Below are positions 1 through 58,779 of a stretch of 58,779 bases of DNA, piece by piece. Position 1 is the first letter of the stretch, and every line of letters begins with the position of its first letter. This DNA comes from Pseudomonadota bacterium. Lineage in GTDB: Bacteria; Pseudomonadota; Gammaproteobacteria; GCA-001735895. The DNA lies in assembly GCA_022563685.1 (NCBI GenBank), contig JADFMY010000004.1, positions 1 to 58,779 of the forward strand, read 5' to 3'. The notes below the pieces were generated by a model. That model did no database searches, had not been told where the DNA came from, and was given only the letters and a program-made list of their open reading frames with translations. A program made the position numbers and the translations under genes.

Positions 1-219
1 GAGTACGATGTAAGCCTGGTCGATCACTTGCTGACCAATGTCGGTGATTCGAATTTCGTTTTTCGAACTACGTTCGAATAGGCGTACGCCGAGTTCTTCC
101 TCGAGTCTTTTGATCGCAATACTGAGCGTGGGCTGACTAACAAAGCACGCCCGGGCCGCTTGGCCGAAATGATTTTTTTGCGACACGGCCACGATATAGC
201 GTAATTCGGTTAAGGTCAT
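1..219 (-). CDS. LysR-family transcriptional regulator, OxyR-like, N-terminal HTH part (runs off window start)
   Basis: Reverse complement translates MTLTELRYIVAVSQKNHFGQAARACFVSQPTLSIAIKRLEEELGVRLFERSSKNEIRITDIGQQVIDQAYIVL, a classic LysR HTH closely resembling OxyR. Confidence 0.85.
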   Translation of the reverse strand, partial: MTLTELRYIVAVSQKNHFGQAARACFVSQPTLSIAIKRLEEELGVRLFERSSKNEIRITDIGQQVIDQAYIVL

Positions 220-328
220 GAGTCGCTGCCGTCTTGATGCAATATGCGGAATGAAGTAGTTTAGTAATGTTACGTCGATTCTGCATAATATAACAAAATC
301 TTTCAATTAAAGTTTTCGTTATAATGGT

Positions 329-487
329 TTAAGGAAGGTCTGATTTATTCAGACCTTCCCGCAGTACATGGACGTGCTGCCAAAATCAGTGCCGCTAAGG
401 CATTGATTTTGCGAGACAAACGAAAATCACACTTTTCGCTTGTCGTCCTCTGAGAATTCATGGATGAATTATTCAGAGGTTCCTTAA
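329..487 (+). repeat. MITE-like five-hairpin element, copy 1 (151-bp core 333-483, flanked by TTAA/TTAA)
   Basis: Near-identical to 23882-24032 (8 differences in 151 bp); subterminal inverted ends GGAAGGTCTGA/TCAGAGGTTCC; TTAA on both sides. Confidence 0.85.
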
Positions 488-515
488 AACTATAAGCTGC
501 TAAGAGGAATTACCG

Positions 516-968
516 GTGAGATCGTTACTCAATAAATTATTTCAGCCTGATTCTCCACAATCACCGCAGTTTGATCGAGAACATGCACTGCGCCTGTCCA
601 CCGCCACGCTATTGATTGAAGTTTGTCGCGCCGATTTTCAGGAACAGGAATCCGAACTCGAACACATGCGTCAGTTGCTGGTACAGCATTTTTCCCTGAG
701 TCAAGACGAACTGGATGAATTAGTGCAGCAGGCGCGAAAAAAAGCAGACGACCTGGTCTCGCTACAGCATATTACTCGACTACTGAATGAGCAGTTTGAC
801 GAAGCGATGAAAATACGCGTGATAGAAATGATGTGGCAGGTGGTATACGCCGATGGGGTTAAGGATCATTACGAAGAACATTTAATTCGCAAGATCGCCG
901 ATCTGCTATATGTACCGCACGCAGAATTTATCCGTGCCCGGCACAGGGCCGAGGAAATGCTTCTCTAG
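516..968 (+). CDS. TerB-family (tellurite resistance TerB-like) protein
   Basis: ORF 150 aa; TerB-like helical pattern (AATLLIEVCRADF...MMWQVVYADG...HEEHLIRKIADLL-type). Confidence 0.75.
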   Translation: MRSLLNKLFQPDSPQSPQFDREHALRLSTATLLIEVCRADFQEQESELEHMRQLLVQHFSLSQDELDELVQQARKKADDLVSLQHITRLLNEQFDEAMKIRVIEMMWQVVYADGVKDHYEEHLIRKIADLLYVPHAEFIRARHRAEEMLL

Positions 969-993
969 CGACTCCTGGTCGGCTATGACGTGA

Positions 994-1599
994 TCACAGA
1001 CTCCCTATATAAACGATGGGAGGAACGATCAGTAGTTTTGCCACCATGATCATTAAGGTGGCAAAAATCGGTGATAGATCGAGTCCACCGATAGCGGGAA
1101 TGATCTTTCGTACCGGCCGCAGTACCGGTGCGGCCAGCGTACTGACCAGGCCAATGATCGGGTTGTATTGACCCGGACTAATCCAGCTCAGAATCACCTG
1201 GATGATAATAGCGATCAAAAATATTGTGAGCGTCAGGGATACCAGGTCGGCGATGCAATAAACGAAAAGGCCGGCATAACTCGCACCCCCAATGGGGGCG
1301 ATTGCGCTGCCAATCGATACGACTGGAATATCGAGCAGCCGTAAAAGAATAAATTTAAAATAAATCAGGCCAAGGCACAACACCACTGACGAGGTATCCT
1401 GGCCCGATATGCTGGGGATAAAACGGCGTAGTATTTTAAGCGGCGCCGAGGTCACTTTGACGATGAACTGAGAAACTGGATTGTAAAAGTCGGCTCGTAG
1501 TATCTGGAGGATGAACCTCAGCAATATCAGCAGGATATACAAATCAAACAAGGCATTGATGATTAACGTGAGCGGGGATATTAGGTAGTTTGAACTCAT
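994..1599 (-). CDS. YggT family membrane protein
   Basis: Two YggT repeats, hydrophobic; adjacent to proC/yggS as typical. Confidence 0.85.
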   Translation of the reverse strand: MSSNYLISPLTLIINALFDLYILLILLRFILQILRADFYNPVSQFIVKVTSAPLKILRRFIPSISGQDTSSVVLCLGLIYFKFILLRLLDIPVVSIGSAIAPIGGASYAGLFVYCIADLVSLTLTIFLIAIIIQVILSWISPGQYNPIIGLVSTLAAPVLRPVRKIIPAIGGLDLSPIFATLMIMVAKLLIVPPIVYIGSL

Positions 1600-1620
1600 T
1601 TCAGACTCGTCTGTAGTTTA

Positions 1621-2442
1621 TTATTGTTCGCCAAATTGCTGGGCTAGTTCAACCGAGCGGTCGTACGCGGCTCTCGTGGCCCTGTCGACCAGCGATGCGA
1701 GATCGTTTTGCTGGAACGACAGTATGGCCTGTTCGGTGGTGCCATTTTTTGATGTTACCTGTGCGCGAAGCTCGACCACGTTTCCATTTTTTACCATCGA
1801 CGCAGCGCCCAGGGCAGTCTGCTGCGCCAGCAGTCTGGCCGTGTCCTCCTTTAGGCCGAGCTTTTTACCCGCTTGTTGCAGTAGCTCGATAAAATAAAAA
1901 AAATACGCAGGCCCACTGCCGGAAATTGCAGTTACCGCATCGAGTTCACCTTCCTGATCTACCCAGACAGTAATGCCAACCGCAGCCAATATGGCCTGTG
2001 CCAGTTGCTTTTGCGCGTTGCTGACCAGTGGATTCGCGTACATTCCGGTGGCGCCAAGTCGTATCAAGGCGGGCGTGTTGGGCATGCAACGGATCACTGC
2101 CCGGTTGCCCCCCAGCCAGCGATTGATTTCCCGCTCGCGAATTCCGGCCGCAATGCTGATGTAGAGGCAGTCCCGAGCACTATCGATATCAGCCAGTGGT
2201 TCGCAAACTGCCTGCATTACCTGCGGTTTTACCGCGAGGATCACGACCTCGGCGCCCCTGATTGCGACTCGACTATCGGCCGAAGTCGAAATACCAAAAT
2301 CCCTGGCCAGTCTTTCGAGTTTATCCGTGTCGATATCGCAGGCTGTAATACATGACGCGTCGTATTCATTGGCTACTATGCCGCTGATCAGGCTGGTAGC
2401 CATATTGCCGCCACCGATAAAACACAAACGTTGTTGATTCAA
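1621..2442 (-). CDS. proC: Pyrroline-5-carboxylate reductase
   Basis: CFIGGGNMATSLISG Rossmann start; AVKPQVM; AISGSGPAYFF signature. Confidence 0.95.
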   Translation of the reverse strand: MNQQRLCFIGGGNMATSLISGIVANEYDASCITACDIDTDKLERLARDFGISTSADSRVAIRGAEVVILAVKPQVMQAVCEPLADIDSARDCLYISIAAGIREREINRWLGGNRAVIRCMPNTPALIRLGATGMYANPLVSNAQKQLAQAILAAVGITVWVDQEGELDAVTAISGSGPAYFFYFIELLQQAGKKLGLKEDTARLLAQQTALGAASMVKNGNVVELRAQVTSKNGTTEQAILSFQQNDLASLVDRATRAAYDRSVELAQQFGEQ

Positions 2443-3122
2443 AGTCGTTCCCCGAATATTGCCGTACCTATTCTAACCAGAGTTGAACCTTCTGCAATCG
2501 CTGCTTCAATATCGTGGCTCATACCCATCGAAAGCGTATCGCAGTCGAGGCCGTTTTGATTCAATCTGTATAGTTCGTGGCGCAGCCTGGCAAAGGGTTC
2601 TCGCTGGGCTTTGATGTCCTCATGCGGTGCCGGCATCGCCATCAGACCTCGAAGTCGAAGCCTGGGTAATTGGTTGATTCTTTCGGCAAGCGAAGCAACC
2701 TGTTCCAGGGCGATGCCAGATTTGCTCGGTTCGAGATCCACGTTGATCTGGATGCAAACATTTAACCGTGGCATCGAGTCTGGTCGCTGGTCGCTTAATC
2801 GTTGTGCGATCTTAAAACGGTCGATGCCATGAACCCAGGCAAAGTGTTCGGCGAGTACCCTTGTCTTGTTCGATTGAATCGCACCAATGAAGTGCCAGTT
2901 AAGGTCCAGATCCGAAAGGGCTGGAAATTTTTGTTGCGCTTCCTGAAGATAGTTTTCACCGAAATCCCTCTGGCCGGCAGCGTACGCAGCCCGGATATCC
3001 TCCGGGGGTTTCTTCTTGCTCACAGCCAGTAAGGAAATATCGCCCGGGCTGCGCTGATAGCGATTGGCCGCCTGCTCTATCTGGCTGCGTACCTGGATGA
3101 GATTTTTTTCGATGTTCTGCAT
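2439..3122 (-). CDS. YggS-family PLP homeostasis protein
   Basis: LLAVSKKKP, FGENYLQEA, WHFIGAIQSNK, SMGMSHDIEAAIAEGSTLVRIGTAIFG motifs. Confidence 0.95.
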   Translation of the reverse strand: MQNIEKNLIQVRSQIEQAANRYQRSPGDISLLAVSKKKPPEDIRAAYAAGQRDFGENYLQEAQQKFPALSDLDLNWHFIGAIQSNKTRVLAEHFAWVHGIDRFKIAQRLSDQRPDSMPRLNVCIQINVDLEPSKSGIALEQVASLAERINQLPRLRLRGLMAMPAPHEDIKAQREPFARLRHELYRLNQNGLDCDTLSMGMSHDIEAAIAEGSTLVRIGTAIFGERL

Positions 3123-3359
3123 AGGTTTTGCTATAGTCTGGCTATTGTACTATCTGTTATTGCCGACATCAGGCAGTGGATTTCATTCAAGGTTGCGCAG
3201 TATACAGGTGGATTATATGTGGTTTAGTGAGCGAGTGCGGTAATTAATGAAACCCGGCCTTTAGCAAGGGTTCCCTGGAATATTCAATAGGCATCGCTAG
3301 TGAAACAGACGACGGCAGTAGCTTTAACAAAGTGTTTTGACAAAACTTAAGGATCATTC

Positions 3360-4394
3360 ATGGATATAGCCCAATTGTTAGCTTTCGGTGTTAAACAAGG
3401 CGCTTCTGATTTGCACCTTTCTGCTGGCCTGCCGCCAATGATCCGTGTAGACGGTGATATTCGCAGGATCAATGTGCCCGAAATGGATCACAAGCAGGTG
3501 CACGATATGATTTATGACATCATGAGTGACAAGCAACGCAAGGATTACGAGGAGTATATGGAAACCGACTTTTCGTTCGAAATCCCGGGGCTCGCCCGGT
3601 TTCGCGTCAATGCGTTCAATCATAACCGAGGCGCGGGTGGCGTTTTTCGAACCATACCATCGAAAATTCTGAGCCTGGACGATTTGGGCGCACCCAAGAT
3701 TTTCCAGGAAATTTCCGAGTACCCGCGCGGTATCGTGCTCGTCACCGGGCCGACCGGATCGGGTAAATCGACTACTCTGGCAGCGATGGTCGACTATAAA
3801 AATGACAACGAATATGGGCATATACTCACGATAGAGGATCCGATTGAATTTGTGCACGAGAGTAAAAAATGCCTGGTGAATCAACGCGAGGTGCATCGCG
3901 ATACTCTCGGCTTTAACGAGGCCCTGCGTTCGGCATTGCGTGAAGATCCAGATACGATACTGGTGGGCGAGATGCGAGATCTGGAAACCATACGCCTGGC
4001 GTTATCCGCTGCCGAAACCGGCCACCTGGTGTTCGGTACCTTGCATACCAGTTCTGCGGCGAAGACTATCGACCGTATCGTCGATGTATTTCCGGCAGCC
4101 GAGAAATCGATGGTCAGGTCGATGTTATCAGAATCGTTAAAGGCGGTTATTGCACAAACCTTGATGAAGAAAATAGGTGGTGGGCGGGTAGCCGCGCATG
4201 AAATTATGATTGGCACCCCGGCGATTCGTAATCTGATACGCGAGGACAAGGTAGCGCAAATGTACTCGGCTATCCAGACCGGCCAGAATGTCGGCATGCA
4301 AACGCTGGATCAAGATTTAAAAAATCTGCTCGCCCAGGGCGTGGTGTCGCGGGACGAGGCGAAGCGAAAGGCGGCAAATCCCGAGGCGTTGTAA
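3360..4394 (+). CDS. pilT: Type IV pilus retraction ATPase PilT
   Basis: 344 aa; ASDLHLSAGLPPMIRVDG, VTGPTGSGKSTTLAAM Walker A, AIRNLIREDKVAQMYSAIQTG C-terminal motif. Confidence 0.95.
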   Translation: MDIAQLLAFGVKQGASDLHLSAGLPPMIRVDGDIRRINVPEMDHKQVHDMIYDIMSDKQRKDYEEYMETDFSFEIPGLARFRVNAFNHNRGAGGVFRTIPSKILSLDDLGAPKIFQEISEYPRGIVLVTGPTGSGKSTTLAAMVDYKNDNEYGHILTIEDPIEFVHESKKCLVNQREVHRDTLGFNEALRSALREDPDTILVGEMRDLETIRLALSAAETGHLVFGTLHTSSAAKTIDRIVDVFPAAEKSMVRSMLSESLKAVIAQTLMKKIGGGRVAAHEIMIGTPAIRNLIREDKVAQMYSAIQTGQNVGMQTLDQDLKNLLAQGVVSRDEAKRKAANPEAL

Positions 4395-4424
4395 TGGCAT
4401 CAGAATCGATACTGAGGACAGGTA

Positions 4425-5594
4425 ATGGATCGTAGCAAGGCAATTAATTTCATGCATGACTTATTGCGCATGATGGTGAGCAGGGATGGCTCGGACTTGT
4501 TTATTACTTCGGGATCGCCGCCAGCGATGAAAATCGATGGCAAGATAGCGACGGTTTCGAAACAAATTCTTTCTCCCGCCCACACTCAAATGCTCACGCG
4601 TTCGATTATGAACGATAAACAGGTCTCTGAGTTTGAAGCATCACAGGAATGTAATTTTTCTATCGCGTTGCCAGGCGTTTCACGGTTTCGTGTGAATGCT
4701 TTCGTGCAACGTGGCAGTACCGGCATGGTGCTGCGTATCATCAATTCCGTAATTCCGAGTTTTAAAGAATTGAACCTGCCTGACATTTTGGAAGATATTG
4801 CGATGACCAAGCGCGGACTGGTGATTTTTGTCGGTGGTACTGGCTCGGGTAAATCGACTTCACTCGCATCGATGGTCGATTATCGTAACCAAAATAGCCA
4901 TGGACATATCATTACGATTGAGGATCCGGTCGAATTTGTACACGATCACGGCAACTGTCTGGTGACCCAGCGCGAAGTGGGCGTCGATACCGAGAGCTAC
5001 GGCATCGCCCTGAAAAACACATTGCGCCAGGCGCCCGATGTGATACTGATTGGCGAGATTCGAGACCGCGAAACCATGGAGCACGCCATTACATTTGCCG
5101 AGACTGGCCACCTGTGTCTGTCGACCCTGCACGCGAATAGTACCAACCAGGCGCTGGATCGGATTATTAACTTTTTTCCGGACGAGCGACGATCGCAGTT
5201 ATTGATGGATTTATCGTTGAACCTGAAGGGATTGATAGCGCAGCGACTGATACCTAAAATCGATGGTGTCGGGCGCATCCCGGCGATTGAAATCATGCTC
5301 AATACGCCACTGATGGCGGATATGATATTCAAGGGCGAAGTAGTCGAAATGAAGAGTTTGATCGCCAAATCCAATGAGGCTGGCATGCAGACTTTCGACC
5401 AGGCTTTGTTCGATCTCTATGAAGAACGCAAAATTACCTTCGAAGATGCCCTGCGCAACGCTGATTCGGTGAATGATATCCGTTTGCGCATCAAGCTCGA
5501 GAGTGACACCGCGCGCAAGGCCGGGATAGTGGAGGATCACCGCGACTTTGAACTGGAAGAATCCGACGATGGTGAGTCCGGAGGGTTGGTATGA
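4425..5594 (+). CDS. pilU: PilT/PilU-type twitching motility ATPase
   Basis: 389 aa; SDLFITSGSPPAMKIDGK, VGGTGSGKSTSLASM, GEIRDRETMEHAITFAETGHL. Confidence 0.88.
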   Translation: MDRSKAINFMHDLLRMMVSRDGSDLFITSGSPPAMKIDGKIATVSKQILSPAHTQMLTRSIMNDKQVSEFEASQECNFSIALPGVSRFRVNAFVQRGSTGMVLRIINSVIPSFKELNLPDILEDIAMTKRGLVIFVGGTGSGKSTSLASMVDYRNQNSHGHIITIEDPVEFVHDHGNCLVTQREVGVDTESYGIALKNTLRQAPDVILIGEIRDRETMEHAITFAETGHLCLSTLHANSTNQALDRIINFFPDERRSQLLMDLSLNLKGLIAQRLIPKIDGVGRIPAIEIMLNTPLMADMIFKGEVVEMKSLIAKSNEAGMQTFDQALFDLYEERKITFEDALRNADSVNDIRLRIKLESDTARKAGIVEDHRDFELEESDDGESGGLV

Positions 5595-6751
5595 GCAGAG
5601 AACCTACTACCAGGTTGTTGGAACCCTACCTGAAAATTATGGCCGAAAAACAGGCTTCAGACCTGTTTTTCGTCACCGGTGCCCCGGTGAATATGAAATT
5701 GCAGGGTAAGACCTCTCCAATCGCGAAAAACACTTTCGAGACTGGCCAGGTACAAAAACTGGCCTATAGCCTGTTGAATGACGAGCAGGTGCGGGACTTC
5801 GAAATCAACCATGAATTGAATCTGGGATTTACACTCGAAGGGGTCGGGCGTTTTCGCGTCAATATTTTCGTCCAGCGTTCCGAAGTATCGATGGTAATCC
5901 GCTACATCAAATGGGTCATTCCAACGATTGAGGAACTCGGCTTGCCCCAGGTGTTGAAGGAAGTCGTGATGAATCAAAATGGGCTAGTACTGGTAGTAGG
6001 CTCTACGGGTTCTGGCAAGTCGACTACCCTGGCTGCGATGATCGATCACCGTAACAGAAATGAGGGCGGACATATATTGACCATCGAGGATCCGATCGAA
6101 TTCGTATTTCGCCATAATAAATCGGTAGTTTCACAACGCGAAGTCGGTATCGATACACTCAGTTACGAAAACGCGCTACGAGAAGCATTACGCGAAGCGC
6201 CGGAAGTGATCATGATCGGTGAAGCTCGTGATGCCGAAACCATGAAGGCGGCGATTAATTTCGCCGATACCGGCCACCTGTGCCTGACTACACTGCACGC
6301 GGTCAATGCCAACCAGGCGATGGATCGCATGATGAATATGTTCTCGATCGATATGCGTAAACAGCTTTTAATGGATTTGTCTTTAAATTTGCGAGCAGTC
6401 ATATCACAGCGGCTGGTACCCGGTATGAAAGGCAAACTCGCCTGCGCGGTCGAAGTGATGATGAATACACCCTATATCTCGGAATTGCTGCGTGACGGCA
6501 ACTTTAACGAAATTAAGGAAATTATGGAAAAGGGCGACGCTACAGGTATGCAGACTTTTGATCAGTCGCTGTATGATTTGTACAAGGCTGATAAAATTTC
6601 CATCAAAAATGCGTTGGCCTATGCCGATTCCAGTACTAACCTGGAATGGAAGATTAATTTTGGCGGTGAACAGAGAAAACTGGATACCCGGCACCATTTG
6701 AACCAGCAGGGGGGGCTGGAAGAACTGACCTTGCCATCGGAAGAAGTTTAG
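5591..6751 (+). CDS. Second PilU-like ATPase (third tandem PilT/PilU paralog)
   Basis: 386 aa; SDLFFVTGAPVNMKLQGK, VGSTGSGKSTTLAAM, GEARDAETMKAAINFADTGHL; ATG overlaps stop of preceding pilU. Confidence 0.9.
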   Translation: MSREPTTRLLEPYLKIMAEKQASDLFFVTGAPVNMKLQGKTSPIAKNTFETGQVQKLAYSLLNDEQVRDFEINHELNLGFTLEGVGRFRVNIFVQRSEVSMVIRYIKWVIPTIEELGLPQVLKEVVMNQNGLVLVVGSTGSGKSTTLAAMIDHRNRNEGGHILTIEDPIEFVFRHNKSVVSQREVGIDTLSYENALREALREAPEVIMIGEARDAETMKAAINFADTGHLCLTTLHAVNANQAMDRMMNMFSIDMRKQLLMDLSLNLRAVISQRLVPGMKGKLACAVEVMMNTPYISELLRDGNFNEIKEIMEKGDATGMQTFDQSLYDLYKADKISIKNALAYADSSTNLEWKINFGGEQRKLDTRHHLNQQGGLEELTLPSEEV

Positions 6752-8025
6752 ATCTTATATACGATTTGCCCTGCGACGATGGTAGTCACCACGCGCCCAT
6801 TAAAATCCCAGCCTTCGAATGCAGTATTTTTACCTTCAGAGGTAAATTCGCTGGCGCTACAAATCCAGTGCACCGCGGGATCGACGATAGTGATGTCGGC
6901 CAGCTCGCCGCTGGCAATTTGACCCGCAGGAATTCCCAGAATGCGCGCGGGATTGATGCTGAGTTTGGCTATCAGTTGAGGTAGTGGTAGCAATTTTTCC
7001 TCTACCAGTCGTAGCGCCAACGGCAACAGCGTATCGAACGTGCTGATTCCTGCTTCGGCCGATGGAAACGGGCGTAACTTGGCGTCTATTTCGTGTGGCT
7101 GATGGTCTGAGCACAGGCAGTCTAAGGTACCGTCGGCAACGCCTTCACGCAGTGCCTGCCGGTCGTGCTGGCTACGTAATGGTGGCATGGTCAGTTTGTT
7201 GGTGTCGAATTCGCCGATATCGTGGTCGGTGAGAAACAGTTGGTGCATCGCGCAGTCGGAGGTGACAGGTAAGCCGCTGGCTTTTGCCTGGCGGATCATT
7301 TCGACCGAACGAGCACAGGATAATTGCCCAAAATGGGTCCTGGCGCCGGTCTGGGCGACCAACTCGATATCCTTGGCGAGTGCAGCGGTTTCTGCCGCTA
7401 CCGGTATCGCGGGTAATCCAAGGCGTGTTGATATCGCACTTTCGTGCGCGCATCCATTGCCGTAAAGATCAGCATCTCTGGGTTGAATAATCACCAGCAT
7501 ATCTTGCCCGGCAGCGTACTCCATGGCTCGGCGTTGAACCAGATTATTGGCAAATGGACGGTTGGCGTTGCTGAAAGCGATACAGGCACTTTCTTTCAGG
7601 CTTGCCATATCGGTCAGGTGCTCACCCTCCAGGCCACGCGACAGCGCGCCGATGGTATAGATATGGCATCGGTTACCCGCCTTGGCATTACTGTGATGTA
7701 TCAATTCGACCACGGCAGAATTATCGATCACCGGCTGGGTGTCCGGCGGCATACAAACACTGGTAATGCCGTTGGCTACTGCGGCGCGGGTTTCGGATTC
7801 GATATTACCCTTGTGTGTGAGCCCAGGTTCACGCAGGCGCGCCTGGCAGTCGACCAGACCGGGCATTACCCAGTGACCGGTGGCGTCGATGGTTTGATCG
7901 GCCTTGAATTTTTCAGGTGCCGTGGCTGTTCCAACCACTAGATTGCCCTCGATAAAAACGTCAATCTCGTGTGCGGTTGACGCGACTGGATCGATTAGCA
8001 ACCCGTTCTTGATATGGATATTCAT
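6748..8025 (-). CDS. Dihydroorotase-like protein (PyrC'/pseudo-DHOase)
   Basis: Amidohydrolase-type 425 aa protein in operon with pyrB; HxH metal motif replaced ([14 protein letters not shown]). Confidence 0.88.
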
Positions 8026-8996
8026 GCCTTAGCCTGCAAGCCGGACTGGCCTACGATCATCGACATCACAGCCATGCGTACCGAAATGCCAAAACTCACT
8101 TGCTGTAAAATGACCGACTGACTGCCATCCATCACGCTAGACTCAATTTCTACACCGCGATTGACGGGTCCCGGGTGCATTACGATTGCGTCGGGGCTGG
8201 CTCGACTCAGCCTTTCCTGGGTCAGTCCATACATTTTGAAGTATTCTTTCTCGCTGGGTAACAAGGCGCCACGCATGCGTTCTTTTTGCAGGCGCAGCAT
8301 GATCACGACATCTACGTCGAGCAGACCCTGTTCCAGATTATCGTACAGATGTACGCCGAGCGATTCGGTGTCGACCGGTAACAGCGTCCTGGGTGCTATC
8401 ACGCGTATCTCGGCGGTATTAAGCAGGTTGAGCGCATGAATTTGCGATCTTGCGACCCGTGAATGCATGATATCGCCGACGATCGCCACGCGTAGTTGCG
8501 AAAAATCCTGTTTGTAATGGCGGATGGTGTACATATCGAGCATAGCCTGTGTCGGGTGCTCGTGCTGTCCATCGCCGGCATTTAAAACACTGACGCCGGG
8601 ATGAACATGTTGGGCGAAGAAGTGAGCGCTGCCGCTGTCCGGGTGGCGAATAACAAACATGTCGATTTGCATGGCTTGCAGATTATGGATCGTGTCGAGC
8701 AGAGACTCGCCTTTAACCGTGGCCGAGGTATTGACATCCAGGCTCAATATATCGGCCGACAAACGCTGTGCGGCGAGCTCGAAGGTCGAGCGCGTGCGGG
8801 TGCTGGCTTCGAAAAACAAATTGGCGACCGTCATGCCGCGCAGTATTGGTACTTTCTTGATGGTACGGTCGGTTACGGAGGTGAAAGATTCGGCGGTATC
8901 GAGTATTTCGGTGAGTATTTGTTGATTGAGGCCCTCGATGCTGAGAAAGTGCAGTAGCTTGCCGTTGGCATCGAGTTGTAGGTTGTTAGCTGACAT
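8022..8996 (-). CDS. pyrB: Aspartate carbamoyltransferase catalytic subunit
   Basis: [45 protein letters not shown]. Confidence 0.95.
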
Positions 8997-9507
8997 GATC
9001 CGTTAACGACTTGATGGTTAGTTGCAGTGGCTCAGGCCCTTCCAGCTTGATATGGCTACCTGCCTCCAGGTGAACGGTTTCACCAACGATATCTGCCTGG
9101 ATTGGAATTGCTCGCTCGCCTCTGTCTATCAGTATCGCGAGGACTATCCGAAGTGGACGGCCATAATCGAATATCTCGTTCATCGCAGCACGAATAGTGC
9201 GACCGGAATACAGCACGTCATCGACCAGAATTACGGTTTTTCCATCGATATTGGGTGGCAGGCTCGACGGTTTTACGGTCGGGTGCAAACCCGATTGGGT
9301 GAAATCGTCGCGGTAGAATGAAATATTCAGGCGACCCAGATCGGTTTCCGGCGCAATGTTCCGGTGAATCGCCCTGGCTATCCAGTAGCCACCGGTCTCG
9401 ATGCCGACGATAATCGGCTGTTCTTCGGGACTTTGATCGGTTGGGAAATAGGGTTCAAGTGCCTGAGTCAGCTTTTTGATTAAGATTTCGACTGATGGTA
9501 GGGACAC
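8986..9507 (-). CDS. pyrR: Bifunctional pyr operon regulator / uracil phosphoribosyltransferase
   Basis: [27 protein letters not shown] PRTase motif; next to pyrB. Confidence 0.93.
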
Positions 9508-9586
9508 AAATCTTCCAGGTATTCAACTGGGAACGCTTTATATCACAAAATTTATCGAACTACAGTAGTTTTAGTCCTGTTTCTCA

Positions 9587-10093
9587 TTATTGTGACGATT
9601 TTTTCTCAAGCAAAGGTTCGGGTGATTGCAGAGTTGACTGATGCCGTTGATATTCGCGCAACCATGATTCTGTGATTAAAACCGCGGCGAGACTGTCGAT
9701 CTCCGGTTTGCTTTTGCGTTGGCCGCTTTCAACCGTAAGATTGAAAGCCTCCCGCGTGGTCAATCCCTCGTCTATTAGCTCGGTTTCTATATGATACCTG
9801 CCGTGCAATTGCCGGCTAAAGCGAGCGGCACTGTCGCCCATGACCTGAATATCGTCATAATCGGAGTGGGGCAGGCCAACAATGAGTTTTTGTGGTTTCC
9901 ATTCCCGTAACAGCCGGGTGATGGCAGGCCAGTCTGGCTTTTGTCTGATCGATTTGATCGCTGCCAGCGGACGTGCCTGAGTGGTCAGGGTTTGACCGAC
10001 CGCGACGCCTGTCCAGCCAGTACCCAAGTCGAACCCGATGACAGTTTCGATTTTAGCCCCCATATTGCTCGAAGGCGGGCTAGTATCAGGCAT
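9587..10093 (-). CDS. ruvX: RuvX/YqgF Holliday junction resolvase-like protein
   Basis: IGFDLGTGWTGVAVG, IVGLPHSDYDD, DEGLTTREA, DSLAAVLITESWL. Confidence 0.92.
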   Translation of the reverse strand: MPDTSPPSSNMGAKIETVIGFDLGTGWTGVAVGQTLTTQARPLAAIKSIRQKPDWPAITRLLREWKPQKLIVGLPHSDYDDIQVMGDSAARFSRQLHGRYHIETELIDEGLTTREAFNLTVESGQRKSKPEIDSLAAVLITESWLREYQRHQSTLQSPEPLLEKKSSQ

Positions 10094-10652
10094 TCCCGCT
10101 CACGGGTGATAGTTTGCTGATATCGAAGCCCAGGGTATCGAAAGCCATCTGCCATTTGTCGTCGGAATTGTGGTGAAACAGAAGCTCTGCACTCGAAGCC
10201 GTGGTGAGCCAGGAATTTTGGTGCAACTCAGATTCTAGCTGACCGGAAGCCCATCCGGAAAAACCCAGTATCACCAGGTAATCTTTCGGGCCCTTTTTTT
10301 CCGCTATCGCCTGCAGTATGTCTATCGAACTGGTTAAATGTATGTCCGACGACACTTCGATACTTTTTTGCCAGCCTCCAGCAGTAGTATGCAACACAAA
10401 TCCCTGTTCCAGTTGCACCGGGCCACCAATATAAACCGGTTGGTGCCTGATCGAGTCATCGTCACATTCGATCTTGAGCTGGTCAAAAATATCCTGCAGA
10501 TTTTGTGAGGTCTGGTGATTGACGACTAAACCCATGCTGCCATTTTCGCTATGCTCGCACATATAAATCAGGCTCGAAGCAAATAGCGGATCCTTGATTG
10601 CTGGTGTTGCGATCAGGCACTTGTGTACCAGACTGTTTTTTTCGTCTTCCAT
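10086..10652 (-). CDS. YqgE/AlgH family protein
   Basis: FASSLIYMCEHSENGSMGLVVN, YIGGPVQLEQGFVLH, LGFSGWASGQLESEL. Confidence 0.94.
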   Translation of the reverse strand: MEDEKNSLVHKCLIATPAIKDPLFASSLIYMCEHSENGSMGLVVNHQTSQNLQDIFDQLKIECDDDSIRHQPVYIGGPVQLEQGFVLHTTAGGWQKSIEVSSDIHLTSSIDILQAIAEKKGPKDYLVILGFSGWASGQLESELHQNSWLTTASSAELLFHHNSDDKWQMAFDTLGFDISKLSPVSGNA

Positions 10653-11546
10653 CTAACTCACCTCACCGTTGGTAATCAGTCGGTTGCTTTTGAATTCCCA
10701 GGTTCTGATGATAACAATTTGATCAGTACTCTGTTTCAGTTCTTCAGGAAAAGGCGCGAACGGTTCCGCCAGCCTGAGAATGCGTTTTGCAGCCTGGTCT
10801 AGCACATTGTTGCCGGAAGAGCGCGTCACTTTCGCGCTGAGTATTTCTCCGGCTGCGTTAAGTCGCACGTTCATGCGTAGTTGGCCGTCTAATTTTTTGA
10901 TCCTCGCTTCCTGTGGATAGTTCAAATTTCCAGTCTGTTCAATTTTCTGCACCCATGAGGCCAGGTAACTGGCTTCCACGGCCTTTTTAGTGCTTGCGGT
11001 TAGCGTAATCGATTTGGGTCGTTTTGCATAATCGATCGACATTTGCCTGATTTCCGCCTGTAACCGGGCTATTTTACTCTGCCTTTGCTCTACCGCGCTG
11101 GTTTTCCGGGTTCCGGCACCCTGCTTTCGGTTTTGAACCTGTTGATCGAATTTCATTGGCGATTCGAGTTGAGAAATGAAGTAAAGGTGGTTGATCGCTA
11201 ACTGATTTCTTCGTAACTCCTCTCGGGCCTGGTCGGAAAGGCCGCGCTGATTAATAGGGGTATTGGAAGAAACCGGCGCGCTGGGCCGCGCTTTTTCATC
11301 TGCTTTGCCACCGCCTGCCTGATTGGCCTGGGCGATAAAATCGGGGTTTTTAACTTCTTCAGGACTGTGCGAATTTGCAAAAATAATTTCGAGGCTGGGT
11401 AAAGCGTTAGAACGGGGATTGGTCGATTGGGTAAATCCGACACCGAGCACCACGATTGTATGGATAGTCAGTGCGAGAAACAGTGTAAAGCCCAAACGGT
11501 CGCTCGCGCTAACCCTGGGCTGCTGCTGTATCGTTTGTTCAACCAT
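10653..11546 (-). CDS. Energy transducer TonB-family protein
   Basis: Single N-terminal TM, C-terminal TonB domain NYPQEARIKKLDGQLRMNVRLNAAGEILSAKVTRSSG. Confidence 0.88.
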   Translation of the reverse strand: MVEQTIQQQPRVSASDRLGFTLFLALTIHTIVVLGVGFTQSTNPRSNALPSLEIIFANSHSPEEVKNPDFIAQANQAGGGKADEKARPSAPVSSNTPINQRGLSDQAREELRRNQLAINHLYFISQLESPMKFDQQVQNRKQGAGTRKTSAVEQRQSKIARLQAEIRQMSIDYAKRPKSITLTASTKKAVEASYLASWVQKIEQTGNLNYPQEARIKKLDGQLRMNVRLNAAGEILSAKVTRSSGNNVLDQAAKRILRLAEPFAPFPEELKQSTDQIVIIRTWEFKSNRLITNGEVS

Positions 11547-11644
11547 CGCGGCCCCTATTTTGCCAACAATGCCGCCGCTTCACCAGTCATTTGCAGTAAC
11601 TAAGCGAAATACTTCAATATTTGGCTCTGCCCATGATTATTATT

Positions 11645-11733
11645 GGCCGAATGAATTCGGCCCTACAGGTTCTTCCCCCGAATGATTATCGGCCGAATAA
11701 TTTCTAATTGTGCAGGGTCGAATTCATTCGACC
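11645..11733. repeat. Pair of inverted palindromic repeats (REP-like)
   Basis: GGCCGAATGAATTCGGCCCTACA (11645-11667) and TGCAGGGTCGAATTCATTCGACC (11711-11733) are near-inverted copies, each a hairpin. Confidence 0.75.
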
Positions 11734-11768
11734 GGATATGTTTTCTATCAGGGAAAGAGCCTGATTTT

Positions 11769-12794
11769 TTAATCGATGATGGAAACAGGCAAATCCGAGA
11801 TCCATTCTAATTTGTTTGCAAAGGAACGCGTGACAAAGATTTGTTCATCATCGGTTATTATCAAATAATCGTCGATACCCAGTGACTCGGCCAGGCTCCG
11901 ATGATTTTCGAGACCACCGATCATCAGGCTGGTTGCCGCAACATCGGCGAGCACCGGGTCGGAAGCCATTACGGTGGCCGAGCTGATACGAATAGAAGGC
12001 GCTCCGGTACGCGGGTCGATGATATGGTGAATTATTTTGTCGCCCCGCCGATAATAGCGTTGATAATTTCCAGAGGTAAATAGAGCCTGTTGGCCACTCA
12101 GGTTGATGCCGGCGATGGTACCTGGCCTGAATGGGTTTTGTATCGCGATGCGCCATTCCTTCCCCATTTTGTCACCCGAAACCTGCAGGTCGCCACCGGC
12201 GTTGATCAAAAAGTGTTCGAAACCCTGTTGATGCAGGAAGTCGCTTATCCGGTCTAAGGCATAACCCTTGGCGATGCCGCCGAAATCCAGCTGCAAGGCC
12301 GGATTAGTGCTTTGCGCCTGCCCGTCGCGAATCACCAGATCAGGCATTGTTGGGATATCCTGCCGCAGGGTTTTGATTAACTCGGTGTCCGGTTTGGATG
12401 AACCGTGGAACCCATAAGCTGCGATCAGCTTACCGATCGCAGGGTTGAACAAATGCTGCGAACGTTCGTAGTACCCCTGGCTCAGGCGAATCAGCTCATT
12501 CAATGACGCGGGTATATCCGTGCTTTTTGAACTCGCCAGGCGATGGTTAAAACGAGTCAGATCACTATCTTCCCAGGCATGCCATTGATTGCGATAAGTA
12601 GCCAGTTGCTGCTCAATTTCGCTTAACGCCCACTCGGCTTTAGCCAGATCGGGGTGGATCAGCGTTATGTCAATGATCGTGCCAAATTGCAGCAGGCGTT
12701 GTTCGACCAGGTGCGCCTTTTTCTCGCAGCCTGCTGGCAGCAGGGCGATACTGAGAAGCATTATGGTTAACGAGCGATGAGCTGGTCTATGCAA
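11769..12794 (-). CDS. apbE: FAD:protein FMN transferase (ApbE family), lipoprotein
   Basis: Lipobox LLPAGC; DFGGIAKGYALDR; INAGGDLQVSG; HHIIDPRTGAP. Confidence 0.92.
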   Translation of the reverse strand: MHRPAHRSLTIMLLSIALLPAGCEKKAHLVEQRLLQFGTIIDITLIHPDLAKAEWALSEIEQQLATYRNQWHAWEDSDLTRFNHRLASSKSTDIPASLNELIRLSQGYYERSQHLFNPAIGKLIAAYGFHGSSKPDTELIKTLRQDIPTMPDLVIRDGQAQSTNPALQLDFGGIAKGYALDRISDFLHQQGFEHFLINAGGDLQVSGDKMGKEWRIAIQNPFRPGTIAGINLSGQQALFTSGNYQRYYRRGDKIIHHIIDPRTGAPSIRISSATVMASDPVLADVAATSLMIGGLENHRSLAESLGIDDYLIITDDEQIFVTRSFANKLEWISDLPVSIID

Positions 12795-13720
12795 TTGAAT
12801 AGGTCTGCGCTGATATTCAGGCCAAATTCCTGGTCGAGTTCACGAATACAGGTGGGACTGGTGACATTGATTTCAGTGACATAATCCCCGATCACGTCGA
12901 TACCGACGAAGACAAGGCCCTTATCACGCAGTGCAGGGCCAATTTGCTCGCAAAGCCAGCGGTCTCTCTCGGTTAAGGCCTGACCCCGCGTGCTGGCGCC
13001 AGCGGCGATATTGCCGCGGTTCTCGCCTTCGGCGGGCAGGCGCGCAAGTGCGTAGGGCACCACCTCGCCGTTAATCAGCAAGATGCGTTTATCGCCCTGA
13101 GCGATTTCGGGGATATATCGTTGCACCATGGTTTGTGAGGTTCCGTTTCGCGTCACGGTCTCGAGGATAACGTTAGTATTGGTATCGCCTGCCTGAACCC
13201 GAAAAACAGATACCCCGCCCATACCATCGAGTGGTTTGACGATGACATCGCGCTGCTGGTTAATAAACTCGAGTAGTAGCTCCGGATTCCTGCTCACACG
13301 AGTTTCGACGCAACACTGCGGGAAAAAACGGGTGTAGAGTTTTTCGTTGCAATCGCGCAGGCTAGATGGTTTATTCACCACCAGCACGCCATTTTCTTCG
13401 GCTTGTTCCAGCAGATAGGTAGAGTAGATATACTCCTGGTCGAACGGTGGGTCCTTGCGCATCAGTATCGCGTCGAGTTCATCGAGCCGGCAAATCCCTG
13501 CTTCGCCTTTTTCGAACCAGTCATCGTTATCATCCTGCAACCGAAGTAACTGGTAACGCGCATAACTGATGCTACTGTCCATGTACAGGTCATCGAGACC
13601 CATGTAGTAAATTTGCCAGCCTCGGTTTTGCGCTTCGAGTAACATCGCGAAGCTCGAATCCTTCCAGGGTTTAATGGATTCGATCGGATCCATCACAATT
13701 CCGAGCTTCCTGTTCGTCAT
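12767..13720 (-). CDS. gshB: Glutathione synthetase
   Basis: GIVMDPIESIKPWKDSSFAMLLEAQ, DAILMRKDPPFD, VKPLDGMGGVSVFR, EINVTSPTCIRE. Confidence 0.96.
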   Translation of the reverse strand: MTNRKLGIVMDPIESIKPWKDSSFAMLLEAQNRGWQIYYMGLDDLYMDSSISYARYQLLRLQDDNDDWFEKGEAGICRLDELDAILMRKDPPFDQEYIYSTYLLEQAEENGVLVVNKPSSLRDCNEKLYTRFFPQCCVETRVSRNPELLLEFINQQRDVIVKPLDGMGGVSVFRVQAGDTNTNVILETVTRNGTSQTMVQRYIPEIAQGDKRILLINGEVVPYALARLPAEGENRGNIAAGASTRGQALTERDRWLCEQIGPALRDKGLVFVGIDVIGDYVTEINVTSPTCIRELDQEFGLNISADLFNCIDQLIAR

Positions 13721-14059
13721 CGGTTAGATTCGGCAATTTTTCTGGCCGCTCTCAGCAGGTGTAGGACAGCCGCCAGGATTTGTGCATTCATGATTGTGGG
13801 TATTGAGTAACCATGACATTGATTTTACTGAAATATGATGACTTAGCCCACCCCATTCAGGAATAATTATTGGGTTACGCTGGTAGTTGCCGGTTGTCCG
13901 AATAAGCGTTCTCATAAAGCTGCTACTACTGTCTTCGTGCGGGTAGCCGGTCACTTTATCCGCCCGGGAAAGGCATCAATTTCAAAGTAGAAATCACATC
14001 AGTTAGTTTAAATAAATCACTGGTTTTACTTGAGTAAACCACTATAATCTATCGAATAT

Positions 14060-14518
14060 TTGGTGGGCCTAAACTTGGTAGTAAACCCTGGGGGATATGT
14101 GAAAGACAAGTCTCAGCAAGCAGTTAGCGCGCGAGATCCTGCTGCCTTAAATGTTAAGGTAATGGTAATCGATGATAGCAAAACTATTCGTCGAAGCGCC
14201 GAAACCCTGCTAAGAAAAGCGGGGTGTGAAGTTATTACTGCGGTCGACGGTTTTGAGGCGCTAGCGAAAATTACCGTTAATAAACCGGACATTATCTTTG
14301 TCGATATCATGATGCCACGCCTTGATGGGTACCAAACCTGTGCCCTGATAAAAAACAATCAATCCTTTAAATCTACTCCGGTCATTATGCTTTCAAGCAA
14401 GGACAGTATATTCGACCGCGCTCGTGGACGTATAGTCGGTTCGGAAAAATACCTGACTAAACCCTTCTCCAAGGAAGATTTAATTAATGCTATAACCGCC
14501 TATGTTGGACAGGGATAA
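14060..14518 (+). CDS. pilG: Response regulator PilG (type IV pilus chemosensory); GTG at 14099 is an alternative start
   Basis: CheY-like receiver; downstream of gshB and upstream of pilH as in Pseudomonas. Confidence 0.9.
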   Translation: MVGLNLVVNPGGYVKDKSQQAVSARDPAALNVKVMVIDDSKTIRRSAETLLRKAGCEVITAVDGFEALAKITVNKPDIIFVDIMMPRLDGYQTCALIKNNQSFKSTPVIMLSSKDSIFDRARGRIVGSEKYLTKPFSKEDLINAITAYVGQG

Positions 14519-14545
14519 TTTCGTTCCTGAAACACCAGGCACTTA

Positions 14546-14929
14546 TTGAGTAACGCACTTATGACACATATTCTGATAGTAGACGATTCGCCGACCGAGG
14601 TTCATGTTTTCCGGACAATGCTGGAAAAGCATGACATGAATGTGTCGGTAGCAGCCGATGGTGAAGAGGGTATAGAGAAGGCGCTTGCATTCAAGCCCGA
14701 CTGTATTCTGATGGATGTAGTGATGCCGGGGAAAAATGGTTTTCAGGCCACCCGAGACCTGCGTCGTAACCCCGAGACTTCATCGATTCCGGTAATTATC
14801 ATTACGACCAAGGGTCAGGAAACCGACAAGATATGGGGAGTGCGGCAGGGCGCAAAGGACTATATCGTCAAACCCGTGAATGAAGCGGATTTAATAGAAA
14901 GAATAAACAAGGTGCTGGATAAGCCATGA
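14546..14929 (+). CDS. pilH: Response regulator PilH
   Basis: CheY-like: ILIVDDSPTEVHVFRTMLEKH, DCILMDVVMPGKNGFQATR, GAKDYIVKP. Confidence 0.92.
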   Translation: MSNALMTHILIVDDSPTEVHVFRTMLEKHDMNVSVAADGEEGIEKALAFKPDCILMDVVMPGKNGFQATRDLRRNPETSSIPVIIITTKGQETDKIWGVRQGAKDYIVKPVNEADLIERINKVLDKP

Positions 14930-15459
14930 CGGTAACTTCACCATTTCAAATGTTGGAGCTACTGGACACGCGCTGTCGAAAAAATTCGGTTGGGCTGCCG
15001 CTAGTAAAAAAAGTGGTGGATGACTGGATAGGAATCGGATTTAAAATTAACGGTATTCCATTGCTGGCTAAAATGGAAGAGGTGAGTGAAATTTTACCAC
15101 CGCCGCAAACAATCCGCGTTCCAGGGGTCAAGGCCTGGGTCAGGGGACTGGCAAATATCCGTGGTTCCCTGATGCCGGTGCTGGACATGAAAGACTATCT
15201 ATTTGGCGTTGCCACTAAAATTAACAAGAATAGCCGGGTTCTGGTGATCAACAAATCAGGGCTGGTTGCGGCTTTACTGGTCGAAGAAGTGTTTGGCTTG
15301 AGGCGTTTCAAACAGGAAGAACTTAAGGACGAGGTAGACCCCGATACAGGTTCGGTCAAGGATTACCTGGCTGGTACATTTGTTGACCAGGTGCGCCGAT
15401 GGAATGTGTTTAGCGTTGATAAACTGGTGAAAACCGAGCAGTTTATCAAGGTAGTATGA
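14926..15459 (+). CDS. pilI: CheW-like protein PilI
   Basis: CheW domain; operon position. Confidence 0.92.
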   Translation: MTVTSPFQMLELLDTRCRKNSVGLPLVKKVVDDWIGIGFKINGIPLLAKMEEVSEILPPPQTIRVPGVKAWVRGLANIRGSLMPVLDMKDYLFGVATKINKNSRVLVINKSGLVAALLVEEVFGLRRFKQEELKDEVDPDTGSVKDYLAGTFVDQVRRWNVFSVDKLVKTEQFIKVV

Positions 15460-15495
15460 ATTAATGTTAATAAGCGATAAAACGATGGAGGCCTT

Positions 15496-17700
15496 ATGGC
15501 GCTGCTAGGTAAACTTAAACAATTCCTGCCCGGGAGTGTGGGGAGGATTGCGCTTGATTCGGATCGTGCTGATAGAATATTTGATACCAGAGTTGCTATT
15601 GCCGGCGGTTTCCTGATCCTCTCGATTGTAGTTGTGGCGGCAGCGATACATTTTGATATAAAACACAAGAATGAGAACAAAACCTTTTCGGCCCTTACCC
15701 TGGAACAGCAAGTTATATCACAGCAAATAGCGATTAACGCGCTCGCTGCCGCGTCGGGAGATTGGATGGTATTAGGCCAACTGGCAGGTAGTCAATCCCG
15801 ATTTAAGGAAACGATTTTAATACTGGATAACGGGGATAGTCTGAGTGATCTGCCGCCTTTACCCGAAACGTTTTCGATCGAGTATTCCGCATTAAAGGAT
15901 ATCTGGCAAGGTTATGACAAAAATGTCAATATTATAGTTGCCGCAAAGCCTTCGCTCGAAGCGGTCAGCGAATATATATCACAGATAAAAGAATCCCTGC
16001 CAGAGCTAATATCTTTATCGAATATAATAGTCAGCGACTTAATTAACACCCGTGCGCCAGGCAAGGATATTGCATTGGCATCAGGCCAACTGGCCCTGGT
16101 TGGTGGGATGGAGAACAGCCTTAACCTGATCTTGATGAACCATGATGCAAGTATGATGGATCATGGCGCAGATACGATGGACCAGGGTGCCGGCATGATG
16201 AACCAGGGTGCAGCTGCAATGACAGTAGCTGATCGTTTTTCCAGAAATGCAATTCAAATCGAAAGGCAGCTAATCGCCATGTTGAAAGGCAGTAGGTCGC
16301 TCGGGATAGAAAAGTTCAAAGGAGCCGCCGTTGTCGCCAAGCTGGTTCAATTTGCTGACCTGTACTCGGTAGTAAAAAAGAACGTCGATGGGATACTGAA
16401 AAATTCGAGCCAGCTAATTAAGGTGCGCCAGGCGGCAACGCAAATTCATTCGCAAAGCTCAATTCTGTTGAGGGCTTCAGACGATTTGATTTCGAAAATT
16501 CAACCCCACGATGACCACATGGAGATGTCAACGCTTGCCGCTATTGGGTTCGTTGTATTGCTTTCGATCTTGATGATCACCCTGCTATTTACCTTAATAC
16601 GTCGTACACGAGCACGCCTGGCCGAATCGAAGGATCAGAATGATAAAAATCAGCGAGCTATTTTGCGCCTGCTCGATGAAATGGGCAATCTGGCTGATGG
16701 CGATCTTTCGATCCATACCACGGTGAGCGAAGATATCACCGGTGCGATCGCAGATTCAGTTAACTATTCTATCGATGCATTACGCGATCTGGTTGGGACT
16801 ATCAACAAGACCGCGGTACAGGTGAGCAGTGCGGTTAGGAAAACACAAGGCACAACGTCTCGACTGGAAAAGGAAAGCGCCACTCAGGCCAGGGAGATAA
16901 TCGGGGCCAGCAATACAATCACTGAAATTTCCAAATCGATGTCGACGGTATCGGATAAAGCGGCAGACTCTGCTGCGGTGGCTCGTAAATCGGTGAGTAT
17001 CGCGCATCAGGGTGGCGAAACAGTGCGTCAGGCTATTGCCGGTATGGAAACAATCCGCGGACAAATTCAGGAAACGTCCAAGCGTATTAAACGTCTGGGC
17101 GAGAGCTCCCAGGAAATCGGTGATATCGTCAATCTAATTACCGAGATATCGGATCAGACTAATATTCTCGCATTGAATGCAGCCATTCAGGCGTCGATGG
17201 CGGGCGAAGCTGGCCGAGGTTTCGCAGTGGTTGCGGACGAGGTACAGCGCCTCGCAGAACGTACTGGTGATGCAACCAAGCAGATCGAGGCGCTGGTGAA
17301 AACAATCCAGGCGGATACCAATGCAGCAACGGCTTCGATGGAGCAAAGCACATCAAACGTGGTGAAGGGCGCCCAATTGACCGAAAATGCAGGTAGTGCA
17401 CTGGATAAAATCGAGCAAGTTTCGATGAATCTGGCGCAACGCATTCTCGAGATATCGGATGCAACCAAGGCACAGGCTGCCGAGAGTGTCAAAATTACTC
17501 AAACGATGGATGTGATTCAACAGATTACGATGAAAACGTCACAAGGATCGGGCCAGGCCTCCGAATCCATTGGCGTATTGTCAGACATGGTCAAGGCCAT
17601 GCACAAGTCGGTAGCGGGATTCAAGTTACCCGGTATCCAAGCGGCCGATAGCTCGATTCACGACATTACCGAATTGTCGGTAAAAGGCAATTTCAGGTAG
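15496..17700 (+). CDS. pilJ: Methyl-accepting chemotaxis protein PilJ
   Basis: 734 aa; signalling hairpin [40 protein letters not shown]. Confidence 0.94.
16138..16221 (+). repeat. Four 21-bp in-frame tandem repeats in pilJ (Met/His/Asp-rich)
   Basis: Translation [28 protein letters not shown]. Confidence 0.85.
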
Positions 17701-17715
17701 ACCACGGACGCCCGC

Positions 17716-20700
17716 ATGAGTCGCCAACAGACTTCGATTAAACAAAGCGCTCTGGGATGGGTAAAAAAGTCTATCGACGACAATCTGTCTGAAATCAGCA
17801 CCGATTTAAGGTTGTACATAGAAGAGGATGACGGCACGTTACTGGGAGCCGTACAGGAACGACTGGGGGTTATACAGGGCGTTCTGACCATGGTTGAGCA
17901 ATATGGCTCAGCCATGTTGACCGAAGAAATGGTTTCGCTATGTGAATTCATAGCCGAAAGCAAGAAAGATAAGGAAGGCCAGGCAGTCGAAGTGTTGTTG
18001 CGCGCAGTATTGCAACTGCCTGACTATCTCGAACATATACAATCTGGTTACCGGGATATACCGATCGCGATATTGCCGTTGCTTAACGATATTCGAGCGG
18101 TAAAAAATCAGGACTTGTTTTCGGAAAAACTATTATTCCTGCCCGACCTGTCAATGCATAAGGAGGGAGGCGAAGACGCGTCTATCGATGACAAGAGTAA
18201 CGAGGTATCGAAGTTATTAGCCAGGAAACTACGCCCGATATTTCAGTTCGCTTTGCTCAACCTGATCCGGGATAAATCGGTAGAAGATAGCCTGGCTCAC
18301 CTGGAAAAGGTCTGTGAAACTCTGGAGGAGCGATCCGCTTCGGAACAGGTTGCGCGCATCTGGTGGATCGTCGGCGCTCTGGTAGAGTCAGTGGCACGCC
18401 AAAATCTGGAGCTGGGTGTATCGATTAAAAGCCTGCTGGGAAAGGTAGACGCACTGTTTCGTGTCATATTGATAATCGGCGAGCGCGGACTGTTGAACAG
18501 GCAACCCATTGAGTTAATTAAAAACTTCCTGTTTTATATAGCTCAGCCAGAATGTGACGGGCCTAAATCCCAGGCGATAAAAACAGCCTATCGTTTAGAG
18601 GAATTCTTGCCCAGCGAAGCGGTTCGGAGCAAGGTCCTCAACAATATTGCCGGCCCTAATCAGGCACTGTTAAAAGCCGTCGCAGAAGCGATGAAAGCCG
18701 ATATCGAAACGGTAAAATCTACCCTCGAAATTTATGTTAATGGTGATCTGGGTAATATCGAATTGCTCAGGGATATTCCTCAGGAATTGCATGTCATTGC
18801 AGATACCCTGGCGATGATCGGGCTAGGTCAGCAGCGCCAGTTGATCGTATCCCAAATAGACGTGGTCAAGGAAATCATCGATGGCAGGGAGCAGCCGAAC
18901 GAAGAAAAATTACTGTCTATGGCGGCAGAATTGATTCAGGTTGATCAGGCGCTGGATCAGATGCAAAAACGCCAGCCCATCAACGGCGGAGACGAGCGCT
19001 CTGAGGCTGATGTATCCAGGGACTTCGAACTGGATGCCGTATTGACTGCGGTAGTGACCGCTGCCCTGGATAATATCCAGAAAACCAAGAGCGCTATCCT
19101 GGATTTTATCAAGGACCCTACACGCGCCGAAAATATCGATTTGTGCGTTACCCTGATGGAAGAGGCGAAAGGGGCGCTGGAATTACTCAATCAGCCCCGT
19201 GCAGTATTGGTGATCGATGGGTTGATTCGGTATCTGAAAGAACATGATATTGTCGAATTTATGGATACGAATCGACTCGATTCGCTGTCACAGGTGGTTG
19301 TGAGTATCGAATATTACCTGGAAGCCCTGGGCGAACATCGAAGCGATGCCGATAGTATTCTCGACTTTGCCGATGCACAAATTAAGACGTTACTGTCAAA
19401 TGCCACACTCCCCAGCGAGTCTGCCGCTGGTGAAGAGCTGGTCATAGTAGACGACCAGGCCAGGGATACTGCCGAATCAACAGGTCTATTCGAGGTGTCT
19501 ACACTTGAAATTGATGATGCGCCAGACCCGGAACTGGAGGCAGAATTTGTCCAGTTGACTGACCAGGAAGCACCCGTCGAAGCCGACGACAGTTTGACTC
19601 TCGAAGCGCCGGCCGAAGAGCCCGCCCCGGTTATAGCGGCCGAACTGGCTGTCGATTCTGAATTAGAAATCCCATCGTCCAAACCGATATCACAGGGTTC
19701 GGAGGCCTTGCCAGGCGATGAACAGTTAGTCGATGAATTGAGCGACGAGCTGATCGATATACACGATGCTCTTGAGGAGCCGGCAAAAGACGATACCAAA
19801 GTCGATGTAACTGGCGAAGATCCGTCTGAATTCGAGAGCCCGGCAGAGGAATCAGTTGATAAAGCGGTAAATGTTGTTCCAGTCGATGAGGCCTTGCCGG
19901 TATTAGGCCCGGACACTGATACGGAGATACTGGAGATTTATCTGGAAGAAGCAGAGGAAGAGTCGGAGAATATTCGTCGCTTACAGCAGGACTGGTTGTT
20001 GCACCCGGAAGATGAAAACGCAGTGACGAATATTCGTCGCGCGTTTCATACTATCAAGGGTAGCGGGCGCCTGGTAAGCGCGAGCAAGATAGCAGAATTT
20101 GCCTGGGACTACGAGCAACTGCTCAATCGGGTGATCGACAAAACAGTGTTACCTAAAACCGATGTCATCGACGCGGTGGGCCAGGCGGCAGCTGCATTGG
20201 CTGAACTGGTCGTGGAGTTAAAAACCAACCAGCCCCCAACGGCTGATATTCCCTACTTGCGAGGTCTGGCCAGAGCACTTGCCGAATTCAAGGCCAGGCA
20301 GGTATTGAGCGAGCATAAGCGGCATATAGCAGCAATAAGAGAATCTCCCCACGACCTGATTACCGATGGCCCGGCATCCGCAGCAGATGATTTTGAACCG
20401 ATAGAACCCGAGGCTCTGGATGATGAAGCGCCAGTCGCTAAATCCGAATCTGAGGAGACCCCCCCGGACCCTTTCGTCCTGACGAAAGAGAAACCCATGC
20501 CTGGAGAAGAGGCAAGGGCGAACACGCCCGACGTTCAAGAGCCGGTCGAACCAACCGGCCTGTCGTTCGATCCGGAATTACTGACCATCTATCAACAAGA
20601 GGTCGAGCAGCACCTAAGCACAATAAATACCGCCCTTGAAGAGGCTGAAAAAAGGCAGGAGTTGATTCCTCAGGAAGATCTTTACAGGGCTCTGCATACT

Positions 20701-23370
20701 ATCCATGGCGCTTCCCGTACTGCCGATATCGGCAGTATTGGTATGCTCGCCGGCCTGATGGAAAAACCGCTCAAGTCTGCGATCACGCAGTCGATGGCGC
20801 TGGATAACGAAATCATAACCCTCTATCGTCAGGGCTATCAGGCGCTACAATCCCTGACCAGTGAACTGGTCGAAACTCGCCAGGTGCCCCCGATACCCGA
20901 AGATTTGAAGATTAGTTTCCAGGCTCTGGCCGAGGACCTGGAAGAACACACCGTAGAAATAGCAGATGATTCAGACCAGCCTTCTGGAGATTTTGTCGAT
21001 ACTATGAGGCTAATGAGTGGAGCTCCCGATCAGGAGCAGGACAAAGAACTCCTGGCCATATTTATCGATGAAGCAAATGAATTGCTCGAAATGAGCGATC
21101 ATACCCTGCATGACTGGGCTGACCAGCAGGCCGACGAAAACGGTGGGTACGACTTTACCGCAGTAATGGAGCTGCAGCGATATCTGCATACCCTGAAGGG
21201 TGGCGCGAAGATGGCCGAGTTGAAGGAGATTGGCGATTTAAGTCATGAAATTGAATCTGTTTTCATCGCGGTGATCGACACTCGGGTAGAGAAGAACGAT
21301 AAATTAATCGAGTTGCTGGAGAACAGTTTTGATTTGCTTCATAAACAGATAGGAGAGACTCAGAAGCGTCAACCTGTGACTGGATCGGGGGACCAGGTAG
21401 CACTGCTGAAAGCCATACGCTCCGGTACCGGCGAAGACCGATCAGAGCCGGGTCTGGCAGTTGAAAGCCATCTGGATAACGAAAACATCGATATCGTGCA
21501 GGAAAACCTTGATTATGCGCCCAATAGCGCCACCGAACGATCAGTCCAGGAAGTGATCCGGGTAAGGGCTGACCTGCTCGATAATCTGGTTAATTCGGCG
21601 GGCGAAGTCAGTATCTATCGGGCACGTATGGAACAACAGGTCGCGGGTCTGGGTTCGTATCTCGGAGAGCTGGGGCAGACCATCACGCGATTGAAAAACC
21701 AGTTGCGCAGCCTGGAAACCGAAACCGATGCACAAATACACTTCAGCCACCGTATCAGTGCGGAATCGGCCGATGAATTCGATCCGCTCGAACTGGATCG
21801 TTATACCATGATCCAGGAGTTGTCCAGGTCACTCAGTGAAAGTGTGAGCGACCTTTCGAGTTTGCAGGGGATGCTTGGTGAACAGGTCAAGGAATCCGAA
21901 ACCCTGTTGCTGCAACAGTCGCGTGTGAACACCGATTTACAGGATGGCCTGATCAAGAGCCGTATGGTCAAATTTTCAGGCTTACTCACTCGCTTGCGTC
22001 GGTTGGTTCGGCAGAGTAGCCAGGAACTGGCCAAGAAAGCTGAGTTGGTGGTGACCGGCGAGGAAAATGAAATCGATAGCAAGGTAATCGACCGTATGGT
22101 CGCGCCACTGGAGCATATGATTCGTAATGCAATTTCACACGGTATCGAAAAGCCAGTGGATAGAGTCAGGAAAGGTAAATCAGAGATTGGGAGGATATCG
22201 ATCGATATCAGCCGTGATGGCTCTGATATTGTCATCAAGGTGAGCGACGACGGAGCTGGCATCAATCTCGACAAGGTGCGAAGTCGTGCCTTGCAACTGG
22301 GCTTGCTTGCACATGACCAGCCCGCCTCGGATAGCGATCTGGTGCAGTTTATTCTGGAACCGGGATTCAGTACCGCTGAACATATTACCCAGCTGTATGG
22401 TCGGGGTGTCGGGCTGGAGGTGGTTGATATCGGGATTAAAGAGCTCGGAGGCACGCTGATCATCGAAACCAGCCCCCAGGGATCCTCGTTTATCGCCAGG
22501 CTGCCATTCACCCTGTCTATCAACCAGGCCTTACTGGTGCGAGCGGGTGAAGAGATCTACGCGATCCCTCTAAACAGTATTGAGGGTATCACTCGACTTG
22601 AAACCTATAAACTGGCGGAGCTCTATAAAACAGAACAACCCGAGCTCGAATATGCGGGGCAAAATTTTTCGCTGCACTATCTTTCTAAACTGGTGGATGC
22701 AGAGGAGCGCTTTATAGCCAGGGATGACCAGTCCAAGCAACCCGTGATATTGAGCCGATCGGGTGATGCTCGTCTCGCCTTGCACGTAGACGAGCTATTG
22801 GGTAATCGTGAAGTGGTTGCCAAGTCCTTAGGCAAACAACTCAGCCAGGTCAAGGGCCTGTCAGGTGCCAGCATACTCGCCGACGGTAGCGTCGTACTCA
22901 TTCTGGACATCAACGGACTGGTGCGTCATGGATCGGGCAGTTCCGTAAAGGTAATCTATAGAGGTGTGCCGGAAGATGGTACACAGACGATTTCCAGCGC
23001 TCGAAATACAATTATGGTAGTCGACGATTCAATAACCATGCGCCGCGTCGCAAGTAAATTACTGACGAGGCATAATTATCGGGTAGTGACCGCAAAAGAT
23101 GGTGTCGATGCGCTCGCGCAACTGGAAGACGTCAGTCCCGATGTCATGCTGCTCGATATAGAGATGCCTCGTATGGATGGTTTTGAGCTGGCCAAGCACA
23201 TGCAAAACGAGGCGTCTTACTCGAAAATTCCAATTATCATGATCACTTCCAGAACGGGAGAAAAACATCGTGATCGAGCGTTTGAAATTGGGGTCGCCAA
23301 TTACATGGGCAAGCCCTATCTGGAAGAGGAACTAATTGAAAATATACAACTCGCCCTGGGAACTAACTAA
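17716..23370 (+). CDS. chpA: Hybrid histidine kinase ChpA/PilL (HPt domains, CheA kinase, CheW, CheY)
   Basis: 1884 aa; HPt motifs HTIKGSGR, HTIHGASR, HTLKGGAK; kinase MIRNAISHGIE; C-terminal receiver MVVDDSITMRRVASKLL. Confidence 0.95.
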   Translation: MSRQQTSIKQSALGWVKKSIDDNLSEISTDLRLYIEEDDGTLLGAVQERLGVIQGVLTMVEQYGSAMLTEEMVSLCEFIAESKKDKEGQAVEVLLRAVLQLPDYLEHIQSGYRDIPIAILPLLNDIRAVKNQDLFSEKLLFLPDLSMHKEGGEDASIDDKSNEVSKLLARKLRPIFQFALLNLIRDKSVEDSLAHLEKVCETLEERSASEQVARIWWIVGALVESVARQNLELGVSIKSLLGKVDALFRVILIIGERGLLNRQPIELIKNFLFYIAQPECDGPKSQAIKTAYRLEEFLPSEAVRSKVLNNIAGPNQALLKAVAEAMKADIETVKSTLEIYVNGDLGNIELLRDIPQELHVIADTLAMIGLGQQRQLIVSQIDVVKEIIDGREQPNEEKLLSMAAELIQVDQALDQMQKRQPINGGDERSEADVSRDFELDAVLTAVVTAALDNIQKTKSAILDFIKDPTRAENIDLCVTLMEEAKGALELLNQPRAVLVIDGLIRYLKEHDIVEFMDTNRLDSLSQVVVSIEYYLEALGEHRSDADSILDFADAQIKTLLSNATLPSESAAGEELVIVDDQARDTAESTGLFEVSTLEIDDAPDPELEAEFVQLTDQEAPVEADDSLTLEAPAEEPAPVIAAELAVDSELEIPSSKPISQGSEALPGDEQLVDELSDELIDIHDALEEPAKDDTKVDVTGEDPSEFESPAEESVDKAVNVVPVDEALPVLGPDTDTEILEIYLEEAEEESENIRRLQQDWLLHPEDENAVTNIRRAFHTIKGSGRLVSASKIAEFAWDYEQLLNRVIDKTVLPKTDVIDAVGQAAAALAELVVELKTNQPPTADIPYLRGLARALAEFKARQVLSEHKRHIAAIRESPHDLITDGPASAADDFEPIEPEALDDEAPVAKSESEETPPDPFVLTKEKPMPGEEARANTPDVQEPVEPTGLSFDPELLTIYQQEVEQHLSTINTALEEAEKRQELIPQEDLYRALHTIHGASRTADIGSIGMLAGLMEKPLKSAITQSMALDNEIITLYRQGYQALQSLTSELVETRQVPPIPEDLKISFQALAEDLEEHTVEIADDSDQPSGDFVDTMRLMSGAPDQEQDKELLAIFIDEANELLEMSDHTLHDWADQQADENGGYDFTAVMELQRYLHTLKGGAKMAELKEIGDLSHEIESVFIAVIDTRVEKNDKLIELLENSFDLLHKQIGETQKRQPVTGSGDQVALLKAIRSGTGEDRSEPGLAVESHLDNENIDIVQENLDYAPNSATERSVQEVIRVRADLLDNLVNSAGEVSIYRARMEQQVAGLGSYLGELGQTITRLKNQLRSLETETDAQIHFSHRISAESADEFDPLELDRYTMIQELSRSLSESVSDLSSLQGMLGEQVKESETLLLQQSRVNTDLQDGLIKSRMVKFSGLLTRLRRLVRQSSQELAKKAELVVTGEENEIDSKVIDRMVAPLEHMIRNAISHGIEKPVDRVRKGKSEIGRISIDISRDGSDIVIKVSDDGAGINLDKVRSRALQLGLLAHDQPASDSDLVQFILEPGFSTAEHITQLYGRGVGLEVVDIGIKELGGTLIIETSPQGSSFIARLPFTLSINQALLVRAGEEIYAIPLNSIEGITRLETYKLAELYKTEQPELEYAGQNFSLHYLSKLVDAEERFIARDDQSKQPVILSRSGDARLALHVDELLGNREVVAKSLGKQLSQVKGLSGASILADGSVVLILDINGLVRHGSGSSVKVIYRGVPEDGTQTISSARNTIMVVDDSITMRRVASKLLTRHNYRVVTAKDGVDALAQLEDVSPDVMLLDIEMPRMDGFELAKHMQNEASYSKIPIIMITSRTGEKHRDRAFEIGVANYMGKPYLEEELIENIQLALGTN

Positions 23371-23395
23371 TGCATAATCTGCAGCAAGCTAAACA

Positions 23396-23881
23396 ATGAA
23401 TGACGAGGTCAGGTCAGTACGCTGTATGTTATTGCCACTGTCTTCGCTCAATCTGGTTATCCCCAACTCTGGGGTAGCGGAAATTATCGGTTATTCGACC
23501 CCCAGGCCTGTACCCGACACGAGTGACTGGTTTCTTGGTGTTGTATCGTGGCGAGGTGTGGATGTGCCTGTCGTGTCGTTAGAAGAAATGTGTGCGATCG
23601 ATTCGGTCCATGTCGGCCCCCGGGCTCGAATCGGAATAATTTACAACCCTGAAAAAGACCCTGAAATCCCCTACCTGGGCATACACATGCAGGATATACC
23701 GAGAGCCTACCTGGCCGAATCCGATAAAATGGAAGCAGGAAGCGACGATGGGTTAAGCCAGTACCTGCTTTCCAGAGTTGATGAAGACCACCAGGCGCGA
23801 GCCATTCCTGACCTGGATCGGATAATAGCCGAGTTAAAGACCGAATATGACCAGGAAAAAATCGATCAGATGAAAGCCTAG
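23396..23881 (+). CDS. CheW domain protein (ChpC-like)
   Basis: CheW fold LPLSSLNLVIPNSGVAEIIGY...WFLGVVSWRGVDVPVVSLEEM; follows chpA. Confidence 0.85.
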   Translation: MNDEVRSVRCMLLPLSSLNLVIPNSGVAEIIGYSTPRPVPDTSDWFLGVVSWRGVDVPVVSLEEMCAIDSVHVGPRARIGIIYNPEKDPEIPYLGIHMQDIPRAYLAESDKMEAGSDDGLSQYLLSRVDEDHQARAIPDLDRIIAELKTEYDQEKIDQMKA

Positions 23882-24036
23882 GGAAGGTCTGATTTATTCA
23901 GACCTTCCGGCAGTACATGGAGGTACTGCCAAAATCAGTGCCGCTAAGGCATTGATTTTGTGAGACAAACGAAAATGAAACTTTTCGTTTGTCGTCCTCT
24001 GAGAATTCAAGGATGAATTATTCAGAGGTTCCCTAG
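23878..24036 (+). repeat. MITE-like five-hairpin element, copy 2 (151-bp core 23882-24032, flanked by CTAG/CTAG)
   Basis: Same length and orientation as copy 1; the left CTAG includes the TAG stop of the cheW-like gene. Confidence 0.87.
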
Positions 24037-24099
24037 TAAAACTCTGCATAAGTAATCCATGACCGGGCAGGGCTTGCTAAGCCGAATTATTGGCCCTGC

Positions 24100-24838
24100 T
24101 TAAATATCTCCCCACAACGATTGTGCAATAGCCAGCGCAGAAATCGCCGCGGTTTCTGTTCGCAATACGCGTGGTCCCAGCCTGATTGAGACGAAACCAG
24201 CCTGTTTGGCGGTCTGTATTTCTGTATCCGACAGACCACCTTCAGGACCCACCAACATTGAAATTTGTTTTTCAGTTGAATCAGGAGTCAGTAACGATTT
24301 TAAATTGTCGCCATCGATGCCGAGTAATATTTTGCTCTGGCGTTGAACCGAATGGCCGAGGACATCGCCCAATTTCCGGTCGAAGCCGATTTCAGGGGGG
24401 GTGATGGCGCTCGCATTGCTTGCAGGCATTGATCGCCACTGCGCGCCAGTGAGACAGTCTTTTTTCGAGCTGCGCAGGTTTGAGTGGAATCTGCGTATGC
24501 TGAGCATTAAACACAGATATCCGACTGACCCCGAGCTCGGTGCTTTTCTGAACCATCCAGTCCATGTGGTCGTTGCGGCTTAATCCCTGGATGATTTCGC
24601 TCGACAGGCCAGACTCACAGTCGCTTAAAACACGAGTTTGAATCGAAGCGATAGTCTGTTTACCCTGGCAGGACAATAGTGACTCATAGTCATAATTGTC
24701 ATCGGCGTTAAACAGGGTAATTGCGTCGCCGGCTTTCAGCCGCAGTACATGCCGCACATAGTGGCTGATAGCCGGTTCAAGTTGAATACTAGTGCCAGGC
24801 GTCAGTGGCTGTGCCACGAAAATACGAGAAAGTCGCAT
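24100..24838 (-). CDS. rsmE: 16S rRNA m3U1498 methyltransferase, frameshifted at a G7 run
   Basis: Two overlapping ORFs (24392-24838 and 24100-24507) encode N- and C-terminal halves; LVGPEGGLSDTEI...LGPRVLRTETAAISAL motif; one fewer G in 24395-24401 joins ...ERHHPPEIGFDRKL... Confidence 0.9.
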
Positions 24839-24874
24839 GGCGAAAATCGCCCGCCTGGCACCTTGAAGGAGTAC

Positions 24875-26293
24875 CTAGTAGCGGTAAAGCTCGGGTTTAT
24901 AGGGGCCTTCTACCTTGACGCCGATATATTTCGCCTGTTCTTCACTCAGTTGGGTCAATGAGGCGCCAACCTTTGCCAGGTGCAGGCGAGCAACCTCTTC
25001 GTCCAGATGCTTCGGCAGGGTATAAACCTCGTTGCCGTACTTGCCGGGATTACAGTAAATTTCCATCTGCGCCAGAGTCTGGTTGGTAAACGAGTTGGAC
25101 ATCACAAAGCTGGGATGTCCGGTTCCACAACCCAGATTGACCAGCCGGCCCTCGGCGAGCAAAATGATGCGCTTGCCATCGGGGAAGATGATGTGGTCGA
25201 CCTGCGGCTTGATGTTTTCCCACTCGTATTGCTTGAGCGCCGCGACTTCGATTTCATTATCGAAATGACCGATGTTGCAAACAATCGCCTGATCCTTCAT
25301 CTGCACCATATGATCGTGGCGGATGACGTTAAAGTTACCGGTGGCAGAGACAAAGATATCGGCCTGTTTGCAAGCCTCATCCATAGTCACCACGCGAAAA
25401 CCTTCCATCGTAGCCTGGAGTGCGCATATTGGGTCGATTTCGGTCACCAGGACGGTGGCGCCGAGGCCCTTGAGCGACTGTGCGCAGCCTTTGCCGACAT
25501 CGCCGTAGCCGAGTACCAGCGCTACCTTGCCTGCGATCATCACATCGGTCGCCCGCTTGATGCCGTCGACTAATGATTCTCGACAGCCGTAAAGATTGTC
25601 GAACTTGGACTTGGTGACCGAATCGTTGACGTTAAATGCGGGGAAAGGCAATTCACCATTCTCCTGCATCTGGTAAAGCCGATGAACGCCGGTCGTCGTT
25701 TCCTCGGTCACGCCGCGAATATTTTTTAAGATTGTCGAGTACCAGGTGGGTGACTCGGCGACTTTTTTGCGGATCGCGGTATACATTATCACTTCTTCTT
25801 CGCTGCCTGGATTGTCCAGTACAGAGATATCCTGTTCAGCCTTGCTCCCCAGGTAGACCAGCATGGTCGCATCACCACCATCGTCGAGAATCATGTTCGG
25901 TGTGCCGCCATCGTGCCATTCCATCAGACGGTGGGTGAAATCCCAGTACTCCTCCAGAGACTCGCCCTTGAAGGCAAATACCGGCACGCCGGTTTCGGCC
26001 ATAGCCGCCGCCGCATGATCCTGTGTCGAAAAAATATTGCAGGATACCCAGCGTACCTCGGCGCCGAGCGCGGCCAGGGTTTCAATCAATACCGCAGTCT
26101 GGATCGTCATGTGCAACGAGCCGGCGATACGTGCGCCTTTGAGCGGTTGTTCCGCGCCGTACTTGTTTCGTAAGGAGACCAGACCCGGCATCTCGGTTTC
26201 GGCAATCGCGATTTCCTTGCGTCCCCAGGGGGCGAGTGAAATGTCGGCTACAACATGATCCTGGATCGGATCGTTTTTTAGATTAGTATTCAT
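24875..26293 (-). CDS. ahcY: S-adenosylhomocysteine hydrolase
   Basis: 472 aa; [55 protein letters not shown]-terminal YKPELYRY. Confidence 0.97.
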
Positions 26294-26311
26294 AAATAAA
26301 CCTGTCTATTT

Positions 26312-26377
26312 ATGAGCGCAGTTGAATATGATCGGGATCCGAGCCTGGCAGAGAGTCTGTCGCAGCGCCCCTCGAAT
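26312..26377 (-). promoter_or_regulatory. SAH riboswitch upstream of ahcY
   Basis: Minus strand CGAGGGGCGCTGCGACAGACTCTCTGCCAGGCTCGGATCCCGATCATATTCAACTGCGCTCAT matches the conserved GGCGCUGC...GCCAGGCUCGG...GCGCUCA core and lies just 5' of ahcY. Confidence 0.88.
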
Positions 26378-26405
26378 CCTGGTACCAGGGAACCCCTGAT
26401 ATAAA

Positions 26406-27572
26406 TTATAGTCCGGCTTCCGACTTCAACAAGTCGGCCTTGTCGGTCCTTTCCCAACTTAAATCAATGTCGTCGCGTCCCAGATGACCATAGGCAGCAG
26501 TTTGCTGGTAAATCGGCCGCAGCAGGTCTAGCATCTCAATCAGTCCCCTGGGCCGTAAATCGAAATGTTCGCGCACCAGCCTGGTAATGCGATCGTCGTC
26601 TATTCTGCCCGTACCGAAAGTTTCGACGCTGATCGAAGTCGGTTGTGCGACGCCAATCGCGTAAGATAGCTGTATCTCGCAGCGATCGGCGATGCCGGCG
26701 GCGACGATATTTTTCGCCACGTAGCGTGCAGCGTAGGCAGCCGAGCGGTCCACCTTGGAAGGATCTTTACCGGAAAACGCGCCGCCTCCGTGCCGGGCCA
26801 TACCCCCGTAAGTATCAACGATAATTTTGCGCCCGGTTAAGCCGGTATCGCCTACCGGTCCGCCGATCACGAATCGGCCCGTCGGGTTGATGTGGATATT
26901 CTCACTCCTGCATTTTGAAAACCATTCCTGCGGTAAAACCGGTTTCAATATCGTTTCGATCACGGCCTCGCGCAGGGTTTCGAGGTCAATGTCGGCCGAA
27001 TGTTGTGTCGATAGCACCACGGCTTCGATACCCACCGGTTTGTGATCTTCGTACTGAAAAGTGATCTGGCTTTTGGCGTCGGGTTGGAGCCAGGGTAACT
27101 CACCGGATTTCCTGACTTCGGACTGACGACGCACCAGGCGGTGGGCATAGGTAATCGGTGCCGGCATCAACACGTCGGTTTCATTGCTGGCATAGCCAAA
27201 CATCATTCCCTGGTCGCCAGCCCCCTGTTCACGGCCGGCCGTTTCATCGACACCCATCGCAATATCGGTCGACTGTTTGCCGATACCGGTCAGGACGGCG
27301 CAGGTGTTACCGTCAAACCCGCATTCTGGGTTATCGTACCCAATGGCGGATACTGTGTTGCGTACCACCTGTTCCATATCGACCCATGCCTGGGTGGTGA
27401 TTTCGCCAGCCAGCATTACCATGCCGGTTTTTACCAGGGTTTCACAGGCAACGCGTGAATGCTTGTCCTGCTCCAGCAGCGCATCCAGAATGGCATCGGA
27501 GATTTGGTCCGCGACTTTATCTGGGTGCCCTTCTGAGACTGATTCAGAAGTAAAGATAAATGATGATGCCAT
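26406..27572 (-). CDS. metK: S-adenosylmethionine synthetase
   Basis: [58 protein letters not shown]. Confidence 0.98.
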
Positions 27573-27902
27573 GGAACAGTCCTTATTAGAGATGGGAAAA
27601 CCGGCACAATATAGTGTCTCATAGGTTAAAACACAAGCTTAGACAATAGGGACGCCACGAATTTTTTAGCCCGAATTTCACTACAGAAACCAGCCGCTTC
27701 AGGCATGCCTAACTGGTATAAAAGATATTATAAGTTGCCGTTGATTTGCATTTGCGAGAGAATATCGCGCCTTGTCGGGTCCGGTTGAAAGAAAGTGATT
27801 TGCCGCCCGTTTAAAAACGCAGGTCAGTGGAGCCTGATTCATTCAAATATTCGCGGTGGTTTTCGGGCTAGAGTCGAAGTTCGAGTTCCCAGGAGTTAAT
27901 AT

Positions 27903-29903
27903 ATGTCCTCACGAAAAACGCTTGCCAATGCCATTCGAGCATTAAGCATGGATGCAGTTCAAACGGCCAATTCAGGGCATCCTGGCGCCCCGATGGGCAT
28001 GGCTGATATTGCCGAAGTCCTGTTCAACGACTTTATGCGCCACAATCCTCAAAATCCCGAGTGGGTTAACCGCGATCGTTTTGTCATGTCTAACGGGCAC
28101 GGCTCGATGTTGCCCTATTCGCTATTGCATTTGACTGGATATGAAGTCTCGATAGACGATTTAAAGAATTTTCGCCAATTGCATTCAAAGACGCCCGGCC
28201 ATCCCGAATATGGCTATGCGCCGGGTATCGAAACTACCACCGGGCCACTGGGCCAGGGTATGGCCAACGCGGTCGGCATGGCGATTGCAGAACGCGCGCT
28301 CGCGGCCGAGTTTAATCGTGAAAACCACTACATTGTCGATCATAACACCTACGTTTTTATGGGCGATGGTTGCATGATGGAGGGAATTTCCCACGAAGCC
28401 GGCTCGCTCGCGGGCACACTGGGGCTAGGCAAACTGATCGTTTTTTGGGATGACAACGGTATTTCCATCGATGGCAAGGTCGAAGGCTGGTTCCAGGACG
28501 ATACCCCTAAGAGATTTGAAGCCTATGGCTGGCATGTGGTCGAAGTGGATGGACACGATGCCGATGAGATCATGATAGCGATAGAAGCAGCCCGTGCAGT
28601 CAGCGCGAAGCCATCGCTGTTATGCTGTAAAACCATTATCGGCTACGGTGCGCCGAATAAAGCGGGGGGGCATGGCTGCCACGGCGCGCCTCTGGGCGAA
28701 GAAGAGATAGCGCTGGCGCGTATTGAGCTCGGTTGGGAGCACGAGCCCTTCGTGGTGCCGGAAGAGATTTACGCCGGGTGGGACCACCGGAATCGGGGAC
28801 AGGCTAAAGAAGATGCCTGGCGGCAGAAATTTGAAACCTATCGAAACGAATATCCTGAACTTGCGGCCGAGTTTGAACGCCGCATGAATCGAGAATTCCC
28901 CGAGAACTGGGCGGCAGCATCCGAAGCCTTTATCAACGAGGTCGATGCCGCTGCCGAAAACAAGGCGAGCCGGCAGGCGTCCCTCGCCGCGATCGAAGCC
29001 TATGCACCGTTACTCCCTGAATTATTTGGTGGTTCGGCCGATCTGGGTTGTTCCAATCTGACCGAATGGTCTGGCCATAAACCGATGCGCAATGAATCCC
29101 CGGCGAGCAATTATATCAACTATGGGGTGCGCGAATTTGGCATGTCGGCGATGTTAAACGGCATTGGCCTGCACGGTGGTTTTATACCCGTCGGCGCCAC
29201 ATTTCTGATGTTTTCCGAGTACGCGCGTAATGCCTTGCGCATGGCAGCGCTAATGAAAATACAGAGCATCTTCGTTTACACGCACGATTCAATCGGGCTC
29301 GGAGAAGATGGTCCTACGCACCAGGCCGTGGAACAATTACCGACACTTAGAATGATTCCGCACATGCAGGTGTGGCGTCCCTGCGACGCGGTTGAGTCGG
29401 CTGTGAGCTGGAAAGCAGCGATCGAACATCGCGATGGCCCAACTTGCCTGGTGTTTTCGCGCCAGAGCCTGCCGCACCAGACGCGTGACGCCGACCAGAT
29501 TACGGCTATTTCTAAAGGGGGTTATATTTTGCGCGACTGCGAAGGTACGCCCGAAGCAATCATTATCGCGACCGGTTCCGAGGTCGAGCTGGCAATCGGC
29601 GCTGCCGCATCAGAGGCCCTGGCAGAGAGAAAAATTCGCGTGGTATCGATGCCTAGTACTACGGTGTTCGATGCTCAGAGCATCGAATACCGCGAGTCGG
29701 TGTTGCCCCCCGGTGTCACAGCCCGGGTGGTAGTAGAAGCGGCGGTGAGCGATGGCTGGTACAAGTATGTAGGCCTGGATGGCACGGTGGTGGGAATCGA
29801 TACATTTGGCGAATCTGCCCCGGCCAAAGAACTGTTTGCCTATTTCGGCTTCACCGTCGACAAGGTGGTCGAGGCTGTAATGGGTTTGATTGAACCAAAT
29901 TAG
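27903..29903 (+). CDS. tkt: Transketolase
   Basis: 666 aa; [59 protein letters not shown]. Confidence 0.97.
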
Positions 29904-29905
29904 AC

Positions 29906-30017
29906 TCGTCATTCCCGCGAAAGCGGCGAAAGGCTCGTCATTCCCGCGAAAGCGGGAATCTTAGTGAGGCTGTTAACCAGCGTTCTATAGATTCCGGCTC
30001 GGGGGCCGGAATGACGA
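29906..30017. repeat. Dispersed-type palindromic element with partially duplicated end
   Basis: TCGTCATTCCCGCGAAAGCGG at 29906 and again at 29935, closing with GGAATGACGA at 30008-30017; internal hairpin CCCGCGAAAGCGGG; sits between tkt and gap. Confidence 0.75.
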
Positions 30018-30094
30018 AAATAGGGGCTGGGAGAAATCTGGTTCTAGCCCTTCTTGGGCACCTGGGGTAAACCCCCTTATTTCTTAATTTTTAA

Positions 30095-31105
<1,011 letters not shown>

Positions 31106-31119
31106 ACCAGACACAGCCT

Positions 31120-32300
31120 ATGTCTGTACTTAAATTAACCGACCTCGACCTTCGCGGTAAACGCGTATTGATCCGTGAGGATTTAAACGTGCCGATAAAA
31201 GACGGGTCGATTAGCAGTGATCAGCGCATCAAGGCTTCGCTGCCGACCATCCGGTTCTGTATCGAATCCGGCGCGCGCCTGATGATCATGTCGCATCTCG
31301 GCCGGCCGGCCGAGGGGCAGTTCGATCGGCAATATTCATTGCAGTTGGTGGCAAACTACCTGTCCGCAATGTTAGGCAAGGATGTCGTGCTGCTCAGCGA
31401 CTACTTGCAGCAATCCCCGACCCTGTCCGATGGAGAGGTGGTATTACTGGAAAACGTGCGCTTTAATCCGGGCGAAAAAGCCAACGATGAAGACCTGTCG
31501 AAGCGCTATGCGGCTCTGTGCGACATTTTCGTGATGGATGCGTTTGGCACCGCTCACCGTGCACAGGCCTCGACCTGTGGTGCCGGGGTATTTGCACCGA
31601 TCGCCTGTGCAGGACCTTTACTGGTAGCGGAACTTAATGCACTGGCAGCGGTGCTTGAGAAACCAGAACGTCCGATGATTGCAATCGTCGGGGGTTCGAA
31701 GGTTTCGACCAAGTTGACGATGCTCGATTCACTCTCAGGCATAGTCGATCAATTGATACCCGGTGGCGGAATTGCTAACACCTTCATCGCCGCGGCGGGC
31801 TATAATGTCGGTAAATCGCTGGTAGAAAAGACTTTAATTCCCGAAGCACAACGACTGATGGCAGCGGCTCGCGCAAGAGGCGGCGAGATTCCGATTCCGA
31901 CCGATGTGGTCTGCGCTAAAGAATTTTCCGAACAGGCGCTGGCGCAGGTCAAAGCGGTCGATGCGCTAGACGATGACGATATGATATTCGATATCGGCCC
32001 GCAGAGCGCGAACCGATTCGCCAAAATGTTGCAGGACGCCGCGACTATCGTGTGGAACGGCCCGGTAGGGGTATTCGAATTCGATCAGTTTGGGGAAGGT
32101 ACCAAAACGCTGGCACAGGCGATTGCGTCATCGAGCGCTTTTTCGATCGCGGGTGGTGGCGATACCCTGGCCGCAGCCGACAAGTATGGAGTATCGGCAC
32201 AGATATCTTATATATCCACCGGAGGAGGCGCCTTTCTGGAATTCCTCGAAGGCAAAAGCCTGCCCGCCGTGGCAATGCTGGAACAGAGGAAGGGAAATTA

Positions 32301-32301
<1 letters not shown>
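31120..32301 (+). CDS. pgk: Phosphoglycerate kinase (start refined from ORF 31054)
   Basis: [41 protein letters not shown]. Confidence 0.96.
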
Positions 32302-33755
<1,454 letters not shown>

Positions 33756-34021
33756 GGAGAAGCTATTACTATTTGTGTAGGGTGAACTTCGAACCTGGAT
33801 TCGCCGGTTTTAATTCATGATTCAAGACCCGACGCTATTCTTCCCGACACAGGGGCCACCTCTTCTTTATACCAATCAATCAGACATCTTTTTAATAGGT
33901 GGCTCGCCCTGTGAGCTACCTGCTCCGGGATAATGGCCGGTCCTTTAACCTGCCTAACGTAAGGAGGCATCCGGTCGAAAGCTACGCGCTGGATACACTG
34001 GATACGCAAGGGGATAATGAA

Positions 34022-34291
34022 ATGATCGCAGCGACAGGCGATCCACAGTCGTTACTGGATGATGCGTCAATAGCCGAAATCGAGTCCTTTCCGGCCATTG
34101 GTGAGGGTGAAGATCTGAGGGTTCGAGGCATGCATTTAACCGGTGGCGCACTGGTTAAAGATAATACTGTTGTACATCTGTGCGTGTTTCGTATTCAAGA
34201 GGTTGCCGATGCCAAAGATGACAGGCTTAATCGACTGGCGCGTGCATCGCTGCGACGTAGACACTGGTCGAATGGTGAGTCTCACGATTAA
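34022..34291 (+). CDS. Small hypothetical protein (possibly a remnant; ORF open from 33899)
   Basis: ORF MIAATGDPQSLLDDASIAEIESFPAIGEGEDLRVRGMHLTGGALVKDNTVVHLCVFRIQE...; no confident family. Confidence 0.5.
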   Translation: MIAATGDPQSLLDDASIAEIESFPAIGEGEDLRVRGMHLTGGALVKDNTVVHLCVFRIQEVADAKDDRLNRLARASLRRRHWSNGESHD

Positions 34292-34409
34292 CCGATGATG
34301 ATGGAAGTCGGTAGAAGGGTTGAATTCAAAGTGGGGCGCGAAACCCGCCGCTCAGCTCTGGTTAGTCAACCCCTGCTGGCGGCGTTAACAATACTCGACA
34401 GGAGGAACT

Positions 34410-35678
34410 ATGAGTCAGGACGGAAGTAAGATTAACTGCCCGGAGTGTGGTAAAGAAATTGATGTTAATGAAATCTTGTATCATCAAGTAGATGAGCAAT
34501 TTAAAAAACAATACAAAGAAAAATTGGCAATAGAAAGGAAAAAGTACGATGCCCAGGTATCAGACCTTGAACAAGAGCGAAAAAATTTAGCAGCAGAAAA
34601 AATCAAACAGCAGGAAGAGATAGCGAATCAAGTCAGAGATGAAGTTAAGAAAAAAGAAATCGATCTGAAGAAAAAAATAAAGGCGGAGATTGAAGAAGAG
34701 CAATCAGATGCACTTAGTTTATTACGTGAAGATTTAGATGAAAAATCCACCAGGATTAAAGAGCTAAACAAGACGACTGTCGAACTTGAAAAACTAAAAA
34801 GAGAAAAAAATGAACTAGAAGAGTCCATAAAAGCTGAAGCGGAGAAGGCGCTCAATAAAAAACTGCTTGAGGAGAAAGAGAAGATTAAAAAAGAAGAAAG
34901 CGATAAGAACGAACTTAAACTGAAAAAGCTCGAAAAACAACTAGAGGATCAAAAACAGTTAACTGAAGAAATGAAGCGAAAGCAAGAACAGGGCTCGATG
35001 CAAACGCAAGGAGAAGTACAGGAGCTGGCTATCGAAGAATGGCTGGCTGAAAAATTCCCACTAGATGTGATCCAGGAGATAAAAAAAGGTGAACGAGGAG
35101 CAGATTGTCTTCAAATAGTACACACGCAAACGCGTCAGAATTGTGGGTCTATTTACTATGAAAGTAAGCGAACTAAGGCATTCCAGGCAAACTGGATTGA
35201 AAAGTTCAAATCAGATATTCGTGAAAAGAATGCGAATATCGGCGTATTGGTGACAGAGGCGATGCCTTCTGACATGGATCGTCTTGGACTAAAAGATGGA
35301 ATTTGGGTGTGTTCGTTTGATGAGTTCAAAGGCTTGTGTACTGTCCTGCGGGAATCCATTATTCAAATAAGCACAGCAATTACTACCCAGGAAAACAAAG
35401 GCGATAAGATGGGTATGTTGTATGACTTTCTTACAAGTAATGAATTTCGGCTACAAATTGAAGCGATAGTGGAAGGATTCACGCAAATGAAATCGGACCT
35501 GGAATCAGAACAACGCTCGATGCGAGCTATATGGAAGAAGCGAGAGAAACAGATTGATAAGGTTTTATTAAATACGACTGATATGTATGGCTCAATAAAG
35601 GGGATTGCAGGCAATGCAGTTCAGCCTGTTCCTCTTTTAGAGTTGCCATCAGATGATGGAGTTGATGCAGAGGCCTAG
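34410..35678 (+). CDS. DUF2130-family protein (zinc ribbon, coiled coil, PD-(D/E)XK-like core)
   Basis: N-terminal CPECGKEID; long Lys/Glu coiled coil; GERGADCLQIV...CGSIYYESKRTKAFQANWIEKF. Confidence 0.85.
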   Translation: MSQDGSKINCPECGKEIDVNEILYHQVDEQFKKQYKEKLAIERKKYDAQVSDLEQERKNLAAEKIKQQEEIANQVRDEVKKKEIDLKKKIKAEIEEEQSDALSLLREDLDEKSTRIKELNKTTVELEKLKREKNELEESIKAEAEKALNKKLLEEKEKIKKEESDKNELKLKKLEKQLEDQKQLTEEMKRKQEQGSMQTQGEVQELAIEEWLAEKFPLDVIQEIKKGERGADCLQIVHTQTRQNCGSIYYESKRTKAFQANWIEKFKSDIREKNANIGVLVTEAMPSDMDRLGLKDGIWVCSFDEFKGLCTVLRESIIQISTAITTQENKGDKMGMLYDFLTSNEFRLQIEAIVEGFTQMKSDLESEQRSMRAIWKKREKQIDKVLLNTTDMYGSIKGIAGNAVQPVPLLELPSDDGVDAEA

Positions 35679-35760
35679 CAGTAAAAAAGGAGTGTTTTGT
35701 ATGCCCAACCACCCACATCCATGTAGGCGTCAAGGCCGGTATGACGTATCTCCTCCCAAC

Positions 35761-36648
35761 TCATACTACCTCGGCCCGGGCTTTCGTGCTAGCGGACAGC
35801 AGGCTATAAGTAAACACGGCGAGTCCGATCCAGATTCCGACAAAGCCGATGAGTTTATCGAGGTCAAATGGTTCGCCGAGCAGGAATACGCCGAATAGAA
35901 ACTGAAGTGTCGGGGTGACATAAAATAAAATCCCAACCGAAGCCATCGGCAGCATGCGTGCTCCAGCGGTGAAAAATGCCAGTGGAACCACGGTGACCAG
36001 CCCTCCGAGTATCAGCCAAAAATCGGTGGTCCGGGTATGGTTTAAAAACCAGGCGGTATCACTGTAGTGCAACCAGAGAATTAGCCCCAGCGTCATCGGT
36101 AATAGCAATAAGGTTTCAATCAAAAGCCCCGGGATTGCATTGGTCTCCATTTTCTTTCTCAACAACCCGTAGGCTGCAAAACTGAGTCCGACAGCGAATC
36201 CTGTCCAGGGGATAACCGATGCAGTCGATATGTAATAAAGTACACCGACAGCAGCAAGCCCGATCGCGATTACCTTTAGCGTATCGAGTTTTTCTCCGAA
36301 AACCAGCACGCCCGCTATGACATTCAACAGCGGGGTTAAAAAATAACCCATACTGGCTTCGATAACCCGATCGTTAAACACGGCCCAGATATAAATCCCC
36401 CAGTTAAAACAGATTAACATGCCGGAACAGGACAGGTAGCCGATTTCACGCCAGGAGTGAAGCGCCGCGATCACCTGGGATTTGCGGCGATCGCTGAGTA
36501 CCACCAGCACCAGCAGAACCGGGACCGACCACAGCATGCGATGCAGCAATACTTCGAGTGCAGGAATATGGGCCAAAAGCGCCCAGTACAGAGGGAACAG
36601 TCCCCAGCTGATATACCCGGTGAGGATGATTGGGTAACCTTTATTCAT
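35761..36648 (-). CDS. rarD: EamA/RarD family transporter
   Basis: GYISWGLFPLYWALLAHIPALEVLLHRMLWS; ten-TM pattern; YFLTPLLNVIAGVLVFGEKL. Confidence 0.93.
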   Translation of the reverse strand: MNKGYPIILTGYISWGLFPLYWALLAHIPALEVLLHRMLWSVPVLLVLVVLSDRRKSQVIAALHSWREIGYLSCSGMLICFNWGIYIWAVFNDRVIEASMGYFLTPLLNVIAGVLVFGEKLDTLKVIAIGLAAVGVLYYISTASVIPWTGFAVGLSFAAYGLLRKKMETNAIPGLLIETLLLLPMTLGLILWLHYSDTAWFLNHTRTTDFWLILGGLVTVVPLAFFTAGARMLPMASVGILFYVTPTLQFLFGVFLLGEPFDLDKLIGFVGIWIGLAVFTYSLLSASTKARAEVV

Positions 36649-36695
36649 GGGATATGCCGGCTAGAAACTGCAATAGTGGAAATTTTTGAACGAAA

Positions 36696-37370
36696 TTAGG
36701 GCTGCGCACTGGTTACCTCAAATAAAGGTTCAAGACATTGCTGATGCTTGCAGCGAAAAACCGGATAAGCGCTGCGAATTTTCAGGTCCGCTACATTGTC
36801 CATGTCGTTATTCTCGGGTTTATCTACCTGGTTCATGATGACTACGGCGATGGATAAATGCCGGCTCTCGACCGCCTGGATGGTCATTAGCGCCTGGTTA
36901 ACTGCCCCGATTCTGTCCTTGACTACAATGATTACGGGTAGCTGTAATAAACTCGCGAGATCGGCATTCAATCCATCCTCGCTTAACGGTGAATAAAATC
37001 CACCGGCCCCTTCCACGATCAGGCTGTGATCGCGATTGTCGAGAGCGCAGGCCGCAAGTAAATCGGCGGTATACAGATGGCTTCCCTCAAGCCAGGCTGC
37101 TCGAGGGGGTGCAAGTGCAGCCTTGAATCGATAAGGCGCAATGGTTTCCACGGTTTCGCAATTTTCGTTTGCCGCCTGTAATTTCAAAGCATCGTTGGCA
37201 ATTAAACAACCTGATTCATCGAGGAAACAACCAGACTCGGCCGGTTTTCTGACTTCAAGCTCCAGCTTTAATTGCCGCATTTGCCGGATCAACTCACAGG
37301 CGATATAGGTTTTACCCACATCGGTGTCGGAGCCGGTAATGAAGTACCCTGAGCGGTTCACAGAAATCAT
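36696..37370 (-). CDS. bioD: Dethiobiotin synthetase
   Basis: YFITGSDTDVGKTYIACELI; VRKPAESG; VEGAGGFYSPL. Confidence 0.93.
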   Translation of the reverse strand: MISVNRSGYFITGSDTDVGKTYIACELIRQMRQLKLELEVRKPAESGCFLDESGCLIANDALKLQAANENCETVETIAPYRFKAALAPPRAAWLEGSHLYTADLLAACALDNRDHSLIVEGAGGFYSPLSEDGLNADLASLLQLPVIIVVKDRIGAVNQALMTIQAVESRHLSIAVVIMNQVDKPENNDMDNVADLKIRSAYPVFRCKHQQCLEPLFEVTSAQP

Positions 37371-37496
37371 GCGACATTCTGTGCAACTATCCCTTCGACT
37401 TCAAGCAGCGATTGAGTGCACTTGCTATAATCGCAGCCCGACAACCAACTTCGAACATCAGGGGAGTCGCAGAGTTATTAAAACCCAGGAATTGTA

Positions 37497-40391
37497 ATGC
37501 AGGAATTTTCTATCGGTCAGCGTTGGATCAGTGCGGCCGAACTTCATTTAGGCCTCGGTATGGTGATCGAAATCGAGCATCGTACCGTCAGCATTGTATT
37601 CCCTGCTACCACCGAAACGCGCATATACGCGCGGCAAAATGCACCCTTGTCGCGGGTGCGTTTCAAGCCGGGTAACTGGATTCAGAGCCAACAGGGTGAG
37701 GTGCTGAAAGTTGTCGAACTGGAAGAGTCGAACGGTTTAATCGTATATCGGTGCGAAGATGAAGCTGGCCAGTCGGTGCCACTGGCTGAGGGTAAACTGA
37801 GCCACTTTTTGCAGCTAAATCGCCCCGGCGAGCGATTGCTCCATGGCCAGATAGACCGTAATAAATGGTTTTCCCTGCGCACCCAGACCCGGCAAATCGC
37901 CAATACGCTATTGCAGTCATCCATTTACGGCCTTGCGGGCTGTCGTACCAGCCTGATTCCTCACCAGTTATATATCGCGCATGAAGTCGCGCGGCGTTAC
38001 GCTCCCCGGGTGTTACTCGCCGATGAAGTGGGTCTGGGAAAAACCATCGAGGCTGGATTGATCATGCACCAGCTATTACTCACCGAAAGAGCGAAGCGAA
38101 TATTGATCCTTGTCCCCGAGAGTCTTGTGCATCAGTGGCTGGTGGAAATGTTACGCCGATTTAATCTGGTGTTCAGCGTGTTCGACGAGGAACGTTGCGA
38201 TGCCATGCTGAACCCGGATGACGATAGTCTGAGCGATGCCGATAATCCATTTCATAGCGAGCAATTGATTATTTGCAGTTTGCAATTTCTGGTTGCCAAT
38301 CCGATGCGTGCAGCCGAGGCCTTCGAAGGTGCGTGGGATTTGCTCGTGGTCGATGAAGCCCATCACCTCGTCTGGTCGGCAGAATCAGCGAGCCCTGAAT
38401 ATCAAATGATTGAAACGCTGGCGAAGGAAACGCCGGGTCTATTGCTGTTAAGTGCGACCCCGGAACAGCTCGGCAAGGAGAGTCATTTCGCCCGCCTGAG
38501 ACTGCTGGACCCTGATCGTTTTGGCGATCTCACCAGTTTTCTGCGGGAAGAATCCAGTTATGCAGAACTGGCCGATCTGGTCGATGCCCTGCAGCTGGGT
38601 GCCAAGCTCGATCAGGATCAACTGCAGTTACTCGAACAAACCCTGGATGAAGGCGACAATCGGCAATGGCTTGAATTACTCGATGACGCAGACCCGGCGA
38701 AACGATCGCATGCGCGCCAGCAATTGATCGAACACCTGCTGGACCGACATGGTACCGGACGAGTACTGTTTCGTAATACCCGCAACGTGATCCAGGGCTT
38801 TCCCGATCGTGAACTGCACGCTTATCCACTGAATCCGCCCGCATCCTGGCTGGCGCATTTACAATCGCCGGGGATGTGGGACGGGTCCGATCCGCAGTTA
38901 CTTTTGTCCCCCGAGCTAGGTTTGCGAACAGTAAAGGCGCTGTCCGACTGGGCTAGTGCCGATCCCCGGGTTGAATGGCTAGGTCAGTTTCTGCTCGAAC
39001 ACAAAGAGAATAAGGTACTGGTGATCACCGCAGCGGCCGACACGGTTATTGAGCTGGCGGCACAAATTAAGCGTAATACAGGGATTAGTGCCGGGGTATT
39101 TCACCAGGGCATGAGCCTGGTTGGCAGGGATCGGGCCGCTGCCTGGTTCGCCGATCATGATTCCGGAACCCAGGTGCTGGTATGTTCCGAAATTGGCAGC
39201 GAAGGGAGAAATTTTCAGTTTGCCCATCACCTGGTATTGTTCGACTTGCCGGCGAATCCTGATCTACTCGAGCAGCGAATCGGCAGGCTCGACCGTATAG
39301 GTCAAAATGCGACGATCAATATTCACGTGCCCTATCTACAAACAACAGCGCAGGAAGTCATGTTTCGCTGGTATCACCAGGGACTCAATGCATTCGAGCA
39401 AACCTGCCCCGCCGGTCATCAGGCGTATATGCAACTACGCCACGATTTGCAGACACATCTTGCCGACCCCCTGTTACCCACCGAGGCTTTTATCGAACGT
39501 TCCAGTCAGCTCTATCTGGAGTTAAACCAGGCCCTGCAAAAAGGACGCGATCGGTTGCTTGAAATCAATTCCTGCCATCCTGTGGTTGCCGATGATCTGG
39601 TTGACCAGGCGATGCAACGCGATTTCGACCTCGATATTTTCCAGTATATGGAAAAAATATATGACTGTTTTGGAGTCAACAGCGATATTCGTGCCGAGGA
39701 TTGTTGGGTAATAGGCCCGGGTGATAATATGCTGATGAAAATGCCGGGACTACCGGATGATGGAATGACCGTGACCTATCACCGTAACCTTGCACTGTCC
39801 AATGAAGACCTGCATTTTCTGACCTGGGAACACCCGTTCGTGCGTAACGCGATGGATCTGATCTTAAGCAGCGAATTTGGCAATACAGCGCTGATTGCGA
39901 TCAAGTATTCCGCGCTCGATCCCGGTACCCTGCTACTGGACTGTCGTTTTCTAATGGAATTTTCGCACGACAGCACGATCGATAGTACGCGCTTTTTCCC
40001 GAACAGTAGCGTGCGCGTGGTAATAGACGAGTACCAAGGTGATCATCAAGCTGCACTCGACGACGATACTATACAGCGCATGTACCAGCGCGTTGATCTC
40101 GACACTTCACTCAAGGTGGTCAAGGCGAAGGAGTCCGAAATATCCGCAATACTGGAGCAGGCCGAGAAAGAGGCGGATGTTCAGGTGCCTGCGCTGGTGT
40201 CCGCAGCCCGGCAACGGGGCAGGGAGGTGTTAGGCCGTGAACTCGATCGATTGATCGCATTGCAACAGACTAACCCTAACGTACGTGCCGAAGAAATCGA
40301 ATTTTTTCGTGATCAGCTCGATGGGTTTGAAGCTTCCCTGGTCAATGCGAGATTAAGGCTGGATGCCGTGCGCGTGATGATAGCGGTCTAG
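37497..40391 (+). CDS. rapA: RNA polymerase-associated ATPase RapA
   Basis: 964 aa; LLADEVGLGKTIEAGLI; VVDEAHHLVW; FDLPANPDLLEQRIGRLDRIGQ. Confidence 0.97.
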   Translation: MQEFSIGQRWISAAELHLGLGMVIEIEHRTVSIVFPATTETRIYARQNAPLSRVRFKPGNWIQSQQGEVLKVVELEESNGLIVYRCEDEAGQSVPLAEGKLSHFLQLNRPGERLLHGQIDRNKWFSLRTQTRQIANTLLQSSIYGLAGCRTSLIPHQLYIAHEVARRYAPRVLLADEVGLGKTIEAGLIMHQLLLTERAKRILILVPESLVHQWLVEMLRRFNLVFSVFDEERCDAMLNPDDDSLSDADNPFHSEQLIICSLQFLVANPMRAAEAFEGAWDLLVVDEAHHLVWSAESASPEYQMIETLAKETPGLLLLSATPEQLGKESHFARLRLLDPDRFGDLTSFLREESSYAELADLVDALQLGAKLDQDQLQLLEQTLDEGDNRQWLELLDDADPAKRSHARQQLIEHLLDRHGTGRVLFRNTRNVIQGFPDRELHAYPLNPPASWLAHLQSPGMWDGSDPQLLLSPELGLRTVKALSDWASADPRVEWLGQFLLEHKENKVLVITAAADTVIELAAQIKRNTGISAGVFHQGMSLVGRDRAAAWFADHDSGTQVLVCSEIGSEGRNFQFAHHLVLFDLPANPDLLEQRIGRLDRIGQNATINIHVPYLQTTAQEVMFRWYHQGLNAFEQTCPAGHQAYMQLRHDLQTHLADPLLPTEAFIERSSQLYLELNQALQKGRDRLLEINSCHPVVADDLVDQAMQRDFDLDIFQYMEKIYDCFGVNSDIRAEDCWVIGPGDNMLMKMPGLPDDGMTVTYHRNLALSNEDLHFLTWEHPFVRNAMDLILSSEFGNTALIAIKYSALDPGTLLLDCRFLMEFSHDSTIDSTRFFPNSSVRVVIDEYQGDHQAALDDDTIQRMYQRVDLDTSLKVVKAKESEISAILEQAEKEADVQVPALVSAARQRGREVLGRELDRLIALQQTNPNVRAEEIEFFRDQLDGFEASLVNARLRLDAVRVMIAV

Positions 40392-40396
40392 CCCCT

Positions 40397-41899
40397 TTAC
40401 GATGGATTACTTAGCGTACGCTTTACGGCATCCTTCCACCCGGCAAGTTTCCGGGTTCTGGTGGCCTCGTCCATGCCCGGGCTGAAACGCCTCTCCAGTC
40501 CCCAGCTTTGCGCGAAATCATCCATGCCGCCATAAAACCCGGTGTGCATACCGGCGAGCCAGGCAGCACCGAGCGCAGTAGTTTCCATCACTTTGGGCCG
40601 GTCGACATCGGCATTGACCAGATCAGAAAGGCGTTGCATGGTCCAGTCGGAAGCCACCATGCCGCCATCGACGCGTAATACCGTGTTACCTGCAGACCCC
40701 CAGTCGCGCTGCATTGCATCCAAAAGATCGCAGGTTTGGTAACACACCGATTCGAGCGTCGCGAGTGCGATTTCAGCGCGCCCGGTACCACGCGATAAAC
40801 CAAAAATCGCACCGCGGCAATCGGCGTCCCAGTAGGGCGCGCCCAGACCGACAAACGCGGGTACCAGGTAGATAGCCTGGGTCTCGTCGGCGCGTGCCGC
40901 AAGCTCACCCGACTGGCTGGCGTGATCGATCAGCCCGATGCCATCGCGCAGCCACTGTACCGCGGCGCCCGCGACAAAAATTGACCCTTCGAGTGCGTAG
41001 CTGGTCTGTCCGTCGAGCTGGTATGCGATCGTCGTCAGTAGCCGGTTGTTGGATACGACAGCCGTATCACCGGTGTTTAACAAGGCGAAGCAGCCGGTAC
41101 CGTAGGTAGACTTCATCATGCCCGGCTCAAAACAGGCTTGCCCGACGGTTGCGGCCTGCTGATCGCCGGCGATACCAGCGACTGGGATGGTTCCGCCAAA
41201 GATCGATTTTTCGGTGAAGCCGAAATCCGCGGCCGAATCCTTTACTTCCGGCAATATCGAGGCAGGTATGTCGAATAGTTGCAGCAGTTCATCGCTCCAG
41301 CAATGCTGGTAGATATCGTACAGCAGGGTACGACTCGCATTGGTCGCGTCGGTCGCGTGTACCTTACCCCCACTCAGGCGCCACAGCAGGAAAGTATCGA
41401 TAGTGCCGAATGCGAGCTCGCCGCGCGAAGCAGCTTCGCGCGCGCCGGGCACCTGATCGAGTATCCAGGCAATTTTGGTGGCTGAAAAATAAGGATCGAG
41501 CAGCAATCCGGTTTTCGCGCTGACCCGCTTTTCGTTGCCGGCGTCGCGCAGTTCCCGGCAAATATCGGAAGTGCGTCGATCCTGCCAGACGATAGCCCGA
41601 TGGATCGGTTTGCCGCTATTACGATCCCAAATCACCGTGGTTTCACGTTGATTGGTAATGCCAATGGCGGCGATATCCGCTGCCTTTGCTCCGACCTGTT
41701 CTAGCGCCTGTCGGCAAGTCGTAACCGTGGTCTGCCAGATAGCTTCCGCATCGTGCTCTACCCATCCCGATTGCGGGTAGTGCTGTTCAAATTCCTGCTG
41801 ACTCACCGCTTTTATCTGATAGTCAGCGTCGAACAGTATCGCGCGTGACGATGTGGTACCCTGATCGATGGCAAGTACATACTTTGTGGCGTGGCTCAT
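40397..41899 (-). CDS. glpK: Glycerol kinase
   Basis: [44 protein letters not shown]. Confidence 0.97.
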
Positions 41900-42073
41900 T
41901 TTTTTATTACCAACCCATGAACAGGCTAATCATACCGGTAATCGCAAGATTGTCACAAGCAAAGCGCTACGTCTTCTTCTACTGGGGGGCAGTACCAGGT
42001 CCATCCCACCTCTTTCCTTGGGCAAAAAGTTGAAGATCATTTCCTGAAATTTAATAGTTTCACAAAAAACCTA

Positions 42074-42120
42074 TTGACATACATACCGGTCGGTATTATA
42101 AAGCATACCGATTGGTATGT
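42074..42120 (+). promoter_or_regulatory. Promoter (TTGACA-N17-TATAAA) with two TetR-type operators
   Basis: TTGACA 42074-42079, TATAAA 42097-42102; ACATACCGGTCGGTAT from 42081 in the spacer and CATACCGATTGGTATGT 42104-42120 downstream of the -10. Confidence 0.8.
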
Positions 42121-42130
42121 GTGAGACTCA

Positions 42131-42772
42131 ATGAACGATTTAACCGACAACGATGTATATTGGTGGTGCCCGCTGGAAGACCGCGAGCCGGATACGCGGG
42201 GCAAAATTTTATTCGCCGCCTACAAGGAAATCCATAGCCAGGGATTTCAGGCTGCCAGCCTGAGCAACATACTCGCGCATACCGGGGTTACCAAGGGCGC
42301 GCTCTATCACCATTTTCCAAACAAGCTTGAACTGGGATACGCGGTAATCGACGAAGTGATCGCCAAACGCATTGATCTCAGTTTTATCCTGCCGCTGCAA
42401 CATTTCGATCATCCGATCGATGGCATGATCGAACTCATTCGAAACGCGGGTAAAGCTTTTTCGATGACCGATATCGAACTCGGTTGTCCGCTCACCAACC
42501 TGGCGCAGGAAATGGCGCCAATCGACGAAGGATTCAGGATTCGACTGAATTGTATTTACCAAAAATGGCACCGGTCGATCACCGACCTGATGATCGAGGC
42601 GAAGAAATCGGGGCATATTATCGAGCAGATCGACCCCGAAGCCCTCGCGGTAATGATCGTGGCAACCCTGGAAGGTTCGATAGTAGCCGCCAAGGTGGCA
42701 CAGGACCTCAACAAGCTCTACCTTTGTGGTTCTGGCTTGATTCAGTATTTGAAACTGATAAGAAAACAGTAA
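42131..42772 (+). CDS. TetR family transcriptional regulator
   Basis: HTH ILFAAYKEIHSQGFQAASLSNILAHTGVTKGALYHHFPNKLELGYAVI. Confidence 0.93.
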   Translation: MNDLTDNDVYWWCPLEDREPDTRGKILFAAYKEIHSQGFQAASLSNILAHTGVTKGALYHHFPNKLELGYAVIDEVIAKRIDLSFILPLQHFDHPIDGMIELIRNAGKAFSMTDIELGCPLTNLAQEMAPIDEGFRIRLNCIYQKWHRSITDLMIEAKKSGHIIEQIDPEALAVMIVATLEGSIVAAKVAQDLNKLYLCGSGLIQYLKLIRKQ

Positions 42773-42778
42773 TATAAC

Positions 42779-45076
42779 ATGGTTAAAAATTACGCAGAAT
42801 GGGTGATCCGTTACAGGGTAATCACGGTAATCCTCAGCATAATCGTCATTATGGCGATGGGTGCAGGCGCTCAACACCTGACCTTTACCAACGATTACCG
42901 CGTATTTTTCGGCGAAGATAATCCGCAATCGGCTACGGTCGAAAATCTTCAGGATACCTATTCGAAAAATGATAATGTGATGTTTGTGTTGGTGCCCAAA
43001 GATGGCGAAGTGTTTACCAACCACACACTTGAGGCCGTAGCCTGGTTGACCGAGCGCGCCTGGCAGACTCCGCATTCAACCCGTGTCGAGTCGCTGACCA
43101 ATTACCAGCATACTTCTGCCGTAGAAGACGACCTGCTGGTGGAAGACCTCGCCTACGAGCCGGGCGACCTGAGTGCCGACGAGCTTGCTCGCATTCGTGA
43201 CATCGCACTGAATGAACCGGTACTGGTTAACCGCCTGATTTCACCGAAAGCGCACGTGACGGGTATCAACATCAACATCGAATTACCCGGTATCGATCAA
43301 ATTGTCGAAAACCCGGAAGTGGTCGAATTTATCCGCAGTTTGCGCGAGGAATTTCGCCAGGCCTATCCCGATATAGGCGTCAAGCTAACCGGCATCATCA
43401 TGATGAACCAGGCGTTTCCCGAAGCCAGCCAATACGATATGTCCACCCTGTTTCCTTTGATGCTACTGGTTTTTGTCGGCGTGCTGTTTTTCTGGGTCAA
43501 AGGGCTCAGCGGCACCTTCGCGACCTTCGTGATTATTATCTTTTCCATCATCGGCGCGATGGGCATGGCGGGCTGGTTTGGGATTGCGCTCACGCCGCCG
43601 TCGTTTGCGGCGATTATGATTATCCCGACCATGGCAATCGCCGATAGTGTGCATGTGTTGATGAATTATGTACTGGCGATGCAGCGCGGCGAAAGCAAGC
43701 ACGCAGCGATGGTCGACAGTATCCGCATCAATATGCAGCCGGTGTTTCTGACCAGCGTGACGACTGCAATCGGTTTCCTGAGTATGAACTTTTCCGATGC
43801 GCCCCCGTTTCGCGATCTCGGAAATATTGTCGCTATGGGCGTGATGGTCGCGTTCGCCCTGAGTGTCACCTTCCTGCCGGCGGTGATGATGCTTTTGCCG
43901 GGCAGGCAAAAAGCCAGGGAAACCGCTTCCAGTCAGGCAATGGGGCGCTTTGCTGAATTTGTCATCGCCAAACGCTCAAAACTGTTAGTCGGAATGGGCC
44001 TCGCCTGCATCGCGTTAATTTCGTTCGTGCCTCAAAACGAACTCAACGACGATTTCGTCAAATATTTCAGTAAAAAGATCGAATTTCGCCGTGACGCGGA
44101 CTTCGCTTCAAAAAATCTGAGCGGTCTGTATCTGATCGACTATTCACTCGAGTCAGGGATGGATGGCGGTGTGAGCGACCCGGATTTCCAGCGAAATATC
44201 GAAAAATTTGCCAACTGGTATCGCGCACAGCCGGAAGTCATCCATGTCAACGTCATTTCGGACACCTTCAAGCGGCTCAATCGCAGTATGCACGGCGATG
44301 ACCCGTCGTGGTATCGATTGCCCGAAGAGCGGGATCTCGCGGCACAGTATTTATTGCTGTACGAAATGTCGCTGCCCTATGGCCTCGATTTGAATAACCA
44401 GATCAACATCGATAAATCAGCCACGCGCATGACGGCGATGTTGCACAATATGACGACCAAAACGGTGCTCGCGCTCGAAGCGCGGGCGCAGCAATGGTTA
44501 CAGGACAATGTGCAGGCCAGCATGCAAACCGATGGCGCGAGCCCTACCATCATGTTCAGCAATATTGGCGAGCGCAATATCAAGAGCATGCTGCTGGGCA
44601 CCACGGTGGCGCTGATTCTGATTTCAATCATTCTGATTGTCGCGTTAAGATCGTTCAAAATCGGCCTGATCAGCCTGATCCCGAACCTGATTCCGGCGGC
44701 GCTGGCGTTTGGAGCCTGGGGTATCGCGGTCGGACAAATAGGTCTCGCGTTGTCGGTTGTCACCGGCATGACGCTTGGTATCGTGGTGGACGACACGGTG
44801 CATTTCCTGAGTAAGTACCTGCGCGCACGACGTGAAAAAGGCCTGGATGCGCAGGATGCGGTGCGTTATGCCTTCAATACTGTCGGCCTCGCGTTGATTG
44901 TCACTTCCATCGTATTGATTGCGGGATTTACCGTGCTGACTTTCTCGGCATTTCAGTTAAATTCTAATATGGCCTTCATGACCGCGGTGACCATCGTATT
45001 CGCGATCCTGGCCGATTTTTTACTGCTACCCCCACTGTTAATGGCCTTAGATGGCAAGGAGAAAGCCAATGCTTAA
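42779..45076 (+). CDS. RND/MMPL superfamily exporter
   Basis: 765 aa; N-terminal TM then large loop; two related TM blocks including MIIPTMAIADSVHVLMNYV and GMTLGIVVDDTVHFLSKYLRARRE. Confidence 0.92.
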   Translation: MVKNYAEWVIRYRVITVILSIIVIMAMGAGAQHLTFTNDYRVFFGEDNPQSATVENLQDTYSKNDNVMFVLVPKDGEVFTNHTLEAVAWLTERAWQTPHSTRVESLTNYQHTSAVEDDLLVEDLAYEPGDLSADELARIRDIALNEPVLVNRLISPKAHVTGININIELPGIDQIVENPEVVEFIRSLREEFRQAYPDIGVKLTGIIMMNQAFPEASQYDMSTLFPLMLLVFVGVLFFWVKGLSGTFATFVIIIFSIIGAMGMAGWFGIALTPPSFAAIMIIPTMAIADSVHVLMNYVLAMQRGESKHAAMVDSIRINMQPVFLTSVTTAIGFLSMNFSDAPPFRDLGNIVAMGVMVAFALSVTFLPAVMMLLPGRQKARETASSQAMGRFAEFVIAKRSKLLVGMGLACIALISFVPQNELNDDFVKYFSKKIEFRRDADFASKNLSGLYLIDYSLESGMDGGVSDPDFQRNIEKFANWYRAQPEVIHVNVISDTFKRLNRSMHGDDPSWYRLPEERDLAAQYLLLYEMSLPYGLDLNNQINIDKSATRMTAMLHNMTTKTVLALEARAQQWLQDNVQASMQTDGASPTIMFSNIGERNIKSMLLGTTVALILISIILIVALRSFKIGLISLIPNLIPAALAFGAWGIAVGQIGLALSVVTGMTLGIVVDDTVHFLSKYLRARREKGLDAQDAVRYAFNTVGLALIVTSIVLIAGFTVLTFSAFQLNSNMAFMTAVTIVFAILADFLLLPPLLMALDGKEKANA

Positions 45077-45860
45077 CAAAAACGCGATCTTTGCCGCAAT
45101 TCTTACGCTGACGGTATTACCTGCGTTGGTGTTGGCGCAATCTGCCGAACAAAAGGGCCTCGAAATCGCGCAGGCGGCGAAGGCATTCGACCAGGGGTTC
45201 GGCGATTTTACTGCGAATATGACGATGATCCTGAAGTCCAAAAAAGGCAAAACCTCGACCCGCCTGATCCGCATTAAAACGCTCGAGGTAGAAGGCGATG
45301 GCGATAAGAGCCTGTCGATTTTTGATGTGCCGGCGGACGTGAAAGGTACCGCGATGCTGACCTTTTCGCACGGGCTCGAACCGGATGACCAGTGGTTATA
45401 CCTGCCGGCCCTGAAAAAGGTAAAACGCATCAGTTCGCGCAACAAGTCAGGGCCTTTTATGGGCAGCACCTTCGCCTTTGAAGACCTGGGTTCGCAGGAA
45501 ATCGAAAAATACAGTTACAAATTTTTACGCGAGGAATCCTGTGGTGACTGGGAGTGTTACGTGATCGAACGCAAACCTGCTTACAAATATTCGGGTTATA
45601 CCAGCCAGATAGCCTGGCTCGACAAGGAAGCCTACCGGCTCGTCAAGGTGGATTTTTATGACCGCAAGAAAGCCCTGTTAAAAACCCTGATCGCGAGTGA
45701 TTTCCAGCAGTACCTCGGACACTACTGGCGCCCCGGCAAGATGGAGATGAAGAATCATTTAACCGGTAAAAGCACCACCCTCGAATGGACCAATTATGAA
45801 TTTAAAACCGGCCTCACTGATCGGGATTTTCGCTCGCAAGCCCTGAAACGGCTGAAATAG
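45069..45860 (+). CDS. Outer membrane lipoprotein-sorting protein (LolA-like)
   Basis: Signal peptide; KGTAMLTFSHGLEPDDQWLYLPALKKVKRISSRNKSGPFMGSTFAFEDLGSQEIEKYSY. Confidence 0.88.
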   Translation: MLNKNAIFAAILTLTVLPALVLAQSAEQKGLEIAQAAKAFDQGFGDFTANMTMILKSKKGKTSTRLIRIKTLEVEGDGDKSLSIFDVPADVKGTAMLTFSHGLEPDDQWLYLPALKKVKRISSRNKSGPFMGSTFAFEDLGSQEIEKYSYKFLREESCGDWECYVIERKPAYKYSGYTSQIAWLDKEAYRLVKVDFYDRKKALLKTLIASDFQQYLGHYWRPGKMEMKNHLTGKSTTLEWTNYEFKTGLTDRDFRSQALKRLK

Positions 45861-45865
45861 AGTCG

Positions 45866-47050
45866 ATGATTCGAGGCTTGATTTCGATCCTGCTGGGCGC
45901 TTTTGCGGGCTTGTCGGCAGCGCAGGAGTTCTCAGGCAATATTGCCGCCGAATCGCTGACATTCAGCGAGTCGGGACTCGATCCGAGGCAGATGGACGAC
46001 AACATAACGTTGTCGTTCAAGCCTAAATGGACGGGCGACTGGAACCATGGCGACGATGCCTGGAGTGCCGAGCTATTCCTGCGCGCGGACGACAGGGATG
46101 ACGGGCGTGAGCACTTCGATATTCGCGAGTTTTATTGGTTGCACCTCGATGGCGATAATGAGTGGCGTGTCGGTATCAATACCATGTTTTGGGGTGTCAC
46201 CGAATCGCAACACCTGGTCGATGTGATCAACCAGATCGATCAGGTCGAGGGCGTCGATGGGGAAGACAAACTCGGACAGCCGATGGTGCATTTAAAACAT
46301 TACGAAGACTGGGGTGTGCTCGATTTCCTGGTACTGCCCGGATTTCGCGAACGCACATTTCGGGGGGTCGGAGGGCGCCCGCGACTACCCCTGGTGGTGG
46401 ATACCGATCAGGTGCTGTATGAATCGTCCGATAAAGATAAGCACGTCGATTTAGCCATCCGATTTTCGCAAACCTACGACGATCTCGATCTTGGCATCTC
46501 GCTATTCAAAGGGACCAACCGCGATCCGCAATTGTTACCGGGTATCGATAGTAACGGCAATAATGTATTGATCCCGCGATACATCCAGATGACCCAGCTT
46601 GGGCTGGATGTGCAACTGATTTACGAGGACTGGATCTGGAAACTGGAGTTGATTCATCGCGATACGAAAGCGCCGTCATTCCAGGCTTTGACTGGCGGCT
46701 TCGAATACACTTTTTACGGCATTTTTGAAACCGACATCGACCTGGGCAGTATTGCGGAATATTCCTACGATAGCCGTGATCCGGGTGACCGGGGTGTGTT
46801 TGATCGCGATTTGTTCCTGGGCGCAAGACTGGCGTTTAACGATGTACAAAGTAGCGAGGTACTTGCCGGAGTATTCTATGATACCGAGAAGGGTAGCCAG
46901 GCGTTCAGGCTCGAAGCTAATCGGCGCATCGGTGATAGCTGGAAGGGCACGATAGAAATGCAGTTATTTTCAAACATCGATCCAGCCGACCCACTCTTCG
47001 CTTTTGCACAAGATGATTTCCTGTTGCTCGAACTGGCGAGATTTTTTTAG
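45866..47050 (+). CDS. Putative outer-membrane beta-barrel protein
   Basis: Signal peptide, alternating beta pattern, C-terminal aromatic (LLLELARFF); follows LolA-like gene by 5 nt. Confidence 0.7.
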   Translation: MIRGLISILLGAFAGLSAAQEFSGNIAAESLTFSESGLDPRQMDDNITLSFKPKWTGDWNHGDDAWSAELFLRADDRDDGREHFDIREFYWLHLDGDNEWRVGINTMFWGVTESQHLVDVINQIDQVEGVDGEDKLGQPMVHLKHYEDWGVLDFLVLPGFRERTFRGVGGRPRLPLVVDTDQVLYESSDKDKHVDLAIRFSQTYDDLDLGISLFKGTNRDPQLLPGIDSNGNNVLIPRYIQMTQLGLDVQLIYEDWIWKLELIHRDTKAPSFQALTGGFEYTFYGIFETDIDLGSIAEYSYDSRDPGDRGVFDRDLFLGARLAFNDVQSSEVLAGVFYDTEKGSQAFRLEANRRIGDSWKGTIEMQLFSNIDPADPLFAFAQDDFLLLELARFF

Positions 47051-47174
47051 TCCTGGGAGGGTATAGACGAAGTGCATTACACCGATTAACCGTCGACTCC
47101 GGTAAAAATGCCTTTTATACTTCTTGCTGCTGTCTGATACGATATCTGCCAACCAGGCAAGAGGAGGTTTCAAC

Positions 47175-47978
47175 ATGGGTGCTACCGCTAACGACGTAAT
47201 CGAACAACCCTTTCTTTTGCGTGAAGCCCGGGATGGAATTACCACCCTGACATTGAATCGGCCGCAGCAATACAACCCGCTGTCGAGTGAAATGCTGAGC
47301 GAATTGCAACAGGCGCTGGACGACATCGCCAAGGATGACAGTATACGCGTCATCATCATTGCCGCTCAAGGCAAGGCATTTTGTGCAGGCCACGATTTAA
47401 AACAGATGCGATCCAGCGAAGACAGGGCTTTTCATCAGGCGTTGTTCGAGCAATGCAGCCGGATGATGCTGACGATCAACCAGATTTCGAAACCGGTGAT
47501 TGCGCAGGTGAACGGTATCGCTACCGCGGCGGGTTGCCAACTGGTTGCCGCCTGCGATCTGGCTGTTGCGAGCGAGGCATCGCGCTTCGCCGTATCGGGT
47601 ATCAACGTGGGCCTGTTTTGTTCCACACCGTCTGTTCCACTGAGCCGCAACCTGTCACGCAAACAGGCGATGCATATGCTGTTGACCGGTGATTTCATCG
47701 ATGCGCAGACCGCACTGGATTATGGTTTGGTCAACCAGGTGGTCGCGGATGACGAACTCGAAGAGGCCACCCGGGCGATGGCGCAAAAAATAGTCGCCAA
47801 GTCATCGCTGGCGATATCGCTTGGCAAACAGATGTTTTACCAGCAATTGAATATGGGTCTGGCAGACGCCTATGAATTTGCCGGGGAAAGGATGACTTGC
47901 AATATGGACAGTGAGGACGCGCGCGAGGGTATCGATGCCTTCATAGAGAAGCGCAAGCCGAAGTGGTCCGGGAGATAA
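47175..47978 (+). CDS. Enoyl-CoA hydratase/isomerase family protein
   Basis: DGITTLTLNRPQQYNPLSSEML; GKAFCAGHDLKQM; QVNGIATAAGCQLVAACDLAVA. Confidence 0.92.
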   Translation: MGATANDVIEQPFLLREARDGITTLTLNRPQQYNPLSSEMLSELQQALDDIAKDDSIRVIIIAAQGKAFCAGHDLKQMRSSEDRAFHQALFEQCSRMMLTINQISKPVIAQVNGIATAAGCQLVAACDLAVASEASRFAVSGINVGLFCSTPSVPLSRNLSRKQAMHMLLTGDFIDAQTALDYGLVNQVVADDELEEATRAMAQKIVAKSSLAISLGKQMFYQQLNMGLADAYEFAGERMTCNMDSEDAREGIDAFIEKRKPKWSGR

Positions 47979-47994
47979 TACCGCAAGTATTAAT

Positions 47995-49632
47995 ATGAGT
48001 ACCGCCAATCCCTATCAATCCGGGCTGGATAAGAATGCAGCCAATTTTACCCCGCTATCGCCACTGACATTCATCGAGCGGGCGGCTTTTGTCTATCCGA
48101 ACCGGCTCGCCGTGGTCTATGGCGAGCTGCGTCAAAGCTGGTCCGAAACCTATTCCCGTTGCCGTCGGCTCGCGTCAGCACTGAGCCAGCGCGGGGTAGG
48201 AGAGGGTGATACGGTCGCGGTCATGTTGCCGAATATTCCCGCCATGTGCGAGGTTCACTTTGCCGTGCCGATGCTCGGCGCGGTTTTGAATGCGCTCAAT
48301 ATACGCCTTGACGCCGACTCGATAGCCTTCATGCTCAAGCATGGAGAGGCGAAAGTATTACTGACCGACCGCGAATTCTCGTCGACTGTCCAGGCGGCAT
48401 TACAGCAGTTAGACGATAAGCCACTGGTAATCGATGTCGATGATCCCACGCTCGAAGGTGGTGATTTTATCGGCGAGCTGGAGTACGAAGAATTTCTGTT
48501 ACAGGGTGATGAAAATTTTGCGTGGCAGTTGCCGGAAGATGAGTGGCAGGCCATTTCGCTGTGTTACACCTCGGGAACCACGGGAGATCCAAAAGGCGTG
48601 GTGACGCACCATCGTGGTGCGCATTTGAATGCAGTGTCGAATATCATGTCGTGGAATATGTCAGCGTATCCGGTTTACCTGTGGACATTGCCGATGTTTC
48701 ACTGTAATGGCTGGTGTTTCCCCTGGACCATCGCCGCGCTGAACGGCACCAATGTATGCCTGCGTGCGGTGCGGGCCGTCGATATATTCAACTTGATCAA
48801 GCAGGAAAAAGTGACGCACTTATGCGGGGCGCCGATCGTATTGAGCCTGATGGCAAATGCAGAAGACGATTTGAAAAAGGGCATTTCCCACCAGGTGAAT
48901 GTGATGACCGCGGCCTCTGCGCCACCGCCTGCAATATTGGAGGCGATGGAAAAATTAAACTTCAAGGTCACGCACGCCTACGGGCTCACCGAGGTATACG
49001 GTCCCGCGGTCGTGTGCGCCTGGCACGAAGAATGGGATGCCTTGCCGATCACCGAACAGGCCGAATTAAAGGCTCGCCAGGGCGTGCGCTATCCGATGCT
49101 GGAGCAACTCGAAGTACTGGACCCGGAGACCCTCGAACCCGTGCCTCACGATGGCGAAACCGTCGGCGAAATCATGTTCCGCGGTAATATCGTGATGAAA
49201 GGGTATTTAAAGAATTCTCAGGCGACCGAGAAGGCCTTTGACGGCGGATGGTTTCACAGCGGCGACCTCGCGGTGTGCCATGAGGATGGTTATATCGAGA
49301 TTAAGGATCGATCCAAGGACATTATTATTTCGGGGGGAGAAAATATTTCCAGTATCGAAATAGAAAAAACGCTATACCGTCATCCGGCGGTAATGGAGGC
49401 TGCAGTGGTGGCGCGCCCTGACGAGAAATGGGGTGAAACCCCCTGCGCGTTCGTGACGCTACGCGATAATTTTGATCGGGTCAGTGAGAGCGATATTATC
49501 GAGTTTTGCCGTGACAATATGGCCCACTTCAAGGCGCCGAAGAAGGTTGTATTCGGCCCGCTGCAAAAGACATCGACCGGAAAGATCCAGAAATTCGTTC
49601 TGCGCCAGCAGGCTGCGAAATTAAAAACATGA
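47995..49632 (+). CDS. Acyl-CoA synthetase (AMP-forming, fatty-acid ligase type)
   Basis: CYTSGTTGDPKGVVTHHRGA; HAYGLTEVYGP; WFHSGDLAVCHEDGYIEIKDRSKDIIISGGENISS. Confidence 0.94.
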   Translation: MSTANPYQSGLDKNAANFTPLSPLTFIERAAFVYPNRLAVVYGELRQSWSETYSRCRRLASALSQRGVGEGDTVAVMLPNIPAMCEVHFAVPMLGAVLNALNIRLDADSIAFMLKHGEAKVLLTDREFSSTVQAALQQLDDKPLVIDVDDPTLEGGDFIGELEYEEFLLQGDENFAWQLPEDEWQAISLCYTSGTTGDPKGVVTHHRGAHLNAVSNIMSWNMSAYPVYLWTLPMFHCNGWCFPWTIAALNGTNVCLRAVRAVDIFNLIKQEKVTHLCGAPIVLSLMANAEDDLKKGISHQVNVMTAASAPPPAILEAMEKLNFKVTHAYGLTEVYGPAVVCAWHEEWDALPITEQAELKARQGVRYPMLEQLEVLDPETLEPVPHDGETVGEIMFRGNIVMKGYLKNSQATEKAFDGGWFHSGDLAVCHEDGYIEIKDRSKDIIISGGENISSIEIEKTLYRHPAVMEAAVVARPDEKWGETPCAFVTLRDNFDRVSESDIIEFCRDNMAHFKAPKKVVFGPLQKTSTGKIQKFVLRQQAAKLKT

Positions 49633-50099
49633 CCGATATCAACAGCTTGCGACGAATTTTGAGTGAAAACAAGACCGTGGCGATCGTCGGTCTCTCCGCC
49701 GACTGGTCTCGCCCCAGTAACTTCGCGGCCAAGTATCTGCTCGATCGGGATTTTGAGGTGATTCCAGTTAATCCCAAATACGATGAAATACTGGGGCAAA
49801 AGTGTTACCCGGATCTCGAATCTATTCCGCAACAGGTGGGCATAGTCGACCTGTTTCAGAGGGCCGATCGGATAGGCCCCTTTGTAGACTCAGCGATCGC
49901 TATTGGCGCCAGGGTGGTCTGGATGCAGTTGGGCATCGTCAACGAAGAAGCCGCGCAGAAGGCGCGTGATGCCGGGCTGGAAGTGGTGATGAACCGGTGC
50001 ACCAAGATAGAGTATGCCCGGCTGTTTGGCGGGCTCAATACCCTGGGCGTGAATACCAAAATCATTACCTCTAAACGTCCATTGTTTATCAATCCTTAA
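49629..50099 (+). CDS. CoA-binding domain protein (YccU-like)
   Basis: VAIVGLSADWSRPSNFAAKYLLDRDFEVIPVNP; VWMQLGIVNEEA; MNRCTKIEYARL. Confidence 0.9.
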   Translation: MTDINSLRRILSENKTVAIVGLSADWSRPSNFAAKYLLDRDFEVIPVNPKYDEILGQKCYPDLESIPQQVGIVDLFQRADRIGPFVDSAIAIGARVVWMQLGIVNEEAAQKARDAGLEVVMNRCTKIEYARLFGGLNTLGVNTKIITSKRPLFINP

Positions 50100-50112
50100 G
50101 CAGAGCAAAATT

Positions 50113-51399
50113 ATGGCCGATAGAGAATTTGGAATCGAGACACTTTGCCTGCATGCAGGGCAAATACCAGACGCGGCCACCGGAGCTCGCGCGGTGCCCA
50201 TCTATCAGACGGCTTCCTATGTATTCGACGACGCCGATCATGCCGCCAGTCTGTTTAACCTGCAAACTTTCGGCAATACCTATACGCGCATGGCCAACCC
50301 CACGACTGCCGTATTCGAGGAACGCATGGCGGCGCTTGAAAATGGCCGCGCAGCACTCGCGGTTTCTACGGGGATGGCCGCGCAAACTACGGCTTTGCTT
50401 ACCTTGATGGAACAGGGCGACGAACTGGTATCCGCCCGCACCTTATACGGTGGCACCTATTCACAATTCGACGTGACTTTCCGAAAACTGGGCATTGAAA
50501 CCCATTTTGTCGATTCCGATGACCCGGAAAATTTTCGCAGGGCGATAACCCCGAAAACAAAAGCGCTCTTCGCCGAAATTATCGGCAACCCGTCGAACAA
50601 CGTGCTCGATATCGAGGCTGTGAGTGCGATCGCCAGAGAGGCGGGTATTCCGCTCATAGTAGACAGCACCTTTGCTTCCCCCTACCTGTGCAGGCCGATC
50701 GATTTCGGTGCGGATATCGTCGTGCACTCGGCGACCAAGTTTATCGGTGGCCATGGCACTACCATGGGCGGTGTCATCATCGAATCCGGCAAATTCGACT
50801 GGGCCAATGGAAATTTCCCCGGTATGGTCGAACCCTCGGACGGTTATCACGGCATCAGATTCTATGAGACCTTTGGCGACTTCGGCTTTACCATGAAGGC
50901 GCGTTTCGAAACCCTGCGCACGATGGGGCCTGCCGCGAGTCCTTTCAATTCATTCATGCTATTGCAGGGACTCGAAACCCTGCATGTGCGAATGGATCGC
51001 CATGTTGAAAATGCAGTCGGCGTGGCGAAATTCCTGCAGGATCATGCGGGTATTTCCTGGGTCAACTATGCCGGGCTCGAAGACAACCAGTATTACCCGC
51101 TGGCACAAAAATATCTGCCAAAGGGTGCTGGGTCGATCATGTGTTTCGGCATCAAGGGAGGCAAGGAAGCTGGAACCAGGTTTATCGAGGGTGTCCAGTT
51201 TCTGAGTCACCTCGCCAACGTCGGCGATGCCAAGACGCTGGTGATCCATCCCGCTTCCACCACCCATCGCCAACTCAGTGAAGAACAACAGGTTACAGCG
51301 GGGGTCACCGAGGATATGATTCGTATTTCGGTAGGACTGGAAACCCTGGACGATATCCTGTGGGATCTGGATCAGGCGTTACAGAAGGCGCAGGGTTAA
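50113..51399 (+). CDS. metY: O-acetylhomoserine (thiol)-lyase-type PLP enzyme
   Basis: ETLCLHAGQIPDAATGARAVPIYQTASYVF; VVHSATKFIGGHGTTMGG; SVGLETLDDILWDLDQAL. Confidence 0.92.
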   Translation: MADREFGIETLCLHAGQIPDAATGARAVPIYQTASYVFDDADHAASLFNLQTFGNTYTRMANPTTAVFEERMAALENGRAALAVSTGMAAQTTALLTLMEQGDELVSARTLYGGTYSQFDVTFRKLGIETHFVDSDDPENFRRAITPKTKALFAEIIGNPSNNVLDIEAVSAIAREAGIPLIVDSTFASPYLCRPIDFGADIVVHSATKFIGGHGTTMGGVIIESGKFDWANGNFPGMVEPSDGYHGIRFYETFGDFGFTMKARFETLRTMGPAASPFNSFMLLQGLETLHVRMDRHVENAVGVAKFLQDHAGISWVNYAGLEDNQYYPLAQKYLPKGAGSIMCFGIKGGKEAGTRFIEGVQFLSHLANVGDAKTLVIHPASTTHRQLSEEQQVTAGVTEDMIRISVGLETLDDILWDLDQALQKAQG

Positions 51400-51437
51400 A
51401 ATCGTAACTGCAGTATCAGACCATCAAACTCTATCTT

Positions 51438-51608
51438 TCGGAAAGTGTAACCACCGAAATATTTTTACAGGAACGCTGTAAACCATCCATGGACGCTCTC
51501 GCGCAACATGACCGCCATGGACGGTGGAAATGCAATAGGGCTGTAGGAACAGCCCTTGCCCCTGTCGCACAAGGCCCTGTAAAAACATTCCGGCGATTAC
51601 ACCTCGAT
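51438..51608. repeat. Long palindromic intergenic element
   Basis: CCGAAATATTTTTACAGG (51454-51471) inverted against CCCTGTAAAAACATTCCGG (51575-51593), weaker outer pairing, and internal hairpins including GGGCTGTAGGAACAGCCC and CCATGG-containing arms. Confidence 0.7.
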
Positions 51609-51823
51609 AGTGAGGCTGTCTCGGGGGGAAGGGCTCAAAACCTTATTTTTCAGGGATGAAAAATTAGAGCGTACAGGGAGGTATCCACAGCGTGTTTTGA
51701 GCGCTTTCACCTGAGACAGCTTGCACCAGTTCAAGTAATTATTAAAATGCCAAAATTGCAGGTTATGATTTATTCCGGCCAACAGTGGGGCTTTCGATAA
51801 AAGTGGCCAGGGAAATGGGTTGA

Positions 51824-52726
51824 CTAATCTTCCCCAGTCAAAATATCGTGCGCTTCCTGGTACTTTTGCCGTGTCTTGTCGATGATTTCCTGCGGAATCT
51901 CGGGCGCTGGCGGGGTTTTATCCCAGTCCAGGGTTTCGAGATAATCGCGAATAAACTGCTTGTCGAAACTGGGTGGACTGATACCGGGCCGATATTGATC
52001 GGTTGGCCAGAATCTGGATGAATCGGGCGTCAGGATTTCGTCGATCAATACCAGTTGATCCTTATCGTCGAGGCCGAATTCAAACTTGGTATCGGCGATG
52101 ATGATGCCGCGTTCACGCGCGTATTTTGCAGCGGACTGGTACAGGCGAATGCTGATATCTCGAATCTGTGCGGCTTTTTCTTCACCGATCAATACAATCG
52201 TTTGCTCAAAACTGACATTGGTATCGTGATCCCCGACTGCAGCTTTGGTTGACGGCGTAAATATCGGCTCGCTCAACTGCGCTGCCTGCGGTAATCCTGG
52301 TGGCAATTGAATTCCACATATGTTTCCGGTCGCCTGGTAATCCTTCCAGCTTGACCCAATAACATAGCCGCGCACGATCGCTTCGACCGGCAGGGTTTTC
52401 ATTCGACGAACAATAATCGAACGCGACTCTAATAGGTCGTAATCCTGTTGCGAGACATAGTCGCATAAATCCAGATCGCTCAAATGATTGGTGATGATGT
52501 CGCCAGTTCTGGCAAACCAGAAATTCGAAATTTGCGTGAGCAGTTCACCCTTTTGTGGAATCGGTTGAGGAAATACTACATCGAATGCGGACAGCCGGTC
52601 GGTGGTTACAATCAACATATTGTCATCGTCGATGCGGTAAATATCTCGCACCTTGCCTCTGGCGATCAGTTCCAGATTAGCGATATTGGTTTCAAAAATG
52701 CCGGGCAATGTCTGGTAGGTACTCAT
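51824..52726 (-). CDS. purC: SAICAR synthase (start refined from ORF 52987)
   Basis: LIARGKVRDIYRIDDDNMLIVTTDRLSAFDVVF; ATG giving MSTYQTLPGIFETN at 52726. Confidence 0.95.
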   Translation of the reverse strand: MSTYQTLPGIFETNIANLELIARGKVRDIYRIDDDNMLIVTTDRLSAFDVVFPQPIPQKGELLTQISNFWFARTGDIITNHLSDLDLCDYVSQQDYDLLESRSIIVRRMKTLPVEAIVRGYVIGSSWKDYQATGNICGIQLPPGLPQAAQLSEPIFTPSTKAAVGDHDTNVSFEQTIVLIGEEKAAQIRDISIRLYQSAAKYARERGIIIADTKFEFGLDDKDQLVLIDEILTPDSSRFWPTDQYRPGISPPSFDKQFIRDYLETLDWDKTPPAPEIPQEIIDKTRQKYQEAHDILTGED

Positions 52727-52864
52727 CGTCGGGGTATAAATCGGGCGAAAATTGCTGGGGTAACACAGGGGTCGAATCATACCATATCGGCTTCTCCGGA
52801 TTAGTTTTTCCCACGGAAATAGGAGTATAATCGCTCGCTTTTTCAGGAATACTCGGAGATAAGC

Positions 52865-53359
52865 ATGTCGAAACCAGTGGTTGCCGTGGTAATGGGCAGT
52901 GATAGTGATTGGCCGGTGATGCAACATGCGGTTGAATATCTGGATCGCTTTGGGATCAGCTACCTGACCCGGGTAGTTTCCGCGCACCGCACGCCTGATT
53001 TACTTGCCGAGTTTGCAAAAAGTGCAGGTGAAAAGTCGCTCGCCTGTATTATCGCCGGAGCAGGCGGAGCCGCACATCTGCCGGGTATGCTGGCAGCCAA
53101 TACGACAGTCCCGGTTTTAGGGGTGCCTGTACCCACCGAGCATTTACAGGGTAAGGATTCACTGTTGTCGATCGTGCAGATGCCCAGGGGAGTCCCGGTT
53201 GCCACCTTTGCTATCGGTAAAGCGGGCGCGGTTAACGCGGCGTTGTTTGCGGTATCGATGTTGGCGATGAACGATTCGGCGCTCGCAACCCAACTCGAAG
53301 AATTTCGTTCGAGCCAGCGCGACGCCGTTCTACAGATGACCCTGCCACCGCAAAACTAA
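52865..53359 (+). CDS. purE: N5-carboxyaminoimidazole ribonucleotide mutase
   Basis: [49 protein letters not shown]. Confidence 0.97.
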
Positions 53360-53362
53360 ACC

Positions 53363-54490
53363 ATGGCAATCCTTCCCGGTAGTACGCTCGGAATGCTCGG
53401 CGGTGGCCAGCTTGGGCGCATGTTTGTCACAGCGGCGAGGACTATGGGCTACCAGGTTGTCGTGCTCGACCCGGATGTTAATAGCCCGGCCGGTGGTATG
53501 GCGAGCGAGCACCTGCAGGCAGCTTATACCGATCACGAAGCGCTTGACACTCTGGCCAGGCGATGCGCTGCGATTACCACCGAATTCGAAAATATTCCAG
53601 CCGATTCACTCGAATACCTGGCCAAATCTTGTCCGGTACACCCGTCTGCCAGTGCCTTGCGTATCGCGCAAAACCGGCTCAGTGAAAAGGACTTTTTCAC
53701 CTCGATCGGGTTAAATACCGCAGCCTATATCGGGATCGAATGCGAAGACGATATTGTGCAGGCAGAAAATTTCGCATTCCCTGCAATATTGAAAACCGCC
53801 ACGCTGGGTTACGATGGCAAGGGACAGGTAGTTTGTAAATCGTTCGATGAATTATCGGCTGCTTTTGCGCGTATTGGCGGGCACCAGAGCGTACTGGAGA
53901 AAAAAATTGATCTCGCGAAAGAAGTGTCGGTAGTATTGTGCAGAAGCCAGAGTGGCGAAATCGATTGTTTCCCGTTGGCTGAAAACCAGCACCGTAACGG
54001 CATACTCGATATTTCTATCGCGCCGGCCGAATTACCTCAGTCGCTGACGGACGAAGTTCGGTCGGCGGCCTGCCGTATCGCCGATGGCCTGGACTATTGC
54101 GGTGTGCTAGCAGTAGAGTTTTTTATATCGGCAGACAATAAAGTGCTGGTGAACGAAATGGCCCCGCGGCCTCACAATTCGGGGCACTACACCCTGGATG
54201 CCTGCGTAACTTCACAGTTTGAACAACAGGTGCGCATGATGTGTGGCCTACAGGCTGGTTCGAGCAGGCAGCATAGTGCTGTGGCTATGTGGAATGTTCT
54301 TGGCGATATCTGGCCTGAACAGGGGGAACCTGCCTGGGACAAGGTATTACAGCGGGGCGATGCGAAGCTACACCTGTACGGCAAAACCGAGGCTCGGGCC
54401 GGGCGTAAGATGGGGCATATTACTTGTCTGGCGCAGGACACCGATCAGGCGCTTGAGCTACTGGTGAAACTGCAACAGCAACTTTCCTAA
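53363..54490 (+). CDS. purK: 5-(carboxyamino)imidazole ribonucleotide synthase
   Basis: LGMLGGGQLGRMF; NEMAPRPHNSGHYTLDAC. Confidence 0.96.
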   Translation: MAILPGSTLGMLGGGQLGRMFVTAARTMGYQVVVLDPDVNSPAGGMASEHLQAAYTDHEALDTLARRCAAITTEFENIPADSLEYLAKSCPVHPSASALRIAQNRLSEKDFFTSIGLNTAAYIGIECEDDIVQAENFAFPAILKTATLGYDGKGQVVCKSFDELSAAFARIGGHQSVLEKKIDLAKEVSVVLCRSQSGEIDCFPLAENQHRNGILDISIAPAELPQSLTDEVRSAACRIADGLDYCGVLAVEFFISADNKVLVNEMAPRPHNSGHYTLDACVTSQFEQQVRMMCGLQAGSSRQHSAVAMWNVLGDIWPEQGEPAWDKVLQRGDAKLHLYGKTEARAGRKMGHITCLAQDTDQALELLVKLQQQLS

Positions 54491-55080
54491 GCTGGTTTTA
54501 CGCCGCGGGCGACGGTATAGGTTTTACCCTGTTTGATTTTTTCGTAATGTCCAAATACTTCATGAAAGCCGCGTTTGAAAAACTGGCGTAGACCCGTGAT
54601 TGTGACGATATAAAACGATCCACCTGGTTTCAGGTATTCGAGTGCATCGAACAGATAAATATAGAGCATTTCCTTACCGACCTTGGCGGGAATATTGGAG
54701 ACGATCAAGTCAAATTGCTGTTTCGGGATATGGTCAAAGCCATTGCTCAGTAAACAGCTGGCGTTATCGGTTTTATTGAGCAGGCGGTTCTTTTCTGCGT
54801 ACTCGATCGCGACGAAATCCCTGTCGACAAGCAGCGTATGTCCTCGGGGTGCTGACCTTGCCATATACAGGCCGAGTACACCGTAGCCGCATCCGAGATC
54901 GAGGCAATCGTAGCCGGGTTCAATGTCGAGGTAGTTGAGCAGCATTTGCGAACCCTCGTCGATCACCCGTGGCGAAAATAGCCCCCAGGTGGTATAAAAC
55001 GTCAGTACCTGATTGCCCCTTTTGTAGTAGATTTTCAGGTCCTGTCGAACTTTCTGGTTATAGTCTTTTAAATCAATCAT
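54487..55080 (-). CDS. Class I SAM-dependent methyltransferase (RsmC-like fold)
   Basis: CLDLGCGYGVLGLYMA; LIVSNIPAKVGKEM. Confidence 0.85.
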   Translation of the reverse strand: MIDLKDYNQKVRQDLKIYYKRGNQVLTFYTTWGLFSPRVIDEGSQMLLNYLDIEPGYDCLDLGCGYGVLGLYMARSAPRGHTLLVDRDFVAIEYAEKNRLLNKTDNASCLLSNGFDHIPKQQFDLIVSNIPAKVGKEMLYIYLFDALEYLKPGGSFYIVTITGLRQFFKRGFHEVFGHYEKIKQGKTYTVARGVKPA

Positions 55081-55217
55081 ATCCTTGCGTATTCAGCGTA
55101 GATTAAGCCTGGCCTGTTAGCCTTTACATCGGTCAATAGCCCTGCCACAATAGCGCCGTTTTTTCGCCGCCATTATCCAATGGCATGTCAAAATTTACTA
55201 CCTTGGAGTAGGTATTT

Positions 55218-55523
55218 ATGAGATTTGTTTCAGTTTGTGTGTTTTCATTGGCACTGGTATTCAGTGCTTCCGCTCAAGCCGATAAGGCAGCTGGCCAGTC
55301 AACTTACGCAGCCAGGGGTTGTATTGGCTGCCATGGCGCCGGTGGTAAAAGTGTGGTGCCGACTAATCCGTCACTGCTGGGTAAAGATGCCAGTTTTGTA
55401 CGTAAGAATCTGACCGATTTTCGCAGTGGTGCGCGTAAAGGTAATATCATGAATGCGATGGCGGCTGGACTTAGCGACGCTGATATCGACAATTTGGCCG
55501 ATTATATAGGTAGCCTTAAGTAA
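55218..55523 (+). CDS. Small periplasmic c-type cytochrome
   Basis: Signal peptide; CIGCHG haem motif; MAAGLSDADIDNLADYIGSLK. Confidence 0.93.
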   Translation: MRFVSVCVFSLALVFSASAQADKAAGQSTYAARGCIGCHGAGGKSVVPTNPSLLGKDASFVRKNLTDFRSGARKGNIMNAMAAGLSDADIDNLADYIGSLK

Positions 55524-55536
55524 GCTCTGGTTACAG

Positions 55537-55564
55537 AAAAAAGCCGACAGTAGTCGGCTTTTTT
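55537..55564 (+). terminator. Intrinsic terminator after cytochrome c gene
   Basis: AAAAAAGCCGAC-AGTA-GTCGGCTTTTTT. Confidence 0.92.
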
Positions 55565-55685
55565 CTTAACGAATTTATTAGCGCTCCAGTACTGTACTAA
55601 TATCAGACCGTCGAGTGTGTTCTGACTAAAACAGGAAGCAATTTCGTGTACATTGTGAGCCACTACATCCAATTGGATCTGAAGT

Positions 55686-56381
55686 ATGGCTGATTACCTC
55701 ATTGCCGCATCAATTTTGTCTGCCAATTTCGCGCGACTCGGCGAAGAAGTCGATAACGTCATCGCTTCGGGTGCCGATATCGTTCATTTCGACGTGATGG
55801 ATAATCACTACGTGCCGAACCTCACGATCGGTCCGTTGGTTTGCGATGCTTTACGCACTCATGGGGTGAGCACGCCTATCGATGTCCACCTGATGACCAA
55901 GCCGGTCGATCGCATCATTCCCGATTTTGCCAAAGCGGGTGCGAGTTATATTACCTTCCACCCCGAAGCCTCGGATCATGTCGATCGCACTTTGGGATTG
56001 ATTCGTGACAGCGGGTGCAAAGCTGGCCTGGTATTTAATCCAGCTACCCCGCTTACCTATCTCGACTATGTCATCGACAAGATCGATATGATCTTGCTGA
56101 TGTCGGTTAATCCTGGTTTTGGCGGGCAAAGCTTTATCATTGCGACGCTGGATAAACTGCGCGAGGCGAAGAATATAATTGATCAGTACGGATCCGATAT
56201 ACGTCTCGAAGTCGACGGTGGCGTTAAAGTCGACAATATTGCCGAGATTGCCGCAGCAGGGGCCGATACCTTTGTATCAGGATCTGGAATTTTTAACCAC
56301 TCCAGCCAGACCGACCCCAATCGATACGACAGCATTGTTGCAAAAATGAGAGACGAACTCGCGAGGGCGAATAGTATTTGA
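55686..56381 (+). CDS. rpe: Ribulose-phosphate 3-epimerase
   Basis: [52 protein letters not shown]. Confidence 0.97.
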
Positions 56382-56800
56382 TCAGAAAGCCGGACATGGT
56401 GTTGTTCGACCTGGATGGAACCCTGGTCGATACCGTGCCCGACCTGGCTTATTGTATCGATCAAACGATGCTGCAAATGAATCTGCCGGTTCGTGGCGAA
56501 AAATCGGTCAGGCACTGGGTTGGCAATGGAGTCGAAAGCCTGGTCAAACGAGCGTTGCTCAATGCAATGGATGGTGAACCCGATCCAGTACTTTTTCAAA
56601 GTGCTCTGCCTTCGTTTAAATCACTCTATGCATCAAATATCTCGGTGCGCAGTCGCCTGTACGACGGCGTATTAACTGGTCTCGATTATTTGAAACGGCG
56701 CGGTTATCGCCTGGCATGCGTCACCAGCAAAGTGAGAGAATTTACCCATCCTTTGATGCGCGATCTAAAGATAGCTGAATACTTTGAGCTGATTCTCTTG
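56378..56800 (+). CDS. gph: Phosphoglycolate phosphatase, C-terminus lost at junction
   Basis: [23 protein letters not shown]; homology stops after [16 protein letters not shown], where the sequence turns AT-rich. Confidence 0.88.
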
Positions 56801-57032
56801 TTGCTGCAGTATTTAGTTGGAATAAGAATGGTTGTGCTAATTGGTCTAATTGATGTCTTAAAAATACAACTAGTCTTGCAACATTAACTCTATCTAAAGC
56901 AGTTGTTTCTGGATGTAAAGTTTTATCTCCTGTTTCCCATCAAAAACTTAAATGGTTTCTAAATGATCTTGAATTGTCAGAATTTTATATTGATGAAAAT
57001 GATCCTCATCTTGGAAAATCATTGATAAAAAA

Positions 57033-57863
57033 ATAGGTATAAAAGCAGATATCAATGTTTCAATTAAAAATGGGAAAAGAGTTGAAATGAAAAACATAAA
57101 CAGTCTAAAAAACATTAAATTGGCAATTGAATATGAAATCAAAAGGCAAAAAAAACCAGGTGAACTTCCAAAAAAACAAGAGACAAGAATGTTTGATGAA
57201 AAAAAAGGAATAACAATCAAGATGCGTGAAAAAGAGGCTGCAGAAGAATACAGATTCATTTCAGAACCAGACTTGCCAATAATCAAATTAGAAAAAACAA
57301 GGATTGAAAATTTAAAACAATCTCTTCCAGAAAATCCTCGGAAAAAAATAAAAAAAATTGTAAAAAAATACAAAATAGAAAAAAGGCATGCAGAAATATT
57401 AACAAAAAATCTTGACGTTGTGGAATTTTTTGAAAACATAATTGAGAAAACAAATCCCAAACTTGCAGTTCGTTGGGTAACTGAAGAATTGTTAAGAATT
57501 TTGAATTACGCGAAAAAAGAAATCCATGAAGTTAATATTCAACCAAACCATTTTATTGAACTCTTAAATTTAATAAATAATAAAAAGATTACAGAACTAA
57601 AAGCAAAGGAAATTCTGAATAAATTTATCCCTGAATCATTTTCTCCAACAAAACAATTAAAAAAACATACAACAATTTCTTCAGAAAAAGAAATAGAAAA
57701 AATTGCAAAAAAAGTTGTAAAGGAAAATTCAAAAGCTGTGAGAGACTACAAGCAAGGAATAGAAAAATCTCTAAATTTTTTAATTGGACAAATTATGAGG
57801 CAATCAGAAAAAAGAGCTGATTATAAAATAGCAAGAAAGATTTTGGAAAAAATTTTAAAATAA
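57033..57863 (+). CDS. gatB: Archaeal-type Asp/Glu-tRNA amidotransferase subunit B, C-terminal portion only
   Basis: Reading upstream of the given ORF in frame gives IGIKADINVSIKNGKRVEMKNINSLKNIKLAIEYEIKRQ; tail SLNFLIGQIMRQSEKRADYKIARKILEKIL is GatB/YqeY-like; the expected N-terminal catalytic part is absent. Confidence 0.8.
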   Translation: MGIKADINVSIKNGKRVEMKNINSLKNIKLAIEYEIKRQKKPGELPKKQETRMFDEKKGITIKMREKEAAEEYRFISEPDLPIIKLEKTRIENLKQSLPENPRKKIKKIVKKYKIEKRHAEILTKNLDVVEFFENIIEKTNPKLAVRWVTEELLRILNYAKKEIHEVNIQPNHFIELLNLINNKKITELKAKEILNKFIPESFSPTKQLKKHTTISSEKEIEKIAKKVVKENSKAVRDYKQGIEKSLNFLIGQIMRQSEKRADYKIARKILEKILK

Positions 57864-58779
57864 TTCAAACCAAATTCCAGCAAGAAAAATCAAACTTAAA
57901 ATTCCAATGATTAACCAATTTATTGGAATGGAAAATTCAGGATTCCTATCACCTTTTTCTTTAGCCTTAAGATTGGTTAATAAAATTAAAATTCCTGCCA
58001 AACCGCCTGAAATAACTCCTCCTATTCCTAAAATTTTAACAAAATCTGCTAACTTAAAAAATGAAACAGCAAGATAAAGAAATAATGGGAGTAAAGAAAC
58101 AAAGTAAAAAGACCATTTCTTCTTATTAAAATCAAAAATAAAAATATCTCTTAGTGAAAAACTTAAAACAAAATAACTAGTAAGCATTGTAAAAATACCC
58201 AAGATTATAATTATATTTCCAAAAGAAATTGTAGCAACTTGTTCAACAGCATTTCCTAAAACTCCTACAAAAACATAAGTAAAAATAACATACAATATCA
58301 CTGGTATTAATGCCCCCACTAAAATAGCTTTTTTTAGTAAATTTTCTTGTCCTTTAATTTCCATTCTTAATTCAGGAATTGATGTAAATCCAAGTAAAGC
58401 AAACATAATAACACCAAAAGGCAAGAAAAAATTAGATAAATCATACTGAACAAAATTACTTATATTAACATCCGGTATAAATTTGAAAAATATTATAAAA
58501 ATGATTGAAATAATTATTAAAACACCCCATAATTCTATTTTCTTTAACTCTTTTAATCCTTTACTTAAAAGCAGTGTCATAACAAACCAAAAACCTACTG
58601 CAAAATGTATTGAATAGTCTAAATTACCAAAAAAAAGTATTGAAAAACTTTGTCCTTCTCCTATTAAATAAGCAAGTAAAGCAGAATAAATTCCAAAGGC
58701 CACAGTGATGAACATAATAATTTCCCATTTCTTACCCAAATACTTCCCAGCATAACCTGGAAGATGATGTATTTTCTTG
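57855..58779 (-). CDS. Amino acid permease/transporter-like membrane protein (runs off window end)
   Basis: Multiple TM helices, LPFGVIMFALLGFTSIPELRMEI; upstream codons KKIHHLPGYAGKYLGKKWE keep the frame open beyond 58739. Confidence 0.75.
   Translation of the reverse strand, partial: KKIHHLPGYAGKYLGKKWEIIMFITVAFGIYSALLAYLIGEGQSFSILFFGNLDYSIHFAVGFWFVMTLLLSKGLKELKKIELWGVLIIISIIFIIFFKFIPDVNISNFVQYDLSNFFLPFGVIMFALLGFTSIPELRMEIKGQENLLKKAILVGALIPVILYVIFTYVFVGVLGNAVEQVATISFGNIIIILGIFTMLTSYFVLSFSLRDIFIFDFNKKKWSFYFVSLLPLFLYLAVSFFKLADFVKILGIGGVISGGLAGILILLTNLKAKEKGDRNPEFSIPINWLIIGILSLIFLAGIWFELF

Follow-up and report, generated by a model that had tools for sequence, protein, structure and literature searches.

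A mobile element with IS5-type ends and a five-hairpin RNA bearing GGA loops in Gammaproteobacteria

Introduction

Bacterial MITEs are usually regarded as inert debris with stable folds. In the stretch of DNA analyzed here (the window, 58,779 nt of contig JADFMY010000004.1, assembly GCA_022563685.1), two copies of a folded repeat were present, and the second one lay exactly at the stop codon of a CheW-domain gene that closes a chemotaxis-type cluster (response regulators, CheW, and MCP/PilJ). The analysis asked what the element is, how it reached the site, and whether its RNA serves the host, the element, or neither.

Copies in the window and their fold

The features of both copies are listed in Table 1. 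Copy 2 is an insertion of a non-autonomous, IS5-derived MITE, which is short, multi-copy, and devoid of ORFs of at least 100 aa. A sequence-only reading of the window had placed it between CTAG flanks with the TAG stop of the CheW-like gene preserved, and these coordinates were confirmed. The strand of copy 2 given in Table 1 folds at -83.3 kcal/mol (z = -11.7), which is far beyond chance.

Table 1. Coordinates of the element copies, their hairpins, and the adjoining gene in the window.
Feature	Position	Strand	Remarks
Copy 1 of the element	329..487	+	Core 333-483; TTAA/TTAA duplication
CheW-domain gene	23396..23881	+	Final gene before copy 2; Pfam PF01584
Left target-site duplication, CTAG	23878..23881	+	Contains the stop codon of the CheW-domain gene, TAG (23879-23881)
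Element core, copy 2	23882..24032	+	151 bp; IS5-type ends GGAAGGTCTGA.../...TCAGAGGTTCC; the listed strand is the one with the GGA loops
Hairpin 1	23882..23908	+	Formed by the left terminal repeat and an inverted copy of it (GGAAGGTCTGA-TTTAT-TCAGACCTTCC)
Hairpin 2	23909..23930	+	A(N)GGA motif in loop ATGGAG (23917-23922)
Hairpin 3	23931..23959	+	AAAATCA...TGATTTT; stem strongly covarying
Hairpin 4	23964..23993	+	GACAAACGAAAA-loop-TTTTCGTTTGTC; family loop YCRCR
Hairpin 5	23996..24028	+	A(N)GGA motif in loop AAGGAT (24009-24014); right terminal repeat forms the base
Right target-site duplication, CTAG	24033..24036	+	

The two copies were 94% identical. Counting on both sequences reproduced the eight differences previously reported between the cores, namely, four in loops, one in a linker, and three in stems, the latter changing C.C to G-C, G.T to A-T, and A.C to A-T from copy 1 to copy 2. 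The better pairing in this one copy pair is weak evidence for structure, because the A.C lesion is nearly private to copy 1 (it recurs in one further copy, L013) and because stem mutations within genomes yield A.C and G.U equally often. The real evidence for structure is supplied by other genomes.

Mobility and target site

The insertion proposed earlier was borne out by flanks of fixed length, which were compared for all copies with both sides available. Exact 4-bp duplications were found in 78 of 116 copies, while 19 were expected and at most 35 were obtained in 1000 shuffles re-pairing the flanks; no duplication exceeded 4 bp. In genome G145, identical copies occupied many sites with perfect duplications, and therefore the element was recently active there. 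The left flank was YTAR in 85 of the 116 copies, with TTAA, TTAG, CTAA, and CTAG predominating. The palindromic NTAN target suggested earlier was thus right in being a TA-centered 4-bp palindrome, and is more exactly described as YTAR. As TAA and TAG belong to YTAR, stop codons frequently fall exactly within the duplication, as is the case for copy 2.

IS5-family partner and exchangeable ends

IS5-family transposons reside together with the element in genomes G145, G303, G268, G115, G418, and G318, and the four transposases tested matched NCBIfam NF033581 at 275-349 bits, well above the cut-off. When the element ends were compared with those of the resident IS in the same genome, 15-16 of 17 nt were identical in all six genomes. 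The own-genome IS was the best or equal best match in every comparison (G145 tied with G115). Lineage-specific peculiarities were also common to the element and the resident IS, namely, CGCTGA in G268, CTCTGCAAAA in G115, and CTCTGATTAATT in G303. In the case of G418 and G318, the element carried a different end type (CAGGSTGYTGAAA), again matching the resident IS5-family elements, and the RNA core was unchanged. Thus, the ends can be exchanged, while the core remains constant. Mobilization by IS5-family transposases is highly probable.

A search of the window's own genome for a transposase of IS5 size with matching ends found none, a result made uncertain by the assembly (2.99 Mb in 201 contigs, 92% complete). 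MITEs often outlast their partner, and a resident partner is not strictly defining. Further end types (GAGCCTGTCGCAGAA... and TGATGACTT...) surrounded the same core in L394 and L407 (G328), L397 (G435), L399 (G384), and L404 (G406). Partner transposons with the G328 end type, or with that of G406 and similar cases, were looked for and not found.

Probable selection on one RNA strand

The earlier proposal that substitutions preserve the structure was borne out by covariation in a larger alignment. In the A1 alignment, which was made without structure, 97% of cells paired and 22 of 48 pairs showed two-sided changes, a level reached in 0 of 500 shuffles; shifting the partner by one column halved the pairing. 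A second set, whose alignment had been fitted to the model, gave 98.5% pairing and 29 pairs with two-sided changes.

Both strands were folded for 134 elements, which came from 55 genomes or loci. G.U pairs numbered 121 in the sense strand versus 32 in the antisense strand (sums of genome means), and 45 genomes leaned toward sense while 2 leaned the opposite way. The consensuses of multi-copy genomes favored sense G.U by 24 to 2. In the other-class (phylum-level) set, the direction was mostly the same, with 64.5 sense versus 36.5 antisense and 18 to 3. Singleton mutations within genomes were symmetric (34 G.U and 32 A.C), and mutation bias therefore does not explain the G.U excess. The difference between lineage-level and singleton G.U/A.C ratios gave p = 0.0002, although the genomes are related and such p-values are optimistic. 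Accordingly, the excess between lineages together with the symmetric singletons indicates that selection has acted on one strand's RNA and on the lineage that spreads. That the RNA is selected on the given strand only is very probable from these comparisons, and individual inserted copies are mostly free of RNA-level constraint.

GGA loops and the CsrA/RsmA signature

Among 168 elements from 80 genomes, GGA was present in 96% of hairpin-2 loops and in 96% of hairpin-5 loops, compared with 0 to 2.4% of the loops of hairpins 1, 3, and 4 and none of the antisense loops. Hairpin 2 fitted CANGGANR in 152 of the 168 elements and hairpin 5 fitted CA(N)GGANR in 146, and the CsrB repeat CAGGA(U/A/C)G was present in 87. 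The signature of CsrA/RsmE is an ANGGAN hexaloop, the SELEX consensus is RUACARGGAUGU, and the CsrB repeats CAGGA(U/A/C)G sit in hairpin loops (PMC7652899). By sequence, loops 2 and 5 are thus a match to the A(N)GGA hairpin signature of CsrA/RsmA.

Each unit of the element carries two such sites, in stable stems longer than the maximum of 4 pairs that is optimal by SELEX (PMC7652899). The element is dispersed rather than being one dedicated many-site sRNA gene; in G054, about three cores at most lie in tandem. The Rfam CsrB/Rsm families gave no match at the gathering score (RsmV, E 0.74, scored 14.8 bits where the cut-off is 100). The host genome of the window carries csrA. Co-occurrence of csrA with the element was not significant (54 of 57 element-bearing genomes versus 188 of 219 others, p = 0.07), and three of the 57 had no CsrA match. 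On balance, the loops make CsrA/RsmA a slightly favored candidate for the binding partner of the element RNA.

Gene context

Simple ORF calls were used to determine the gene context. Outside ORFs lay 123 of 132 copies, and many adjoined stop codons. Orientation relative to the neighbors was even, with 24 copies sense to both, 23 antisense to both, 24 between convergent genes, and 24 between divergent genes. At copy 2, neither a terminator-like site nor a sigma-70-like promoter site was found. As orientation is random and no internal promoter-like site was found, about half of the copies may lack sense transcription altogether. Copy 2 itself is oriented in sense, 3' of cheW, and would form part of the cheW 3' RNA if transcription runs on. 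The suggestion that it acts as a terminator or mRNA stabilizer of the pil-chp operon found no support, given the missing terminator-like site, the random orientation, and the lack of RNA-level constraint on single inserted copies.

Copy number and distribution

The window's own genome gave 49 BLAST matches, corresponding to about 40 distinct insertions. A covariance model based on 50 copies matched 57 of 276 gammaproteobacterial genomes and 41 of 215 genera, i.e., one MITE family in about one fifth of the sampled gammaproteobacterial genomes. The element also occurred in genomes of another proteobacterial class, so that one RNA spans two classes with its ends swapped between IS types. A pattern scan of named genomes found it in Chromatiales, Thioalkalivibrio, Thermomonas, Thiotrichales, Methylothermaceae, and the Olavius algarvensis Gamma 3 endosymbiont. 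This very wide distribution, like the IS5-family partner, the strand-specific RNA selection, and the GGA loops, goes beyond what the sequence-only reading had proposed.

The plasmid and phage collections contained no match for the window copy, and the plasmid collections contained none for copies from three other genomes. No Rfam family was matched at its gathering score, with nothing convincing up to E 1, and the open-access literature searched yielded no description of the element family.

Proposed mechanism and alternatives

Taken together, the element is probably an IS5-moved MITE carrying a five-hairpin RNA selected on one strand, which most likely presents CsrA/RsmA hairpins. IS5-family transposases would move it in trans, with insertion duplicating YTAR; the ends would swap, following the resident IS, while the interior five-hairpin RNA stays. 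The RNA would be read from a neighboring promoter. As its most likely action, hairpins 2 and 5 would present A(N)GGA to the global regulator CsrA/RsmA, and each transcribed copy may be a small CsrA decoy or a local CsrA-controlled segment. If the CsrA link is true, a mobile element would spread binding sites of a global regulator to dozens of places per genome. A more tentative extension, to which we give less than an even chance, is that of a mobile RNA module, selfish or mutualistic, which acts as a CsrA decoy, travels through the Proteobacteria on the ends of the resident IS5-type transposon, and is selected as RNA in the spreading lineage.

Three alternatives were weighed against this reading. 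An ordinary IS5-derived MITE, whose hairpins are processing, stabilizing, or insulating structures at mRNA 3' ends or within intergenic RNA, similar to NEMIS/Correia and ERIC, with incidental GGA, is unlikely. The strong RNA fold and the location of most copies outside ORFs, many next to stop codons, agree with it, and the NEMIS RNA has been proposed as an RNase III substrate for cutting (review PMC2229807). However, it leaves unexplained why GGA is kept in two particular loops while the stems vary, and the lack of orientation bias, the absence of a terminator-like site, and the unconstrained single copies also count against it.

Somewhat less likely still, the RNA may serve the element itself, its transcript stimulating transposition of the element or of the partner IS5, e.g., by drawing CsrA off the transposase mRNA. 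Such a role would fit selection that is visible in the spreading lineage and not in inserted copies, and a core that is kept while the ends track the partner IS. However, DNA ends suffice for IS5 transposition as far as is known; the transposase leaders were inspected by eye only.

That the hairpins are DNA palindromes without an RNA role, maintained through template-switch correction or a function as cruciforms, is highly improbable: the ends do contain perfect palindromes and quasi-palindrome correction would yield paired changes on both arms, yet a DNA process is strand-symmetric, whereas G.U far exceeds A.C on one strand with symmetric singleton mutations, and loop conservation is confined to that strand. 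Such correction as the sole cause was rejected on the strand asymmetry.

Comparison with known elements

Similar to the Correia/NEMIS, ERIC/RU-1, and RUP MITEs (PMC2229807), the element is short, non-coding, multi-copy, and intergenic, with terminal inverted repeats, a TA-centered target duplication, and stable RNA folds. Unlike them, its partner IS5 family was identified through lineage-specific end matching, its RNA core was found with different end types, and its strand-specific RNA selection and conserved GGA loops were measured. With the IS5-family insertion sequences (NF033581), it shares the ends (GGAANCTCTGA... or CAGGSTGYTGAAA) and the 4-bp YTAR duplication, but it has no transposase gene, and its interior RNA was absent from the IS elements examined.

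The A(N)GGA hairpin loops resemble those of the CsrB/CsrC/RsmX/Y/Z sRNAs, and hairpin 5 often carries the CsrB repeat. In contrast to these sRNAs, the element has two sites per unit and dispersed mobile copies, and neither a promoter of its own nor an Rfam match above threshold was found. REP/BIME elements with RAYT transposases are likewise palindromic intergenic repeats; they lack a target-site duplication, whereas the element has 4-bp duplications, IS5 ends, a length of 151 bp, and five hairpins.

Variant forms and neighboring features

Long forms of 208-365 bp were found in the window's own genome (L058-L063) and in L069 and L081-L085 (G016). They carried modular nested hairpin inserts within the hairpin-2 loop, with GGA loops in sense in some and in antisense in others, and stretches matching the insert also occurred elsewhere in L006 and L010. 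In L443 and L444 (G054), RNA cores were arranged in tandem with a 124-125 bp period, in two to three units without the terminal hairpin 1. At L120:2997-3030, a solo 27-bp palindrome with fused left and right ends was apparently an internal deletion product.

Downstream of copy 2, an RNA methyltransferase gene (window 24100-24838, minus strand) was split into two overlapping frames, owing to either a frameshift or an assembly error. An SAH riboswitch (26307-26379, minus strand) lay between a metK-like gene (26406-27572) and an adenosylhomocysteinase gene (24875-26293).
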